Below are positions 1 to 64,000 of a stretch of 64,000 nt of DNA, piece by piece. Location of the stretch: the NCBI RefSeq assembly GCF_038096165.1, contig NZ_CP151076.1:4895501-4959500 (forward strand), given 5' to 3'. Numbering within the stretch: position 1 is the first letter of the stretch; each line of letters begins with the position of its first letter. Below the pieces are notes generated by a model. The model was not told the DNA's origin, made no database searches, and saw only the letters and a list, made by a program, of their open reading frames with translations. The position numbers and the translations under genes were made by a program. The DNA comes from Pseudomonas sp. G.S.17 (GTDB lineage: Bacteria; Pseudomonadota; Gammaproteobacteria; Pseudomonadales; Pseudomonadaceae).

Positions 1-655
1 TCGGCTCATCGATCTGCACCCATTCGACGCCCTGGGCAGCCAGACGCCCAAGGATTTCGCCGTACAGCGGCAACAGGCGCTCCAGCAGATCAAGCTTGTC
101 GAAGCTGTCACCCTTGGCCTTGCCCAGCCACAGGTAAGTCAATGGGCCGATCACCACCGGCTTGACCTTATGGCCCAGCGTGCGGGCTTCGTCGACTTCT
201 TCGAACAGCTGTTCCCAGCTCAACTTGAAACGCTGATCCTGAGTGAATTCCGGGACCAGATAGTGATAGTTGGTATCAAACCACTTGGTCAGTTCCTGCG
301 CGTATTGCCCTTTGCCGTGAGCGCCATCGCAACACGTGGTCGCGCCCCGCGCCATGGCGAACAGCGTGTTCAAAGTTGGCAAGCCCCGGGCGTCGGTGGT
401 GTCGGCGAAACGCTGGGGGATCACGCCGAAGGTCAGCGAATGGGTCAGAACCTGGTCGTACCAGGCGAAGTCACCCACCGGCAGCAGCTCGATACCCGCA
501 TCCTTTTGCAGCTGCCAATGAGCGGCGCGCAGTTCGCGACCGGCGTCGCGCAGGCCTTGCTCGTCCAGATCGCCCTTCCAGTGGGCTTCCAGAACTTTTT
601 TCAATTCGCGATCAGCGCCGATGCGCGGAAAACCAAGTGTGTGGGCCAAGGCCAT
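1..655 (-). CDS. metE: Cobalamin-independent methionine synthase MetE, N-terminal part
   Basis: Catalyses methyl transfer from 5-methyltetrahydropteroyl-triglutamate to homocysteine, the last step of methionine synthesis without B12; cytoplasmic. The visible 218 residues begin MALAHTLGFPRIG, the typical MetE opening, and continue through the N-terminal barrel (GLPTLNTLFAMARG, LTYLWLGKAKG, VEWVQIDEP at the edge). The gene runs off the left end, so the catalytic zinc-binding half is not visible. I chose the ATG at 655 rather than the in-frame ATG at 670 because GGAGG lies about seven bases before it. It is divergent from metR, with a probable MetR site between them. Identification is firm; intactness cannot be judged. 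Confidence 0.95.
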   Translation of the reverse strand, partial: MALAHTLGFPRIGADRELKKVLEAHWKGDLDEQGLRDAGRELRAAHWQLQKDAGIELLPVGDFAWYDQVLTHSLTFGVIPQRFADTTDARGLPTLNTLFAMARGATTCCDGAHGKGQYAQELTKWFDTNYHYLVPEFTQDQRFKLSWEQLFEEVDEARTLGHKVKPVVIGPLTYLWLGKAKGDSFDKLDLLERLLPLYGEILGRLAAQGVEWVQIDEP

Positions 656-704
656 GATGCGTCCCTCCATAAAAGATGGCGCTATTGTCGACAGCGAAGG
701 CAAC

Positions 705-719
705 ATGAGACAAACTCAT
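705..719. promoter_or_regulatory. Probable MetR operator between metE and metR
   Basis: A perfect interrupted palindrome, ATGAG-N5-CTCAT, sits in the short divergent metE/metR gap. Its core TGAG-N5-CTCA resembles the TGAA-N5-TTCA sites described for MetR in enterobacteria. Position and symmetry fit a site through which MetR activates metE and controls itself. Function is inferred. Confidence 0.6.
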
Positions 720-762
720 TGTTTTCGTGTTGATCACAAAATCCATTCATGGAGCGTCTGCG

Positions 763-1680
763 GTGCTTGAGATACGCCACCTGAAAACCCTGCACGCCTT
801 GCGCGAAGCCGACAGCCTCGTGGAGGCCGCCGAGCGCCTGCACCTGACGCAATCGGCTCTGTCCCACCAGTTCAAGGAACTGGAAGAGCGTCTGGCCATG
901 CAGCTGTTCGTGCGCAAGACCAAGCCGGTGCGCTTCACCAGCGCCGGCCTGCGCCTGCTGCAACTGGCTGACTCGGTACTGCCGCAATTGCGCAGTGCCG
1001 AGCGAGACATCGCCCGATTGGCGGGCGGCACAGCTGGGCGCCTGCACATGGCGATCGAATGCCACAGCTGTTTTCAGTGGCTGATGCCGACCATCGATCA
1101 GTTTCGCGATGCCTGGCCGGAAGTGGAGCTGGATCTGGCGTCGGGCTTCGCGTTCGCGCCGCTGCCTGCCCTGGCCCGTGGTGATCTGGATCTGGTGGTG
1201 ACTTCCGATCCACTGGAACTGGCGGGTATTACTTATGTACCGCTGTTCACTTACGAAGCGATGTTAGCCGTTGCCAACCAGCACCCGCTGGCGAACAAGC
1301 CTTACATCGTGCCCGAGGATCTGCTCAAGGAAACGCTGATTACCTATCCGGTGGAACGCGACCGGCTGGATATCTTCACGCGCTTTCTGGAGCCCGCCGA
1401 CATCGAACCGGCGCAGGTGCGAACGTCGGAACTCACGGTGATGATGATGCAGCTGGTCGCCAGCGGTCGTGGCGTGTGCGGCATGCCGCACTGGGCGCTG
1501 CATGAATACAGTTCGCGGGGTTATGTGAAAGCCAAGCGCCTGGGCGAGAAAGGGTTGTTCGCTACGCTGTACGCCGCCGTGCGCGCCGACATGCTCGACG
1601 CGCCGTACATGCGCGACTTCCTGCTGACCGCCAAGGACACCTCGTTCTCGACGCTGGATGGGGTCAGTGCAGTGCGGTAA
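763..1680 (+). CDS. metR: LysR-family transcriptional activator MetR
   Basis: Regulator of methionine biosynthesis that uses homocysteine as co-inducer in the characterised homologues. The 305-residue protein has an N-terminal winged helix-turn-helix (about residues 1-60, with AAERLHLTQSALSHQFKELE) followed by the two-lobed LysR effector domain. The GTG at 763 gives the usual MetR start (MLEIRHLKTLHALREADS) and has GGAG about eight bases upstream; an upstream in-frame start at 727 would add 12 unlikely residues. It is divergent from metE, the classic arrangement. The family and the specific MetR assignment are both well supported by the N-terminus and context. Confidence 0.95.
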   Translation: MLEIRHLKTLHALREADSLVEAAERLHLTQSALSHQFKELEERLAMQLFVRKTKPVRFTSAGLRLLQLADSVLPQLRSAERDIARLAGGTAGRLHMAIECHSCFQWLMPTIDQFRDAWPEVELDLASGFAFAPLPALARGDLDLVVTSDPLELAGITYVPLFTYEAMLAVANQHPLANKPYIVPEDLLKETLITYPVERDRLDIFTRFLEPADIEPAQVRTSELTVMMMQLVASGRGVCGMPHWALHEYSSRGYVKAKRLGEKGLFATLYAAVRADMLDAPYMRDFLLTAKDTSFSTLDGVSAVR

Positions 1681-1691
1681 ATATGGGATTC

Positions 1692-1778
1692 GTAGGACCG
1701 GCTTCAGCCGGGAGGGCGAGCGTTCTGACGATACAGGTGCGGCGTATGGTCTGGCCTCCTCCCGGCTACAGCTCCTAC
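1692..1778. repeat. REP-like inverted repeat pair
   Basis: Two facing copies of a Pseudomonas REP-type element (GTAGGACCGGCTTCAGCCGG at the left, its imperfect complement ending in GCTCCTAC at the right) fill the gap between metR and the convergent Nudix gene. The pair can fold into a long hairpin and may act as a bidirectional transcription end. Confidence 0.7.
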
Positions 1779-1819
1779 ACAATGCACTTCATATTTGAGC
1801 CAGCAAGCAGGGCCGAGCT

Positions 1820-2227
1820 TCAATATGCCGCCAGCATCCCCCGATAAATCGGCAATATCGAGTCCCGGGTCAGTGGGGCCAATGGCAGTTCGGGATGGCT
1901 GTGGGCGCTGATCCAGACCACCTCCTCGATCTCTGCCGCCGGTATCACATCACCGTCGATGCGTACTTCAAAAAGCTCGCAGCGCACTTCGAAGCCAGGC
2001 TCATTGGCAGCCGGTGCGGCGAACGAGCCGAGATACGCGGCCTGGACGGGATCAATCACCAAACCCAGTTCTTCCTCAAGCTCTCGCGCCAAGGCCACCG
2101 CAGGCGGCTCGCCGGGCTCGATCTTGCCGCCCGGTTGCATGAAGGCCGTGGTCCCGCGCTTGCGGACCAATAACGTGCGGCCATCCGTACCGATCAACAG
2201 TGCTGCGGCGATCTGAATGACCTTCAT
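1820..2227 (-). CDS. Nudix hydrolase
   Basis: Small (135 aa) cytoplasmic Nudix-family pyrophosphohydrolase, probably acting on a nucleoside diphosphate derivative; substrate unknown. The Nudix box is complete at about residues 34-56 (GKIEPGE, then RELEEELGL), matching G-x5-E-x7-RE-x2-EE-x-G. The start codon overlaps the ddlA stop by four bases (ATGA), so it is translationally coupled to ddlA on the minus strand. A housecleaning role is possible but cannot be inferred from sequence. Confidence 0.88.
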
Positions 2228-3315
2228 GAAAATATCTCGACCTTCAGCTGGCGCGCTTCATCGGCGCGCTCCAGCGCCAGGATGATCAACCGGTCAATCA
2301 GGCCTGCATAGGTCAAGCCGCTGGCCTGCCAGAGCTTGGGATACATGCTGATGGAGGTGAAGCCCGGAAGGGTATTGACCTCGTTAATGATGATGTCCCG
2401 CGCCTCGGTGACGAAGAAATCCACCCGGGCCAGCCCCGCGCATTCCAGTACTAGGTAAGCCTGCAGAGCCACTTCCCGCACCTGATCACTGAGTTCCGGC
2501 GCCAGCTCGGCGGGAATGGCGATCCGCGCCTGATCGCCGTTCAGGTATTTGGTGTCGTAGGCATAAAATTCGTCATTGGCGATGACTTCGCCGCATACGC
2601 TGACCTGTGGCTGGCGATTACCCAGCACCGCACATTCCACTTCGCGACCGACGATGCCCCGCTCGATCAACACCTTGTGATCGAACTCGAAAGCCAGCGC
2701 CAGCGCCGCGATAAAGCCCGCTTCGTCGCTGACTTTACTGACGCCCACGGACGAACCCTGGCTGGCCGGTTTGACGAACATCGGCAGGCCCAGCTTCGCC
2801 GCCACTTCTTCGAAGCGCACCGATTGCCCGCGAACCAGCACCACTGAAGGGGCGACGGCGATCCCGGCATCGCGCAGCAAACGTTTGGTGACGTCCTTGT
2901 CCATGCAGGCCGCCGAGGAGAGCACGTCCGGTCCGACAAAGGGGATCGCCAGCAGGCGCAGCAAGCCCTGCAATGAACCGTCTTCGCCGAACGCGCCGTG
3001 AATCAGCGGGAACACCACATCGATTCTCGGCAACTCGACGCCTGACGCGACGTCGACAAACTGCCCGGCCAGACTTCCCGGCAGTAATGACAAAAGCTTG
3101 CCCGACTCGCTGAGTTTGATCTGCGCAGGGTTATCGGCGTTGAGCAGGTAATCACGCTCATCGAAACGCAGCCAGCGACCTTGCTTGTCGATGCCGATCA
3201 AGGTCAGGTCATAACTGCCGCGATCGATCGCGTTGATCACGTTCCTGGCTGACTGCAGCGAGACTTCGTGTTCGCTGGATTGACCGCCGAAGAGGATGGC
3301 GACTGATGTTTTCAA
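2224..3315 (-). CDS. ddlA: D-alanine--D-alanine ligase (A type)
   Basis: Joins two D-alanines with ATP to make the dipeptide used in peptidoglycan precursors. The 363-residue protein has the N-terminal substrate domain ([16 protein letters not shown]), a [10 protein letters not shown] motif, the glycine-rich ATP-grasp loop ([14 protein letters not shown]) and the C-terminal catalytic segment ([21 protein letters not shown]). Length and extra insertions fit the DdlA subfamily rather than the shorter DdlB found in the division cluster, so this is probably the second ligase of the genome. The downstream Nudix gene overlaps it. Confidence 0.95.
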
Positions 3316-3414
3316 AACGACAACTCCAGGTTTTCAGGCCGCAGAGTCAAAAGCAAATTGAAGCGTTAGTCCAGCGACGAAGCATGCCGGTTGTCATCCG
3401 GGCTGAAATCCAGG

Positions 3415-3467
3415 CAAAAAAATCCCGCGCGCCGGACGAACAGAACCTGATCGTCCAACGCGCGGGA
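3415..3467 (-). terminator. Rho-independent terminator after rpmE2
   Basis: Read on the minus strand just after the rpmE2 stop, a long GC stem (arms around 3424-3440 and 3451-3467, CCCGCGCG against CGCGCGGG) is followed by a run of seven T. A strong intrinsic terminator. Confidence 0.88.
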
Positions 3468-3477
3468 CCACGCGGCT

Positions 3478-3759
3478 TCATTGCGCGGCTTCAGCGTCTT
3501 TCTTGCCACCGGAGCCGAACGTTGCAAAGCGTTTGTTGAAGCCCGCGATACGGCCTTCGGTCGTGGTTTTACGCTGCTGCCCGGTGTACATCGGGTGCGA
3601 AGCGCTGGAAACATCGAGGGCTACGTAAGGGTAGGTCTTGCCGTCGGTGTGTTGTTGCGTACGCTCCGTATCAACTGTGGAGCCGATCAGGAAAAAGACA
3701 TCGGCAGCGGTGTCGTGGAACAGTACGGTGCGGTACGTAGGGTGGATATCAGGTTTCAT
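3478..3759 (-). CDS. rpmE2: Ribosomal protein L31 type B (zinc-independent paralogue)
   Basis: Large-subunit ribosomal protein that replaces zinc-binding L31 when zinc is short. The 93-residue sequence starts [16 protein letters not shown], has the L31 core ([12 protein letters not shown] and [10 protein letters not shown]) and contains no cysteine, so the zinc ribbon of the ordinary L31 is missing, as expected for the C-minus type. The ATG at 3759 is preceded by a GGAGG-like site; an 18-residue N-terminal extension is possible in frame but would run into the operator. The Zur box at 3789-3803 lies about 30 bases upstream, which explains its regulation: repressed by zinc-loaded Zur and released on zinc starvation. 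Confidence 0.95.
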
Positions 3760-3788
3760 GTTGCCTCCAGATGAGTACGTAAACGATG

Positions 3789-3803
3789 TGTTATACAGTA
3801 ACA
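3789..3803. promoter_or_regulatory. Zur box upstream of rpmE2
   Basis: TGTTATACAGTAACA is a perfect TGTTA-N5-TAACA palindrome matching the gammaproteobacterial Zur consensus core (TGTTATA-N-TATAACA). It sits 30 bases before the L31B start. A second site of the same form precedes the ZnuD-like receptor at 16061. Confidence 0.8.
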
Positions 3804-3955
3804 TAACATTCAATGTGAACCACCATCGATTGTCGTGACTTGCATCATTCGCGAACTTGATTAGGCAGGCGCTAGTCGCTAAGGTTCGAGCCGCTGCTGC
3901 TCAATCAATGACCCGGGATTGGTCTCCTGGCGTACAGGCCGGATGGAAACAAGCC

Positions 3956-4321
3956 ATGTCTCAACCCGATCATTTTCAACTCCCCTCCTACGCGTACAAC
4001 CGCCTGATTGAAGCCCGCGACTCGCTGCGTCTGCTGGATGGCTATGTCAATAAAACCGATGTGCTGTGCAACCCCTCAATGTTGGTGAGCTACGTCTCGA
4101 TGCTGCAAGGCGCCTTGCAGGAAGTGATCGCCGCCAGTCAAGCTGCTGAACCTCGTGACACGTTCATGCGCAAGGCCGACGAACTCGGCTTCGTGGCGCT
4201 CAACCCCATGGAAATGAAGCTGATCGAGCATCTGCGCTGGACCAGCCTCGAAGGACGGGAAGATATCCATCAAATGGCGCTACAAACCCGCCGCGTGAAA
4301 CCCTGGGTACTGGAGAGCTGA
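3956..4321 (+). CDS. Conserved hypothetical protein
   Basis: I do not recognise a named domain. The 121-residue protein, read from the ATG at 3956 (MSQPDHFQLPSYAYNRLIEA), is soluble, helical and has no signal peptide or membrane segment; its ending (EDIHQMALQTRRVKPWVLES) is well defined. The start is uncertain because the frame stays open back to 3857 and the ribosome site is weak. It is a single gene between divergent rpmE2 and the downstream FMN enzyme. A GAACTT element at 3853 raises the possibility of AlgU control (see findings). Codon use looks native. Confidence 0.65.
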   Translation: MSQPDHFQLPSYAYNRLIEARDSLRLLDGYVNKTDVLCNPSMLVSYVSMLQGALQEVIAASQAAEPRDTFMRKADELGFVALNPMEMKLIEHLRWTSLEGREDIHQMALQTRRVKPWVLES

Positions 4322-4502
4322 TCTTTATAGGCCGATGCAGATTAGTTGGAGTGAGCGATAAACGCTCATCGCTCGACCGTTAGCGCAACAAATGCTGGCC
4401 TGCTCATTGGCTCAGCGAGCAGTATGCGCATCACCGTTATGAGCCCGCAGCGACAAAGATCGAGCGCGCCAATAAATCACCGTTATTAGCCCAGGAATAC
4501 GT

Positions 4503-6116
4503 ATGAGCCTGTCCCTTCTCAGTCGTTACGCTTTCTTTGTAGGTTGTGTGTTGTTCACGCTGTTCAGCTTGCCGTTCTTGCATCACGAATGGTTATGGCC
4601 ATTTACCCTGGTCACCGGATTGCTTTCGATAGTCGGCATTTTCGATCTGCTGCAATCACCGCATTCGGTGCGGCGCAATTATCCAATCCTGGGCAACATT
4701 CGCTACGCCGTGGAGGCCATCCGCCCGGAAATTCGCCAATACCTGCTGGAATCCGACAGCGACGCCTTGCCCTTTTCCCGGGCGCAGCGTTCGCTGGTGT
4801 ATTCGCGAGCGAAGAATGAGTCGGCAGACCGGCCTTTCGGTACGCTGATCGATGTCTACCAGACCGGCTTCGAATTCATCAGCCATTCCATGCGCCCCGC
4901 GCCGTTGAGCGATCCGAACTCATTTCGCGTCATCGTCGGCGGCCCGCAGTGCACGCAGCCGTACTCGGCTTCGTTGTTCAATATTTCCGCGATGAGTTTC
5001 GGCTCGCTCAGCGCCAATGCTATCCGCGCCTTGAATCAGGGCGCCAAACTCGGCAACTTCGCCCATGACACCGGCGAAGGCAGCATCAGCCCATATCACC
5101 GGGAAAACGGCGGCGACCTGACCTGGGAACTGGGCAGCGGCTATTTTGGCTGTCGCACCGCCGACGGACGATTCGATCCCGAGCGCTTCGCCAAACAGGC
5201 GCAGGATCCACAAGTGCGAATGATCGAAATCAAGATGAGCCAGGGCGCCAAACCCGGCCATGGCGGCATCCTGCCCAAGGACAAGGTGACCAAGGAAATC
5301 GCGGAAACCCGAGGCATCATGATGGGCGAGGATTGCGTCTCGCCATCACGGCACAGCGCATTCTCCACACCCAACGAAATGATGCAGTTCATCGCACAGT
5401 TGCGCGAGTTGTCCGGCGGCAAGCCGGTGGGTTTCAAGTTTTGCCTGGGCCATCCGTGGGAATTCATGGGTATCGCCAAGGCCATGCTGGAAACCGGCAT
5501 CCTGCCCGACTTCATCGTGGTTGACGGCACCGAAGGCGGCACCGGCGCTGCTCCCGTGGAATTCACCGATCACATGGGCGTGCCGATGCGCGAAGGCCTG
5601 TTGTTCGTGCATAACACGCTGGTGGGCTTGAACCTGCGGGACAAGATCAAGCTCGGCGCCAGCGGCAAGATCGTCAGTGCGTTCGACATCGCCAGCGTGC
5701 TGGCCATCGGCGCCGACTGGGCCAACTCGGCGCGTGGCTTCATGTTCGCCATCGGCTGCATCCAGTCGCAAAGTTGCCACACCAACAAATGCCCGACCGG
5801 CGTCGCGACTCAGGACACTCTGCGCCAGCGTGCGCTGGTGGTACCGGACAAGGCCCAACGCGTCTTCAACTTTCACCGCAACACGCTCAAGGCCCTGGCA
5901 GAAATGATCGCAGCAGCCGGGCTGGATCACCCCTCGCAACTGGGCGCTCGGCACCTGGTGCGGCGCATGTCGGCGACGGAAGTGAAGCTGTTCTCGCAGT
6001 CCCATGTATTCCTGCAGCCCGGCCAGTTACTCACCGGCCCCATTGATGGCAGCTTCTATTCGAATATGTGGCAAATGGCTCGGGCAGACAGTTTCGAGCC
6101 CAACGCGATTGCCTGA
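4503..6116 (+). CDS. FMN-binding glutamate-synthase-like membrane protein
   Basis: A 537-residue protein with two predicted membrane helices in the first 50 residues followed by a glutamate-synthase alpha-domain barrel. Seen in the sequence: FNISAMSFGSLSANAI, a GGDLTWELGSGYFG stretch, KPGHGGILPKDKV, an FMN-binding TEGGTGAAP segment, and the cysteine set C-x5-C-x4-C (CIQSQSCHTNKCPTG) that binds a 3Fe-4S cluster in true GltB. It lacks the amidotransferase and C-terminal domains of GltB, so it is not the assimilatory enzyme. Members of this stand-alone family are common in bacteria, but the reaction is not established. It stands alone, 180 bp after the small hypothetical gene. Confidence 0.88.
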   Translation: MSLSLLSRYAFFVGCVLFTLFSLPFLHHEWLWPFTLVTGLLSIVGIFDLLQSPHSVRRNYPILGNIRYAVEAIRPEIRQYLLESDSDALPFSRAQRSLVYSRAKNESADRPFGTLIDVYQTGFEFISHSMRPAPLSDPNSFRVIVGGPQCTQPYSASLFNISAMSFGSLSANAIRALNQGAKLGNFAHDTGEGSISPYHRENGGDLTWELGSGYFGCRTADGRFDPERFAKQAQDPQVRMIEIKMSQGAKPGHGGILPKDKVTKEIAETRGIMMGEDCVSPSRHSAFSTPNEMMQFIAQLRELSGGKPVGFKFCLGHPWEFMGIAKAMLETGILPDFIVVDGTEGGTGAAPVEFTDHMGVPMREGLLFVHNTLVGLNLRDKIKLGASGKIVSAFDIASVLAIGADWANSARGFMFAIGCIQSQSCHTNKCPTGVATQDTLRQRALVVPDKAQRVFNFHRNTLKALAEMIAAAGLDHPSQLGARHLVRRMSATEVKLFSQSHVFLQPGQLLTGPIDGSFYSNMWQMARADSFEPNAIA

Positions 6117-6295
6117 TTGCCCGCAAAAACCTCGATGGGCATGCAAGGTGCCCATTGAGACATTCTGTAATAGCCCCGTTTTGCATTTGCACCTATAACC
6201 CGCCAACCTTCCGCGCCGCCGCTCTGCTGGACCGGCGGCGTGAACCATGCCCGTGTATTGACCTCTACTTTTTACGACTTCAAGAGCCCACCGTT

Positions 6296-7438
6296 ATGAC
6301 CAACGGACGCGACCTGCGCATCGACTTCTTTCGAGGCCTGGCGCTGATCTTCATTTTTTGGGATCACGTGCCGGACAATCCCTTCGCCCAATTGACCGTA
6401 CGTAATTTCGGCTTCAGCGACGCTGCGGAAATTTTCGTATTCCTGGCCGGCTACGCCGCGATCCTGGCCTACGGCCGCATCGCCCAACGCGACGGTTTTG
6501 TCGTCGCCTGCATCCGCATCCTGCGCCGCACCTGGGTGCTGTACGTGGTGCATATCTTCTTGCTGACTTTATTGATGGGTATCGTGTTCGTCGCCAACAA
6601 TCACGTCGAAACCCGGGACATGGTCCGGGAAATGGGTCTGGAATACTTTGTCGGCAATCCACAGCAAGCGCTGGCCGATGAATTACTGCTGCGCTTCAAA
6701 CCCAACCTGACTGACCCGCTGCCGCTGTACATTCTGCTGCTGCTCGCCCTGCCGCTGATCCTGCCGTTGATGCTGCGCAGTGTTGCACTGGCAGTCGGCT
6801 TGTCTTTGGCGCTGTACATGATGGTGCCGCTGTACGGCTGGAACCTTTCAGCCTACGAAGGTGGCGGCGTCTGGTATTTCAATCCGGTGGCCTGGCAATT
6901 GTTGTTCGTTCTCGGCGGCGCGTGTGCGCTGAAGTCACAAGCGAAATCGGCCACCAGCGCCGAGCCGGTTGCGCTGCTGCGCCAACCGCTGTTCATGCTC
7001 TGCGCCGCCTGCGTGTTGCTGGCGGGCGTGCTGACCGTCCTCTGGAAATTCCCTGAGCTGCACGCCGAGTTGGTGCCGCAGATCATCGCCGATATGCTCT
7101 ACCCCATCAGCAAGACCGACCTTGCCCCCGTGCGCCTGCTGCACTTCCTGGCCCTGACTTACTGCGTGGCAAAACTGCTGCCCGTCGGCCAGAACTGGCT
7201 CGACAACTGGCCGGCGCAACAGACCTGTCGAATGGGGCGCTACTCGCTGGAAATCTTCTGCCTCGGCGTACTCCTCGCCCCGCTCGCCGACATGGCCAAC
7301 GCCCTGGCGGGCGACACTTGGCCGATGCAAGTCTGCACCGCCCTCATCGGTCTGGCGCTGATGGTACTCATGGCCGCCTGGCTTGATCTCAACAAACGCC
7401 TGGGCAAATCCAAACCTGCCCAGGTGGTTGCTGTTTGA
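6296..7438 (+). CDS. opgC: OpgC-family membrane acyltransferase
   Basis: Integral inner-membrane protein of 380 residues with about ten hydrophobic segments and the OpgC-domain start RDLRIDFFRGLALIFIFWDH. Members add succinyl groups to periplasmic glucans; here the donor and acceptor are inferred from the family only. The ATG at 6296 begins MTNGRDLRIDFFRG; the frame is open further upstream, but that part does not look like a membrane acyltransferase N-terminus. No glucan synthesis genes are next to it. The C-terminal helix (ALIGLALMVLMAAWLDLNKRLG) ends the protein cleanly. An alternative is a general acyltransferase-3 relative acting on another envelope glycan. Confidence 0.82.
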   Translation: MTNGRDLRIDFFRGLALIFIFWDHVPDNPFAQLTVRNFGFSDAAEIFVFLAGYAAILAYGRIAQRDGFVVACIRILRRTWVLYVVHIFLLTLLMGIVFVANNHVETRDMVREMGLEYFVGNPQQALADELLLRFKPNLTDPLPLYILLLLALPLILPLMLRSVALAVGLSLALYMMVPLYGWNLSAYEGGGVWYFNPVAWQLLFVLGGACALKSQAKSATSAEPVALLRQPLFMLCAACVLLAGVLTVLWKFPELHAELVPQIIADMLYPISKTDLAPVRLLHFLALTYCVAKLLPVGQNWLDNWPAQQTCRMGRYSLEIFCLGVLLAPLADMANALAGDTWPMQVCTALIGLALMVLMAAWLDLNKRLGKSKPAQVVAV

Positions 7439-7553
7439 GAACGGCGTCGCACTGAAACTCCTTCTCGGAAGTTTCCCACAACTTTATCAGGCCAAGTTTT
7501 TTTGCAGTTGGCCGTTATGGAAGGGGAATGGATTAATTAGAGAGGGAGATAGT

Positions 7554-8252
7554 GTGAATATCAATCCGACCGCCCACCCAAGCGTAATCTATCCGCTTCC
7601 GACGCCACAAAAGGCTGATCCAGACGAAAAGGTCATAACCAGCGAGCGCACAGCGCAAATTTCTGGCCGATACATAATCGACAAGCCGTTCTACGTCTAT
7701 GAGCACGCTCCCTGGATGAAGCCTTATCAATCAGCTGCCGGTCGTGAACTCTGGGAGAGCAAGACGGACCAAGAGCGGGACAATATAAAGGAAGAGTACC
7801 TAAACACGCTTCGTGGATCCGCCGAGACAGCACTAGACGGCATCTTCAAAGAATACTTTGAAATAAAACATGATCTTAAGTTTCTAAACCCGGAACTGGC
7901 AGAAAAATATTTCAGTTTTACGCTGGATGCAGAAGGCAATATCAAAGTCACTGACCCCGATAAGGTGTTGACGCCCAGCGACCTAGATTACCTTCAGGAG
8001 ATATTCAGCCAACGTGCCACCCTGAAAGACAAGATGCACAACCATGCACGCGCTGTCATGGCGTACGTTGATCACAACAGCAAAACATTTGACAACCGGT
8101 TCATGCTCCGACTGGAGAACTACGAAGCAACGATTGACTACGTCGAGTTGCTAGCACGCAATCCCAGAGGCAACTTCATGTGGGGGCTGGAGGACCAGGT
8201 TATCAGGCGATGCAGCGCGCGGACAGAACCGTTGTTCGAGGCAACTGTGTAG
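7554..8252 (+). CDS. Unknown protein, paralogue of the next gene
   Basis: Not recognised. Read from GTG at 7554 (preceded by GAGGGAGAT) it is 232 residues, hydrophilic, without signal peptide or membrane segment. Its second half is clearly related to the next gene: both have a beta-like YFSFTLDAEGNIKVTD / PFLFTVDGDGEVCIVD block, a helix with an HA motif (KMHNHARAVMAYVD / AIQYHAKILIQYSS), and a DY-x2-LL-x2-NP-x3-FM ending. Base composition is more AT-rich than the flanks. The first 12 residues contain no acidic residue and Ile is third, features of type III secretion signals, but serine is not enriched. An effector-like or toxin-like role is speculation. Confidence 0.7.
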   Translation: MNINPTAHPSVIYPLPTPQKADPDEKVITSERTAQISGRYIIDKPFYVYEHAPWMKPYQSAAGRELWESKTDQERDNIKEEYLNTLRGSAETALDGIFKEYFEIKHDLKFLNPELAEKYFSFTLDAEGNIKVTDPDKVLTPSDLDYLQEIFSQRATLKDKMHNHARAVMAYVDHNSKTFDNRFMLRLENYEATIDYVELLARNPRGNFMWGLEDQVIRRCSARTEPLFEATV

Positions 8253-8300
8253 CCGCCCATCAGTAGTGTCTGTTGCAAAACTAATTCTGGTGAGAAGTCT

Positions 8301-9053
8301 ATGAACATTTCCAGCCCCAGCTATAGATCCCCTGGCTTAGAATCATCAACCCAGTCAGGTAAGTTACAAAAAGAGGCCACGCGCAATGAACCACCTGAAT
8401 CGATAGATTCCAAAGCAGTGAGAGCTTCCGGAGCACTATCGAGCAAACCTGCTTCAGTGATAAGCGACGCTGTAATATTCCGGCGTCCGAACTGCCTGTT
8501 CGGGGCGATTACCGGAATGACGGCAGAGGAAAATTTATCGCGTGAGGACCGATATGGACGAATGGTTGATCTTATGGATAGCGAATGCTGTTGGACGTGT
8601 CGAACAATTGAAGCGATGGTGGTGAGAACCATTGCGCAAGTTGCTCTTGAGGACATCAAGTCCGAACTGGTCAACTTTAAAGCGTTTCTGGCTCTAAGCC
8701 AATCAGACCTTTCGGAAAAACCATTTCTCTTCACAGTCGACGGGGATGGGGAGGTATGCATTGTTGACTCCAATGAGCTAAATCCAATCGAAAAAGCAAT
8801 ACTGACCCAAGCGATACGCGACTATAAATCTCTGAGTTCGGCCATCCAGTACCACGCTAAAATTCTTATCCAGTACTCAAGCTACTTCAAACCCGAAGCA
8901 GATGAGGAACCACTGACTTTAAAAAACTTCAGCAGGCGCGTTGATTATGGAGCACTGCTCTCGAATCCAACCAATTTTATGGACATGTACGGAAACGGTA
9001 GCGCGATGAAGAAATCAGTCTACCCGCCAAATTTCGTCGATATCAAAGCGTGA
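8301..9053 (+). CDS. Unknown Ser-rich protein, paralogue of the preceding gene
   Basis: Not recognised. It is 250 residues, starting at ATG 8301 with GGTGAG upstream, 48 bp after its paralogue, so the two are probably co-transcribed. The first 50 residues hold about 12 serines, with Ile at position 3 and no acidic residue before position 14 (MNISSPSYRSPGLESS); this fits the empirical rules for Pseudomonas type III export signals. Residues about 80-250 carry the shared region: FLFTVDGDGEVCIVD, YHAKILIQY, RVDYGALLSNPTNFMDMYG. Several cysteines cluster near residue 95 (CCWTCR) and are absent from the paralogue. AT-rich codon use suggests acquisition. Confidence 0.7.
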   Translation: MNISSPSYRSPGLESSTQSGKLQKEATRNEPPESIDSKAVRASGALSSKPASVISDAVIFRRPNCLFGAITGMTAEENLSREDRYGRMVDLMDSECCWTCRTIEAMVVRTIAQVALEDIKSELVNFKAFLALSQSDLSEKPFLFTVDGDGEVCIVDSNELNPIEKAILTQAIRDYKSLSSAIQYHAKILIQYSSYFKPEADEEPLTLKNFSRRVDYGALLSNPTNFMDMYGNGSAMKKSVYPPNFVDIKA

Positions 9054-9071
9054 AAAATGCCACGCTTTTTT

Positions 9072-9104
9072 AATGAAGGCAGGCGAGAGCGCCTGCCCTC
9101 ATTA
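9072..9104. terminator. Bidirectional terminator between convergent genes
   Basis: A near-perfect hairpin (AGGCAGGCG, loop AGAG, CGCCTGCC, extended by AATGA/TCATT) lies between the stop codons of the unknown paralogue and the convergent secreted protein. Confidence 0.75.
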
Positions 9105-9106
9105 AT

Positions 9107-10000
9107 TCACCAGCGGCCCGCACGCCCCCGATTCAACTGCTGACTGCAGATATGCGCAAATGCGGCCGGCACCTTGGACTTCTCTTTCAAGTCCTCCGGG
9201 CCGATATAACCGTCATACACAAACCAGCGAACAACATTGTAATTGGATAACCAATAATGAGTGCCGCGAATGTCATTTCGTTCCGAAAAGTGCTCTCCGC
9301 TGTAGCATTTGTCTAGTTTGAATGTCAGGCGAGCCTTTCCCGCATCGTCTGCCGGGGCAACTTTATATAAGTCAGGCTCTTCTGCTTTTAGATTTGAATA
9401 CATCGTCAAGACAGCCTGACTTCCTTTCAGAGGTGCACCCACTGAGTCCGAATACTGGAGCTGATACGTCAGTTCTCCATGGGTTTGCAGGCCAACCACC
9501 CATCCGGTATCTGCCACTGGCACGCGGTTTACAACGGGCGGGCCTATCAGCGTTACATCCGACATGATGGGGTACGACCCAAAGCTTAGTTTATAACTAG
9601 CGGCTTGGTAAGGCTGATCATGCCGGTGCGTGACCCTGACCTTCACACTGTCACCAGGATTCAAATCAGAGACCACAGTGGTTTCATTTTGGCTTCTCGT
9701 CCTCCACTGTCCGTCAACAGAGTATTCAATTTTCATAAATCTTTCCGTATCGGGCATTTGATTTACCAATAATACCTTTTGCCCACGTATCGCCTGGAAG
9801 CTGTAACAATGCACGTCATATTTATTTGTTAAAGCATTAGTCAACAAATGAACCTGATCCGACAAAGCCTGACATACGGGCACATCAGATCCATTCCCCA
9901 CAACACCTGCTACATCCCCTTGCGCATTCACCCCGCACGACCCCGCCAACAAAACAGCAGACGCAAGCGTACCGAGAATGATCTTTTTATTTTTGTTCAT
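9107..10000 (-). CDS. Secreted protein of unknown function
   Basis: Unrecognised 297-residue exported protein. From ATG 10000 (AAGGA seven bases upstream) it begins MNKNKKIILG with a classical signal peptide, probable cleavage after about residue 26 (GVNA). The mature protein has four cysteines (VPVC, DVHC, LDKC, AHIC), enough for two disulfides, an N-terminal beta-rich part resembling bacterial pre-peptidase C-terminal domains (YDVHCYSFQAIRGQKVLLVN) and a later Ig-like segment (LTYQLQYSDSVGAPLKG...AVLTMYSN). It is a stand-alone gene, moderately AT-rich, convergent with the paralogue pair. Periplasmic or extracellular; no catalytic motif seen. Confidence 0.72.
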   Translation of the reverse strand: MNKNKKIILGTLASAVLLAGSCGVNAQGDVAGVVGNGSDVPVCQALSDQVHLLTNALTNKYDVHCYSFQAIRGQKVLLVNQMPDTERFMKIEYSVDGQWRTRSQNETTVVSDLNPGDSVKVRVTHRHDQPYQAASYKLSFGSYPIMSDVTLIGPPVVNRVPVADTGWVVGLQTHGELTYQLQYSDSVGAPLKGSQAVLTMYSNLKAEEPDLYKVAPADDAGKARLTFKLDKCYSGEHFSERNDIRGTHYWLSNYNVVRWFVYDGYIGPEDLKEKSKVPAAFAHICSQQLNRGRAGRW

Positions 10001-10242
10001 CACAAATCCTTGATGAGATTCAATCAATATATAAATTCACTTACACAGAGCGTTTAGGCCACTGACAAAACCGGACGTAACCACCCGACCTACCCATCGT
10101 CAACCACCGACGTTTATAAACAGACTGTTCCTACAAACGCTTCCGCCAATGCCCTACCCCAGCCTTCAGCAAAGATTTCTGCTGCCACGTCTGCCAGCGA
10201 CTAAGCTTGTGTCAGGTGCGATTAACAGGTTTAACCGGGCCA

Positions 10243-13200
10243 ATGGATATGGGTGTATTACGGCATTCCGATACGAAGCAGACTGCGCTGAACGTCGACA
10301 GTCAGGATCAGCCATCAATGCCGAAAAGCCCTCGCCACAGGCGTTATGCGTGGCGCGTGTTCTGGGTGTTGTTGGTCATGGGGCTGGTGGCGTTGGGTTT
10401 TGCCGTTGCTACCGAGTCGCGCAGTTCACGGCTGCAAGCCCGGGAATTCAGCCGTTTTGCGGCAAGCCTGAGCTACTCGCTGCAACCTGGCCCCAGCGAT
10501 GCGGTGTTGTATCCGGGGGACGGACCGTTTGATAAGCGCCTGGGTTATTCGTCGCTGGATGAGTTTCTGCCGCGCCTGCTCAAGCGCGATTACCTGATCA
10601 CTGAACAGACCCGTTTCTCTCCCGAACTTCTCGCTTACGGTCGGCGCGGATTTTTCGTGCCTTACGAAGAGAAAATTCAGGCAGGGCTGTCGATCACCGA
10701 CTGTCGGGGTACTGATCTCTACCAGTTCCGCTATCCGCAGCAGTTCTATCCGAGCTATGCCTCGATTCCGCCGTTAGTGGTGCACAGCCTGTTGTTCATC
10801 GAGAACCGTGACTTGCTGGACGCGCAACAGCCTATGGCCAACCCGGCGGTGGACTGGCCACGGTTTGCCAAGGCCGCCGTGTCGCAGCTGACGAAAATGA
10901 TCGGGTTGCCCGGTCAATCGGCAGGCGGCAGCACGCTGGCCACGCAGCTGGAAAAATACCGTCACTCGCCCGATGGCTTGACTCAATCGGGCTCCGAGAA
11001 GCTGCGGCAGATGGTTTCCGCCAGCGTGCGCGCTTATCAACCCGGCGAACAAACCCTGGAGGCCCGGCAACGGGTGGTGCGCGACTATTTGAATAGCGTG
11101 CCGTTGTCGGCCGTGCCGGGCCATGGCGAAGTGCATGGGTTGGCCGAAGGTTTGCGGGTCTGGTATGGGGCGGATTTCTTGCGCACCAACCAGTTGCTGG
11201 CGTCCACCGCCAGCGACCCGCAAAGCCTGGCCGCGCGAGGCCTGGCTTTGCGTGAAGTGCTGTCACTGGTGATTGCCCAGCGGCGCCCGTCGCACTATCT
11301 GGCCAAGGGCCGCACGGAACTGGCTGACCTGACCGATAGCCATATCCGCCTGCTGGCGCAGAATAAAGTCATTGATCAGAGCCTGGCGGATGCGGCGCTG
11401 AACAGCACGGTCACTTACCGCAACTGGATTCAGCAGCCGACCATCCAGCCGATTGAAACCAACAAGGGCATCAGTGTGGCGCGCAGTCGCCTGTCGGGGA
11501 TGCTCAATCGCCCGCTCTACGATCTGGATCGCCTGGACCTGTCAGCCACCACCACCTTGCAAAGCGAGTTGCAGACGCGTGTCGGCCAGTACCTGCGCGA
11601 TTTGGCTGACCCGGCTTTTGCAGCGAACGTCGGGCTGCTGGGCGAGCGTTTGCTGACACCCGCCAGTACCGCGCAAGTGCGTTACAGCTTCACCCTGTTC
11701 GAGCGGGGCCCGGACGGTTCGCGGGTGCGGGTGCAAACCGACAGCACCGACCAGCCGTTCGATATCAACGAAGGCAGCAAGCTGGAACTGGGTTCCACGG
11801 CGAAGATGCGGGTGCTGACGACTTATCTGGAAATGATCGCCGAGTTGCACGAGCGCTACTCGGGGCTGACCTCGGCGCAACTGAGCAAAACCCCGGTAGA
11901 AGAACAGGATCGCCTGACTCGCTGGGCGGTGGATTATCTGGCGCAGAACAAGGACCGCAGTTTGCCGAAGATGCTTTCTGCGGCCCTGGATCGGCATTAC
12001 TCGGCGAGCCCCGGGGAAAGCTTTTTCACCGGCGGAGGCCTGCATCATTTCAACAACTTCCGCAAAGAGGATAACGGGCGCAATCCAACGCTTCGCGAGG
12101 CGTTGCGTGAGTCGATCAACTTGCCGTTCATTCGTTTGATGCGCGATCTGGTGCGTTACAGCACGTACCAGGCGCCCAGCAACAGCGCCGAGTTGCTCAA
12201 GGACGATGACAACCCGCGTCGCCAGGAATACCTCGCACGCTTCGCGGATCGGGAAGGCACGGTTTTTCTGCTGCGATTCTGGAAACGCTACAAGGACAAG
12301 ACCACCCAGGAGCGGCTGGACACCTTCCTCGACGGCGTGCATCCCACAGCGCCGCGACTGGCGGCAGTTCATCGCTACTTGCTGCCGGAAGCCGATCAGA
12401 CGGCATTCAACTTGTTTGTTCGGGCACATATGGCGGAAGCAAAAATTGGCCCGAAATTGAACGAAAAGCGCCTGGCCGAGCTGTATCAGAGCTACGGCCC
12501 TGGCGCCTACGATTTGCCGGATCAGGGCTATATCGCCAGGGTTCACCCGCTGGATCTGTGGCTGGTGGGTTATCTGCTGAAAAACCCGGAGGCGCAGTTC
12601 AAGGATGCGGTTGCGGCCAGCCATTTCGAGCGTCAGGAAGTCTACGGCTGGTTGTTCAAAAGCCGGCATAAAAGCGCCCGCGACAGCCGCATCCGCACCA
12701 TGCTGGAGATCGAAGCGTTCCTCGATATTCATCAACGCTGGCAGCGGGTCGGCTACCCGTTCGACCATCTGGTGCCTTCCCTGGCGACAGCAATCGGCAG
12801 CTCGGGCGACCGTCCTGCGGCGTTGGCGGAGTTGATCGGTATCATCCAGAACGATGGTATTCGCTTGCCGACCTTGCGCATCGACAGCCTGCATTTTGCC
12901 GCCGACACACCCTACGAAACGCGCTTCGCCAATAATCCGGAACTCGGCAAGCGCGTATTGCCATCCGAAGTGGCGACGGCCATGCGCGAAGCCTTGTCGC
13001 AAGTGGTAGAAGGCGGCACGGCCAAGCGCGTGCTAGGCAGTTTCAAATTGCCGGATGGCAGCCCGCTGCCGATGGGCGGCAAAACCGGCACCGGCGACAA
13101 CCGCATCGAAAGCATCGGCGCGGGTGGTCGCATCCTCAGCTCCAGGGCGATAAACCGCACGGCGACCTTCGTGTTCTATCTGGGCGACAACCACTTCGGC

Positions 13201-13359
13201 ACGCTTACCGCCTTCGTGCCAGGCAAGGCAGCAGAAGGGTTTCGTTTCACCTCGGCGCTGCCGGTGCAGGTGCTCAAGGGCATGGCACCGATCCTGAGTC
13301 CTTATCTTGAGCCTGGGATGCATACGCAGTGCAGTGTGATTAATACCCAATCTTTGTAG
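10243..13359 (+). CDS. Divergent bifunctional penicillin-binding protein (GT51 plus transpeptidase)
   Basis: Large class-A-like peptidoglycan synthase, 1038 residues if started at ATG 10243 (in-frame alternatives at 10207 and 10318; no clear ribosome site decides). One membrane anchor at about residues 38-56. The glycosyltransferase part has LLFIENRDLLD where class A enzymes have the EDxxF motif, then GGSTLATQLEKYRHS (about 227-241) and DYLNSVPL. The transpeptidase part keeps all three penicillin-binding motifs: S518-TAK, S624-IN and K947-TG-T. Long insertions separate them. It acts at the outer face of the inner membrane. It stands alone. The weakened first GT motif makes polymerase activity uncertain. 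Confidence 0.85.
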   Translation: MDMGVLRHSDTKQTALNVDSQDQPSMPKSPRHRRYAWRVFWVLLVMGLVALGFAVATESRSSRLQAREFSRFAASLSYSLQPGPSDAVLYPGDGPFDKRLGYSSLDEFLPRLLKRDYLITEQTRFSPELLAYGRRGFFVPYEEKIQAGLSITDCRGTDLYQFRYPQQFYPSYASIPPLVVHSLLFIENRDLLDAQQPMANPAVDWPRFAKAAVSQLTKMIGLPGQSAGGSTLATQLEKYRHSPDGLTQSGSEKLRQMVSASVRAYQPGEQTLEARQRVVRDYLNSVPLSAVPGHGEVHGLAEGLRVWYGADFLRTNQLLASTASDPQSLAARGLALREVLSLVIAQRRPSHYLAKGRTELADLTDSHIRLLAQNKVIDQSLADAALNSTVTYRNWIQQPTIQPIETNKGISVARSRLSGMLNRPLYDLDRLDLSATTTLQSELQTRVGQYLRDLADPAFAANVGLLGERLLTPASTAQVRYSFTLFERGPDGSRVRVQTDSTDQPFDINEGSKLELGSTAKMRVLTTYLEMIAELHERYSGLTSAQLSKTPVEEQDRLTRWAVDYLAQNKDRSLPKMLSAALDRHYSASPGESFFTGGGLHHFNNFRKEDNGRNPTLREALRESINLPFIRLMRDLVRYSTYQAPSNSAELLKDDDNPRRQEYLARFADREGTVFLLRFWKRYKDKTTQERLDTFLDGVHPTAPRLAAVHRYLLPEADQTAFNLFVRAHMAEAKIGPKLNEKRLAELYQSYGPGAYDLPDQGYIARVHPLDLWLVGYLLKNPEAQFKDAVAASHFERQEVYGWLFKSRHKSARDSRIRTMLEIEAFLDIHQRWQRVGYPFDHLVPSLATAIGSSGDRPAALAELIGIIQNDGIRLPTLRIDSLHFAADTPYETRFANNPELGKRVLPSEVATAMREALSQVVEGGTAKRVLGSFKLPDGSPLPMGGKTGTGDNRIESIGAGGRILSSRAINRTATFVFYLGDNHFGTLTAFVPGKAAEGFRFTSALPVQVLKGMAPILSPYLEPGMHTQCSVINTQSL

Positions 13360-13376
13360 GCCTCCACCAGAGATTT

Positions 13377-13461
13377 GGTGGGAGCAAGCTTGCTTGCGAA
13401 TATTTCAGGTTCAAAAATGTGTCGGATGTAAGACTCCTTCGCGAGCAAGCTCGCTCCCACA
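13377..13461. repeat. REP-like inverted repeat pair
   Basis: Two facing units (GGGAGCAAGCTTGCTTGCGAA and its complement-like GCGAGCAAGCTCGCTCCCAC) separated by about 45 bases, between the penicillin-binding protein gene and yqjI. May serve as a transcription end. Confidence 0.7.
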
Positions 13462-13518
13462 CAAATGCTGATGTGTGGCAGATGAGAACCGTTCGTCTTT
13501 ATCTCTTGCTTAATGGCT

Positions 13519-13543
13519 AAGATATATCTTAAGGTATATCTAA
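13519..13543. promoter_or_regulatory. Probable PadR/YqjI operator
   Basis: AAGATATATCTT is a perfect 12-bp palindrome followed at once by a second similar half (AAGGTATATCTAA), 20 bases before the yqjI start and overlapping the likely promoter. Placement fits autorepression by the nickel-responsive PadR protein; binding is inferred. Confidence 0.6.
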
Positions 13544-13563
13544 CTTGCACAGGAGATAGCGAA

Positions 13564-14148
13564 ATGCGTGATGACCATCACCACAATGAACACCGCCCCC
13601 ATCACCGCGACCATGGCGAAGGTCGTGACGGTTTTGAGAAGCGTCCTCGCGGCGAACGCGGTGGCCGTGGGCCTCGGGTGTTTGCGCCGGGGGATCTGAA
13701 GTTGCTGTTGCTGGCGTTGATCGCCGAACAGCCTTGCCACGGCTACGACCTGATCCGCCAGATCGAAAGCATGTTCGATGGCGCCTACAGCCCAAGCCCC
13801 GGCGTGATTTATCCGACCCTGACCTTTCTTGAAGAAAGCGAATTGATCGAAGGCAGCGCCCACGGCGGCAAAAAACACTACGCCATCACCGAAGCGGGTC
13901 GCGCCTCATTGACCGAACAAGCCGTGGCGCTGGACGGCGTGCGTATGCGCATCGACGTCAGCAAGCGTTCCTTGCGCGGTCACGAACGGCCGCCGGAAAT
14001 CCATGAAGCCGTCAACAACCTGCGTCACGCCATGCATCTGCATGACGGCCGCTGGAGCCCGGAAGAAATCCTGCGGGTTTGCGACCTGCTCAACAACACT
14101 GCCAAAGCCATCGTCGATGGCCCCCAAGCGTCGGAGAAGTCCGTATGA
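13564..14148 (+). CDS. yqjI: Nickel-responsive PadR-family repressor, YqjI-like
   Basis: A 194-residue regulator with a His-rich, low-complexity head (MRDDHHHNEHRPHHRDHGEG) followed by a Gly/Arg-rich linker and a PadR winged-helix domain (LLALIAEQPCHGYDLIRQIE, YSPSPGVIYPTLTFLEE, GGKKHYAITEAGR). E. coli YqjI has the same layout, binds nickel through its N-terminus and represses the ferric reductase gene yqjH. The start at 13564 has AGGAG nine bases upstream. It overlaps the next gene, a YqjH homologue, by four bases, so regulator and target are in one operon here. Palindromes upstream are the likely operator. Confidence 0.92.
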   Translation: MRDDHHHNEHRPHHRDHGEGRDGFEKRPRGERGGRGPRVFAPGDLKLLLLALIAEQPCHGYDLIRQIESMFDGAYSPSPGVIYPTLTFLEESELIEGSAHGGKKHYAITEAGRASLTEQAVALDGVRMRIDVSKRSLRGHERPPEIHEAVNNLRHAMHLHDGRWSPEEILRVCDLLNNTAKAIVDGPQASEKSV

Positions 14149-14915
14149 ATTCGCAACAATCGATCCATCGCGTCAGCCATGAAATCAAACGGCGTAAGTT
14201 GCAGGTGCTGCGCGTAACAGACATCACCCCGAAGATGCGTCGGATTACGCTGCACGGGCCGGAGCTGACGGGCTTTATCAGCCTGGGAACCGACGATCAC
14301 GTAAAGCTGATTTTTCCGCGCACCCCGCAAGAACAACAAGCGATGGAAACCATGAAGCTCGGCGCGCCGGATGACGGCCCGCGCCCGGCCATGCGCGATT
14401 ACACGCCGCGTCGTTATGACGCCGAAAGCGGCGAACTGGACATCGATTTCGTGCTGCACGGCGAAGGCCCGGCCGCAACCTGGGCAGCACAGGCTGAGCC
14501 GGGGCAGTTCCTGTACATCGGTGGCCCGCGTGGTTCGATGATCGTGCCGGATATGTTCGACAGCTACTTGCTGATCGGCGATGAAACCGCCCTGCCCGCC
14601 ATCGCTCGGCGCCTTGAAGGCCTGCCGGCCAATCGCTGCGCGCTGGTGGTGGTCGAAGTTGCGGATATGGGCGAGCAGCAGGTGTTCCAGAGTCAGGCGC
14701 AAGTGGATGTGATCTGGATCGTGCGCGGCGAGCAGGATCTGGTGGACGTCACCCGGCGCCTGGAAATGCCCGAAGGCCAGCTGTACACCTGGGTCGCCAC
14801 CGAAGCGGCATTGTCGCGCAGGATTCGGCGCGTGTTGCTCGGTGAATTCGGCCTGGATGAAGCCCTGGTCAAGTGTTCGGGTTACTGGCGGCTTGATGAA
14901 CGGGATGAGGGGTAA
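14145..14915 (+). CDS. yqjH: Siderophore-interacting protein / NADPH ferric-chelate reductase, YqjH-like
   Basis: A 256-residue flavin reductase of the ViuB/SIP family that reduces iron(III) from siderophores in the cytoplasm. The FAD-binding domain comes first (MRRITLHGPELTGF, RDYTPRRYDAESGELDIDF matching the R-x-Y-T/S FAD motif, GPAATWAAQAEPG, YIGGPRGS), then the C-terminal nucleotide domain (YLLIGDETALPAI, TWVATEAALSRRIRRVL, GYWRL). Its ATG overlaps the yqjI stop (ATGA). Coupling to a nickel sensor suggests that excess nickel raises iron release, as shown in E. coli. Its 3' end overlaps the convergent Pr6Pr gene by 34 bp. Confidence 0.92.
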   Translation: MNSQQSIHRVSHEIKRRKLQVLRVTDITPKMRRITLHGPELTGFISLGTDDHVKLIFPRTPQEQQAMETMKLGAPDDGPRPAMRDYTPRRYDAESGELDIDFVLHGEGPAATWAAQAEPGQFLYIGGPRGSMIVPDMFDSYLLIGDETALPAIARRLEGLPANRCALVVVEVADMGEQQVFQSQAQVDVIWIVRGEQDLVDVTRRLEMPEGQLYTWVATEAALSRRIRRVLLGEFGLDEALVKCSGYWRLDERDEG

Positions 14916-15577
14916 TCTCCGTTGGAGCGAGGCCCCTTGAATCGATCCACGCCCACCAGCAACAAACCAACCCCCACAAACCCCGCCAACACTCCGCCTG
15001 CATTGATGAAGGCCCTGGCAAAGCCGATGGTTCCCGCATCAACGAAGGGGTACATGTAATCGCCGAGGGAATTGCCGCGTAGCAGCACGTAGGCAAAGTA
15101 GACAATTGGGTAAAGAATCCACAGCAGCACATGTCTGAGTTGCAACACGCCCTTGGGCACGTACAGCCACCAATAAAGCAGGAACAGCAGCGGCATCACG
15201 TCATGGAGCAATTCGTCCGCGACCCATTGCCAGCCTTCGGGCTGCCACAAATGGCGCAACAGAATGTTGTAGGCCAGGCCGACCAGGACAATGCTGGTCG
15301 CAATACCGCTGCATACCACTGGATGGCGAAAAAAACGCTGCGCCGCTGCGGTGCTGCGGCTCAGCGCACAAGTCAGGGCAACTGCCGCCAGCGTGTTACT
15401 CAATACCGTGAAGAAGCTGAAAAACCGCACCAGGCCGCCGACCAGACTGGCGTCGTCTGCCCAGCGCGCGAAGAGAATCAGATACAGCTGAATGACCAGT
15501 CCCGACCAGCCCAGGCTCGCGGCAATGATCGTGTAGCGGCGCTGTCCTTGCGCGGGTTGCGTGTGCTCGGCGTACAT
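14882..15577 (-). CDS. Pr6Pr family membrane protein
   Basis: Integral membrane protein of 231 residues with six predicted helices, matching the Pr6Pr family (first helix TIIAASLGWSGLVIQLYLIL; VGGLVRFFSFFTVLSNTLAA; LLRHLWQPEGWQWVADELLHDVMP; LLWILYPIVYFAYVLLRG). Conserved Arg/His/Asp/Glu in or near helices hint at an enzyme or carrier, but no function is known. The ATG at 15577 with AAGGA upstream is preferred to longer in-frame starts. The 3' end overlaps yqjH in convergent orientation. Confidence 0.82.
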   Translation of the reverse strand: MYAEHTQPAQGQRRYTIIAASLGWSGLVIQLYLILFARWADDASLVGGLVRFFSFFTVLSNTLAAVALTCALSRSTAAAQRFFRHPVVCSGIATSIVLVGLAYNILLRHLWQPEGWQWVADELLHDVMPLLFLLYWWLYVPKGVLQLRHVLLWILYPIVYFAYVLLRGNSLGDYMYPFVDAGTIGFARAFINAGGVLAGFVGVGLLLVGVDRFKGPRSNGDYPSSRSSSRQ

Positions 15578-15618
15578 CAGTGTTAATCCTTGAGGCCCTG
15601 ACTCCAGGCCGGACGGTG

Positions 15619-15846
15619 TTACCAACCCTTGCTGCGGTGCAACTTCACATACAACGCTTCGACCTTTTCCCGAGCCCAAGGGGTCTTGCGCAGAAAAGTC
15701 AGGCTGGACTTGATGCTCGGGTCGCTCTTGAAGCAGCGAATATCAATGCGTTCAGCCAGGCCGGACCACTCGTAATGCTCAACCAGAGCGTTGAGGATCT
15801 GTTCCAGCGTCACGCCATGCAGAGGGTTGGAATGCTGTGTTGTCAT
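15619..15846 (-). CDS. VF530-family DNA-binding protein
   Basis: Small protein of 75 residues ([20 protein letters not shown]) of the VF530/DUF2132 family, whose Vibrio member has a solved fold and is classed as double-stranded-DNA-binding. The family hallmarks [25 protein letters not shown] and [16 protein letters not shown] are all present. Full length for the family. It lies just upstream of the Pr6Pr gene on the same strand, 41 bp apart, possibly co-transcribed. Biological role unknown. Confidence 0.9.
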
Positions 15847-16060
15847 GCGGAACCTTCGAGTTGAATGATCAATGGCGTTCAAAGAGCTGCGCACCTTAGC
15901 CGAGCCTTCTGACAGCGGGAAGAGCTTAGCGTGCGAAGGCTTCGGATTGTCGCACTGCTAATGGCCATTAAAAGTGTAGGACGCATCCTGAACACAGGAC
16001 GGATAAGCACCTGACCGAGGCAGCACGGCAAATTGGCGATGGATCGCTTGATGCGATAAA

Positions 16061-16075
16061 TGTTATGTTATAACA
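16061..16075. promoter_or_regulatory. Zur box upstream of the ZnuD-like receptor
   Basis: TGTTATGTTATAACA has the TGTTA-N5-TAACA form of the Zur consensus, is the same kind of site as that before rpmE2, and lies 67 bases before the receptor start. It strongly suggests zinc repression. Confidence 0.78.
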
Positions 16076-16141
16076 ACAAATAACATCCCATCGCTCGACC
16101 CCTGCGTTGCTTCGCGCATCCGCACTGCCAAGGAAATCAAC

Positions 16142-18178
16142 ATGTCTCGCCCTTCCAGCAAACTGCTCTGGCGTCTGTCGCCACTGGCAACCACCATGCT
16201 GCTCGCTTCCCCGTCCCACGCGGCAAACGTGGTGGATCTGCAACCGCAGGTGATCACCGCAAACCCGCTGGGCAGCAGCCAGCTCGCTTCGCCAGCGACC
16301 ATAATCGAGGGCGATGAGCTGACCTTTCTGCAAAAAGGCAGCCTCGGCGAAACACTCAACAAGCAGCCTGGCGTGTCTTCGTCCTACTTCGGCCCTGGCG
16401 CCAGCCGCCCGATCATTCGCGGTCAGGACGGCGATCGTATTCGTATTCTGCGCAACGGCGTCGGCGCCTTGGATGCTTCGTCGCTGTCCTACGATCACGC
16501 GGTGCCGCTGGATCCGGTCAATGTCGAACGCATCGAAATCGTTCGCGGCCCCGCAGCGCTTTTGTACGGCGGCAGCGCCATTGGCGGCGTGGTCAACACC
16601 TTCGACAACCGCATTCCTACCGAAGCCATCGAAGGCATCCATGGCGCAGGCGAATTGCGTTACGGCGGCGCAGATACCACGCGCAGCAGCGCAGGCAAAC
16701 TGGAGGCTGGCAATGGGCAGTTCGCGCTGCACATCGACGCCAACGCCCGGGAGTTCAATGACCTGCGGATTCCCGGTTATGCGCGCACCCATGATCAGCG
16801 CGCCAGCGAAGAAGGCGATGACAAGAAACACCGGCTGAGCAACAGCGACGGTCGTCAGGACGGTGGTGCGGTCGGCGGTTCCTACACTTGGGATGACGGT
16901 TACGCCGGTGTGTCCTACAGCAATTACGACGCCAACTACGGCTCGCCCGCCGAGCAGGACGTGCGAATTCGTATGCAACAGGAGCATTACGCGTTCGCTT
17001 CGGAAATTCGCAATCTGGCCGGGCCGTTTACCTCGGTCAAACTGGACGCGGGTTACACCGATTACGAGCACCGTGAAATCGAAGGCGGCGAAGTCGGCAC
17101 CACGTTCAAAAACAAGGGCTACGAAGCTCGAATCGAAGCGCGTCATCAGTCGATCGGCCCTGTGCAAGGCGTGGTCGGCGCGCAAGTGACCCGTGGCGAA
17201 TTTTCCGCCTTGGGCGAAGAAGCGTTCGTACCACAGACCGATACGAACGCTGGCGCCTTGTTCATCCTTGAAGAACTGCAAGCCACTGAGCGCCTCAAGT
17301 TGAGCCTTGGCGGGCGCGTCGAACACACCCGCGTCGATCCGGACGCCAAGGGCAACGAGCGTTTCTCTAATGCCGAAAACTCCAGCAGCTTTACCGCAGA
17401 CAGCCTTTCTTCCGGGGCAATTTACAGCCTGACGCCGATCTGGTCCTTGGCTGCAACCCTGGGTTATACCGAGCGCGCGCCGACCTTCTATGAGCTTTAC
17501 GCCAACGGCGCACACGTCGCCACCGGCACCTACGAGCGCGGCGATGCAGGCCTGTCGAAGGAAAAAGCCGTGTCCAGCGATCTGGCGTTGCGCTTCGATA
17601 ACGGCACGCATAAAGGCAGCGTGGGCGTGTTCTACAGCCACTTTTCCAATTACATCGGTTTGCTCGGCAGTGGTCGTACGCTGAACGATGACGGTGAAGA
17701 CGCCGCCGATGGCATCCCGGAATATAACTATTCAGGCGTGCGCGCCCGCTTCAGCGGCTTCGAGGCGCAGGATCACTGGAAGCTGGGGCAAAACCGTTAC
17801 GGCAGCCTCGCGCTGGAATTGTCGGGTGATTACACCCGCGCCAAAAACCTCGATACCGGCGAAGCCTTGCCGCGCATTGCACCGTTACGCCTGAACAGCG
17901 GTTTGTTGTGGGAACTGGATAAATGGCAGGCGCGGATCGACATCGAACACGCCAGCGCGCAACGCAAAGTCCCGGATAACGAAACCGGCACCGACGGCTA
18001 CACTACGCTGGGAGCGAGCGCCGGGTACCGATTCGACATGGGCAGCAGCCAGTGGCTGGCGTTCGTCAATGCCGAGAACCTGACCAACCAGACCGTGCGT
18101 TACGCCAGTTCGATCCTGCGCGACATCGCTCCGGCTCAGGGGCGAAGTGTTGAGGTGGGGTTGCGCACAGCCTTCTAA
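16142..18178 (+). CDS. znuD: TonB-dependent outer-membrane zinc receptor, ZnuD-like
   Basis: A 678-residue outer-membrane barrel for TonB-driven uptake, probably of zinc. Signal peptide ends near residue 29 (SPSHA). A TonB-box-like PQVITAN follows, then the plug (SLGETLNKQPGVSSSYFGPG, RPIIRGQDGDRIRILRNG, VERIEIVRGPAALLYGGSAIGG) and a beta barrel ending in Phe (RSVEVGLRTAF). The plug resembles Neisseria ZnuD. A charged loop rich in Asp, His and Lys (about residues 215-245) could gather metal. The Zur box upstream supports a zinc substrate over iron or copper. No inner-membrane transporter gene is adjacent. Confidence 0.85.
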   Translation: MSRPSSKLLWRLSPLATTMLLASPSHAANVVDLQPQVITANPLGSSQLASPATIIEGDELTFLQKGSLGETLNKQPGVSSSYFGPGASRPIIRGQDGDRIRILRNGVGALDASSLSYDHAVPLDPVNVERIEIVRGPAALLYGGSAIGGVVNTFDNRIPTEAIEGIHGAGELRYGGADTTRSSAGKLEAGNGQFALHIDANAREFNDLRIPGYARTHDQRASEEGDDKKHRLSNSDGRQDGGAVGGSYTWDDGYAGVSYSNYDANYGSPAEQDVRIRMQQEHYAFASEIRNLAGPFTSVKLDAGYTDYEHREIEGGEVGTTFKNKGYEARIEARHQSIGPVQGVVGAQVTRGEFSALGEEAFVPQTDTNAGALFILEELQATERLKLSLGGRVEHTRVDPDAKGNERFSNAENSSSFTADSLSSGAIYSLTPIWSLAATLGYTERAPTFYELYANGAHVATGTYERGDAGLSKEKAVSSDLALRFDNGTHKGSVGVFYSHFSNYIGLLGSGRTLNDDGEDAADGIPEYNYSGVRARFSGFEAQDHWKLGQNRYGSLALELSGDYTRAKNLDTGEALPRIAPLRLNSGLLWELDKWQARIDIEHASAQRKVPDNETGTDGYTTLGASAGYRFDMGSSQWLAFVNAENLTNQTVRYASSILRDIAPAQGRSVEVGLRTAF

Positions 18179-18534
18179 AGCTTTTCTGTTGGAGCGACCG
18201 GGGTGGCGATCCACCTTGCCCGCGAATCAGACGCTTCGGTGGCCCCAGATCCTCCGCGCCATCGTTCTTCGCGGGCAAGCCTCGCTCCAACGGCCCCTGG
18301 AGATTCTCCTAAAAGTCTTGGGTTGCTTCAGGTGCGACGCTTTGCCTCACTGTTGCAGCCTTTGCAATGATCCATGTCAATTTCCCCGCTGTTTGCTGAG
18401 TCGTTAGCCCCCTATCATTGCCACCTTCAACGGCTGAATCGATTAATCCTGTTTTTTCGATCCCTTCTCTCGTTTCTTCAAGCGCGAGATGCCGCTTTCG
18501 ACCCTCACTCAATAACTTAAAAAGAACGCTCCTA
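18179..18534. other. Intergenic region with a REP-like pair before oprB
   Basis: 356 bases without a gene. The left part (18188-18292) is a facing pair of REP-like units (TTGGAGCGACCGGGG... and CGCGGGCAAGCCTCGCTCCA), the likely end of the receptor transcript. The rest should hold the oprB promoter, which I could not pin down, and an A-rich Crc motif just before oprB. Confidence 0.6.
18519..18526 (+). promoter_or_regulatory. Crc/Hfq catabolite-repression motif before oprB
   Basis: AAAAAGAA fits the AANAANAA motif by which Hfq with Crc blocks translation in Pseudomonas. It lies nine bases before the porin ATG, overlapping the ribosome-binding region. OprB-type sugar porins are known targets of this control. 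Confidence 0.45.
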
Positions 18535-19917
18535 ATGTCCGATTACCCGAGACGATCTGCCGCCATCGCTGTGCCTGTGCTGCCGCGCCTGCAAACCATC
18601 AATGGCGTATGCGGCCTGCTGGCACTGGGCCTTGCGACTTGCGCGCAGGCAGCCCCCGCATTCGACGCCGACTCGCCGTGGATGCTGGGCGACTGGAATG
18701 GCAAGCGCAGCGAGCTTGCGCAGCAAGGGTATGACTTCAAGCTGGACTACACCTCCGAGACAGGCTCCAACCTGCACGGCGGTTACAACCATGACAAAGC
18801 CGTTCGTTACAGCGATCAATGGGCATTGGGCGCGCACCTTGATCTGCAGAAGATTCTCGGCTGGCACGATGCCGAGTTTCAGCTGACGGTGAGCAATCGC
18901 AATGGCGACAACATCAGCAACGACCGCGTCGGCGATCCGCGCACCGGCACGCTTTCTTCGTCCCAGGAAGTCTGGGGCCGGGGCAGCGTCACCCGTCTGA
19001 CGCAGATGTGGTACCAGCAGAAATTCCTCGATCAGGCCTTGAGCCTCAAACTCGGCCGCTTTAACCAGGGCGAAGACTTCGGCACCTTCCCGTGCGACTT
19101 CCAGAACCTGGCGTTATGCGGTTCCCAGGTCGGCAACTGGGACGGCGGTATCGTCTACAACTGGCCGATCAGCCAATGGGCCATGCGCGTGAAGTACCAG
19201 CTGACGCCTGAAGTGTTTGCGCAGATCGGCGTGTTCGAACAGAACCCGTCGAACCTGGAAAACGACAACGGCTTCAAGCTCAGCGGCAGCGGTACTCAAG
19301 GCGCGGTATTGCCGGTTGAACTGGTGTGGGCGCCAAAAGTTGCCGGGCTGCCGGGCGAGTATCGCGCCGGTTACTACTACAGCACCGCCGACAGCCAGGA
19401 CGTGTACAAGAACAGCAACGGTCAATCTGCTGCCGCCACCGATGGCGCCTATCGCAGCGCTTCGAGCAAACACGGCATGTGGCTCAACCTGCGCCAGCAA
19501 GTCACGGCCGTCGACGGAGATTCGAGCCGCGGCCTGAGCCTGTTCGTCAACGGCACGATGCACGACAAGAAAACCAACAGGGTCGACAACTATGTGGCGC
19601 TGGGCGGCTTCTATAAAGGCCCGCTCGATGCCCGCCCTCAGGACGACATCGGTCTGGCCGTCGCGCGCATCCACGTCAACCCGGCCTATCGCAAAAATTC
19701 TGACGCACAAAATCGGGCAGCGGCGGTCTACGACTATAGCGACCCGGCCTTCATGCCGTTGCAAGACACCGAATACAACGCCGAGCTGTATTACGGCGTG
19801 CACCTGACCAACTGGCTGACCGTACGTCCCAACCTGCAGTTCATCCGTCATCCGGGCGGTGTGGACAAGGTCGACGACGCGCTGGTCGCGGGCTTGAAAA
19901 TCCAGTCATCGTTCTGA
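18535..19917 (+). CDS. oprB: Carbohydrate-selective porin OprB
   Basis: Outer-membrane porin of 460 residues that lets glucose and related sugars into the periplasm. It has a long signal peptide (cleavage near residue 38, LATCAQA) and then the OprB-family start SPWMLGDWNGKRSELAQQGYDF, typical strands with aromatic girdles (GNWDGGIVYNWPISQWAMRVKYQL) and a C-terminal Phe (VAGLKIQSSF). A Cys pair (FPCDFQNLALCGSQVG) matches the family disulfide loop. The gcd gene follows 132 bp downstream on the same strand, which places uptake and periplasmic oxidation of glucose together. Crc control is likely. Confidence 0.93.
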   Translation: MSDYPRRSAAIAVPVLPRLQTINGVCGLLALGLATCAQAAPAFDADSPWMLGDWNGKRSELAQQGYDFKLDYTSETGSNLHGGYNHDKAVRYSDQWALGAHLDLQKILGWHDAEFQLTVSNRNGDNISNDRVGDPRTGTLSSSQEVWGRGSVTRLTQMWYQQKFLDQALSLKLGRFNQGEDFGTFPCDFQNLALCGSQVGNWDGGIVYNWPISQWAMRVKYQLTPEVFAQIGVFEQNPSNLENDNGFKLSGSGTQGAVLPVELVWAPKVAGLPGEYRAGYYYSTADSQDVYKNSNGQSAAATDGAYRSASSKHGMWLNLRQQVTAVDGDSSRGLSLFVNGTMHDKKTNRVDNYVALGGFYKGPLDARPQDDIGLAVARIHVNPAYRKNSDAQNRAAAVYDYSDPAFMPLQDTEYNAELYYGVHLTNWLTVRPNLQFIRHPGGVDKVDDALVAGLKIQSSF

Positions 19918-20049
19918 CCAACGGTTGATTTGAACTGTCGGTAATACGTTTCAGCAACTAGCGTCAAAGTATCGCCACACGATTCGCCAGGAATCGGCGT
20001 CACGAATATCAAGGTTTCAATCACTTAATCTGTCACGGAGATTCACACT

Positions 20050-22464
20050 ATGAGCACTGATGGTGCTTTCAGTCGATATCGCTTGCTACCGACATTGCTC
20101 GGGCTGGTGATCTTGTTGATGGGCCTGATCATGTTGGCGGGGGGGGTCAAACTCCTGCAACTGGGCGGTTCGTTGTATTACCTGCTGGCCGGTATCGGTT
20201 TCGCCGTGACGGGCCTGCTGCTCATCACCGGACGCCGCGCTGCGCTGGGTCTGTATGCGGTGATTCTGTTCGCGAGCACGGTCTGGGCCTTGTGGGAAGT
20301 CGGTCTGGACTGGTGGCAACTGGTGCCGCGTCTGGCATTGTGGTTTGCCCTCGGTATCGTCTTGTTGCTGCCCTGGTTCCGCCGCCCTGTGCTGCGTGAC
20401 CAACCCGGCGGCCTGGCGACCGGCGCGTTGAGCGTGGCCGTGGTTCTGGCCGGCGTTGCCGCGCTGGCCAGCCAGTTCACCAGCCCTGGCGAAATCAAGG
20501 GTCAACTGGACCGCGACACTGCAGGCACCAGCAACACCGCGCCGGCCATGCCCGACGGTGACTGGCAGTCTTATGGTCGCACCGCTTTCGGCGACCGCTA
20601 TTCGCCGCTGGCGCAGATCACTCCGGAAAACGCCAACAAGCTGGTTCCGGCCTGGACCTATCGCACCGGCGATATCCCTGGCCCGAACGATCCAGGTGAA
20701 ACCACGGCGGAAAACACCCCGCTCAAGGTCAACGGCATGCTGTATGTGTGCACGCCGCACAGCCAGGTGATCGCACTGGACCCGGATACCGGCAAGGAAA
20801 TCTGGCGCTACGATCCAAAGATCAGTACCCAGAATGCCGCCAACTTCAAAGGTTGGGCGCACATGACCTGCCGTGGCGTCTCGTATCACGATGATGCCGC
20901 CTATGCCGCCGCGCCAGCGCAAAGCCCGGCCACTCCGGCTGTTGCGACTACCGGCAGCAATGCATGCCCACGTCGCATCTTCCTGCCGACTGCCGACACT
21001 CGCCTGATCGCGCTGAACGCCGACACCGGCAAGGTCTGTGAAGACTTCGGCAACAAAGGCGCCATCGACCTGAGCGCCAACATTGGCACCTTCGCGCCGG
21101 GCGGTTACTACTCCACCTCGCCACCGGCGGTGACCAAAGATCTGGTCGTGATCGGCGGCCACGTCACCGATAACGTTTCGCTGGACGAGCCTTCCGGCGT
21201 AATCCGCGCATTCGACGTACACACGGGCCGTCTGGTGTGGAACTGGGACAGCGGCAATCCGGACAACACCACGCCCCTGGCAGAAGGCCAGAAGTACACC
21301 CGCAACTCGCCCAATATGTGGTCGATGTTCGCGGTCGATGAAAAGCTGGGCATGCTTTACCTGCCGATGGGCAACCAGACCCCGGATCAATGGGGTGGCA
21401 ATCGCACGCCGGAGTCGGAGAAGTACAGCGCAAGTATCGTCGCGCTGGACATCGCATCCGGCAAAGTGCGCTGGAACATGCAGCTCACTCACCATGACCT
21501 GTGGGACATGGACGTGGGTGGTCAGCCGACCTTGCTGGACATGAAAACGGCGGATGGCGTCAAACCAGCCGTGCTGGTATCGACCAAGCAGGGCAGCATC
21601 TATGTGCTGGACCGCAGCACCGGTCAGCCGATCATCCCGATCAACGAAATCCCGGTCCCTCAGGGCGCAGTGGCCGGCGATCACACATCGCCGACGCAAC
21701 CGAAATCCGACCTGAACTTCATGCCACCGCCCCTCAAGGAGCGCGACATGTGGGGCGTGACGCCGTTCGACCAGATGCTGTGCCGGATCGACTTCAAATC
21801 CCTGCGTTACGACGGCCCGTTCACCCCGCCGTCGCTGCAAGGCTCGCTGGTTTATCCAGGTAACTTCGGTGTATTCGACTGGGGCGGCATTTCGGTCGAT
21901 CCGGTGCGCCAGATTGCGTTCGTGAATCCGAGCTACATGGCCTTCCGTTCGAAACTGGTCCCAGCGGTCGAAGTCGAAGGTGGCCCGGGTCGCAAAAGCG
22001 AAACCGAAGGCGTGCAGCCGAACAAGGGCGCGCCATATGGCGTGATCCTCGAAGCACTGCTGTCGCCAATGGGCTTGCCTTGCCAGGCTCCGGCCTGGGG
22101 TTATGTCGCGGCTGTCGACCTGACCAGCCACAAAACCATCTGGATGCACAAAAACGGTACCGTGCGTGACAGCTCGCCGGTTCCAGTCCCGCTGTCCATG
22201 GGCGTGCCAAGCCTGGGCGGGACGTTCACCACAGCCGGTGGCGTCGGCTTCCTGAGCGGCACGCTTGATCAATACCTGCGCGCCTACGACGTGCGTAACG
22301 GCAAGCAGTTGTGGGAAGGCCGCCTGCCAGCAGGCGCGCAAACCACGCCGATGACCTACACCGGCAAGGACGGCAAGCAATACGTGCTGGTCGTGGCTGG
22401 CGGTCATGGCTCGCTGGGCACCAAGCAAGGCGACTACGTGATGGCGTTCAAACTGCCGGATTGA
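20050..22464 (+). CDS. gcd: Membrane-bound PQQ-dependent glucose dehydrogenase
   Basis: Oxidises glucose to gluconolactone in the periplasm and passes electrons to ubiquinone. The 804-residue protein has five membrane helices in the first 140 residues, then an eight-bladed quinoprotein propeller starting at DWQSYGRTAFGDRYSPLAQI, with GWAHMTCRGVSYHDD, RIFLPTADTRLIALNADTG, LTHHDLWDMDVGGQPTL and the closing YVLVVAGGHGSLGTK. Length is as expected for the glucose/quinate/shikimate family; the neighbouring OprB porin favours glucose. GGAG is present upstream of the ATG. PQQ synthesis genes are not in the window. Confidence 0.95.
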   Translation: MSTDGAFSRYRLLPTLLGLVILLMGLIMLAGGVKLLQLGGSLYYLLAGIGFAVTGLLLITGRRAALGLYAVILFASTVWALWEVGLDWWQLVPRLALWFALGIVLLLPWFRRPVLRDQPGGLATGALSVAVVLAGVAALASQFTSPGEIKGQLDRDTAGTSNTAPAMPDGDWQSYGRTAFGDRYSPLAQITPENANKLVPAWTYRTGDIPGPNDPGETTAENTPLKVNGMLYVCTPHSQVIALDPDTGKEIWRYDPKISTQNAANFKGWAHMTCRGVSYHDDAAYAAAPAQSPATPAVATTGSNACPRRIFLPTADTRLIALNADTGKVCEDFGNKGAIDLSANIGTFAPGGYYSTSPPAVTKDLVVIGGHVTDNVSLDEPSGVIRAFDVHTGRLVWNWDSGNPDNTTPLAEGQKYTRNSPNMWSMFAVDEKLGMLYLPMGNQTPDQWGGNRTPESEKYSASIVALDIASGKVRWNMQLTHHDLWDMDVGGQPTLLDMKTADGVKPAVLVSTKQGSIYVLDRSTGQPIIPINEIPVPQGAVAGDHTSPTQPKSDLNFMPPPLKERDMWGVTPFDQMLCRIDFKSLRYDGPFTPPSLQGSLVYPGNFGVFDWGGISVDPVRQIAFVNPSYMAFRSKLVPAVEVEGGPGRKSETEGVQPNKGAPYGVILEALLSPMGLPCQAPAWGYVAAVDLTSHKTIWMHKNGTVRDSSPVPVPLSMGVPSLGGTFTTAGGVGFLSGTLDQYLRAYDVRNGKQLWEGRLPAGAQTTPMTYTGKDGKQYVLVVAGGHGSLGTKQGDYVMAFKLPD

Positions 22465-22482
22465 TGATTCGCTGAGGCAATG

Positions 22483-22517
22483 AAAAAAGCGGCTATCGAG
22501 AGATGGCCGCTTTTTTT
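22483..22517 (+). terminator. Rho-independent terminator after gcd
   Basis: Stem AAAGCGGCTATC / GATGGCCGCTTT with a three-base loop, followed by a T run, 20 bases after the gcd stop. The A run on the left makes it usable from both sides. Confidence 0.9.
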
Positions 22518-22566
22518 GTGCCTGCAATAAACGCTGATCCCAGCAGATTCAGCACCTGGAACATCG

Positions 22567-22592
22567 CTTCGCGAACAAGTTCGCTCCCACAA
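22567..22592. repeat. Single REP-like unit
   Basis: One lone unit (TTCGCGAACAAGTTCGCTCCCA) of the same family found in pairs elsewhere in the window, between the gcd terminator and the convergent globin gene. Confidence 0.55.
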
Positions 22593-22620
22593 AGTCCGCG
22601 CCGAACCTGGCCTGTACAGA

Positions 22621-23040
22621 CTACTTCTCGATCACTTCCCCACGCATCGGCGCCAGACGCGCGATCAGGCGATTCTGGTTGGGCACGCAAATGCCTTCGG
22701 CGTCCATGGCGTCGATCAGGTCTTCCACCAAAGCGTTGAAGTCGCTGCGGGTCAGGTTCTGGCCCTTGTGGGATTCAGCCATGCTGTCGCCGGTATAACG
22801 ACAAGGGCCGCCCGCTTCAACGCATAACTGTTCGACCAGTTTGTCCCGCAGACGCACGATATCGACTTTCCTGAAGTGTTCGACGATGCGTTGGTCCCTG
22901 GCGACATTGAGCAACATGCCTTCGACAATGCGCTGGATGCCCGGCCGCTCGCCGAGTGCCAGGTACAGGCTGTCATCTTCAGGCGGCTGTTGCGCACAAC
23001 CGGCCAGCAATGCAATCAAAAACCAGCTCAGCAGACGCAT
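22621..23040 (-). CDS. Group 1 truncated hemoglobin, lipoprotein form
   Basis: A 139-residue truncated globin with an N-terminal lipoprotein signal (lipobox LLAGC, Cys15), so it is exported and anchored to a membrane, which is unusual for a globin. The globin core is recognisable from SLYLALGERPGIQRIVEGML, the GGPCRYTGDSMAESHKGQNL segment with the proximal heme-ligand His in ESHKG, and the final helices. Extra cysteines (LCVEAGGPC) could form a disulfide in the periplasm. It is the last gene of a compact minus-strand cluster, one base after the DUF3034 gene. Ligand (O2, NO) unknown. Confidence 0.88.
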   Translation of the reverse strand: MRLLSWFLIALLAGCAQQPPEDDSLYLALGERPGIQRIVEGMLLNVARDQRIVEHFRKVDIVRLRDKLVEQLCVEAGGPCRYTGDSMAESHKGQNLTRSDFNALVEDLIDAMDAEGICVPNQNRLIARLAPMRGEVIEK

Positions 23041-23041
23041 C

Positions 23042-23917
23042 TCAGAAACTCCCCTGAATCGACAGATACGTCCCGTTCTGGTTATCCAGCGTGGCGATTT
23101 CGCCCAAGCGGGCGTAGGCCAGCACCACTGACAAATGCTTGCTGGGGAAATAACCTACGAACAAGTCAGCCCAATCGCTTTCGCCCGCAAAGGAAAGGTT
23201 GTCAGGCTTTTCCCGATACTCCACGCCCATCGCCCAGCGCGGATTGAACAGCACGGCCACCGAACCTTCCTTCAATACGCTGCGAGTATCCCGGCGGTCG
23301 CCGCCAAAACCGAGCAACCCGGTTTCGTTGGCGCGGCTGTAACGCAAACCGCCGTTGAGCACCACGTTGTAACCAAAGGCAGCGCCCATGAACAAGCGAC
23401 TGGCGGTCAGATAACCCTCGACGTCTGAGTCACGCCTGGCGCCGATCAGACTGGGAATCAGGAAATCATTCTGGTGCTTGTATTCGAGGCCCAGGGCCAC
23501 TTGCGGCAAGCTGTCGTAGATCAAGTCACCGAACAGCCGGACCTTGAGGCCGAAGATGTCCTGAGTGAGGTTGTCTTCCGGCAGGCTGAGCCTGCGCTGC
23601 AATGTGCCCAGATCAAATCGCTGATGGGCGTAGGACAACTCCACACGATTGCCATACGCGACCGACATACCTGCGACGTCGAGGGTGTAATCCGGCAGAT
23701 CAATGTGGGTGGCGAACGCGCTGGTGCCCCATTCGCCCTGCTCCCCGTAGCCGGTCAACACCGCCCACGGAATAATCCCGCCGCCTGCCGCGCCTTCAAT
23801 GCTGGAGGCACCGCCGGTGGCAATCAGACGGCCATTGTCGGCCTCGGCTATTTGCACAACGGCGCCCAGAACACAGCTCAACACAGAGCTCAGCACAACC
23901 GAGTTTTTGTACGACAT
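23042..23917 (-). CDS. DUF3034 family outer-membrane-type protein
   Basis: A 291-residue exported protein of the DUF3034 family. Signal peptide to about residue 26 (VQIAEA), then GRLIATGGASSIEGAAGGGIIPWAVLTGYG, a stretch characteristic of the family, and alternating beta strands with a terminal Phe (NGTYLSIQGSF) that suggest an outer-membrane barrel. Function is unknown. It is tightly packed between the phosphodiesterase gene (three-base gap) and the globin gene (one-base gap), so these are one transcript. Confidence 0.82.
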   Translation of the reverse strand: MSYKNSVVLSSVLSCVLGAVVQIAEADNGRLIATGGASSIEGAAGGGIIPWAVLTGYGEQGEWGTSAFATHIDLPDYTLDVAGMSVAYGNRVELSYAHQRFDLGTLQRRLSLPEDNLTQDIFGLKVRLFGDLIYDSLPQVALGLEYKHQNDFLIPSLIGARRDSDVEGYLTASRLFMGAAFGYNVVLNGGLRYSRANETGLLGFGGDRRDTRSVLKEGSVAVLFNPRWAMGVEYREKPDNLSFAGESDWADLFVGYFPSKHLSVVLAYARLGEIATLDNQNGTYLSIQGSF

Positions 23918-23920
23918 GTC

Positions 23921-26275
23921 TCAATGAACCATCAGGCTGGGTGAATAAGTAGAGGCGCTCATCCATGCTTCAAAGGCCACAGCCGTCAACGGACGACTGA
24001 TCAGATAGCCTTGCGCCGTGTCGCAATGCCAGCGCTCAAGCAGACGCAGGCTGTGCTCGTATTCGACGCCTTCGGCGACCACCTTGAGGCCCAGGTTGTG
24101 GCTCATCTCAATGGTGGAGCGCACGATGACTGCGTCTTCACTGGTTTCATCCAGGTTACGCACGAAGGATTGGTCGATTTTCAGTTCCTGCACCGGCAGC
24201 CGCTTGAGATGCGCGAGGGACGAATAACCGGTGCCGAAATCATCCACTGACAGGCTGATACCGCACTCGCGCAGCTTGTTGAGTACCGTCAGTGCATGCT
24301 CTGGCTCGCGCATGATCGCGCTTTCGGTGATTTCAAAAACCAGCTGTTGCGCCGCAACCTTGTACAAGCGCAGCAAGCTGACGACTCGGCTCGGTAAGTC
24401 CGCGCCAAGCAGGTCGTCGGCGGAGATATTCACCGAAACCTGCACGTGCAGGCCGCGTCTGGCCCAATCGGCCAACTGGCGCATGGTCTCTTCGATCACC
24501 CAACTGGTCAGTAGCTGGATGCTGCCGGTGCGCTCGGCCAGAACGATGAATTCGGCCGGCGACACGTTGCCGAACTGCGGATGCTGCCAACGCAACAGCG
24601 CTTCGGCCTGGCGCACGTGGCCTTGGCGAATGTCCAGTTTGGGCTGGTAATGCAAAGCCAGCTCACCGTTGCGGGCCGCGTGGCGTAAATCCCGAATCAG
24701 ATTGATCTGGCGCTGGTGAGCCAGATCGCTGCCGTCCTGATAAACCTGCAAACGTCCCTGCATGCCTGCCGCATCCTGGCGGGCGATGGCCGCGCGCTTG
24801 AGCAACTCCAGCGCTGAGTCACCGTGATCCGGGTACACCGCGATGCCAATGCTGCATTCCAGTGTCACGTCGTGGCTGTCGATGCGTTGTGCCTGGCTCA
24901 GCAGACGTTGCAGTTGGTCGGCGGTGGCCACGGCGCCGTCGCTGGCCTTGTGGTCCAGCAACAGCAGAAATTCGTTGGCGGTCAGGCGGGCGACCGTATC
25001 GCCGGGGTTCAGGCTGGCTTGCAGACGCTGGCCGACCTGCTGCAATAACTCGTCTACACCTGCCGCGCCGCAACTCTGGTTGATCGCCAGAAAGTTATCG
25101 ATGCCCAGATACAACAGCGCCATGGAACGCTGCGCGGCAATGGAACTGCCCAGACGCTCCATGGCCAGCGCCCGGTTGGGCAAACCTGTCAGCGAATCAT
25201 GCAGCGCGTTATGCGCCAATTGGTGCTCGCGCACGGCAATGCCTTGCTGCATGGCGTTGATTGCCCCGGCCAGCATGCCCAGCTCGTCGCTGCGCGCCAT
25301 GCTGACTGGCGTCTTGTAATCGCCGTTGCCGATGCGTCTGGCCGCCAGTGCCAGGATCTGCACCGGCATTGAGACGCTGCGGGCCAGAATCAACGTACCG
25401 ATCAACGACGCCAACAGCGCGATGATGGAGATCCAGAAAATTTTCTGATCCAGCGGCGCGAACGCCAGCATGGCCTTGTCAATTGGGCTTTGCAGCAACG
25501 CGATGACCTGCTCGCCGCGGCCATCGGTCACGTTGTCGACCACAATCGTCTGGCTGAGAAAGCTCTGCCCGGAATGCTCGGTCTTGCGCACCTGTTCGAC
25601 CGAAGCCGTGAGCATCAAATCCACAAGGCTCTGCCGCATTTCGGCCGGTTGGGTGCTGATCAGCCTGCCCGGCACGCCGTGCTCCACGGCCAGAAACGAG
25701 ACTTCCAGGTCACTCAGCGAACGCAATTGCTGAGCGAAGGCTTCATCCATCACAAAGCCCATGACGACCCGGCCGATGGGCAACGGCGCGAGAACCGAGC
25801 TCTCCACCAGTAAATGGGGCTGCCCGCCACCGGGAACGATGACCATCGACTGTTTGTTGCGCTTGGCCTCACGCAGTGCCTGATCGAAGGGGAACGGCGT
25901 GCCTTCGACGACTGCCGGCACAGTGCTGGCAATCACCTTGCCGTCCATGCCCAGCAAGAACATGTCCGAGGCATTGATTCGGCCGCCATGATTAAGCAGC
26001 ACAGAGCGAATGGTCGATGCATCGTCACTGGCCACGGCGTCGCGAAAACCGAAATCGGCCGAAAGCAGCTGCACACCGCCGCGCAATTGCTTGCCACGCA
26101 TGTCCATCAAGCCATCGAAGACCCGTCGACCGACCTCAAGCTGGACCCGGGCCTGGGAGCGAACCGCATCGCCGGTCGCGGCTTTGACCGCGAGGAACAC
26201 CGCACCCAAGACAATGACCAACAGCGCGATCAAGACGAAAGCAATGCGCGCCTGAAAACTGGTGCGCAGGTTCAT
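23921..26275 (-). CDS. Membrane GGDEF/EAL protein, predicted c-di-GMP phosphodiesterase
   Basis: A 784-residue sensor enzyme. Helix at about 13-33, a periplasmic Cache-like sensing domain to about 278, a second helix at about 280-300 (FWISIIALLASLIGTLIL), HAMP (to 350), GGDEF (355-515) and EAL (530-775). The GGDEF signature is replaced by LTANEF, so cyclase activity is probably lost. The EAL domain keeps its catalytic set: EALLRW, VNIS, FEITES, DDFGTGYSS, LKIDQSFV, AEGVE and AQGYLISRPL. It should therefore degrade c-di-GMP in response to a periplasmic signal. The start overlaps the upstream cupredoxin gene by four bases. Confidence 0.92.
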   Translation of the reverse strand: MNLRTSFQARIAFVLIALLVIVLGAVFLAVKAATGDAVRSQARVQLEVGRRVFDGLMDMRGKQLRGGVQLLSADFGFRDAVASDDASTIRSVLLNHGGRINASDMFLLGMDGKVIASTVPAVVEGTPFPFDQALREAKRNKQSMVIVPGGGQPHLLVESSVLAPLPIGRVVMGFVMDEAFAQQLRSLSDLEVSFLAVEHGVPGRLISTQPAEMRQSLVDLMLTASVEQVRKTEHSGQSFLSQTIVVDNVTDGRGEQVIALLQSPIDKAMLAFAPLDQKIFWISIIALLASLIGTLILARSVSMPVQILALAARRIGNGDYKTPVSMARSDELGMLAGAINAMQQGIAVREHQLAHNALHDSLTGLPNRALAMERLGSSIAAQRSMALLYLGIDNFLAINQSCGAAGVDELLQQVGQRLQASLNPGDTVARLTANEFLLLLDHKASDGAVATADQLQRLLSQAQRIDSHDVTLECSIGIAVYPDHGDSALELLKRAAIARQDAAGMQGRLQVYQDGSDLAHQRQINLIRDLRHAARNGELALHYQPKLDIRQGHVRQAEALLRWQHPQFGNVSPAEFIVLAERTGSIQLLTSWVIEETMRQLADWARRGLHVQVSVNISADDLLGADLPSRVVSLLRLYKVAAQQLVFEITESAIMREPEHALTVLNKLRECGISLSVDDFGTGYSSLAHLKRLPVQELKIDQSFVRNLDETSEDAVIVRSTIEMSHNLGLKVVAEGVEYEHSLRLLERWHCDTAQGYLISRPLTAVAFEAWMSASTYSPSLMVH

Positions 26276-26943
26276 TCATGGGTCGCCTTATGGAAAGCAT
26301 CACCAAACGCTGTCGACGCGGGGCTGGCCGGTTCTTCATCGCTGCTCTCAACCTTGAGGCTGAAGCGTTGGGTCAGGCCGGAGGCCGGAATATTGAATTC
26401 GCCCCCGGATACCGGGCGCATGTCAGGGGTCTTCGGGTGCCAGAGCGTTGCCACGTAATGGCCAGGCGGAAGTTGATCCAGGATTACGCTGCCATTGCTG
26501 TCGCTAACGACAAACCACGGATCGTCGGTGACATAGATGTAACCGAGCATCCAGTCATGAATATTGCAGCCCAACACCACGACGCCAGGTTTATCGAACA
26601 GCAGCGGCTCGGACGGCGTACCGCCATACAATCGCAGTTCAAAGCGCCTGGCGGCCGAAAAGGAATAAACCTGATGCCGGATGTTGTCGCTGTTGGGGAA
26701 TTTGACCTCGGTGCCGGTGTGTACGGCGAGGACATGCGGGACGAATTCCTTGTCACGCTGGTCCATGTCGGCCTTGAGTGCCAATACGTTCTTGCCCGCC
26801 GGTCCTTGCAGGGTCAGCACCGCCCCGACCAACGGTTTGCCGGTTTGGTTGACGAGCTGGCCCGTCAAGGTCGCGGCGACCGCCGAAGCAGCGCAACATG
26901 CGCACAGTGCCGACAGGATCAGTGAAGCAGAAAATTTATTCAT
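26272..26943 (-). CDS. Cupredoxin-like periplasmic protein
   Basis: A 223-residue exported protein (signal peptide to about residue 24) often labelled methylamine utilization protein. It has a carboxypeptidase-regulatory-like N-terminal part (TLTGQLVNQTGKPLVGAVLTL) and a plastocyanin-like core: VKFPNSDNIRHQVYSFS supplies a His, and VVLGCNIHDWMLGYIYV supplies Cys, His and Met in the spacing of a type 1 copper site. It is the first gene of the cluster with the c-di-GMP phosphodiesterase, DUF3034 protein and globin, and overlaps the phosphodiesterase by four bases. No methylamine genes are near, so the common name is misleading here. Confidence 0.85.
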   Translation of the reverse strand: MNKFSASLILSALCACCAASAVAATLTGQLVNQTGKPLVGAVLTLQGPAGKNVLALKADMDQRDKEFVPHVLAVHTGTEVKFPNSDNIRHQVYSFSAARRFELRLYGGTPSEPLLFDKPGVVVLGCNIHDWMLGYIYVTDDPWFVVSDSNGSVILDQLPPGHYVATLWHPKTPDMRPVSGGEFNIPASGLTQRFSLKVESSDEEPASPASTAFGDAFHKATHE

Positions 26944-27208
26944 GCAGTGTCATTCCGCAACGGCGAGCCGGTAAATAGAGCGCCAGCCTTGGCATCAAGG
27001 TGCTCGTCGCAGGTTGAATGCGTTGGCACGCGGGTTCACAGGTGAAAAATGTCAGGCGTCATCAACGCCCGCGTCTCAACGAGAAGCAGATTTTTCGAGG
27101 GCCGAACGCCTCGTTTTTAACCCTCTCACGAATGCTATCGACCGCAGCCATTGAAACCTAAGGGAGACCGCCCCATCTAAGAGCCATGTTCAATTGTGCA
27201 GGTGCCCC

Positions 27209-29629
27209 ATGAGCGACCAGCAAGCAGACTCACACGATTTGCCAGATGAAGTAGACGCTGAGCACGAAGTAACCCTGAGTTCCACCAGCACCTCGCTCGC
27301 CTTGCCTGGGCAGAACCTGCCGGACAAGGTCTATATCATCCCGATTCACAACCGCCCTTTCTTCCCGGCCCAGGTGCTGCCGGTCATCGTCAATGAAGAA
27401 CCGTGGGCCGAAACGCTGGAATTGGTGAGCAAGTCCGAGCACCACTCCCTGGCGCTGTTCTTTATGGACACCCCGCCGGAAGACCCGCGCCACTTCAATA
27501 CCGATGCGTTGCCCGAATATGGCACGTTGGTGAAGGTGCACCACGCCAGTCGCGAAAACGGCAAGCTGCAATTCGTCGCCCAGGGCCTGAGCCGGGTGCG
27601 CATCAAAAACTGGCTCAAACACCATCGCCCGCCGTACCTGGTGGAAGTCGAGTACCCGCATCAGCCCAATGAGCCGACCGACGAGGTCAAGGCGTATGGC
27701 ATGGCCCTGATCAATGCGATCAAGGAGCTGCTGCCGCTCAACCCGCTGTACAGCGAAGAGTTGAAGAACTATCTCAATCGCTTCAGCCCCAACGATCCGT
27801 CGCCGCTGACCGATTTCGCCGCTGCGCTGACCTCGGCGACCGGCGTCGAGCTGCAACAAGTGCTCGATTGCGTCCCCATGCTCAAGCGCATGGAAAAAGT
27901 CCTGCCGATGCTGCGCAAGGAAGTCGAAGTTGCGCGCCTGCAAAAGGAAATCTCCGCCGAGGTGAACCGCAAGATCGGTGAGCACCAGCGCGAGTTCTTC
28001 CTCAAGGAGCAACTCAAGGTCATTCAGCAAGAGCTGGGCCTGAGCAAGGACGACCGCAGCGCCGACATCGAACAGTTCGAAGCCCGCCTGGAAGGCAAGA
28101 CCCTGCCACCGCAGGCGCGCAAGCGCATCGACGAAGAGATCGGCAAGCTCAAGGTTCTGGAAACCGGCTCGCCGGAATATGCCGTCACCCGTAATTACCT
28201 GGACTGGGCGAGTTCGGTGCCCTGGGGCGTGTTCGGCAAGGACAAGCTGGACCTCAAGCACGCGCGCAAAGTGCTCGACCAGCATCACGCCGGTCTGGAC
28301 GACATCAAGGCGCGGATCCTCGAATTCCTCGCAGTCGGCGCCTATAAAGGCGAGATCAGCGGCTCGATTGTGCTGCTGGTCGGTCCGCCGGGCGTCGGTA
28401 AAACCAGTGTCGGCCGTTCCATTGCCGAATCCCTGGGTCGGCCGTTCTATCGCTTCAGCGTCGGCGGCATGCGCGATGAAGCCGAGATCAAGGGCCATCG
28501 TCGCACCTACATCGGCGCCCAACCGGGCAAGCTGGTGCAGGCGCTCAAAGATATGGAAGTGATGAACCCGGTCATCATGCTCGATGAAATCGACAAGATG
28601 GGCCAAAGCTACCAGGGCGATCCGGCCTCGGCATTGCTGGAAACCCTGGACCCGGAACAGAACGTCGAATTCCTCGACCATTATCTGGACCTGCGTCTGG
28701 ACCTGTCCAAAGTGCTGTTCATCTGCACCGCCAACACCCTGGACTCGATCCCTGGCCCGCTGCTCGACCGGATGGAAGTGATTCGCCTCTCCGGTTACAT
28801 CACCGAAGAGAAACTGGCCATCGCCAAGCGTCACCTGTGGCCTAAACAGCTGGCCAAAGCCGGCGTTTCCAAAGGCAGCCTGGCGATCAGCGACAACGCA
28901 TTGCGCGCGGTAATCGACGGTTATGCCCGAGAAGCCGGTGTGCGGCAGCTGGAGAAACAGCTGAGCAAAGTGGTGCGTAAAGCCGTGGTCAAACTGCTGG
29001 ATGAACCGAAGTCAGTCATCAAGATCGGTCCGAAAGACCTCGAAGCATCGTTGGGCATGCCGGTATTTCGCAACGAGCAGGTGCTGTCCGGGACCGGCGT
29101 GATTACCGGTCTGGCCTGGACCAGCATGGGCGGCGCGACCTTGCCGATCGAGGCGACGCGAATTCACACGCTCAACCGTGGCTTCAAACTCACCGGCCAG
29201 TTGGGTGATGTGATGAAGGAATCCGCAGAAATCGCCTACAGCTATGTCAGCTCGAACCTTGAGCAATTTGGCGGCGACCCGCGTTTCTTCGACGAAGCCT
29301 TTGTCCACCTGCACGTACCCGAAGGCGCGACGCCCAAGGATGGTCCAAGTGCTGGCGTGACCATGGCCAGCGCCTTGTTGTCTCTGGCGCGCAATCAGGC
29401 ACCGAAAAAAGGCGTGGCCATGACCGGCGAGCTGACGCTGACCGGGCATGTCCTGCCAATTGGCGGCGTGCGGGAGAAGGTGATTGCGGCCCGTCGGCAG
29501 AAGATCAACGAGTTGATCCTGCCGGAACCCAACCGTGGCAACTTCGAAGAACTGCCGGATTACCTGAAAGAAGGCATCACCGTGCACTTCGCCAAGCGCT
29601 TTGCGGATGTGGCGAAGGTGTTGTTCTAA
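27209..29629 (+). CDS. lon: ATP-dependent Lon protease (second, stand-alone type)
   Basis: Cytoplasmic AAA+ protease of 806 residues. LON substrate domain (about 45-240, KVYIIPIHNRPFFPAQ), coiled linker, Walker A GPPGVGKTS near 391-399, Walker B VIMLDEIDK, and the Lon protease domain with catalytic Ser714 (DGPSAGV) and Lys757 (GGVREKV). The context is not the clpP-clpX-lon-hupB cluster where the main Pseudomonas Lon lives, so this is probably the second paralogue. The ATG at 27209 starts MSDQQADSHD with an acidic head; a slightly longer start at 27194 is possible. It is a single gene. Confidence 0.95.
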   Translation: MSDQQADSHDLPDEVDAEHEVTLSSTSTSLALPGQNLPDKVYIIPIHNRPFFPAQVLPVIVNEEPWAETLELVSKSEHHSLALFFMDTPPEDPRHFNTDALPEYGTLVKVHHASRENGKLQFVAQGLSRVRIKNWLKHHRPPYLVEVEYPHQPNEPTDEVKAYGMALINAIKELLPLNPLYSEELKNYLNRFSPNDPSPLTDFAAALTSATGVELQQVLDCVPMLKRMEKVLPMLRKEVEVARLQKEISAEVNRKIGEHQREFFLKEQLKVIQQELGLSKDDRSADIEQFEARLEGKTLPPQARKRIDEEIGKLKVLETGSPEYAVTRNYLDWASSVPWGVFGKDKLDLKHARKVLDQHHAGLDDIKARILEFLAVGAYKGEISGSIVLLVGPPGVGKTSVGRSIAESLGRPFYRFSVGGMRDEAEIKGHRRTYIGAQPGKLVQALKDMEVMNPVIMLDEIDKMGQSYQGDPASALLETLDPEQNVEFLDHYLDLRLDLSKVLFICTANTLDSIPGPLLDRMEVIRLSGYITEEKLAIAKRHLWPKQLAKAGVSKGSLAISDNALRAVIDGYAREAGVRQLEKQLSKVVRKAVVKLLDEPKSVIKIGPKDLEASLGMPVFRNEQVLSGTGVITGLAWTSMGGATLPIEATRIHTLNRGFKLTGQLGDVMKESAEIAYSYVSSNLEQFGGDPRFFDEAFVHLHVPEGATPKDGPSAGVTMASALLSLARNQAPKKGVAMTGELTLTGHVLPIGGVREKVIAARRQKINELILPEPNRGNFEELPDYLKEGITVHFAKRFADVAKVLF

Positions 29630-29648
29630 AAAGAGCTGCCCTACATCT

Positions 29649-29736
29649 GTTGGAGCGAGGCTTGCCCGCGAATGCCGATAACGCGGTATACCTGCCGCAC
29701 CGCGTCGATTGGTTCGCGGGCAAGCCTCGCTCCAAC
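29649..29736. repeat. REP-like pair, perfect 24-bp inverted repeat
   Basis: The arms at 29649-29672 and 29713-29736 are exact complements (GTTGGAGCGAGGCTTGCC... / ...GGCAAGCCTCGCTCCAAC) with 40 bases between. It lies right after lon and before the inhibitor gene; the long hairpin may end or stabilise the lon transcript. Confidence 0.8.
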
Positions 29737-29781
29737 GGAATCGGCTATCCTCCAGTCTCGTCAAACGAGACTGGAGCCTCC

Positions 29782-30177
29782 ATGACCCCCGCCCGTCTAC
29801 TCGCCCCGCTAAGCCTTTGCCTGCTCGCTGCCTGTGCACAGCAACCGCGCCATATCGTCACCCTCGAAAAACAAAGCGAATGCCCGCTGACCTTGAAAAC
29901 CGGGCAGATCCTGCTGTTGACCCTGCCCAGCACGCCAACCACTGGCTACCGCTGGCAGATCCAGAACCCGGCGCAGGGCATCTTGCGCAGCATGGGCCCC
30001 GAGGTGTACAGCAACCCCGAGGACAAAAACATGGTCGGCAGTGCCGGTCAGTCGGTATGGCGTTATCGGGCGGCGGACGCTGGCAGCGGTCACCTGATGA
30101 TGGTCTATCAACAGCCGTGGGCTCCGGAAGTCGCACCAGAACGCACTTTCGACTGCGTGATTACCGTCAATGAGTGA
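29782..30177 (+). CDS. Chagasin-like (I42) protease inhibitor lipoprotein
   Basis: A 131-residue lipoprotein (lipobox LLAAC, Cys18) of the I42 family of cysteine-peptidase inhibitors. The three inhibitory loops are visible: STPTTGYRW (family NPTTGYxW), [16 protein letters not shown] (GxxGxxxW) and YQQPWAPE (RPWE-like). It should face the periplasm or outer membrane and block papain-like peptidases, its own or foreign. Start ATG 29782; the upstream sequence belongs to the REP pair. It sits 89 bp before cmoA on the same strand, with no obvious functional link. Confidence 0.88.
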
Positions 30178-30266
30178 GTTTTAGCCCACTTCGCGCAGAT
30201 GAGGTTTCGGCCTGGCCGTGGAATTGGCTAAAATGCCGCACTTTTCAGCCCTACGCCGGAACTGCC

Positions 30267-31010
30267 GTGAGCAAAGAACCCGACCGCCTATTCGCCCAGC
30301 CCCTTGCCCAGGTGCCGGACTTCGCCTTCAACGAGGACGTGGTGCGGGTGTTCCCGGACATGATCAAGCGCTCGGTGCCGGGTTATCCGACGATTGTCGA
30401 GAACCTCGGCGTGCTCGCCGCGCAATTCGCGCAACCCAATAGCGTGCTGTACGACCTGGGCAGCTCGTTGGGTGCCGTGACTCAAGCCTTGCGCCGCCAT
30501 GTGCGAACCGAAGGCTGCAAGGTCATTGCTGTGGATAACTCGGCGGCCATGGTTGAGCGCTGCCGTGAATACCTCAATGGGCAGGACTCGATGTTTCAGG
30601 AGTTGCTGCCGGTGCAGGTCATCGAAGGCGACATTCTGGCCCTTGAGTTCCAGCCAGCCTCGGTGGTGGCGCTCAATTTCACCCTGCAATTCATCGCCCC
30701 CGAGCTGCGTCTTACCCTGTTAAGCCGCATCCGCCAGGCGCTGGTACCGGGCGGCGCGCTGATTCTGTCGGAGAAGCTGCGCTTCAATGACGAACAGGAA
30801 CACGTTCTGCTCACTGATCTTCACGTCGCCTTCAAGCGCGCCAACGGCTATAGCGAACTGGAAATTGCCCAGAAACGCAGCGCCATCGAAAACGTGATGA
30901 AGCCCGACAGCCTCGACGAACACCGCCAGCGCCTGCTTGATGCAGGTTTTTCCAAGGTAGTGCCCTGGTTCCAATGCCTTAACTTTGCCTCGTTGATTGC
31001 CCTGCCATGA
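30267..31010 (+). CDS. cmoA: Carboxy-S-adenosyl-L-methionine synthase CmoA
   Basis: Makes carboxy-SAM from SAM and prephenate for wobble-uridine modification in tRNA. The 247-residue protein starts at GTG 30267 ([22 protein letters not shown]) and has the methyltransferase fold motif [13 protein letters not shown], then [18 protein letters not shown] and the family ending [14 protein letters not shown]. Its stop overlaps the cmoB start by four bases, the standard cmoAB operon. Confidence 0.96.
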
Positions 31011-31966
31011 TTGATCTCGCTCCTCTGGTCCGCCGCCTGGCGGGCACTCCTCTGGCTGAATGGGCCAATGGCCTGCAAGCGCAGCTCGATACCAAGATGA
31101 CCAAGGGCCACGGCGATCTGGAACGCTGGCAAGGTGCGCTCAATGCCCTGCCCGACTTGATGCCGACCCGCGTCGATCTGGCGGACAGCTTTACCTTGGA
31201 CGCCGAATGCGACGGCGAAACCCGCACTCAGGTGCGCAAGGCGCTGTTGGGCCTGTCGCCGTGGCGCAAAGGGCCGTTCGATGTGTTCGGCGTGCATGTG
31301 GATACCGAATGGCGCTCGGACTGGAAGTGGTCGCGGGTTTCCCCGCACCTGGACCTCAAGGGCAAGCGCGTCCTGGACGTCGGCTGCGGCAATGGTTATT
31401 ACCAGTGGCGCATGCTCGGCGCCGGGGCTGACAGCGTGATTGGTGTCGATCCGAACTGGCTGTTCTTCTGTCAGTTCCAGGCCATGCAGCGCTTTCTGCC
31501 CGACCTTCCAGCCTGGCATTTGCCATTCACGCTTGAGGATCTGCCAGCACGGCTCGAAGGCTTCGACACGGTATTTTCCATGGGCGTGCTGTATCACCGC
31601 AAGTCACCCATCGATCACTTGCTGGCCCTCAAGGACTGCCTGGTCAAAGGCGGCGAATTGGTGCTGGAAACCATGGTGATCGAGGGCGACGTGCATCAAG
31701 TGCTGGTCCCGGAGGACCGCTACTCGCAGATGCGCAACGTCTGGTTCCTGCCTTCGGTGCCCGCGCTGGAGCTGTGGCTGCGCCGTGCCGGCTTCGTCGA
31801 TGTGCGCTGCGTGGACGTCAGCGTGACCACGGTCGAGGAACAGCGCGGCACGGAATGGATGCGTTTCCAGTCCCTGAGCGACTTTCTTGATCCGGATGAT
31901 CACAGCAAAACCGTGGAAGGCCTGCCCGCGCCGATGCGGGCAGTGATTGTGGGGCGTAAGCCTTGA
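31007..31966 (+). CDS. cmoB: tRNA U34 carboxymethyltransferase CmoB
   Basis: Transfers the carboxymethyl group of carboxy-SAM to 5-hydroxyuridine 34, giving uridine-5-oxyacetic acid in several tRNAs. The 319-residue protein shows W-x-S-D-W-KW ([19 protein letters not shown]), the SAM-binding loop [32 protein letters not shown] and the [17 protein letters not shown] signature. Full length and ATGA-coupled to cmoA. Confidence 0.97.
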
Positions 31967-31978
31967 TCTCTGCAGATC

Positions 31979-32075
31979 CGGTAGGAGGGGACTTGTCCCC
32001 GAAGACGCCAGTGCAAGCGCTGAAGATCTTCCTCGGCATACCTGACGCTTTCCCGGCTAAAGCCGGTCCCACAGG
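31979..32075. repeat. REP-like imperfect inverted repeat
   Basis: Between the convergent cmoB and pdxJ genes: GGTAGGAGGGGACTTGTCCCC at the left and CCCGGCTAAAGCCGGTCCCA at the right, each itself a small hairpin. The likely transcription end for both genes. Confidence 0.55.
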
Positions 32076-32080
32076 CTAGG

Positions 32081-32827
32081 TTAACCTCTATAAGCCGCTG
32101 CCAAAATCAACGCTTTCATCTCCGCCACCGCCGACTTGAAGCCCACGAACAGCGCGTGAGCAACCAGTGCGTGGCCGATGTTCAGCTCATTCACGCCCTT
32201 GATCGCCGCAACTGCTTCGACGTTGTGGTAATGCAGGCCGTGCCCGGCGTTGACGATCAAACCTTCAGCCAGACCAAAGGCGACGCCATCAACAATGCGT
32301 TGCAGCTCGTCGGCGACTTCCGTCGGGGTTTGCGCGTCGGCGTAACGGCCGGTGTGCAGCTCGACGGCAGGCGCGCCAACACGCTTTGACGCGGCGATCT
32401 GCCGCTCATCGGCATCGATGAACAGCGACACTTCACAACCGATTCTGCTCAAGCGTTCAACCGCCGCCTGAATGCGCGCTTCCTGCCCTGCGACGTCAAG
32501 GCCGCCTTCGGTGGTCAATTCCTGACGTGTTTCCGGAACCAGGCAGACATGCGCCGGTCGCAGGCGCTCGGCGAAAGCCAGCATTTCCTCGGTCACGCCC
32601 ATTTCGAAATTCATGCGGGTTTGCAGCACATCCTTGAGCAGCAGCACATCACGCTCCTGGATATGGCGGCGGTCTTCACGCAAATGCACGGTGATGCCAT
32701 CGGCACCCGCCTCTTCGGCATCCAGCGCGGCCTTGACCGGGTCCGGGTAACGCGTGCCCCGGGCCTGACGCAACGTGGCGACGTGATCGATGTTTACGCC
32801 AAGTAGGATGCGAGTGCTGTGAGTCAC
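32081..32827 (-). CDS. pdxJ: Pyridoxine 5'-phosphate synthase
   Basis: Condenses 1-deoxyxylulose-5-phosphate with 3-amino-2-oxopropyl phosphate in vitamin B6 synthesis. The 248-residue TIM barrel starts at GTG 32827 ([20 protein letters not shown]) and has [42 protein letters not shown] and the phosphate loop [25 protein letters not shown] precedes the GTG. The frame stays open far upstream, but that part overlaps recO in another frame and is not coding. It is the last gene of the lepA-to-pdxJ operon. Confidence 0.96.
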
Positions 32828-32877
32828 GGGTGTCTCCTGAAAGATGGGCGGAACAGGTCGGTGAGCATAAAGCCTGT

Positions 32878-33561
32878 TTACGGCTTGCGAAACAGTTCGC
32901 GACTGACTAATGGACGGCCGCCCAGGTGCACGGCCAATGCCTGACGCATCAGCCGCTTGGCGGCGGACAACGCACCCGGCGCGCTCCAGTCGGCTTCGGC
33001 CATGGCCAGCAGCTCGACGCCCTGGAACAGACCGGGCTGCAACAGATACACCCGCTCCAGCCCGGCGTCCACTTGCAGACGGTACATGCCGTCGCTGGCC
33101 AGCGGTTCGCCATTGATATCCATATCCAGCGCAAAACCGTAGCCCAGATCGTCGAGCAGGCGCCATTCGAAAGAACGCAACAGCGGTTCCAACGGACGAC
33201 CTTCGGCCAGAGCCAGCAAAGTTGCAGCGTAGTGAGCAAAAACGGCGGGATGAGGATCTTCAGCGGGCAGCAGGCGGATGATCAGCTCATTGAGGTAAAG
33301 GCCGCTGAACAGCGCCTCGCCCACCAGCCAGCTGGCAACGCCCGAGGCTTCCATACGCCCGACATTCTTCAGTTCGCCACGGCCACGAAACTCGATTTCC
33401 AGCGGCACAAACGGGCGCGCCAGCGTGCCAGCCTTGCCACGCGCACTGCGCAGCACGGCCCGCAAGCGACCTTGCGGCGTGAGGAAGTCGACGAGTGCGC
33501 TGTTCTCACGGTACGCCCGGCTGTGCAACACGTAGGCAAGTTGGCCGATGGGCGCGCTCAT
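32878..33561 (-). CDS. recO: DNA repair protein RecO
   Basis: Recombination mediator that with RecR loads RecA on SSB-coated gaps. The 227-residue protein has the N-terminal OB fold ([51 protein letters not shown]) and the helical C-terminal part ([20 protein letters not shown]). Placement between era and pdxJ is the universal order in this group. Confidence 0.95.
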
Positions 33562-33653
33562 TGTTCAGGCAGGCTCGAAAGAGACGAAGACAACGCAGGA
33601 TTGTGACTGCCAATGGCAGAGCGCAGCAAAGGCTCCACCATTGGGCATTGAGC

Positions 33654-34556
33654 TTACAGGTCGCCGTAGCCCAACGAACGCAGGGCGCGCTCGTCGTCGG
33701 ACCAGCCGCCTTTGACCTTGACCCAGAGATTGAGCATGACCTTGGAGTCGAACAGCAGCTCCATGTCGCGGCGCGCGTCGGTGCCGATACGCTTGATGCG
33801 CTCGCCCTTGTCGCCAATGATGATTTTCTTCTGACCGTCACGTTCGACGAGGATCAAGGCGTGAATATGCAGGGTTTTGCCCTGCTGCTTGAACTCTTCG
33901 ATTTCAACGGTGATCTGGTACGGCAGCTCGGCACCCAACTGACGCATGATCTTCTCGCGAACCAGCTCGGCGGCCAGGAAGCGGCTGCTGCGGTCGGTGA
34001 TCTGGTCTTCCGGGAAGAAGTGCTCGTTTTCCGGCAAATGCTTGGCGATCAGGGTTTCCAGCGCTTCGAGGTTGTGCCCGTGCTGCGCGGAAATCGGCAT
34101 GATCGACGCATTGGGCAGCTGACCCTGCAGCCATTCCAGGTGCGGCATCAGTTCGGTCTTGTCTTCCAGGCGGTCGGTCTTGTTGATCGCGAGGATCACC
34201 GGGCCCTGCACGTACTGCACGCGCTCCAGCACCATCTGGTCTTCGTCGGTCCAGCGCGTACGGTCAACCACGAAAATCACCACATCGACGTCTTTCAACG
34301 CTGCTGACGCGGTCTTGTTCATGTAGCGGTTGAGCGCTTTTTCACCGTTCTTGTGCATGCCAGGGGTATCGACGTAGACCGCCTGGATGGCGCCTTCGGT
34401 CTTGATGCCCAGCATGTTGTGACGGGTGGTCTGCGGCTTGCGCGAAGTGATCGCCAGCTTCTGACCCAGAATATGGTTGAGCAGCGTGGATTTGCCCACG
34501 TTCGGGCGGCCGACAATGGCGACATAGCCACAGCGTGTTGCGATTGAATCATTCAT
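33654..34556 (-). CDS. era: GTPase Era
   Basis: Essential GTPase in 16S rRNA maturation and 30S assembly. The 300-residue protein has G1 GRPNVGKST (residues 16-24), G3 DTPG, G4 NKTD, and a C-terminal KH RNA-binding domain ([15 protein letters not shown]). The ATG at 34556 ([16 protein letters not shown]) overlaps the rnc end by eight bases. Confidence 0.97.
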
Positions 34557-35238
34557 GGCCGTTCTCCACGCCAAGGGCAATGAGTGCTGCGGCCGCTGCT
34601 ACCTGTTCGGCAATACGACGGCTGACACCCTGACCCCGGCTTTTTTCATTCAATAAGGTGATCTCGCATTCGACGAAAAAGGTTCGGCAATGCGGTTCGC
34701 CCTGGATATCCACCACTTCGTAACGCGGCAGGTCACAGGCACGCGACTGGAGAAACTCCTGCAGCCGGGTCTTTGGATCTTTGTTGGTGTCGACCAGCGT
34801 CAGGCTGTCGAACTCGGTGGTGAGCCAGTCCAGAACCCGCTCACGCGCCGCGTCCATGCCGGCATCGAGGTAGATCGCACCGATCAGCGCCTCAAGTGCA
34901 TCGGCAAGAATCGACTCGCGACGAAAACCGCCGCTCTTCAGTTCGCCGGAACCCAGACGCAGGTATTCGCCCAGATCGAAACCACGGGCCAGCACGGCCA
35001 GGGTCTCGCCTTTGACCAGCCGCGCCCGCAGGCGTGACAACTGGCCTTCGCGAGCCTGAGGGAAGCGGTCGAACAAGGCTTCGCCGGCCACGAAGTTGAG
35101 AATGGCATCACCGAGGAACTCCAGACGCTCGTTGTTGCGCCCGGCGAAGCTGCGGTGAGTGAGGGCCAGGACCATCAACTCCTGATCCTTGAAGGTATAG
35201 CCGAGCTGACGCTCCAGGCGACTCAACGAAACGCTCAC
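34549..35238 (-). CDS. rnc: Ribonuclease III
   Basis: Double-strand-specific endoribonuclease for rRNA and mRNA processing. The 229 residues show the signature [15 protein letters not shown] (from about residue 36) with the metal-binding acidic residues, [14 protein letters not shown], and the C-terminal dsRNA-binding domain ([24 protein letters not shown]). Overlaps the DUF4845 gene by four bases and era by eight. Confidence 0.97.
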
Positions 35239-35612
35239 GGTTTACCCACGCTGAATGTGTCGTCGAACTTGACCACCAGATCGATATTCTGGATCAGTGC
35301 TTCACGCTTCTCGTATTTCAAATGGGCGAGAAACTTGTTGTTTTCCACCGTCACACTTAACACCTTGTTCAAATCCAAATCCCGAATACTGTTGACCTGC
35401 ATGCTTTTACCGACATAACTGTAGAAATCGCTGACCGTACTGATATCCAGGGAAGGGTTGGTCTCGACCGCCTCAATGGCGCTTTTGAGCGACCGGTGGT
35501 CGAGATAATGCGGGATCAACTTGAATGTCACATTGACGACAAACGCTAACAGCGCCAGCGCCAATAGCCATCCCACAAACGACAACCCTTTCTGCGAACC
35601 GGCGACTTTCAT
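35235..35612 (-). CDS. DUF4845 single-pass membrane protein
   Basis: A 125-residue protein with one N-terminal membrane helix ([21 protein letters not shown]) and a pilin-like periplasmic part, of the DUF4845 family nearly always found between lepB and rnc. The ATG at 35612 ([10 protein letters not shown]) has GAGG six bases upstream and is preferred to the next one 12 bases earlier. Function unknown; conserved position suggests a link to export or to the operon's regulation. Confidence 0.88.
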
Positions 35613-35697
35613 ATAAAACCTCAAGGATAGCCCGTCGAAAGCGGTCGACAGGATTGCTCCAATGCGACACCGATTCGAGCCAGCCCAAATGACATAC

Positions 35698-35719
35698 GGC
35701 GCTGTATCACACAGCGCCG
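35698..35719 (-). terminator. Hairpin between lepB and DUF4845
   Basis: A perfect nine-base inverted repeat (CGGCGCTGT / ACAGCGCCG, five-base loop) lies seven bases after the lepB stop. There is no T run, so it is more likely an attenuation or mRNA-processing element than a full terminator. Confidence 0.45.
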
Positions 35720-35725
35720 CATCGA

Positions 35726-36580
35726 TTACTTGATCAACCCTACCCGCGAGAAGTTGGGCAGGTGACTCAGTTTAGGCTCAGGCCAGCTCATCCATACGGC
35801 GAACGCCTTGCCAACAATGTTCTTGTCCGGGACCATGCCCAGTTCGTCCTTGGGAATACTCGGATCATCCCAGTAACGGCTGTCGTTGGAGTTGTCCCGG
35901 TTGTCGCCCATCATGAAGTAATGCGCGGCCGGAACCGTCCACTCCCGATCAGGTGGTGCCCGATAACGGGTCATTTCCTGGCGGATCTGATGCTCGATGG
36001 CGCCCAGTTGCTCGTTATACAACTCTGCGCTGCCCAGGGTGCCCGGCTCGGTGCCGATCAACTGCTTGGCCACCAGCTCACCATTGACGTACAGCTTCTT
36101 GTCACTGGTGTAACGGATCTGGTCGCCCGGCAAGCCGACGACGCGCTTGATGTAGTTGACGCTCGGATCGCTCGGGAAGCGAAACACCATCACATCGCCA
36201 CGCTGTGGATCGCCAATCTGAATGACTTTCTGGTCCAGCACCGGCAAACGAATGCCGTAGGAGAACTTGTTCACCAGAATAAAATCACCCACTCGCAGCG
36301 TCGGGATCATCGAGCCCGACGGAATCTGGAACGGCTCAACCAGAAACGAACGCAGGACGAGAACGATGAACAGCACCGGAAAGAACGATTTGCCGTATTC
36401 AACCAGCAAAGGCTCTTTGTTCAGGCGCTCGACAACCTCAATGTCCGGCTGGGTGACACTGCCTTGATACGTCGAGATGGCCGTCCGGCGACGAGGCGCC
36501 AGGACGATCAGATCGAGTAATGCCAGCAGACCGCAGACAAAAACAGCGATGACTAACAACAGCGGGAAATTTAGTGACAT
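35726..36580 (-). CDS. lepB: Signal peptidase I
   Basis: Removes signal peptides from exported proteins at the periplasmic face of the inner membrane. The 284-residue protein has two N-terminal helices, catalytic Ser90 in IPSGSMIPTL and Lys145 in YIKRVVGLPGD, plus the Box E motif MMGDNRDNSNDSRYWD. It sits nine bases after lepA, the conserved arrangement. Confidence 0.97.
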   Translation of the reverse strand: MSLNFPLLLVIAVFVCGLLALLDLIVLAPRRRTAISTYQGSVTQPDIEVVERLNKEPLLVEYGKSFFPVLFIVLVLRSFLVEPFQIPSGSMIPTLRVGDFILVNKFSYGIRLPVLDQKVIQIGDPQRGDVMVFRFPSDPSVNYIKRVVGLPGDQIRYTSDKKLYVNGELVAKQLIGTEPGTLGSAELYNEQLGAIEHQIRQEMTRYRAPPDREWTVPAAHYFMMGDNRDNSNDSRYWDDPSIPKDELGMVPDKNIVGKAFAVWMSWPEPKLSHLPNFSRVGLIK

Positions 36581-36589
36581 AGGACCTGA

Positions 36590-38386
36590 CTATTCCAACC
36601 TGAGCACTGCAAGGAAAGCTTCCTGTGGAATTTCCACGTTGCCGACCTGCTTCATGCGTTTCTTACCGGCCTTTTGCTTCTCCAGCAATTTACGCTTACG
36701 GCTGACGTCGCCGCCATAACATTTGGCCAGTACGTTCTTTCTCAGCGCCTTGACAGTGGTACGCGCCACAACCTGCCCGCCAATGGCGGCCTGGATTGCC
36801 ACATCGAACATCTGCCGAGGAATCAACTCTTTCATCTTCTCGGTCAACGCGCGACCTTTGTAGTTCGCGTTGTCGCGGTGAACGATCAATGCCAGGGCAT
36901 CGACTTTCTCACCGTTGATCAGCACATCGAGCTTGACCAGGTTTGCGGACTGGTAACGATCGAAATGATAGTCCAGCGACGCATAACCACGGCTGACCGA
37001 CTTGAGACGATCGAAGAAGTCCAGGACCACTTCGTTCATCGGCAGGTCGTAGCTCACTTGCACCTGAGTACCGAGGAACAGCATGTCGTGCTGAACGCCG
37101 CGCTTTTCAATGCACAGCGTAATGACGTTCCCGAGGTGCTCCTGGGGCACAAGAATATTGGCCCGCACGATCGGCTCGCGCGTATCTTCGATGGTCGACA
37201 GATCCGGCAGCTTGGACGGGTTATCGACGTAGATCGTTTCCCCGGTCTTGAGCAGCAGCTCGAAAATTACCGTCGGCGCGGTGGTGATCAGGTCCAGGTC
37301 GTATTCGCGTTCCAGACGCTCCTGGATGATCTCCATGTGCAGCATGCCGAGGAAGCCGCAACGGAAGCCGAAGCCCAGTGCGTCGGAGCTTTCCGGCGAA
37401 TACTGCAGCGACGAGTCGTTCAGCGTCAGCTTCTGCAGGGCTTCACGGAAGTCTTCGAAGTCGTCGGAGCTGACCGGGAACAGACCGGCGTAAACCTGCG
37501 GCTGAATGCGCTTGAAGCCAGGTAGCACTTCGACATCAGGCGTGGTGCTCAAGGTCAGGGTGTCGCCGACCGGCGCGCCGTGAATGTCCTTGATACCGGC
37601 GATGATGAAGCCTACTTCACCGGCTTTCAGGTCAACCGTGGCCGTGTGCTTGGGGGTAAACACGCCCACGCTGTCGACCAGGTGCATCTTGCCGGTGGAT
37701 TTGACCAGAATCTTGTCGCCCTTGCGGACCCGACCGTGACGCACACGTACCAGGGAAACAACGCCCAGGTAGTTGTCGAACCAGGAGTCGATGATCAAGG
37801 CTTGCAATGGCGCTTCGATATTACCGGTAGGCGCCGGAATGGTATGAACCAGACGCTCCAGCACTTCGTCGACGCCCATGCCGCTCTTGGCGCTACAGGC
37901 CACGGCGTCAGTGGCATCGATGCCGATGATCTTCTCGATTTCTTCCTTGACGCGGTCCGGATCGGCCTGCGGCAAGTCCATCTTGTTCAGCACCGGCATG
38001 ACCTCAAGGCCCTGCTCGATGGCGGTATAGCAGTTGGCTACCGACTGGGCTTCAACGCCCTGGCCCGCATCGACCACCAGCAGCGCGCCTTCACACGCGG
38101 CCAGGGAACGGCTGACTTCATAGGTGAAGTCCACGTGGCCCGGGGTGTCGATGAAGTTCAGCTGGTAGGTTTTGCCGTCGTTGGCCTTGTAGTGCAGCGT
38201 GACGCTATGGGCCTTGATGGTGATCCCGCGCTCGCGCTCGAGATCCATGGAGTCAAGTACCTGGGCTTCCATTTCGCGCTCGGACAAGCCGCCGCACATC
38301 TGAATGAAACGGTCGGCCAGCGTCGACTTGCCATGGTCAATGTGGGCGATGATGGAGAAATTGCGGATATGACTCAAATCACTCAC
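36590..38386 (-). CDS. lepA: Translation factor LepA (EF4)
   Basis: Ribosome-bound GTPase that back-translocates stalled ribosomes or assists initiation. The 598-residue protein has G1 [10 protein letters not shown]3 DTPGHVDF, G4 NKMD, the EF-G-like domains and the LepA-specific C-terminal domain ending [24 protein letters not shown]. First gene of the lepA-lepB-DUF4845-rnc-era-recO-pdxJ run. Confidence 0.98.
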
Positions 38387-38513
38387 GGATCAACACTCAA
38401 AAAGGTTGCAGGCAGTTTACCCGCCGAAAAATAGCCGGGAATTGTACCTGAAGTAACGCCGGGGCGTCACGTTCACAGGCGAGCGGATCGGCATTAGCCT
38501 TGGTGGCGCGCAT

Positions 38514-38541
38514 AAGAAAGGGCGGTAATGACCGCCCTCTC
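38514..38541 (-). terminator. Rho-independent terminator after mucD
   Basis: GGGCGG / CCGCCC stem with a TAATGA loop (38520-38537 core) and, on the minus strand, a T-rich tail, 17 bases past the mucD stop. It separates the mucD transcript from lepA. Confidence 0.82.
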
Positions 38542-38557
38542 TGGCTAACGCAAGCGG

Positions 38558-39997
38558 CTACTCCGCAAGCTTGAAGGTAATGAAGCTGGCGCGACCCTGA
38601 CGCAGTACACGCAGGGAAACCGAACGATTCTTCGGCAGGCCTTTTGCCACCTCGGTAAAGTTCTTGGCCGAGGAGATCGCCTGATTGTTCAGGTGAGTGA
38701 TCACATCGCCAGGTTGCAGGCCGATCAGGGAAGCAGGACCTTCCTGCACTTCCTTGATGATGACGCCGCCCTTCAGGTCGAGGCTTTTCTGCTGCTCGGC
38801 GGTCAAATCAGCTACGGAAACGCCCAGACGATTGCTGCTGCGCTCCGCGCCTGCACCGTCTGCCGCAGCCATCTCCTGACCTTCATCCGGCAGGGCGCCG
38901 ACCGTTATGTCCAGCATCTTGCGCTTGCCTTCACGGATCACGTCCAACTGGACCTTGCTGCCGTCCTTGAGATTACCGACGATTTGCGGCAAGTCAGCCG
39001 ACATCACAATCGGATGACCATTGGCGTTGAGAATCACGTCGCCCACTTGCAGGCCGCCTTTCGCAGCAGGGCCGTCTTCAAGTACCTGGGCAACCAGTGC
39101 ACCGGCCGGCTTGTCCAGACCAAACGATTCAGCCAGGTCCTTGTTGACCTCCTGAATGACGACGCCCAGCCATCCGCGATTCACCTTGCCGCCAGCCTTG
39201 AGCTGATTGGCTACGTCCATCGCGACGTTGATCGGAATGGCGAACGAAAGACCCATGAAGCCGCCGGAGCGCGTGAATATCTGGGAGTTGATCCCGACCA
39301 CCTCACCCGACATGTTGAACAGTGGACCACCGGAGTTGCCCGGATTGATCGCAACGTCAGTCTGGATGAACGGCACGTATGTGTCGTTGGGCAGGCTGCG
39401 CCCTTTGGCACTGACGATCCCTTTGGTCGCCGAGTGATCAAAACCAAACGGCGAACCGATAGCCAGTACCCACTCGCCTACCTTCAGCTTCTCGGAGTCG
39501 CCCAGTTTCACCGTTGGCAAATCCTTGCCTTCGATCTTCAGCACTGCCACGTCGGTACGTGGATCAGTGCCGACCAGCTTGGCTTTCAGCTCACTGCGGT
39601 CGGACAGGCGAACCAGAATTTCGTCAGCGCCTTCCACCACGTGATTGTTGGTCAGGACATAGCCGTCAGCGGAAATGATGAAACCTGAACCGAGGGATTG
39701 TGCTTCACGCTGGCGATCCCCTTTTGGCGAGCCCGGCGCGCGTGGGCCTTGGTTAGGCATGCTGCGCTCAAGGAATTCGCGCAACATCGGCGGCAGACCT
39801 TCGAGATCCGGCATCTGTCCGGCGACCGCACGATCCGGCAATTTCTGACGGGTACTGATGTTCACCACCGCGGGCGACGCTTGCTCGACGAGCGTGGTGA
39901 AATCCGGCAACGCCTCGGCCTGGGCAGTAGCAACCTGCCCCAACATCAGCACGGCGGCCATCAGTGAAAGGTAGGACTTAAAGCTTGGTATTAACAT
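38558..39997 (-). CDS. mucD: Periplasmic serine protease MucD (DegP/HtrA type)
   Basis: Periplasmic protease and chaperone that damps AlgU activity by clearing misfolded envelope proteins. The 479-residue protein has a signal peptide (cleavage near residue 27, ATAQA), the trypsin-like domain with the triad in NNHVVEG (His), RTDVAVLKI (Asp) and INPGNSGGPL (Ser), and two PDZ domains (NRGWLGVVIQEV and RLGVSVADL). ATG 39997 is chosen because it starts the signal peptide. It follows mucB after a 297-bp gap containing a hairpin; mucC is not present. Confidence 0.96.
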   Translation of the reverse strand: MLIPSFKSYLSLMAAVLMLGQVATAQAEALPDFTTLVEQASPAVVNISTRQKLPDRAVAGQMPDLEGLPPMLREFLERSMPNQGPRAPGSPKGDRQREAQSLGSGFIISADGYVLTNNHVVEGADEILVRLSDRSELKAKLVGTDPRTDVAVLKIEGKDLPTVKLGDSEKLKVGEWVLAIGSPFGFDHSATKGIVSAKGRSLPNDTYVPFIQTDVAINPGNSGGPLFNMSGEVVGINSQIFTRSGGFMGLSFAIPINVAMDVANQLKAGGKVNRGWLGVVIQEVNKDLAESFGLDKPAGALVAQVLEDGPAAKGGLQVGDVILNANGHPIVMSADLPQIVGNLKDGSKVQLDVIREGKRKMLDITVGALPDEGQEMAAADGAGAERSSNRLGVSVADLTAEQQKSLDLKGGVIIKEVQEGPASLIGLQPGDVITHLNNQAISSAKNFTEVAKGLPKNRSVSLRVLRQGRASFITFKLAE

Positions 39998-40243
39998 ACG
40001 GCTCCCGTTAACGACGAGCATGGTTAAGCAATACAGATCGAACGACACAATGGCCCGCATGAAGCACTCGGAAAAAGCGCGCGACCATCAGTCAGCATTT
40101 TTTGGCTCGGAAACAACAAAGGCCAGAGCTGCGAAGCTGTGACCTATAGAAAAAAACGAAGATTTTTGCAACTTGCATACCTCACCAAACGTTTCAGCGA
40201 GTGACTCAAAGGCCTCGAAAAGCCAGTCTATACGGCGTATCGA

Positions 40244-40273
40244 GCCCAAGATGAAAGCTTTTACATCTTGGGC
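40244..40273 (-). other. Perfect hairpin in the mucB-mucD gap
   Basis: GCCCAAGATG and CATCTTGGGC are exact complements around a ten-base A/T-rich loop, about 20 bases past the mucB stop on the minus strand. No T run follows, so it may be an attenuator, an RNase processing site or a 3' stabiliser rather than a plain terminator. The 297 bases between mucB and mucD hold no credible gene. Confidence 0.6.
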
Positions 40274-40293
40274 CTGGATCATCGTCACGCAGA

Positions 40294-41256
40294 CTACTTT
40301 TTGCTCGGCGGGACGTCGGCGCTGCGCATGGAAAGCGCAATACGCTCGGCAGTACCAATCGGTATTTCGCCGACAACCGTCACCATGGCATCGCCCTTGG
40401 GCGTCGTCAGGCGTCGTGATACTGCCACGGTTGGACCGAGCTGCGTGCGGATGTCGGTGACCGTCGCGGCACTTACCGGCTCGATAAACACCGAGAACCG
40501 CGAAAGACCGTCGTCATACATAAGGCTGGAGACCAGCACTTTTGAGGTCGGGTCCATACGAGATGTATTGCTGGTCAGCTCGAAGCCGGGCGGTGTCCAT
40601 TCGGAACGCCACGGACCGGGTTTGCCGGGTACTTCAGGCTTGGCCTTGGCCAAATCGACTGGCTTGCAATCTGCGCTTGGCTGCAAGACCTGATCGGTCG
40701 GGATATCGGCTGTGTCGAGTTCGGTAAACTGAAAACGCTCCAGCAACTGCCCCTTTTCGCTTAACAGCAGCGATTTGAGTGGCAATCCGGTTTCGTTATC
40801 CAGATGCAATTCGATACCGAATCGATGCTGATCCTTGGGCGTCATGGCGATAATTGTCGCCGGACGGCCAGCCACTCTCGACTTGCCGACAGTTTTCATG
40901 TCGTACAAGGCCGAAAGCTTCTTGAGATCGAATGTTCTTGCCGGGGAATCAGGCAGATTGCTGACGCCCGCTTCAAGAGTACCGCTGACGCATTGGGTCA
41001 AACCGTCGACGCGCAACACTTCCTGCGCGGAGCCATCCAGCTGAAGCAGATGCTCCCTGACCTTGCCACCGACGACGCGGTGCCAGATCCGATGGGTAGA
41101 AAAACTACCATTGCGCTCGTAAACGAAAGTACCTTGAAAACTTTGTTGTTGCTGCGCCTGCGCAAGACGCTTGAGCATATCTTGCGCATCATCGGCATGA
41201 GCGGGGAGGACAAGCCACCCACCCAACAGCAACGGCAGTAGAGGGACGGCGCGCAT
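40294..41256 (-). CDS. mucB: Anti-sigma factor regulator MucB (RseB type)
   Basis: Periplasmic protein that binds MucA and shields it from AlgW cleavage, keeping AlgU off; it responds to lipid-like envelope-stress ligands. The 320-residue protein has a signal peptide ending at about residue 21 (LPAHA), the LolA-like N-terminal domain (FQGTFVYERNGSFSTHRIWH) and the small C-terminal domain. It begins eight bases after the mucA stop. Confidence 0.96.
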   Translation of the reverse strand: MRAVPLLPLLLGGWLVLPAHADDAQDMLKRLAQAQQQQSFQGTFVYERNGSFSTHRIWHRVVGGKVREHLLQLDGSAQEVLRVDGLTQCVSGTLEAGVSNLPDSPARTFDLKKLSALYDMKTVGKSRVAGRPATIIAMTPKDQHRFGIELHLDNETGLPLKSLLLSEKGQLLERFQFTELDTADIPTDQVLQPSADCKPVDLAKAKPEVPGKPGPWRSEWTPPGFELTSNTSRMDPTSKVLVSSLMYDDGLSRFSVFIEPVSAATVTDIRTQLGPTVAVSRRLTTPKGDAMVTVVGEIPIGTAERIALSMRSADVPPSKK

Positions 41257-41264
41257 GATCCTCC

Positions 41265-41858
41265 TTAACGGTTTTCCAGGCTGGCGGCGCGAGCGTAAGG
41301 CAGAGCGCTTTCAGTCCCCTTCAACGCAGCTTGCTGAGCGTGTTGACGCAGGTAACCCGGCAAACGCTGATCATGCCAGCCAGCCTGGTTCTGCAATACA
41401 CCGTTAGCCATCGGGCCAGGTGCCTGCTCAGAGCTTTCCGTGTACCCAGCCAACACTGCCGGACCCTTCACTTGCGGGGTAGACAGGGCAGCAGGTTGTT
41501 GAGTCTGCTGTGCAAGTTGCGCACCGGCAATCTCGTCCTGGTTGTACAAGCGAACGCCAGCCAATACCGCAACGGTGACGGAGGCAGCGACTGCCAAACG
41601 ACCCAGGCTACGCCAAGGACCACGACCGGCCTTGAGTGGGCTGACTTCATCGGCGATTGCGGCGGATACAGCAGCCGTAATGTCCAGATGAGGGATCAAA
41701 AGCTCTTTATGCATGGCTGCACGGGCAATCTGATAACGAGACCATGTGGCACGTGTGTCCGCATCGTCAATGGCATTTAATACCCGACGTAATTCCAATT
41801 CGTCCGCTTCGTTATCCATCACCGCGGACAGCGATTCCTGCAGGGCTTCACGACTCAT
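41265..41858 (-). CDS. mucA: Anti-sigma factor MucA
   Basis: Inner-membrane anti-sigma factor that sequesters AlgU. The 197-residue protein starts MSREALQESLSAVMDNEADE (cytoplasmic sigma-binding part, to about 80), has one helix at about 85-105 (LGRLAVAASVTVAVLAGVRLY) and a periplasmic C-terminal part that MucB binds and AlgW cuts. The reading frame is intact, so there is no sign of the mucoid-type truncations. Confidence 0.97.
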   Translation of the reverse strand: MSREALQESLSAVMDNEADELELRRVLNAIDDADTRATWSRYQIARAAMHKELLIPHLDITAAVSAAIADEVSPLKAGRGPWRSLGRLAVAASVTVAVLAGVRLYNQDEIAGAQLAQQTQQPAALSTPQVKGPAVLAGYTESSEQAPGPMANGVLQNQAGWHDQRLPGYLRQHAQQAALKGTESALPYARAASLENR

Positions 41859-41889
41859 GGCGGTTCCTCTCTTGGCTATCGCCGCTGTC

Positions 41890-42471
41890 TCAGGATTCCT
41901 GCAACAAAGGCTGCAGGGCTTTATCGATGGCTTCCCGAGCGCGGAAAATCCGAGATCGCACGGTACCCACCGGACATTGCATGACGCTGGCAATGTCCTC
42001 GTAACTCAGACCATCGAATTCACGTAAAGTTAGAGCCGTACGCAAATCTTCTGGCAGCAGCTGGATGGTTCGATGGACAGTTCCTTCGATTTCATCCCGC
42101 AGCAATGCTCGCTCTGGGGACTCGATGTCCTTGAGGCCATGATCGCCGTCGTAGAACTCCGCATCTTCAGACCTTACATCGCTATCTGGTGGCCTCCGAC
42201 CTCTGGACACCAAATAGTTTTTCGCCGTGTTAATGGCGATGCGGTACAGCCAAGTGTAAAAGGCGCTGTCTCCGCGAAAGTTTCCAAGCGCGCGGTAAGC
42301 CTTGATAAAGGCTTCTTGCGCAACGTCCTGGGCTTCATGGGTGTCGTGCACAAACCGCACGATCAACCCGAGAATCTTGTGCTGATATTTCAGCACCAAC
42401 AGATCAAAAGCTCGCTTATCGCCGCGTTGTACGCGCTCGACCAGCTGCTGATCCTCTTCCTGGGTTAGCAT
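41890..42471 (-). CDS. algU: ECF sigma factor AlgU (RpoE type, sigma-22)
   Basis: Envelope-stress sigma factor controlling alginate, osmotic and heat responses. The 193-residue protein has region 2 (FDLLVLKYQHKILGLIVRFV, GDSAFYTWLYRIAINTAKNY) and region 4 (ALTLREFDGLSYEDIASVMQ, CPVGTVRSRIFRAREAIDKA). ATG 42471 has GGAG seven bases upstream. A GAACTT-type promoter at 42531-42557 suggests autoregulation. It leads the algU-mucA-mucB-mucD operon. Confidence 0.98.
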   Translation of the reverse strand: MLTQEEDQQLVERVQRGDKRAFDLLVLKYQHKILGLIVRFVHDTHEAQDVAQEAFIKAYRALGNFRGDSAFYTWLYRIAINTAKNYLVSRGRRPPDSDVRSEDAEFYDGDHGLKDIESPERALLRDEIEGTVHRTIQLLPEDLRTALTLREFDGLSYEDIASVMQCPVGTVRSRIFRAREAIDKALQPLLQES

Positions 42472-42969
42472 GAACACTCCTCATTGAGCTTAAAGGAGCA
42501 TTGCAGCGGCCATTGTATCGGCTTGCATATATAGACTCGGGCTTCTCGCAAAAGTTCTCCCCCTCCAAGCAAGTTTCCGGCTGACACTCTAGGCCTGCAC
42601 GAAAAACGCAGCTCGAACTAGGTCGGCTGCGCGAATAATCTTGTCGTCGAAATCGCTGGCAGTGGCTGTAAATAGCCCCGCATTAAGCCGACGCTGTCCT
42701 TTTAAAGGCAACCTGCTATTGAGCCCGGGCCATATCAAAAAGTTCCCAGATTTAACAATCAGGTGTAAGACCCACTTTACCTTTCCTGTAGGAAAAACTA
42801 CCTAACGCCGTATTACTCGGCGTCACAACCAACAGGAAATGGGTATGCACGACGCTTTGGACTGGCGCACAATCCCAAGCCGCTATGGTTTCACAATGCC
42901 ATAAAAGTGCGGCCATTGTGCCGATCCACCCATACTTATACTAGTGGCCGCTTGATGCGGAATTCAGAC
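42472..42969. other. Divergent intergenic region algU/nadB
   Basis: 498 bases without a gene. The left part holds the AlgU-type promoter of algU. The remainder contains the leader and promoter of nadB, for which I could not fix the elements. No RNA gene is recognised. Confidence 0.5.
42531..42557 (-). promoter_or_regulatory. AlgU-dependent promoter of algU
   Basis: On the minus strand GAACTT (42557-42552) and TCTAT (42535-42531) are separated by 16 bases, matching the AlgU/RpoE promoter form GAACTT-N16/17-TCtnA. It lies about 60 bases before the algU start. Confidence 0.7.
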
Positions 42970-44586
42970 ATGAGCCAACATTTCCAACACGATGTACTGG
43001 TGATCGGCAGCGGCGCGGCAGGCTTGAGCCTTGCATTGACATTGCCCGCTCATCTGAGCGTTGCGGTTTTGAGCAAAGGTGAGCTGGCCAATGGCTCCAC
43101 ATTCTGGGCTCAGGGCGGCATTGCTGCCGTGCTGGACGACACTGACACCGTGCAATCCCACGTCGAAGATACCCTCGATGCGGGCGGCGGCTTGTGCAAC
43201 GAAGACGCCGTGCGATTCACCGTTGAGCATAGTCGTGAATCGATTCAGTGGCTGATCGATCAAGGCGTGCCGTTCACTCGTGACGACCAGACCAGCACGG
43301 AAGACGGCGGATTTGAATTTCACCTGACCCGCGAAGGCGGTCACAGCCATCGACGCATCATCCACGCGGCGGATGCGACCGGTGCCGCGATATTCAAGAC
43401 ATTGCTGGCAAGGGCGAAGGAGCGGCCGAACATCGAGCTGCTGGAGCAACGTGTCGCGGTCGATCTGATCACCGAACGACGTCTGGGCCTGGATGGTAAA
43501 CGCTGCCTCGGCGCCTATGTCCTCAACCGCAGCAGCGGCGAAGTCGACACCTATGGCGCTCGCTTCACAATCCTGGCGACCGGTGGCGCGGCCAAGGTCT
43601 ATCTCTATACCAGCAACCCTGACGGCGCCTGTGGCGACGGCATTGCCATGGCCTGGCGCTCGGGTTGTCGGGTGGCGAATCTGGAGTTCAACCAGTTCCA
43701 TCCAACGTGCCTCTACCATCCGCTGGCCAAGAGCTTTCTGGTGACCGAAGCGCTGCGTGGCGAAGGCGCCTACCTCAAGCTGCCCAATGGCGAACGCTTC
43801 ATGCAGCGCTTCGATCCTCGCGCCGAACTGGCGCCGCGCGACATCGTGGCCCGGGCCATCGACCATGAAATGAAGCGCCTGGGTATCGATTGCGTCTATC
43901 TGGATATCAGTCACAAGCCGGCAGACTTCATCAAGAGCCACTTTCCGACGGTTTACGAACGCTGCCTGGAATTTTCCATCGATATCACCCGCCAGCCGAT
44001 CCCGGTGGTTCCGGCTGCGCACTACACCTGCGGCGGCGTAATGGTCGACGAGCATGGGCGCACCGATGTACCGGGCTTGTACGCCATCGGCGAAACCAGC
44101 TTCACCGGCCTGCATGGCGCAAACCGCATGGCCAGCAATTCGCTACTGGAATGCTTTGTCTACGCGCGGTCCGCAGCGGCCGATATTCTGCGGCAATTGC
44201 CCGAAAGCTCGGACCCGCAAAGCCTGCCCAGCTGGGACGCCAGCCAGGTGACCGACTCGGATGAAGACGTGATCATTGCTCACAACTGGGATGAACTGCG
44301 GCGCTTCATGTGGGACTACGTCGGGATCGTCCGCACCAACAAGCGCCTGCAACGCGCCCACCATCGGGTGCGCATGCTGTTGGATGAAATCGACGAGTTC
44401 TATAGCAATTACAGGGTCAGCCGCGATCTGATTGAGTTGCGCAATCTGGCGCAAGTAGCCGAGTTGATGATCAATTCAGCCATGGCACGCAAGGAAAGCC
44501 GTGGCTTGCATTACACCCTGGATTACCCGGACATGCTGCCCGAGGCGCTGGACACTATTCTGGTGCCGCCCACCTACGTCGGCTGA
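42970..44586 (+). CDS. nadB: L-aspartate oxidase
   Basis: FAD enzyme that oxidises L-aspartate to iminoaspartate, first step of de novo NAD synthesis. The 538-residue protein starts [21 protein letters not shown] (dinucleotide fold), with [50 protein letters not shown] and the [20 protein letters not shown] signature. Divergent from algU as in other pseudomonads. Its last 32 bases overlap the 3' end of ygfX on the other strand. Confidence 0.97.
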
Positions 44587-45022
44587 ACTTCAAGCGCACA
44601 CGCAGGCGCCGGTGCTCGTCCGGCGCCATTGCATCGCGGGGAATGCACAGCCCGCGCACCCATCGCGAACCTGAACCGCCCTTGCCCGCCAGCCGAAAAC
44701 GCAGCACCACGAGCAGCGGCAGCGCCATGCTGTCACGGCGCAACTGCACAGCTTGCCAGCCATCACGGCGATTCCACAGCTGCCACCCTTCGGCATTACG
44801 CCGCAGCGCGGTAAATGCCGAAGAACTGCCAAGCGAGATCCGGCGCGGAATGATCCAGCACGCATGAGCGACGCACAGCAAGACACCGCCGAGCAAAGCC
44901 CACGTCGGGATATCCAGTAAATAAAGTGCAATCAAAGCCAGCAACTGGGCGCCAAGATAAGCCGCAAGCAGCCAACGGGACGGCTGCCAGCGGCATTCGA
45001 AACGATCATGCAGGCTGGACAC
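44555..45022 (-). CDS. ygfX: YgfX/CptA-like membrane protein
   Basis: A 155-residue inner-membrane protein with two adjacent helices near residues 18-60 ([37 protein letters not shown]) followed by a basic cytoplasmic part, as in YgfX (CptA), a small membrane protein described as interacting with cytoskeletal proteins in E. coli. It is encoded directly after sdhE with a 17-base overlap, the conserved sdhE-ygfX pair. Convergent 3' overlap with nadB. Confidence 0.85.
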
Positions 45023-45260
45023 GATCCAGAATCATGCGAACCATGCGCTGCAGCTCGGCGTCTTCGGACTCCGCGCGCTGCATGAACCAGCCGAACATAT
45101 CCTGGTCCTCACACGTCAGCAGGCGGCGATACAGATCGCGGTCCACATCATCAAGCGTTGGGTAGACTTCCCGGACAAAGGGCACCAGCAGCACATCCAG
45201 TTCAAGCATGCCGCGGCGACTGTGCCAGTAAAGGCGGTTGAGTTCGACGTCTTCGACCAT
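45006..45260 (-). CDS. sdhE: FAD assembly factor SdhE
   Basis: Small helical protein that promotes covalent FAD attachment to succinate dehydrogenase SdhA. The 84 residues contain the RGM(L/K)E signature ([15 protein letters not shown]) and [17 protein letters not shown] 45260 follows an AGGAG sequence. A longer in-frame reading exists but has no ribosome site. Overlaps ygfX. Confidence 0.95.
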
Positions 45261-45403
45261 GGAGCGCTCCTCAAAATAGGCGGCGAGTATACAACCGCAG
45301 GCCAGCGGCGCGAACCGCACAATGGTCGCAGTAGTTTTCATGTACACATAATGAACACTGGGCACTATCATGTGCCCCAGACTTTTAAGGCCCGCGAAGA
45401 CCC

Positions 45404-46345
45404 ATGTCCGATTCAGCTTTCTTCTGCCCGCTTTCCCACGAAGGGGTCCTTGCCGTACGCGGCGTGGACGCCAGCAAATTCCTGCAAGGACAACTGACCT
45501 GCAACCTCGATTACCTGAGCGACGCAAAAGCGACCCTGGGTGCGCGCTGCACGCAAAAAGGCCGCATGCAGTCGAGCTTCCGCATCCTGCTTGAAGGTGA
45601 CGGGTGCCTCCTGGCGATGGCCAGTGAGCTGATCGAGCCACAGCTGGCCGACCTGAAGAAATACGCGGTGTTCTCCAAGTCGAAACTGAGCGACGAGAGC
45701 GCTTCCTGGCTGCGCTTTGGCCTGCAGGACGGTGACGGCGCTCTGGTCAGCCTGGGCCTGGATCTGCCGCAGGACACCGACTCGGTTGTTCGCGACAACG
45801 ACCTGATCGCCATCCGCGTCTCACCGGCCAGAGCCGAACTCTGGGTTCGCGCCGAGCAAGCCGCCGATATCCGCTCGCGTCTGGCAGCACAATTGCCCGA
45901 AGGCACGCTCAACGACTGGTTGTTGGGGCAGATTCGTGCAGGTATCGGACAAGTGGTAGGGAGCACGCGGGAGGAGTTCATTCCGCAAATGTTGAACCTG
46001 CAAGCGGTCGGTGGCGTGAGCTTCAAAAAGGGCTGCTACACCGGCCAGGAAATCGTTGCGCGCATGCAATACCTGGGCAAGCTCAAGCGACGCCTGTACC
46101 GGCTGACACTCTCGGAACAGAGCGCTCCAGAGCCAGGCACCGCGCTGTTTTCTCCGGTTCATGCCAGCGCCGTGGGTAACGTCGTGCTCGCTGCCCGGAC
46201 GCAGGAAGGCGTCGAATTACTGGCTGTTTTGCAGGCCGATGCGGCTGAAAGTGGCGATATCCATCTGGGATCGGTTGAAGGCCCGACGCTGCAACTGGCC
46301 GAACTGCCTTATACCCTGGACAGCAAACTCGAAACCCAGCGCTGA
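45404..46345 (+). CDS. ygfZ: Folate-binding Fe-S/tRNA-modification protein YgfZ
   Basis: Folate-dependent helper in repair or assembly of certain Fe-S enzymes, including MiaB. The 313-residue GcvT-like protein has [19 protein letters not shown] and the diagnostic [21 protein letters not shown] near residue 208. It is divergent from sdhE with a 143-bp gap. Confidence 0.93.
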
Positions 46346-46448
46346 AACCAAACGAACGCCTGGGTTCGGTCAATGTCTGCTTATCTGCCCCGCCTCCGCC
46401 CCTCCGGGTCTGGAGGCCCCAGACTCCCCTTCGCCAACGAGATGCGAC

Positions 46449-47270
46449 ATGAGTGAAATGGCTGACGAAGTGCAGAGGAACTTGATCAAGGCCATCGATC
46501 GAGATGCCTTGTTTCTGCCTACCCTGCCGGAAGTAGCACTGAAAATTCGTCTCGCCGCAGAGGACACGGAGATAAGTATTGCTGCCCTGAGCAAAGTCAT
46601 CGGCAGCGATACGGCGCTTTCCGCGCGACTGATCAAGGTGGTCAACAGCCCCTTGCTGCGCCCCAACTTTGAAGTCAGTGACGTCAACACTGCCATCACT
46701 CGGCTGGGCGTGATTTACAGCTGCAATCTGGCCATCGGCCTGGTGGTCGAGCAAATGTTCCACGCCAAGTCGTCCGTGGTCGAACGCAAAATGCGGGAAA
46801 TCTGGCAGCAAAGCCTGCAAGTGGCGGGCATCAGCTACGCGCTCAGCAGTCGACGCGCGCACCTCCGACCTGATCAGGCGACGCTGGCCGGTCTGATACA
46901 TTTGATCGGCGTGCTGCCGATCCTGACCTATGCCGAAGACCACAATGAGCTGCTGTCCGACGAGGTCAGCCTCAATCATGTGATCGAGCAGATTCATCCA
47001 GTGATTGGCGAACGATTGCTGCGCTCATGGGACTTCCCCGAGCCGTTGGCTTTGGTGCCCGCCAGATTCCAGGACTTCACCCGCGTCTCGCAACGTGCCG
47101 ACTACATCGACCTGGTGCAGGTCGCTACGGTGCATCTGCATCAAGGAACCGGGCATCCGTACAGCCAGATCGAGTTGAACAGCCTGCCGGCGTTTCATCA
47201 GCTGGGGCTGAACCTGAGCGGCGGTCACCTGAGCGCCGAAATGGATGAAGCCAAGCTCATGCTTTATTGA
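46449..47270 (+). CDS. HDOD domain protein
   Basis: A 273-residue single-domain HDOD protein (about residues 10-210: LPTLPEVALKIRLAAEDTE, IGSDTALSARLIKVVNSP, AITRLGVIYSCNLAIGLVVE). HDOD proteins are signalling scaffolds related to HD phosphodiesterases but usually without the metal-binding HD pair, as here. ATG 46449 follows the open frame of ygfZ's 3' region; MSEMADEVQRNLIKAIDRDA is a plausible start. Same strand as ygfZ, 103 bp apart. Partner unknown. Confidence 0.88.
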   Translation: MSEMADEVQRNLIKAIDRDALFLPTLPEVALKIRLAAEDTEISIAALSKVIGSDTALSARLIKVVNSPLLRPNFEVSDVNTAITRLGVIYSCNLAIGLVVEQMFHAKSSVVERKMREIWQQSLQVAGISYALSSRRAHLRPDQATLAGLIHLIGVLPILTYAEDHNELLSDEVSLNHVIEQIHPVIGERLLRSWDFPEPLALVPARFQDFTRVSQRADYIDLVQVATVHLHQGTGHPYSQIELNSLPAFHQLGLNLSGGHLSAEMDEAKLMLY

Positions 47271-47345
47271 GCTGCATCTCTCGTCGAACAACACACACCT
47301 TCTGATTGAAAAGCGACCTGTTGGAGCTGGTGTTTGAGGCTGGTT

Positions 47346-48734
47346 TTACTGGGCCGCTACAAAGCTGACCCGCACTTTCAAACCCTGCTGGGCGCCGTCA
47401 TGCAAACTGATCTGCGCCAGGTGCGCCCGGCAAATCTCGCCAACGATGGCCAGCCCCAACCCCGATCCGCTGCCCTGCTGGCGGCTGCGATAGAAGCGCT
47501 CGAAAACACGGTCGCGCTCGGTTTCAGGTATGCCGGGGCCGTCATCTTCAACCTCGAGAATGCCCGGAGCGCTGACCCGCAGAATCACATTGCCACCCGA
47601 CGGCGTATGCGCCAGGGCATTGTCGATGAGGTTGCTCAGCAATTCGTTGAGCAGGGTGGGTTCGCCCCGCAGCCAGACCGGATCATCAGCCTCCAGCGCC
47701 AATGCAACACCATGCGCGTGTGCCAACGGCGCCATGGCCATGCCGAGTTCGCGGGCCAGCTGGCTCAGGTCCAACAGTTGTGCGCCACCTTCGGCAATGG
47801 CTCGGGCGCCGTTTTCAATACGTGCCAGCGACAGCAATTGATTGGCCAGATGGGTCAGTCGATCCGTGCCTTGGGCCGCGCTTTCGAGGGTCGTGCGCCA
47901 ATCGGCGGGCTCTTGCGAGCGCAGACCCAACTCGACCCGAGCCTTGAGTGCGGCCAGCGGCGTGCGTAGTTCGTGAGCGGCATCGGCTATGAACTGCGCC
48001 TGACGCTCGAACTGCTGCCGTAGACGCTCGGTGAAGTGGTTGAGCGCGCTGACCAGCGGGCGCAGCTCGTGCTGGACTTCGACCAGAGGCAATGACCGCA
48101 AATCATCCGGCTGACGCTCTTCAACCTCGGTGCGCAACCGCTCTAGCGGGCGCAATGCCGCACTGACAGTGAACCAGACCAGCAACAACGCCCCCGCGCC
48201 AAGCATCCCCAGACGCAACAAGGTATCAGCCATCAGACCACGCGCCATTCTGACCCGAGCTTCCTCGGTTTCTGCGACACGTATCTCCGCCATGCCGTTC
48301 ATGTTCGGCTCGCTGACCGGCTTGAGCAGGCTGACCACCCGCACATCCTGGCCCTGATAGCGGGCGCTGTAGAAACTGGCCAGCGCCGGGTAGTCATCGG
48401 TGCGCAAAGTGCCGGGAGGCGGCGGCGGCAGATTTTCGTAGCCCGAGATCAACTGTTTATTGATGTCATTGACCTGGTAATAAATGCGCCCGACGCTGTC
48501 GTAAGCAAAGGTGTCCAGGGCGATATAGGGCACATCGGCGCTCAGCGTGCCATCGCGCTGGGAAACCCCGGCAGCGATGGTTCGCGCCGACGCCAGCAGC
48601 GTCCGGTCGTAAGCGGTGTCAGCGGCTTCCCGGCCATTCCAGTAAGCGCTCAGGCCGCTGGCCAGCATTAACACCGTCAACAACAGCCCGAGATTCCACA
48701 GTAAGCGCCAGCGAAGACTGTTATACCGGCTCAT
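47346..48734 (-). CDS. tctE: Sensor histidine kinase TctE
   Basis: Inner-membrane kinase sensing tricarboxylates. The 462-residue protein has a helix at about 10-30, a periplasmic sensor domain of about 140 residues, a second helix near 172-195, HAMP, HisKA with phospho-accepting His254 (FIADAAHELRTPLAAL), and HATPase (N box NLIDNALAHTPSGG, G box DDGPGIPETERDRVFERFY). Its start overlaps tctD by 14 bases. The divergent tctCBA genes are the expected target. Confidence 0.93.
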   Translation of the reverse strand: MSRYNSLRWRLLWNLGLLLTVLMLASGLSAYWNGREAADTAYDRTLLASARTIAAGVSQRDGTLSADVPYIALDTFAYDSVGRIYYQVNDINKQLISGYENLPPPPPGTLRTDDYPALASFYSARYQGQDVRVVSLLKPVSEPNMNGMAEIRVAETEEARVRMARGLMADTLLRLGMLGAGALLLVWFTVSAALRPLERLRTEVEERQPDDLRSLPLVEVQHELRPLVSALNHFTERLRQQFERQAQFIADAAHELRTPLAALKARVELGLRSQEPADWRTTLESAAQGTDRLTHLANQLLSLARIENGARAIAEGGAQLLDLSQLARELGMAMAPLAHAHGVALALEADDPVWLRGEPTLLNELLSNLIDNALAHTPSGGNVILRVSAPGILEVEDDGPGIPETERDRVFERFYRSRQQGSGSGLGLAIVGEICRAHLAQISLHDGAQQGLKVRVSFVAAQ

Positions 48735-49398
48735 CGCGACTTTCCAGCAGATAGCCCAGGCCGCGGAAAGTCACGATGCCCACCGGTTGGCCGTCGAGTT
48801 TCTTGCGCAGGCGATGCACGTAGATTTCGATGGCGTCGGCGCTGGCTTCTTCATCCAGGCCGAACACCTGGGAAGCCAGCTGTTCCTTGCTCATCACTCG
48901 ACCGGGCCGCGCAATCAGTGCCTCCAGCACGGCCTGCTCCCGGGAAGTCAGGGTCAGTAGTTCTTCGCCGAGGGTGAAACGCCGGGTATCGAGGTCGTAG
49001 ACCAATACGCCGCAACGTTGCTGGCGCTCGCCGCCCAATACACTGCGGCGCAGCAGCGCCTTGACCCGCGCTTCCAGCTCGGAAAGCTCGAACGGCTTGG
49101 CCAGATAGTCATCGGCGCCCAGATTGAGGCCATGGACGCGATCCTTCACATCGCTGCGTGCAGTCAGCATCAACACCGGCAGGTTTTTGCCTCGCCCGCG
49201 CAAACGCGCCAGCACTTCAAAACCATTGAGTCGCGGCAAGCCGACATCAAGGATGGCGACGGCATATTCCTCGCTGCTCAGCGCCAGATCGGCGGCAACA
49301 CCATCGTGCAGGACATCCACGGTCAAGCCCGCGCTTTTGAGCGCCTGTGCCACACTTTCAGCCAGTTGCGGATGATCTTCGACGAGCAGAACACGCAT
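48721..49398 (-). CDS. tctD: OmpR-family response regulator TctD
   Basis: DNA-binding partner of TctE. The 225-residue protein has a receiver domain with phospho-accepting Asp51 (AVAILDVGLPRLNGF), acidic pair VEDH and conserved Lys in YLAKPF, then a winged helix (LTSREQAVLEALIARPGR, VYVHRLRKKLDGQ-like end). ATG 49398 (MRVLLVEDHPQL) is chosen over a start eight codons earlier because GGAG precedes it. It probably activates tctC on citrate-type signals. Confidence 0.94.
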   Translation of the reverse strand: MRVLLVEDHPQLAESVAQALKSAGLTVDVLHDGVAADLALSSEEYAVAILDVGLPRLNGFEVLARLRGRGKNLPVLMLTARSDVKDRVHGLNLGADDYLAKPFELSELEARVKALLRRSVLGGERQQRCGVLVYDLDTRRFTLGEELLTLTSREQAVLEALIARPGRVMSKEQLASQVFGLDEEASADAIEIYVHRLRKKLDGQPVGIVTFRGLGYLLESRDEPV

Positions 49399-49629
49399 CG
49401 ACTTCTCCTGATTGCGTGACATTAAGAGCGCGGAGTTTACAGGCGCGCCGCGACCTGTGAAGCACGAACCGCCTGCGAACTCATTTTAGTTGGCACTTGA
49501 AAGGTAGCTGAAAGGTTTGTGAAAGCTTCGCTGTTTAGCATCGCAAAAAGGCCCGCAAGTCGGGACCGAAAGCAAAGCGCCACGATGCGCTTTCACAATA
49601 AGAACAAAAAATGAAAAACGGAGTTACCC

Positions 49630-49782
49630 ATGAGCAAACCCATGACCAAGCCTGGGTTGTCAGCTGTTTCGAATTCACCCCCCTCTTCTCGTTCCTCCTC
49701 GACCTTTGCCAGCGTTAGCTTGCAGCGTGGACTTTCTGCGTCCGCTCGCCCGACTGCGAGTTCGTCTGATCGCCTCCGATGA
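49630..49782 (+). CDS. Possible 50-residue leader peptide before tctC
   Basis: A short frame, MSKPMTKPGLSAVSNSPPSS to DRLR, rich in Ser, Pro and Arg. GGAG lies six bases before the ATG, a better-than-random start, and the frame ends 95 bases before tctC. It may be a translated leader controlling tctCBA or a chance frame. It has no similarity that I recognise and no signal peptide. Confidence 0.35.
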   Translation: MSKPMTKPGLSAVSNSPPSSRSSSTFASVSLQRGLSASARPTASSSDRLR

Positions 49783-49851
49783 AGCGTTTCGCCTGAACCG
49801 TCGGTTGCTGCACTGCGTCACTGCTTCAACGTCTAAAAAGCAACATCCAAA

Positions 49852-49859
49852 AACAACAA
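49852..49859 (+). promoter_or_regulatory. Crc/Hfq catabolite-repression motif before tctC
   Basis: AACAACAA fits AANAANAA and sits just before the TGGAG ribosome site of tctC. This is the usual place for Hfq-Crc to block translation of carbon-uptake genes in Pseudomonas. Confidence 0.6.
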
Positions 49860-49877
49860 CTCTTCTGGAGACTGACC

Positions 49878-50876
49878 ATGAACTTGTCTTTGCGTCGTTT
49901 CGCTGTAGCCGCTGGTTGCATGATGCTCGCTACCCAGCTGTTCGCCGATGAACCCAAGGAAGCCAAGGAACCCAAGCGCCCTGAATGCATTGCGCCCGCC
50001 TCGCCGGGCGGTGGTTTCGACCTGACGTGCAAACTGGCGCAGAGCGCGCTGATGGACGAGAAAATTCTTTCCAAGCCAATGCGCGTGACCTACATGCCCG
50101 GCGGCGTTGGCGCAGTGGCCTACAACGCGGTGGTCGCTCAGCGCCCTACTGATGCCGGCACGCTGGTGGCGTGGTCCAGCGGCTCGCTGCTGAACCTGGC
50201 CCAAGGCAAATTCGGTCGTTTCGATGAAAACGCCGTGCGCTGGCTGGCGGCGGTGGGTACCAGCTATGGCGCCATCGCGGTGAAAGCCGATTCGCCGTAC
50301 AAAAACCTCGATGATCTGGTCAAGGCTCTCAAGGCTGACCCGAGCAAAGTCGTGATCGGCTCTGGCGGCACCGTCGGCAGCCAGGACTGGATGCAGACCG
50401 CACTGATCGCCAAGGCCGCCGGTATCAACCCGCGTGACCTGCGTTATGTCGCCCTTGAAGGCGGCGGTGAAATTGCCACCGCTCTGCTCGGCGGCCACAT
50501 TCAGGTGGGCAGCACCGACATTTCCGACTCCATGCCGCACATCCTCAGCGGTGACATGCGCCTGCTTGCCGTATTCGCCGACAAGCGCCTGGACGATCCG
50601 GAAATGAAAAACATCCCGACCGCCAAAGAGCAAGGCTACGACATCGTCTGGCCGGTAGTACGTGGTTTCTACCTCGGGCCAAAAGTGACCGACGCCGAAT
50701 ACAACTGGTGGAAAGACGCTTTCGACAAGCTGCTGGCCTCGGAAGACTTCGCCAAGCTGCGCGGCCAGCGTGAACTGTTCCCGTTTGCCATGACCGGCCA
50801 GGAACTGGACACCTACGTGAAAAAGCAAGTCGCCGACTACAAGACCCTGGCCAAGGAATTCGGCCTGATTCAGTGA
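49878..50876 (+). CDS. tctC: Tricarboxylate-binding periplasmic protein TctC
   Basis: Substrate receptor of the tripartite tricarboxylate transporter. The 332-residue protein has a signal peptide to about residue 23 (TQLFA) and the Bug-family fold (CIAPASPGGGFDLTCKLAQ, VTYMPGGVGAVAYNAV, VVIGSGGTVGSQDWMQTALI, GHIQVGSTDISDSMPHI). TGGAG is well spaced. First gene of tctCBA, translation probably Crc-controlled. Confidence 0.94.
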   Translation: MNLSLRRFAVAAGCMMLATQLFADEPKEAKEPKRPECIAPASPGGGFDLTCKLAQSALMDEKILSKPMRVTYMPGGVGAVAYNAVVAQRPTDAGTLVAWSSGSLLNLAQGKFGRFDENAVRWLAAVGTSYGAIAVKADSPYKNLDDLVKALKADPSKVVIGSGGTVGSQDWMQTALIAKAAGINPRDLRYVALEGGGEIATALLGGHIQVGSTDISDSMPHILSGDMRLLAVFADKRLDDPEMKNIPTAKEQGYDIVWPVVRGFYLGPKVTDAEYNWWKDAFDKLLASEDFAKLRGQRELFPFAMTGQELDTYVKKQVADYKTLAKEFGLIQ

Positions 50877-50937
50877 TCGCCTGACTGACTAGCGGTTGCG
50901 CTCGCCAGCGAGGCGGCGCAACCCAGGAGCTTGCACC

Positions 50938-51396
50938 ATGTTGATCCAACGAATTTTTGCCGCTTTTCTGCTGCTGGTCTGCGCCGGTCTGGCGTTGATG
51001 GCCTGGCCCTATAAAGCACCGTTTTCCTACGAGCCGGTCGGCCCACGGGCGTTTCCCCTGCTGATGCTGGGCCTGATGGGCCTGGCGCTGGTCTACATGC
51101 TGTTCCGCCCGACGCCCATCATTCACACCGAAGAAGACCCGAAGCTGGACCGCGAAACCATTATCAAGATCACCGCTTGCGTGATCTTGCTGCTGATTTT
51201 CGCCGGCCTGTTCGAACCGCTGGGCTTCATTATCAGCAGCATCCTGATCGGCATTCCCATGGCGCGCCTGTATGGCGGGCGCTGGGTGCCAAGCGTGATC
51301 GTGGTGATCTTGATGAGCATCGGCCTTTACCTTCTATTCGATAAAGCCATGGACGTTCCGTTGCCCCTGGGCTTGCTTGACGTTCTGGAGAACTGA
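50938..51396 (+). CDS. tctB: Tricarboxylate transporter small membrane subunit TctB
   Basis: Small membrane component of 152 residues with four predicted helices (IFAAFLLLVCAGLALMAW, FPLLMLGLMGLALVYMLF, IIKITACVILLLIFAGLFEPLGF, PSVIVVILMSIGLYLLF) and the PF(S)YEPVGPRAFPLLM family motif. ATG 50938 (MLIQRIFAAF) after GGAG. Lies 61 bases after tctC and three before tctA. Confidence 0.92.
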   Translation: MLIQRIFAAFLLLVCAGLALMAWPYKAPFSYEPVGPRAFPLLMLGLMGLALVYMLFRPTPIIHTEEDPKLDRETIIKITACVILLLIFAGLFEPLGFIISSILIGIPMARLYGGRWVPSVIVVILMSIGLYLLFDKAMDVPLPLGLLDVLEN

Positions 51397-51399
51397 TCA

Positions 51400-52914
51400 A
51401 TGGATACTTTCAGCTATCTCGGCCAGGGCTTCGGCGTTGCGCTGACGCCTTACAACCTGGTCACCGCCTTTTGCGGCACCTTGATCGGCACCGTCGTCGG
51501 CCTGCTGCCGGGTCTGGGCCCGATCAACGGCGTTGCGCTGCTGATCCCGATTGCCTTCGCGCTGGGTCTGCCTCCGGAGTCGGCATTGATCCTGCTGGCG
51601 GCGGTTTACCTGGGCTGTGAATATGGCGGCCGGATCAGTTCGATCCTGCTGAACATTCCGGGCGAAGCATCTACAGTCATGACCACCCTCGACGGCTACC
51701 CAATGGCTCGCCAGGGTCTGGCGGGTGTAGCGCTGTCGTTGTCGGCATGGAGTTCGTTCATCGGTGCGCTGATTGCCACGTGCGGCATGGTGCTGTTCGC
51801 CCCGCTGCTGGCGAAATGGGCGATCGCCTTCGGCCCGGCGGAATATTTCGTGCTGATGGTGTTTGCCATCGTCTGTCTCGGCGGCATGGCCGGTGATCGG
51901 CCGTTAAAGACATTCATTGCCGCGTTGATAGGCTTGTTTTTGTCGACCGTCGGCATCGACGCCAACAGCGGCGTGTATCGCTTCACCGGCGACAATATTC
52001 ACCTGACCGACGGCATTCAGTTTGTGGTGCTGGTGCTGGGTCTGTTCTCCGTCAGTGAGATTCTGTTGCTGCTGGAAAAAACCCATCGCGGCCAGGAAGC
52101 GGTGAAAGCCACCGGGCGCATGATGTTCAACTTCAAGGAAGCCAGTTCGGTATTCGTGGTGAACCTGCGCTGCGGCGTATTGGGTTTTATCATGGGAGTG
52201 CTGCCGGGTGCCGGTGCGACGCTGGCAAGCGCTGTCGCTTACATGACAGAAAAAAGCATCGCGGGCAAAACCGGCAAGTTTGGTCAGGGCGACATGCGTG
52301 GTCTGGCAGCACCGGAAACCGCCATTGGCGGCGCGGCCTGCGGCGCTCTGGTGCCAATGTTGACACTGGGGGTTCCCGGATCGGGCACAACTGCGGTAAT
52401 GATCGGTGCCTTGTCGCTCTATAACATTACCCCTGGCCCGATGCTGTTCCAGCAGCAACCGGACCTCGTCTGGGGCCTGATCGCCTCGTTGTTTGTCGCC
52501 AACGTCATGCTGGTGATCCTCAACATTCCGATGATCCGCATCTTCACCCGCATCCTCAATGTGCCAAATTGGGCGCTGGTGCCGGTTATCGCGATCATCA
52601 CCGGGATCGGCGTCTACGCGGTGCACGCCACGACCTTCGACCTGTTCCTGATGGTCGGCATCGGTATCTTCGGTTACATCCTGCGCAAGCTGGACTTCCC
52701 ATTGTCGCCCATCCTGTTGGGCTTCATCCTAGGCGGCCTGATGGAACAGAACCTGCGTCGCGCGCTGTCGATTTCCAATGGCGCGATGGAGATTCTCTGG
52801 TCAAGCCCGATCACCATCGGCGTCTGGGTACTGACCATCCTGATGCTGGTGTTCCCGCTGATCCGTATCTGGCGCAAACGTGCATTGCAGCGCAGTGCAG
52901 CGACCAGTGTCTGA
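51400..52914 (+). CDS. tctA: Tricarboxylate transporter large membrane subunit TctA
   Basis: Main permease subunit, 504 residues, about twelve helices. Family signatures: GTLIGTVVGLLPGLGPINGVA, YGGRISSILLNIPGEASTVMT, and the inverted second half RCGVLGFIMGVLPGAGATLAS with TLGVPGSGTTAVMIGAL and MEQNLRRALSISNG. Works with TctB and TctC to import citrate-like acids with cation coupling. The downstream AbrB gene overlaps its stop. Confidence 0.96.
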   Translation: MDTFSYLGQGFGVALTPYNLVTAFCGTLIGTVVGLLPGLGPINGVALLIPIAFALGLPPESALILLAAVYLGCEYGGRISSILLNIPGEASTVMTTLDGYPMARQGLAGVALSLSAWSSFIGALIATCGMVLFAPLLAKWAIAFGPAEYFVLMVFAIVCLGGMAGDRPLKTFIAALIGLFLSTVGIDANSGVYRFTGDNIHLTDGIQFVVLVLGLFSVSEILLLLEKTHRGQEAVKATGRMMFNFKEASSVFVVNLRCGVLGFIMGVLPGAGATLASAVAYMTEKSIAGKTGKFGQGDMRGLAAPETAIGGAACGALVPMLTLGVPGSGTTAVMIGALSLYNITPGPMLFQQQPDLVWGLIASLFVANVMLVILNIPMIRIFTRILNVPNWALVPVIAIITGIGVYAVHATTFDLFLMVGIGIFGYILRKLDFPLSPILLGFILGGLMEQNLRRALSISNGAMEILWSSPITIGVWVLTILMLVFPLIRIWRKRALQRSAATSV

Positions 52915-53941
52915 TCGACCCTTCAAAACCTGGTGGGCAACCCCGCTGGTCGGTCTGCTTGGCGGTTACCTCGCCAGCCAGGTCGGCTGGCCTTTGCCCT
53001 GGATGGTCGGCTCGTTACTGGCGATCATCCTGGTGCGTTGCCTGACCCCATGGCAACTGGCGGAAATCCCCGGAGGCCGTAAATGCGGGCAATGGGTGGT
53101 CGGCATCGGCATTGGCCTGCACTTCACCCCGCTGGTGATTGCCCAGGTCATGGCGCATTTCGGCCTGATCTTTTTCGGCGCACTGGTCACCAGTGTTTCC
53201 AGCGTCGTCGGGGTCTGGTTGATGCGGCGCAGCGGGGAAGATCGTGCTACCGCGTTCTTCTCGAGCATGCCCGGCGGCTCCGGCGAAATGGTCAACCTCG
53301 GCGCGCGTAACGGCGCCATTCTCAGCAGCGTCGCCGCCGGGCAAAGCTTGCGCGTACTGGCGGTGGTGCTCTGCGTTCCGGCCATCTTCAAATACTTGTT
53401 GGGCGATGGCACGCCGACCTTCCATGCGGGTTCCGTTGACTGGCGGTGGCTTGCGGTTTTATTTCCCCTGGGCGCGGCGGTGGCCTGGCTTTGGCAACGC
53501 TTGAAGCAACCCAATCCATGGCTGTTCGGCCCTTTACTGGTGAGCGCGACGGTCAGCATTGTCTGGGATCTGCACATCGGTTTACCGGACGGCGGCAGTC
53601 AGATTGGCCAATGGCTGATCGGCAGCGGTTTGGGCTGTCATTTCAATCGTCAGTTTTTCCGCCGCGCACCTGCGTTTATCGGCAAGACGCTGCTCGCCAC
53701 CGCGCTGACCATGCTCATCGCCGCCCTCGCCGCGTTGGGGCTGAGCGCCGCAACCCATCTGGACCTGCGCTCACTGACCCTGGGCATGATGCCCGGCGGC
53801 ATCGCCGAAATGAGCCTGACGGCGCAAGTGCTGCAACTGTCTGTGCCGCTGGTGACGGCGATGCAGGTGATGCGGTTGTTGTTTGTGTTGTTTCTGGCGG
53901 AACCGGTGTTTCGGTATTGGGATCGGCGAGAGCAATCCTGA
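52907..53941 (+). CDS. AbrB-family (ammonia monooxygenase-like) membrane protein
   Basis: Integral membrane protein of about 344 residues with two AbrB-duplication repeats (WATPLVGLLGGYLASQVGWP and WLFGPLLVSATVSIVWDLHI; SSMPGGSGEMVNLGARNGA and GMMPGGIAEMSLTAQVLQL). The name ammonia monooxygenase in databases is historical; no such activity is expected. The GTG at 52907 overlaps the tctA stop by eight bases; a GTG at 52880 would add nine residues. It is probably co-transcribed with tctCBA, suggesting a related transport or regulatory role. Confidence 0.85.
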   Translation: MSDRPFKTWWATPLVGLLGGYLASQVGWPLPWMVGSLLAIILVRCLTPWQLAEIPGGRKCGQWVVGIGIGLHFTPLVIAQVMAHFGLIFFGALVTSVSSVVGVWLMRRSGEDRATAFFSSMPGGSGEMVNLGARNGAILSSVAAGQSLRVLAVVLCVPAIFKYLLGDGTPTFHAGSVDWRWLAVLFPLGAAVAWLWQRLKQPNPWLFGPLLVSATVSIVWDLHIGLPDGGSQIGQWLIGSGLGCHFNRQFFRRAPAFIGKTLLATALTMLIAALAALGLSAATHLDLRSLTLGMMPGGIAEMSLTAQVLQLSVPLVTAMQVMRLLFVLFLAEPVFRYWDRREQS

Positions 53942-53967
53942 ATAACACCAGACCCCGTGCAGACTGC

Positions 53968-54054
53968 GTGGGAGCGAGCGTGCTCGCGAAAACGCCAGAA
54001 CGCCCAACATCTTCGTTGACTGAACTATCGCTTTCGCAAGCAAGCTTGCCCACA
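53968..54054. repeat. REP-like inverted repeat pair
   Basis: GTGGGAGCGAGCGTGCTCGCGAA and, facing it, TTTCGCAAGCAAGCTTGCCCACAC, with 40 bases between, in the gap between the convergent AbrB and ung genes. The right unit runs to two bases before the ung stop. Confidence 0.65.
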
Positions 54055-54055
54055 C

Positions 54056-54748
54056 TCAAACCGCAGGCAATCGCCACTCAATCGGCGCCATGCCGTTCTG
54101 TTCCAGATACTTGTTGGCCCGACTGAAATGCCCGCAGCCCAGAAAGCCTTTATAAGCCGACAACGGCGAAGGATGCACTGAGGTCAGCACCAGATGCTTG
54201 GTGGCATCGACCAGCTTCTGTTTGCTCTGCGCATGGGCGCCCCACAGCATGAACACCAGATGCGGCTGATGGGCGCTGACCGTTTCGATCACCTTGTCGG
54301 TGAAATGCTGCCAGCCCTTGCCTGCGTGGGACGCAGCATTGGCGCGTTCGACGGTCAGGGTCGTGTTGAGCATCAACACACCCTGATCGGCCCAGGACTG
54401 CAAATGGCCGTGGGCCGGAATGTCGATATTCAGGTCGCGCTTGAGCTCTTTATAGATGTTGACCAGCGACGGCGGCGCGGGCACGCCGGGTTGCACCGAG
54501 AAACACAAACCATGGGCCTGGCCGGGGCCGTGATAAGGGTCCTGGCCGAGGATGACCACCTTGACCTGATCCAGCGGTGTGGAATTCAACGCGTTGAAGA
54601 TCAGCGGCCCCGGCGGGTAAATTTCCTTGCCGGCCGCATGCTCCTGGCGCAGAAACTCCCGCAGCTGGTCCATATAAGGTTTTTCGAACTCGTCACGCAG
54701 CGCGTGTTTCCAGCTGGGTTCGAGTTTGATGCGGTCGTCGGATGTCAT
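54056..54748 (-). CDS. ung: Uracil-DNA glycosylase
   Basis: Removes uracil from DNA to start base-excision repair. The 230-residue family 1 enzyme has the catalytic loop [18 protein letters not shown] (general base Asp70), [10 protein letters not shown], and the minor-groove loop [20 protein letters not shown] 54748 ([14 protein letters not shown]) has AAGGT upstream; an ATG two codons earlier is possible. Confidence 0.97.
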
Positions 54749-54932
54749 GGTCATACCTTGCAAAACAATGGGCGCGGCTTTGCTGAAACGGGAACAGACC
54801 CTATGAAAGCGCGTCGTCAATGTCAAATACAGCGCGCCCCGCGCTGCCGTTTCCTACACTTGATCGCAACTTAACCCGACATGAGGCAATCAAAACCCTG
54901 TTGGATAAATGTATTGCCCTCGAGAGGTCACG

Positions 54933-56045
54933 ATGAATCTGCTCTTTGAAGAACTCCCTGCTCAGGACGGCGCCCGAATTGGCGTGGCCACGCTGGACGC
55001 GGAGAAGTCATTGAATGCCTTGTCGCTGCCGATGATTCTCGCGCTGCAAGACAAGCTGGACACCTGGGCCAGCGACGACAGCATTGTTTGCGTATTACTG
55101 CGCGGCAACGGACCCAAAGCGTTCTGCGCAGGCGGAGATGTACGTACCCTGGTGGAAACCTGCCGTGAGCATCCCGGCGAAGTGCCGCCATTGGCGGCGC
55201 ATTTCTTTTCCGCTGAATACCGCCTCGACTACAGCTTGCACACCTATCCAAAACCGTTGATCTGCTGGGGCCACGGCTACGTGCTCGGTGGCGGGATGGG
55301 CCTGCTGCAAGGGGCCAGCATTCGCATCGTCACGCCGAGCAGCCGCCTGGCGATGCCGGAAATCAGCATCGGCCTGTACCCGGATGTGGGCGCCAGCTGG
55401 TTCCTTTCACGTCTGCCGGGCAAGCTCGGTCTGTTTCTGGGCCTGACCGGCTCGCACATCAACGGCCACGACGCGCTGGACCTGGACCTCGCCGACCGCT
55501 TCCTGCTTGATGAACAGCAGGACGAGTTGATCGACGGCCTGCAACAGCTCAACTGGCAAGAACAGACCTCGATCCAGCTCAACAGTCTGCTCAAGGCGCT
55601 GCAACAGGAAGCCATCGGCCAGCTGCCGGCCGCGCAGTGGCTGCCGCGTCGCAAGCAGATCGATGAATTGCTCGATGTCGGCAACCTGCCCTGCGCATGG
55701 AGTGCCATCAGCCACCTGCAACACAAAGACGACGCCCTGCTGGCCCGCGCCGCCAAGACCCTGACCGCAGGCAGCCCGCTGACTGCGCACCTGATCTGGG
55801 AACAAATCCAGCGCGCCCGCCACCTGTCGTTGGCCGAAGTATTCCAGATGGAATACACCATGAGCCTCAACTGCTGCCGCCATCCCGAATTCAGCGAGGG
55901 CGTCCGCGCGCGACTGATCGACAAGGACAGCAAACCCCATTGGCACTGGCAGGATGTGGCCAACGTCCCGCAGCCAGTGATCGACGCACACTTCGCCAAG
56001 GCGTGGGAAGGCCGGCATCCGTTGGCGGATTTGTCGGGGTATTGA
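54933..56045 (+). CDS. Enoyl-CoA hydratase/3-hydroxyisobutyryl-CoA hydrolase family enzyme
   Basis: Crotonase-fold protein of 370 residues. The oxyanion-hole and active-site segments are KAFCAGGDVRTLVE, LICWGHGYVLGGGMGLLQGA and AMPEISIGLYPDVGASWFLSRLPG. Length and the long C-terminal helical part fit the hydroxyisobutyryl-CoA hydrolase branch (valine breakdown) better than simple hydratases. GAGAGG lies eight bases before ATG 54933. No valine-degradation genes are adjacent, so the substrate stays open. Confidence 0.85.
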   Translation: MNLLFEELPAQDGARIGVATLDAEKSLNALSLPMILALQDKLDTWASDDSIVCVLLRGNGPKAFCAGGDVRTLVETCREHPGEVPPLAAHFFSAEYRLDYSLHTYPKPLICWGHGYVLGGGMGLLQGASIRIVTPSSRLAMPEISIGLYPDVGASWFLSRLPGKLGLFLGLTGSHINGHDALDLDLADRFLLDEQQDELIDGLQQLNWQEQTSIQLNSLLKALQQEAIGQLPAAQWLPRRKQIDELLDVGNLPCAWSAISHLQHKDDALLARAAKTLTAGSPLTAHLIWEQIQRARHLSLAEVFQMEYTMSLNCCRHPEFSEGVRARLIDKDSKPHWHWQDVANVPQPVIDAHFAKAWEGRHPLADLSGY

Positions 56046-56811
56046 GCAATAAATTGGACTGATCAAGAGGCGAACGGAGGGATTCCGAATGCGCGGCAGT
56101 GGAAGTGTCGTCAGATGCAAAAAACCGGCGTTTGGTTGGGTATGAGTTTGCCTGCAGGTTCATCTAACGCTGATGTTCGTGAATATAGTCCTTGAGGGCT
56201 TGATTCGCCCGGGTTTGCCAACCACTGCCGCCGGCTTTGAAATAATCCACGACATCAGGCGACAAACGCAGTGTCACACGCTCTGTGATGGGCGCTTTCT
56301 GCGGGCCTCGCTCACCTTGTCGGCGCACAGTGGCCGTATCCCAAAAATCGTCTACCGCCGCTGGATCATTAGGGTCGTATGAGACTCGGCATCATGCGCA
56401 ACCGGCGTTTCTGCGTGGGCTTCGCGTTTGATGCGATCCCAGTCAGTCTTGCTGGAAGTCGGCATAGCGTTTCCTCAGCATTTGCTCCCATGAAAGCACC
56501 GCCATAGGGCCGATCAAATATATAGAGAAACAACAAGATCCCCGCTCTCGTCAACAACCGCTGCAGATATTATCGACCGGCAGACGCCATAGTGCCGAGA
56601 TTGAGTGCAGCACATTTCCCCCATGTTTATTTATTACGCTTATCTTCGCAGCTAATAAAAATACATTTGTGGAAGGACTGCTGTTTCAATCAGATACAAA
56701 TAGTTGTTTGCCGAAATTAAGTACCGGAAACTAAAATTGTTTTTTTCCGACAGAAAACCACTGCCAGCCCCTGAACATAAACATATATCTATATCAAAGA
56801 TGGATAGAAGT
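56046..56811. other. Variable, largely non-coding AT-rich stretch
   Basis: About 770 bases with no intact gene. The left part carries a frameshifted BrnA-like antitoxin (56164-56465). From about 56510 the sequence is AT-rich and has no coding signature; it should include the promoter of the dioxygenase-family gene. No BrnT toxin gene is seen here. Confidence 0.55.
56164..56465 (-). pseudogene. BrnA-like antitoxin, frameshifted
   Basis: On the minus strand an ATG at 56465 opens MPTSSKTDWDRIKREAHAET, typical of BrnA-type ribbon-helix-helix antitoxins, but this frame stops about 37 codons later. The next frame resumes with DPNDPAAVDDFWDTATV and ends in a well-formed C-terminus (ERVTLRLSPDVVDYF, then GWQTRANQALKDYI). 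Start to final stop is 302 bases, not a multiple of three, so one indel near 56380 breaks the gene. No partner toxin is found upstream. A sequencing error is the main alternative. Confidence 0.65.
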
Positions 56812-57771
56812 ATGAAATTTGAGAACCCCGTCAAAAATTTAGCCCCTTGGTTCATGAACTCCGCTGAGTCAGCTCGCAGGCTGCCCACCCTACCCAGTCC
56901 TATACGAACGCATGTTGAAGATCTGATACGTGACGGATTCACTGTCATCAAGGGATCGTTGCATAAGGACAAATGTGTCTCGGTGATCGAAAACTTTAAG
57001 AAATTTGCCAATCTTAATAATGACAAATTTGCAAAATTCCTTGATCGCGACGGACACTACCCGCGTATCGTTAACCTGCACGCTGCCTTTCCTGAATTGA
57101 TCGACCTGTTTGATATGAATAAAACGGCCTATGACGTTCAAGAAGCAATGTTCGGTGCACCACCCAGCCTTTATACATCGCTTTTTTATGAACGCGGTTC
57201 AGCTCAGCCTATCCATCGCGACACGCCATACTTCACCACGAAACCTGAGATGTTTTACTTGGGCGTATGGGTTGCACTTGAAGATGCGAACGAGCAAAAC
57301 GGCGCTTTGGATGTAATGCGCGGGGGGCACAATATCCCTGAGCCCGACCGTGCCGCGATTGCATTGAAATACTTCGACAGCCTCGACGCAGTTCCGAGTA
57401 GTTCTGCTGCGCTATGGGATGGCTTTCAAAGTGAGGTTCAGCGCCTTTGCGCTGAAGCTTGCGTGCAAAAGGAACAATTATCTGTGCAAGCAGGCGACAC
57501 TATCATCTGGCATCCACAGCTCCCGCATGGCGGGGGAGCGATACAGGACATCACGAAAAGCAGATTCAGTTTTGTGATGCACACAACGCCGGCTGGAACT
57601 CCCGTTTATCATCATGACAAATTTTTCAATCCAGAGGCTCCGGCTGAATTAGACTCTGATCGCTCTTACGGAAGGCACCGTGATAGTTACTTTGTGAAAC
57701 ACACGGAAGTAGATTTCGCTCACGTCGAATTAATTCCAGTAAGAGACTTCAAAACGACAGCCAATCGCTAA
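56812..57771 (+). CDS. Phytanoyl-CoA dioxygenase (PhyH) family protein
   Basis: Iron(II)/2-oxoglutarate oxygenase family member of 319 residues. The first metal ligands are His135 and Asp137 (QPIHRDTPYF), the distal His is in LPHGGGAIQ and the 2-oxoglutarate Arg follows in KSRFSFVMH, so the enzyme looks active. The substrate is unknown; relatives hydroxylate ectoine, fatty acyl chains or natural products. Start uncertain (ATG 56812, or 56800). Base composition is clearly more AT-rich than the flanking core genes, and it stands alone in a variable patch, suggesting transfer. Confidence 0.82.
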   Translation: MKFENPVKNLAPWFMNSAESARRLPTLPSPIRTHVEDLIRDGFTVIKGSLHKDKCVSVIENFKKFANLNNDKFAKFLDRDGHYPRIVNLHAAFPELIDLFDMNKTAYDVQEAMFGAPPSLYTSLFYERGSAQPIHRDTPYFTTKPEMFYLGVWVALEDANEQNGALDVMRGGHNIPEPDRAAIALKYFDSLDAVPSSSAALWDGFQSEVQRLCAEACVQKEQLSVQAGDTIIWHPQLPHGGGAIQDITKSRFSFVMHTTPAGTPVYHHDKFFNPEAPAELDSDRSYGRHRDSYFVKHTEVDFAHVELIPVRDFKTTANR

Positions 57772-57782
57772 CCGATGTTCGC

Positions 57783-57805
57783 GGTCGGACCACAGAGGTC
57801 CGACC
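57783..57805 (+). terminator. Hairpin after the PhyH-family gene
   Basis: GGTCGGAC and GTCCGACC are exact complements around a seven-base loop, 12 bases after the stop. The T run is poor, so termination strength is uncertain. Confidence 0.45.
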
Positions 57806-57901
57806 TCCTGAGTTTGGTCATGCCAGGCTCCGGCCGTATACTCAGAGGTCGGCGATGGTCTGAAGCACTGGGAGAAACCAAGTATAGAGCCCATAAAAGC
57901 A

Positions 57902-58099
57902 TTATCTGGGTAGACGCACTTTCGATTGGGTCGGACGCACAGGCCGATGAGCAAAATCAGGGAAGTGTGCCGAGGTGCCGACCAGGTTTGGTGGAGCAGG
58001 GACGGCTATCACTGCAGGGAAATTGTTGTTGTGCATATCGTTAGTCATGGCGCAGCCAGAAACACTCAAAACAACGGGGGCAAGCAAAACTAAACGCAT
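57902..58099 (-). CDS. Short lipoprotein, possibly truncated
   Basis: A 65-residue frame with a lipoprotein signal (MRLVLLAPVVLSVSGC, lipobox Cys16) and GGAG seven bases before the ATG at 58099, both of which argue it is or was a real gene. After AMTNDMHNNNFPAVIAVPAP the sequence becomes Pro/His/Arg-rich and ends abruptly, so it may be the stump of a longer lipoprotein. Not otherwise recognised. Confidence 0.45.
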   Translation of the reverse strand: MRLVLLAPVVLSVSGCAMTNDMHNNNFPAVIAVPAPPNLVGTSAHFPDFAHRPVRPTQSKVRLPR

Positions 58100-58244
58100 G
58101 GGCAATCTCCATTTTTGGGTACGAAACCCTATCAATGTCGAACCCGTTTCTGAGGCTAGATATGTATTTCAGGAATGCTCCCACGCCCCTATCAGAAATA
58201 TCTGAAGGAGGATTGCCAGCATCCATTGAGAAAACCCCGGACAT

Positions 58245-58272
58245 AAAAAAACGGCACTCCATGGAGTACCGT
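58245..58272 (-). terminator. Rho-independent terminator after the low-complexity lipoprotein
   Basis: Stem ACGGTACTCC / GGAGTGCCGT (one mismatch, palindromic top) followed on the minus strand by a T run, 20 bases past the stop at 58291. Confidence 0.78.
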
Positions 58273-58290
58273 TCTTATTTCAACTACCGA

Positions 58291-58755
58291 TCAGCGATTC
58301 CCGCCTCGGCCATCCCCTCCGCGACCGCCACGGCCATCGCCGCGTCCGTCGCCTCGACCCGGACCTCGTCCGTCATGGCCTCGGTTGCCGCCATGATCCC
58401 CCCACGAAGAGCCACCGCGGTAGTCGCGACGTGGATCGTTGCGATAACCGGGATTGCCGCCGCGATAGCGGTTGTCACCCCAGCCATAGCCGGGCGGTCT
58501 GCCGGGCTGGTAATAACGTGGAACGGGCGGCGGCGCGTAATAGCGCGGCGCCGGGGCATAGTAGCGTGGCTGCGGCGCTACATAGATTCGCCGCTCCTGG
58601 TAATAATTTGAACGGTAGCCATTGTCATAAGCATATCCACCTCCAACGACGGTTGCGGGCTGGGTATACACATCGGATTCGTAGTAACCGGGACCTCCAT
58701 AGCAACCAGCAAGAGTCAGAGCCAGTAAAACAAGCAGTAAGGGTCGTCGATACAT
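58291..58755 (-). CDS. Low-complexity Tyr/Pro- and Gly/Arg-rich lipoprotein
   Basis: A 154-residue lipoprotein (MYRRPLLLVLLALTLAGC, Cys18). After the anchor comes a Tyr/Pro-rich region with PRYYAPAPRYYAPPPVPRYY repeats, then a disordered Gly/Arg/Asp tail of GRGDGRGDGRGGRG type. There is no enzyme-like domain. Such proteins sit in the envelope; the arginine-rich tail could bind polyanions such as LPS or nucleic acid. The terminator after it supports a real gene. A long frame continues upstream of this ATG but is an antisense shadow of the transporter gene. Confidence 0.75.
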   Translation of the reverse strand: MYRRPLLLVLLALTLAGCYGGPGYYESDVYTQPATVVGGGYAYDNGYRSNYYQERRIYVAPQPRYYAPAPRYYAPPPVPRYYQPGRPPGYGWGDNRYRGGNPGYRNDPRRDYRGGSSWGDHGGNRGHDGRGPGRGDGRGDGRGGRGGDGRGGNR

Positions 58756-59060
58756 GGCGGCCTCCCGGACCGCGATAGGGCACAAACCAGCGACGCTGGT
58801 CGGCGTTCGCCAATAGCTGGCGGACAGAAAATAAGACACGAAAACCCCCTTCAAGTGCCCCGTGGGGCGAACTATATTTGTGCCGCCACGCCCCAAGCCG
58901 GTGCATCCGCGCACCATGATCAGCCGATACAGGCCAGCACGAAACCTCCCTCCACGATGTAGCCCCTCTGTATCGGGCGTTGTGGCAAGTTGGCACAACT
59001 CTCGCTTTAACAAACCCGTGCAGGAGTCAAAACAGGTTCGCGGCACCACAATTTGCAATA
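58756..59060. other. Intergenic stretch before the guanidine riboswitch
   Basis: 305 bases holding the divergent promoters of the lipoprotein and of the guanidine operon. I could not assign their elements and see no other gene or repeat. Confidence 0.5.
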
Positions 59061-59165
59061 GCCGACTAGGGTTCCGGCTCGTCAATAAATGACGAGTGGC
59101 TGGTCCGAGAGTTGGCGACCTCCAGTAGAGGTTACACGGCGGGATAAAAGCCCGGGAGACAGGAC
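59061..59165 (+). promoter_or_regulatory. Guanidine-I riboswitch (ykkC class)
   Basis: The leader contains the conserved ykkC blocks in order: ACTAGGGTTCCGG (59065), CTGGTCCGAGAG (59100-59111), and ACACGGCGGGATAAAAGCCC with GGGAG (59134-59157). Helices between them (GGCTCGTCA/TGACGAGTGGC and others) pair as expected. Free guanidine binding turns on downstream genes in this class. The following hairpin GACACC-AGT-GGTGTC (59163-59177) and CCCCTTTT stretch probably form the expression platform. Confidence 0.95.
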
Positions 59166-59220
59166 ACCAGTGGTGTCGCGTTGCTCCTGGCCGCCCCTTT
59201 TCGCTACTGGAGGTTGTTAT

Positions 59221-60291
59221 ATGCAAAAATCCCGTCTGTTCGGCCTGCTCGCTGCAGGTCTCGTCGCTGCATTGAGCCTTTCTTCGGCGCAAGCCGCCGT
59301 CAAAAAAGAATTCAACGTGTGCTGGACCATTTATGCCGGCTGGATGCCCTGGGAATACGCAGGAACCCAAGGCATTGTCGACAAGTGGGCGAAAAAATAC
59401 GGCATCAAGATCGATGTCACCCAGCTCAACGATTACGTCGAATCCATCAACCAATACACCGCTGGCCAGTTCGATGGCTGCACCATGACCAACATGGATG
59501 CGCTGACCATCCCGGCGGCGGGCGGCGTCGACAGCACCGCGTTGATCGTCAGCGACTTCTCCAACGGCAACGACGGCATCGTCATCAAAGGTGCGGGCAA
59601 GAAAGTCGCCGACCTCAAGGGCATGAACGTCAATCTGGTGGAGCTCTCTGTCTCCCACTATCTGCTGGCCCGCGCGCTGGATACGGCTGACCTGTCCGAG
59701 AAAGACCTGAAAGTGGTCAATACGTCCGATGCCGACATCTCCGCGGCCTTCAACACCGACGACGTTCAGGCGGTGACCACCTGGAACCCGATGCTGGCAG
59801 ATATCAAGGCCAAGCCCGGCGTTACCCAGGTGTTCGACTCCAGCAAGATCCCCGGCGAAATCATGGACATGATGGTGGTCAACACCCAGACCCTGAAAGA
59901 CAACCCGGCGCTGGGCAAAGCGTTGACCGGTGCCTGGTTTGAAGTGGTTGCGCTGATGAACGCCAAGTCCGCCGCAAGCAAGGTCGCGCTGGAGCACATG
60001 GCCAAGGCCTCGGGCACGGATCTGGCCGGTTTCCAGGCGCAACTGGACACCACCAAGCTGTTCGCCACGCCTAAAGAAGCCCTGGAATTCGCTAACAGCA
60101 AACAGCTGCCGGACACCATGCGCAAGGTTGCCAACTTCTCCTTCGAGCATGGCTTGCTGGGTGAAGGTGCCAAGGATTCCAGCGCCGTAGGCATGTCGTT
60201 CGCCAACGGCGTGATGTCTGGCGACAAGACCAATCTCAAGCTGCATTTCGACCCGAGCTACGTGCAAATGGCCGCCGACGGCACGTTGTAA
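59221..60291 (+). CDS. Guanidine ABC transporter substrate-binding protein
   Basis: Periplasmic receptor of 356 residues, often labelled putative urea ABC transporter substrate-binding protein. Signal peptide to about residue 26 (SLSSAQAA), then a TauA/NMT1-like fold (FNVCWTIYAGWMPWEYAG, FDGCTMTNMDALTIPAAGG, VNLVELSVSHYLLARALD, AVTTWNPMLADI). First gene after the guanidine-I riboswitch, which points to guanidine or a close derivative as ligand. GGAGG lies before ATG 59221. Confidence 0.9.
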   Translation: MQKSRLFGLLAAGLVAALSLSSAQAAVKKEFNVCWTIYAGWMPWEYAGTQGIVDKWAKKYGIKIDVTQLNDYVESINQYTAGQFDGCTMTNMDALTIPAAGGVDSTALIVSDFSNGNDGIVIKGAGKKVADLKGMNVNLVELSVSHYLLARALDTADLSEKDLKVVNTSDADISAAFNTDDVQAVTTWNPMLADIKAKPGVTQVFDSSKIPGEIMDMMVVNTQTLKDNPALGKALTGAWFEVVALMNAKSAASKVALEHMAKASGTDLAGFQAQLDTTKLFATPKEALEFANSKQLPDTMRKVANFSFEHGLLGEGAKDSSAVGMSFANGVMSGDKTNLKLHFDPSYVQMAADGTL

Positions 60292-60318
60292 TCCGCGTTT
60301 CGCACAAAGGTCATTGCC

Positions 60319-61134
60319 ATGCGCTTGATAAATCGCCGCCCGGATCGCGCCAGCCGCCTGATTCTGGTGATCCTGCCGTTTGCCCTGCTGCTGTTCGCCT
60401 ATTTCACCGGCTCGGCGACCCGGTTGACGGAAAATCCCAACGACAAGCTGCTGCCCAGCGCCGTGCAGATGGCTGATGCAGTCAATCGTATGGCGTTCAA
60501 AGCCGACAGCCGCACTGGCGAATATCTGCTCTGGCAGGACACCGGTTCCAGCCTGAAACGGCTGGCGATTGGCCTGGGCATCAGTGCGTTGCTGGGTTTA
60601 TGCCTGGGGATTGCCTCGGGAATCCTGCCGTTGTTCGGCGCGCCGTTGTCGCCCTTGTTGACGGTGCTGTCAATGGTGCCGCCGCTGGCAATCCTGCCGA
60701 TTCTGTTCATCGTCTTCGGTTTGGGCGAGCTGTCGAAAGTCATGCTCATCGTGATCGGCATCACGCCGATCCTGGCCCGTGATCTGGAGCAGCGCGCCCG
60801 GGAAATTCCGGTAGAGCTGCTGATCAAGGCGCAGACCTTGGGCGCTTCAACCTGGACGCTGATCCTGCGGGTGATCCTGCCGCAATTGCTGCCACGTTTG
60901 CTGATTGCCTTGCGACTGGTGCTGGGTTCGGCGTGGTTGTTCCTGATCGCTGCCGAGGCCATTGCTTCGACCGATGGCCTCGGTTACCGGATTTTTCTGG
61001 TGCGGCGCTATCTGGCAATGGACGTGATTCTGCCCTATGTGGTCTGGATCACGTTGCTGGCGTGGCTGATGGATTGGGGCCTCAAGGCGCTGACCCGCAA
61101 AGCTTTCCCTTGGTATGAGGGGGTGCGAGGATGA
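60319..61134 (+). CDS. Guanidine ABC transporter permease
   Basis: TauC-like inner-membrane permease of 271 residues with about six helices and the EAA-type loop (QTLGASTWTLILRVILPQLLPRLLIALRL within the segment near residues 175-200). Works with the preceding binding protein and the overlapping ATPase (four-base overlap at 61131). Substrate inferred from the riboswitch. Confidence 0.9.
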   Translation: MRLINRRPDRASRLILVILPFALLLFAYFTGSATRLTENPNDKLLPSAVQMADAVNRMAFKADSRTGEYLLWQDTGSSLKRLAIGLGISALLGLCLGIASGILPLFGAPLSPLLTVLSMVPPLAILPILFIVFGLGELSKVMLIVIGITPILARDLEQRAREIPVELLIKAQTLGASTWTLILRVILPQLLPRLLIALRLVLGSAWLFLIAAEAIASTDGLGYRIFLVRRYLAMDVILPYVVWITLLAWLMDWGLKALTRKAFPWYEGVRG

Positions 61135-61895
61135 GTTTTATTTCCGTGCAAAACGTCTGGCAACAATATGACGATCAAGTGGTGCTCGACGGCCTGAACC
61201 TGAGCGTCGCCGAGGGTGAATTCTGCACGCTGGTCGGTGCCTCGGGTTGCGGCAAATCCACCTTCCTGCGCTTGTTGCTGGGTCAGGAAGTGCCGAGCAA
61301 GGGCAAGATTCTGCTCGACGGCAAGGCCCTGGCCAGCGAGCCGGATGCCAGCCGTGGCGTGGTGTTTCAGCGCTATTCGGTGTTCCCGCACCTGTCAGTG
61401 CTGGACAACGTTGCCTTGGGCCTGGAACTGCCGCGCTCGGCGCTGCTCGGGCGATTGTTCGGCAATGCCAAACGCGAAGCGCGCGAACAGGCGGCGGTAT
61501 TGCTGAAGAAAGTCGGCCTGGGTCATTCGCTGGATAAATACCCGACGCAGCTGTCCGGCGGCATGCAACAGCGGCTGGCGATTGCCCAGGCGCTGATCAT
61601 GAAACCTCGGGTGTTGCTGCTCGACGAACCCTTCGGCGCCCTGGATCCGGGCATCCGCAAAGACATGCACGCCTTGCTGCTGGAACTGTGGCGCGAGACG
61701 CAGCTGACGGTGTTCATGGTTACCCATGACTTGTCCGAAGGTTTCAACCTCGGCACCCGCTTGCTGGTCTTCGACAAAGTCCGCATCGACCCCCACGCCC
61801 CCGGCGCTTATGGCGCGCGTATCACTTATGACATTCCCCTGAACAGCGACCGCCGCGCAGCACGCGCCGCGCTTGACTCGCTGCAACAGGCTTAG
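61131..61895 (+). CDS. Guanidine ABC transporter ATP-binding protein
   Basis: A 254-residue ABC ATPase with Walker A GASGCGKST (36-44), Q loop VVFQRYSVFPHLSVLDN, signature LSGGMQQRLAIAQAL and Walker B VLLLDEPFGALD. It powers import with the upstream permease. Overlaps the permease by four bases; the DUF1989 gene follows after 12 bases. Confidence 0.93.
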   Translation: MSFISVQNVWQQYDDQVVLDGLNLSVAEGEFCTLVGASGCGKSTFLRLLLGQEVPSKGKILLDGKALASEPDASRGVVFQRYSVFPHLSVLDNVALGLELPRSALLGRLFGNAKREAREQAAVLLKKVGLGHSLDKYPTQLSGGMQQRLAIAQALIMKPRVLLLDEPFGALDPGIRKDMHALLLELWRETQLTVFMVTHDLSEGFNLGTRLLVFDKVRIDPHAPGAYGARITYDIPLNSDRRAARAALDSLQQA

Positions 61896-61907
61896 AGGAT
61901 TCTGCTC

Positions 61908-62633
61908 ATGACACCATCCAACACGCTATTCCCCGTCTTCGCCGAAGAGCTGCTGCCCGGCGGCGGCCACCGTTCGTTCGTACTCAAACGCGGCGAACTG
62001 CTGCGCCTGACTGATCTCAACGGCAACGCCAACGTCAGCCTGACGCTGCTCAACGCCCACGAAAAAACCGAGCGTTTGAACCTGCCGGACAGCCTCAAAT
62101 GCCAGCACACCGCCAAACTCACCAGCGGCCATTGCCTGTATTCGGACATGGGCCGTGTTCTGGCAGCAATTACCGCTGACACCTGCGGCTGGAGCGACAG
62201 CCTCGGCGGCGTGCTCTGCGCTGAAGAAGTCGCCGAGAAATACGGCCAGGGCCGCTATCAGGAATTGCGCAACGGCTTCTTTCGCAACGGCACCGACAAC
62301 CTGCTGGTGGAACTGGGCAAATGGGGCCTGGGCCTGTCGGACCTGCTGATGACCTTGAACCTGTTCAGCCGCGTCAACGTTGACGACGGGGGCCGCCTGC
62401 ATTTTGTGCCGGGCAACTCGCAAGCCGGGGATTACATCGAGCTGTACGCGCCGATGGATACCCTGGTCGTCCTCACCGCGCTGCAACATCCCATGGACCC
62501 GAATCCTGAATACGCCCCGCAGCCGCTGCAACTGAGCTGGATGAAAGCCGACGCCAGCGTCGCTGAGCATTGCCGCACGTCCCGCCCGGAAAACCAGCGC
62601 GGCTTTATCAATACCGATCGCCTGTTCGCCTGA
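61908..62633 (+). CDS. Urea-carboxylase-associated protein 1 (DUF1989), probable carboxyguanidine deiminase subunit
   Basis: A 241-residue DUF1989 protein ([40 protein letters not shown], with a Cys pair around LGGVLC). In guanidine-degrading bacteria this protein and the next form a heteromeric enzyme (CgdAB) that deiminates carboxyguanidine to allophanate. Databases call it urea amidolyase-associated. Position behind a guanidine riboswitch supports the deiminase reading. Confidence 0.88.
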
Positions 62634-62644
62634 GGAGCACGTCC

Positions 62645-63265
62645 ATGAATCCGACTTCCGCTACTGCTGCATCCACCACCTTCATTGCGGCCGGCGAACC
62701 GTCGCTGACGGAACTCAAGGCCGGGCAAACCCTGCGCATCCTCGATCTGGAAGGCAATCAGGCGGTCGACACGCTGTTCTTCAGCCTCGCCAACCCCCGT
62801 GAGCGTTACGACGTGCAGCGCACCTTGCGCCGCCAAGGCAGCGTTTACCTGACCACCGGCAGCGTGCTGTATTCCAACCTGGGTAAACCGATGCTGACCA
62901 TCGTCGCTGACACCTGCGGACGCCATGACACCCTCGGCGGTGCCTGCGCCCAAGAGAGCAACACCGTGCGTTACGCCCTGGAAAAGCGCCACATGCACAG
63001 CTGCCGCGACAACTATCTGCGCGCTTGCGTGCATGACGGGCGCCTGGGCAAAGGCGACATCGGGCCGAACATCAACTTTTTCATGAACGTGCCGGTTACC
63101 GCTGACGGCGGACTGACCTTCGAGGACGGCATTTCCGCGCCGGGCAAATACGTGGAACTGCGCGCCGAAATGGACGTGATCGTGCTGATTTCCAACTGTC
63201 CGCAGTTGAATAACCCGTGCAATGGCTACAACCCGACGCCGGCTGAATTGCACGTCTGGAATTAA
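62645..63265 (+). CDS. Urea-carboxylase-associated protein 2 (DUF1989), probable carboxyguanidine deiminase subunit
   Basis: A 206-residue paralogue of the preceding gene: [45 protein letters not shown] and [13 protein letters not shown]. Cys and His residues in [11 protein letters not shown] could bind a metal or take part in deimination. ATG 62645 follows a GGAG and lies 11 bases after the previous stop. The repeat array and the carboxylase gene follow. Confidence 0.88.
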
Positions 63266-63268
63266 GCC

Positions 63269-63440
63269 CTCGCGGCTGAAGCCGCTCCTACGGACGGTGT
63301 TTCGTGGGAACGGCTTCGGCGGCTCCTGCGGGCGGTGTTTCGGGGGACGGCTTCGGCGGCTCCTGCGGACGGTGTTTCGTGGGAACGGCTTCGGCGGTTT
63401 CCTACGGACGGCGTTTCGTAGGAGCGGCTTCAGCCGCGAG
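63269..63440. repeat. Tandem REP-like array bounded by a perfect inverted repeat
   Basis: Four tandem units of 37-39 bases, each with a GGACGGTGTTTCGTGGGA-like spacer and a CGGCTTCGGCGG-like core. The two ends, 63269-63292 and 63417-63440, are exact 24-base complements (CTCGCGGCTGAAGCCGCTCC / GGAGCGGCTTCAGCCGCGAG cores). It sits inside the guanidine operon between the second DUF1989 gene and the carboxylase. Confidence 0.85.
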
Positions 63441-63550
63441 CGGACTAGCAACCTGACCACGACGGACGACCCTCGTGCAGACACATCAATAGCGGGACGG
63501 CCCGCTTCCCAAGTTTGAGGTCGACACCATCGACTTCCGGGGTTCAAGCC

Positions 63551-64000
63551 ATGTTTGACACACTGCTGATCGCCAACCGTGGCGCCATTGCCTGCCGCAT
63601 CCTGCGCACCTTGCGTGCCCTGCACGTCAAAGGCGTTGCCGTGTACTCCGAAGCCGATGCCGCCAGCCTGCATTTGCTGCAAGCCGACGAAGCCCACAGC
63701 CTGGGTGAAGGCGGCGCGGCCGGGACTTATCTGGCTGTGGATAAAATCCTCGCCATCGCCAAAGCCAGCGGCGCGCAAGCGATTCATCCCGGCTACGGCT
63801 TTCTTTCCGAAAACGCTGCCTTCGCGCAAACCTGCGAAGACGCGGGCATTGCCTTTGTCGGCCCGACGCCAGAGCAACTGCGGGTATTCGGCCTCAAGCA
63901 CACCGCCCGCGCCTTAGCCAAACAGCACGGCGTGCCGATGCTCGAAGGCACCGAATTGCTCGACAGCCTCGACACCGCGCTGGGCGCCGCAGAAATCATT
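63551..64000 (+). CDS. Biotin-dependent guanidine/urea carboxylase, N-terminal part
   Basis: The first 150 residues of a biotin carboxylase domain (MFDTLLIANRGAIACRILRT, VAVYSEADAASLHLLQADEA, AIHPGYGFLSENAAFA, IAFVGPTPEQL); the gene runs off the right end. By position behind DUF1989 genes and a guanidine-I riboswitch it should be guanidine carboxylase, making carboxyguanidine from guanidine, bicarbonate and ATP; classical annotation is urea carboxylase. The residues that separate the two are in the missing C-terminal half. Confidence 0.88.
   Translation, partial: MFDTLLIANRGAIACRILRTLRALHVKGVAVYSEADAASLHLLQADEAHSLGEGGAAGTYLAVDKILAIAKASGAQAIHPGYGFLSENAAFAQTCEDAGIAFVGPTPEQLRVFGLKHTARALAKQHGVPMLEGTELLDSLDTALGAAEII

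Follow-up and report, generated by a model that had tools for sequence, protein, structure and literature searches.

A predicted guanidine degradation operon with riboswitches of two classes in Pseudomonas sp. G.S.17, and a carboxylase linker encoded by palindromic repeats

The window analyzed here, a stretch of 64,000 nucleotides from Pseudomonas sp. G.S.17, ends inside an operon of which everything described between positions 59055 and 64000 lies on the + strand. The first gene (59221-60291; TIGR03427, 576 bits) encodes a periplasmic substrate-binding protein that is a predicted guanidine binder, although its three solved relatives bind sulfonate, taurine and nitrate, which counts against the guanidine reading. 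It is followed by a TauC/SsuC-like ABC transporter permease (60319-61134; PF00528, with the TauC model scoring under its cut-off) and by an ABC transporter ATPase that overlaps the permease stop (61131-61895; PF00005). Next come two DUF1989 proteins, UAAP1 (61908-62633; TIGR03425, 328 bits with a cut-off of 206; PF09347) and UAAP2 (62645-63265; TIGR03424, 327 bits with a cut-off of 285; PF09347), predicted to be the two subunits of a carboxyguanidine deiminase. This PF09347 pair (189.6 and 228.5 bits) adjoins the gene of the putative guanidine carboxylase Gca (TIGR02712, 1873 bits; 1221 amino acids), of which the window holds only the start (63551-64000); in the extended count gca runs to 67216, and the full gene spans L003:5551-9216 or G000:C1:4959051-4962716. 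Past the window edge, 36 bases separate the gca stop from the start of an allophanate hydrolase of 607 amino acids (L003:9253-11076; TIGR02713, 766 bits with a cut-off of 511), which comprises a PF01425 (amidase) and a PF21986 (AH_C) domain. An earlier note, made from the letters of the window, had described the importer, the two DUF1989 proteins and the carboxylase behind a riboswitch and had expected an allophanate hydrolase just beyond the right edge; all of these genes are present as described. Its warning that family similarity would yield urea names is borne out by the curated models, which read 'putative urea ABC transporter substrate-binding protein' (TIGR03427), 'urea amidolyase associated protein' (TIGR03425 and TIGR03424) and 'urea carboxylase' (TIGR02712).

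The leader of the operon carries a Guanidine-I (ykkC class I) aptamer at 59055-59160. The covariance search proposed for this leader gives a full-length match to Rfam RF00442 (model positions 1-107) that scores 92.8 bits (gathering score 63) with an E-value of 1.7e-15 computed over the whole window, and a genome search in which 150 of 206 first-look candidates were scored gave no second RF00442 match. Folding of 59135-59205 with ViennaRNA predicts a terminator hairpin (59138-59201; -28.9 kcal/mol) followed by CCCCTTTT. As this hairpin is built with bases of aptamer P3, the two are mutually exclusive in the fold, an arrangement that would make the region the expression platform of an ON switch. 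The U-run is short (4 T), which counts against the terminator reading, and the hairpin is absent from a simple rule-based terminator scan that permits loops of 3-8 only.

The riboswitch described in the earlier note is confirmed at the operon start, yet that account is incomplete, since the operon has two riboswitches and the second was missed. A Guanidine-II (mini-ykkC) riboswitch lies directly 5' of gca at 63458-63505 (Rfam RF01068, 38.9 bits with a gathering score of 32, E = 0.00032), with the two ACGR-loop hairpins of the class (loops ACGA and ACGG); the genome search reported no RF01068 match elsewhere in the genome. The spacer 5' of it holds an array of REP-type palindromic repeats (63284-63431; 3.9 x 37 bases by Tandem Repeats Finder), which the first reading had likewise missed. 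From the stop of the second DUF1989 gene to the gca ATG, the spacer measures 285 bases here (L003) compared to 242 in L004 and 209 in L005. Between riboswitch and gene, folding and alignment indicate a further hairpin (63508-63542) whose 3' side falls within a Shine-Dalgarno-like GGGG run (63539-63542) located 8 bases upstream of the carboxylase ATG; in some relatives, the alignment shows this hairpin shrunk to CCCC-loop-GGGG. The window was also scanned for guanidine riboswitches of classes III and IV.

The substrate of the carboxylase can be approached through the carboxylase domain of the K. lactis urea amidolyase (PDB 3VA7, 5I8I), which has the same domain order and aligns with 1077 bits over 1217 residues, the linker stretch aligning poorly. 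Guanidine carboxylases have been described as carrying Asp at the positions equivalent to K. lactis 1330 and 1584 (PMC11410670, available in part). The yeast enzyme has Asn1330, whereas Gca has Asp705 at this position (alignment to 5I8I, with the chain index taken as residue number) and Asp974 at position 1584 (counted along the end of the alignment). Asp occupies both positions in 81 of 81 sequences. The guanidine-type residue that the earlier note suggested looking for past the window is therefore present, and this TIGR02712-type protein with both Asp residues is supported as a guanidine-type rather than a urea-type carboxylase.

The association of residue and riboswitch was then followed across loci. 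The named set consists of the best 80 of 559 loci and is biased to close relatives; 40 loci of the genus were picked from 88 genomes and are mostly lower-identity and split matches. Of 60 loci drawn from genomes, 55 entered the analysis: 39 guanidine-type from Pseudomonas, 10 Asn-type and six from other genera. Four without a detected ORF (L149, L168, L170, L171) and one with a one-residue artefact (L162) were dropped. L144, a duplicate of L009, is excluded from the riboswitch pattern counts and from the tree; one protein comparison left out 10 of 120 proteins that fall outside the linker pattern, and four of six pairs were comparable in the pairwise comparison. Guanidine-I occurs in all 114 distinct Pseudomonas guanidine-type loci with enough upstream DNA, and Guanidine-II in all 119 distinct loci (118 by pattern, one by Rfam). 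Ten carboxylase paralogues of the genus have Asn705 and, by pattern, neither guanidine riboswitch. Because the Asp705 loci have the riboswitches and the Asn705 paralogues show neither by pattern, the guanidine reading gains support, and for the loci read here the combination provides a simple rule for renaming carboxylase operon genes of this kind in Pseudomonas. The double riboswitch arrangement is not universal in the six guanidine-type loci outside the genus: by pattern, Guanidine-I is found in three of the five with enough upstream DNA and Guanidine-II in two of the six, with Rfam adding Guanidine-II in one more (L166).

It is highly probable that the operon imports free guanidine and converts it to ammonia and CO2 under control of Guanidine-I and Guanidine-II RNAs. 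While the identity of the operon parts is established at the level of sequence, we infer the import of guanidine, the order of the reactions and the working of both switches from studies published on homologous systems. Guanidine bound to the Guanidine-I RNA would block the terminator and thereby allow transcription of the genes for importer and deiminase, and the ABC importer would take up guanidine. Gca would then use ATP and bicarbonate to convert guanidine to carboxyguanidine, from which the DUF1989 pair would strip ammonia to leave allophanate, and allophanate hydrolase would free the other two nitrogens. The Guanidine-II RNA may add a separate control of carboxylase translation. The passage of guanidine nitrogen through allophanate, as proposed in the earlier note, accords with the covariance match, the DUF1989 pair, the Asp residue and the allophanate hydrolase, all of them sequence-level support.

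This operon is a new case of a known kind, as the double riboswitch arrangement has been published for enterobacteria (PMC12186494) and Vreelandella (PMC12508155), both sources being available in part. In the enterobacteria, importer and deiminase genes are likewise under Guanidine-I and carboxylase and hydrolase genes under Guanidine-II, though the hosts differ. The operon of Vreelandella boliviensis LC1 is also alike, with Guanidine-I first, three ABC genes, cgdA/B, an internal Guanidine-II, gca and atzF; the accessible part of the report describes in-line probing of riboswitch binding, growth on guanidine and induction seen in the proteome. Within the same genus, P. syringae pv. tomato DC3000, named a model organism for the guanidine pathway, has an ABC importer beside guanidine pathway genes (PMC11410670, likewise in part). 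Here, two riboswitch classes with one predicted ligand would guard one pathway. A role in guanidine export was also considered and rejected: the genome search reported a single PF00893 (SMR) gene, which lies outside the operon (C1:656284-656559).

A substituted guanidine such as methylguanidine could be the true substrate, with guanidine merely an intermediate. The accessible part of PMC12508155 reports that the V. boliviensis Guanidine-II RNA does not tell guanidine and methylguanidine apart and that mgdH and mgdL lie between gca and atzF in that operon; in addition, a PhyH-family dioxygenase is encoded upstream of the present operon (56704-57771). We nonetheless regard this as highly improbable, as the 36-base gap between gca and the allophanate hydrolase gene leaves no mgdH or mgdL between them, and about 1.3 kb separate the end of the PhyH gene from the riboswitch downstream of it. 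That the operon serves urea transport and carboxylation, as the NCBIfam names and the overall similarity to the yeast urea amidolyase would have it, is extremely unlikely and is rejected on the grounds that the specificity position holds Asp and not Asn, that the operon has two guanidine riboswitches and that the genus has separate Asn-type paralogues which, by pattern, are riboswitch-free. Read as a guanidine operon, the locus is a clean example of database names that point at the wrong substrate.

More surprising than the operon itself, and deserving of further study, is the linker between the two carboxyltransferase halves of Gca. It is encoded by an in-frame REPIN-like doublet of palindromic repeats past the window edge (L003:7833-7915), in which two inverted REPs and a spacer can be read. 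Used as an 83-base query, the doublet finds 121 matches in its own genome on both strands (E <= 0.01), with 40 of the 334 first-look candidates scored. Of 120 Pseudomonas loci, 107 have a linker that matches DNA beyond its own gene (106 of 119 without the duplicate L144), compared to 0 of 10 for the Asn-type paralogues, which would provide a built-in control for linker rewriting. Even close relatives can carry different repeat families, and for the family of the L083 linker there are 113 matches in that locus's own genome and none in two other Pseudomonas genomes.

An artefact of alignment or gene calling, or the ordinary composition of a flexible linker, could imitate such a pattern. Five of the six frames through the doublet are open, so that run-through ORFs occur. 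Among 28 places fetched from the genome to see how common in-frame repeats are (L084-L111, with the gca copy represented twice, as L084 and L099), a Pfam scan of six other repeat-spanning ORFs found four without a family and two with the best stretch after the repeat: one has a LolA-like domain only there, and another has four rhodanese stretches; the best of these, the one that was placed, also lies after the repeat. Furthermore, matches outside the gene occur for 25 of 1200 control windows taken within the same genes and are lacking for 13 of 120 linkers. In gca, however, conserved domains flank the linker on both sides in one frame, and no stop occurs inside the linker among the matches listed for 159 genomes of the genus. 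Together with the outside matches, the contrast with the paralogues and the restricted L083 family, this leaves the artefact a very small chance, and gene calling is rejected as its source.

On balance, we favor the reading that the gca linker of Pseudomonas serves as a permanent landing site for mobile palindromic repeats. They would have entered one linker once the earliest-branching lineages of the sample had diverged, and REP-type elements may since have been replaced, flipped, multiplied or swapped for another family many times with frame and enzyme intact, the linker sequence thus being drawn from each genome's own repeat families. A fixed reading frame was rejected as proof of a single insertion, as the frame differs in 3 of 79 left arms (L135, L139, L141) and in 12 of 86 right arms. 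REPs that are read in frame are a known phenomenon, and intragenic REPs and Rickettsia palindromic elements are comparable in lying in frame within genes, with flexible linkers or loops proposed as neutral sites (PMC3733652, available in part). Compared to the cases in that part, gca differs in that repeats occupy the same orthologous linker in most loci sampled from the genus, with the family varying between close relatives. In the literature as far as accessible, the supplementary gene list of PMC3733652 aside, no report of repeats at this site was found. If confirmed in the protein, the linker would mean that 'extragenic' repeats have, in many species that can be compared, repeatedly rewritten a part of a conserved enzyme. 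In L146, the linker comprises eight repeat units and 305 residues.

The reading of this region as a guanidine uptake and degradation operon is correct, ordinary in kind and previously described from other bacteria, and a second riboswitch completes it. The claimed guanidine-I riboswitch lies at 59055-59160 (92.8 bits; gathering score 63). Of the proteins named in the earlier note, curated models recognised four: the substrate-binding protein (SBP) of the ABC importer by TIGR03427, the two DUF1989 proteins by TIGR03425 and TIGR03424, and the biotin carboxylase by TIGR02712. As that note had anticipated, all four models carry 'urea' names. In L003, the locus that runs past the right edge of the window (positions 58001-75000), the carboxylase gene gca starts at 63551, ends at 67216 and encodes 1221 aa. 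The allophanate hydrolase predicted beyond the edge follows at 67253-69076 (607 aa; TIGR02713, 766 bits). Once these right-flanking genes are counted, the predicted guanidine degradation pathway is complete. Two other genes flank the operon: a PhyH-family dioxygenase gene upstream (window 56704-57771; 69.9 bits) and, downstream of the hydrolase, one for a large protein with ToxA_N and Stv adhesin-like domains (L003:11139-14300). Among the best 80 of 559 relative loci, the closest carboxylases are those of Pseudomonas sp. CFII64 and P. syringae GR12-2 (94-95%), and that of P. caspiana, a species assigned to the P. syringae group, reaches 91%. Based on these nearest carboxylases, the source is placed as a Pseudomonas in or near the P. 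syringae group.

Reading the carboxylase past the window, as had been proposed, revealed the guanidine-type residues Asp705 and Asp974 in an alignment to the urea amidolyase of K. lactis (PDB 5I8I). In the printed alignment, Asp705 faces Asn1330 (chain index read as residue number), and Asp974 corresponds to position 1584 by counting along the alignment end. According to a published rule, Asp at both K. lactis positions marks guanidine carboxylases (PMC11410670). Both are Asp in 81 of the 81 aligned relatives and in 39 additional guanidine-type genes. A carboxylase match (E ≤ 1e-200) occurs in 91 of 159 sampled genomes of the genus; by row count, 88 of these genomes contain a copy that is 78% identical or more, and 11 contain one at 53-56%. 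The latter copies were taken from the 11 genomes, and all ten that yielded an ORF carry Asn at position 705. Neither guanidine riboswitch was found by pattern at these ten Asn-type paralogues, nor by Rfam at the three of them that were run (L152, L155 and L160).

The part worth following is the apparently recurrent insertion of repeats into the carboxylase itself. Residues 760-803 or so of Gca connect the CT_A_B and CT_C_D domains, and the DNA encoding this linker (L003:7833-7915) is an inverted doublet of palindromic REP elements, TGTGGGAGCGAGCTTGCTCGCGA, a spacer and TCGCGAGCAAGCTCGCTCCCACA. The doublet has 121 matches in its own genome on both strands (E ≤ 0.01), possibly an undercount as scoring covered 40 of 334 first-look candidates. 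Each linker was compared with DNA lying outside the gene across 136 loci (E ≤ 1e-3). A match was obtained at 107 of 120 Pseudomonas guanidine-type loci, which represent 119 distinct genes (106/119 without the duplicate), and none at the remaining 13. By the same test, none of ten Asn-type paralogue linkers and none of six linkers from other genera matched, and of 1200 control windows drawn from other parts of the same genes, 25 did. Half of the linkers (60/120) match a further copy inside their own locus. At this site (L003:7819-7968, with equivalents in L004-L083 and L112-L151), repeat DNA codes for the linker in frame in most of the loci read. The frame is shared by 76 of the 79 left arms and 74 of the 86 right arms found. 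No internal stops occur among the matches listed in the 159-genome draw of the genus; one match in the class-wide draw (G277) has two.

The repeat family at the linker differs between genomes. The linker of P. turukhanskensis (L083) belongs to another family, with 113 matches in its own genome (E ≤ 1e-5) and zero matches at that threshold in the source genome or that of the close relative L004, all first-look candidates being scored. For the L004 linker family, matches number 54 in the L004 genome itself, 57 in the source genome and none in that of L083; for the L003 family, they number 65 in the L004 genome and 33 in that of L083 (E ≤ 1e-5). The genomes of the close relatives L003 and L004 thus each contain both of these families, yet the family at the linker differs. 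A FastTree phylogeny of the carboxylase with the linker left out (125 rows) was rooted on other genera, with long branches at the root. Six early-branching Pseudomonas rows, L142, L150, L151, L133, L147 and L148, carry linkers that are short (23-27 residues) and free of repeats. Across this tree the family label switches 26 times or more. The count is soft, as 44 of 122 inner branches are open in the drawing and the label, being a motif pattern, gave 'none' for 18 of 120 linkers; BLAST does find a match for five of these. Orientation varies as well. In a clade with support 98 (L042 compared with L022, L024, L036, L038, L039 and L058), the L022 and L038 doublets resemble that of L042 at 0.82 as reverse complement and 0.66 as is. 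Among 30 linkers with a single full doublet compared with L038, six fit better forward, ten better reversed and 14 neither way distinguishably. At the extreme, the carboxylase of L146 reaches 1476 aa; its linker, of 305 residues, can be read as eight REPIN-like doublets plus a fragment.

On the simplest reading, insertions into the linker would be tolerated, and repeats would invade, flip and displace one another there, staying in frame because selection removes frame-breakers. Turnover may proceed by repeated insertion or by gene conversion from other copies. REPs within genes have been reported for several species, with flexible linkers or loops suggested as neutral sites (PMC3733652), and in P. 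fluorescens SBW25 three core 16-mers occur 1067 times with only 14 overlapping genes (PMC3116915). Among the titles and abstracts listed as matches in the open-licence literature, no account of repeats at the gca linker was found.

The second riboswitch, of the guanidine-II class, lies at 63458-63505 in the spacer that separates gca from the second DUF1989 gene (Rfam, 38.9 bits over 32). The window (G000:C1:4895501-4959500) is part of a 6.27 Mb genome in which the searches reported one match each for guanidine-I and guanidine-II (150 first-look candidates scored, of 206 for guanidine-I and of 621 for guanidine-II). In the published arrangement, importer and deiminase stand behind guanidine-I, and carboxylase and hydrolase behind guanidine-II (PMC12186494, PMC12508155). 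In V. boliviensis, the first binds guanidine but not methylguanidine within the tested range, whereas the second does not discriminate between them (PMC12508155). Wherever 4.3 kb or more of upstream DNA is available, guanidine-type Pseudomonas loci have guanidine-I (114 of 114); guanidine-II is found by pattern at 118 of 119, the exception (L045) being recovered by Rfam. At the six guanidine-type loci of other genera, occurrence is mixed (by pattern, guanidine-I 3/5 and guanidine-II 2/6; Rfam, on two loci, added guanidine-II in L166).

Downstream of the guanidine-I aptamer, a strong hairpin is predicted at 59138-59195, built on P3 bases and followed by CCCCTTTT; it is missing from a rule-based terminator scan. 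In the predicted fold, it and P3 are mutually exclusive, consistent with a transcriptional ON switch, the mode reported for this class (PMC12186494). After guanidine-II, a predicted hairpin (63508-63542) closes in a GGGG run 8 bases upstream of the gca ATG; in several relatives it is reduced to CCCC-loop-GGGG, with GGGG 7 bases from the ATG. This fits a hidden ribosome-binding site, which ligand binding would expose by opening the hairpin. Between the second DUF1989 gene and guanidine-II lies an array of 3.9 REP-type repeats of 37 bases (window 63284-63431), in a spacer that differs in length among sisters. The operon itself also varies. At L116 and, by guanidine-I position, also at L079, L117, L119 and L128, guanidine-I lies about 2.9-3.3 kb upstream of gca rather than about 4.4 kb; the ORFs, examined for L116 only, run from the SBP to the DUF1989 pair without a permease or ATPase gene. 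An extra guanidine-I (RF00442, 81.5 bits) precedes a second SBP-like gene at L112:9281-10514, upstream of the operon's own copy, and two copies are also found by pattern at L122, L123, L126, L127, L129 and L132.
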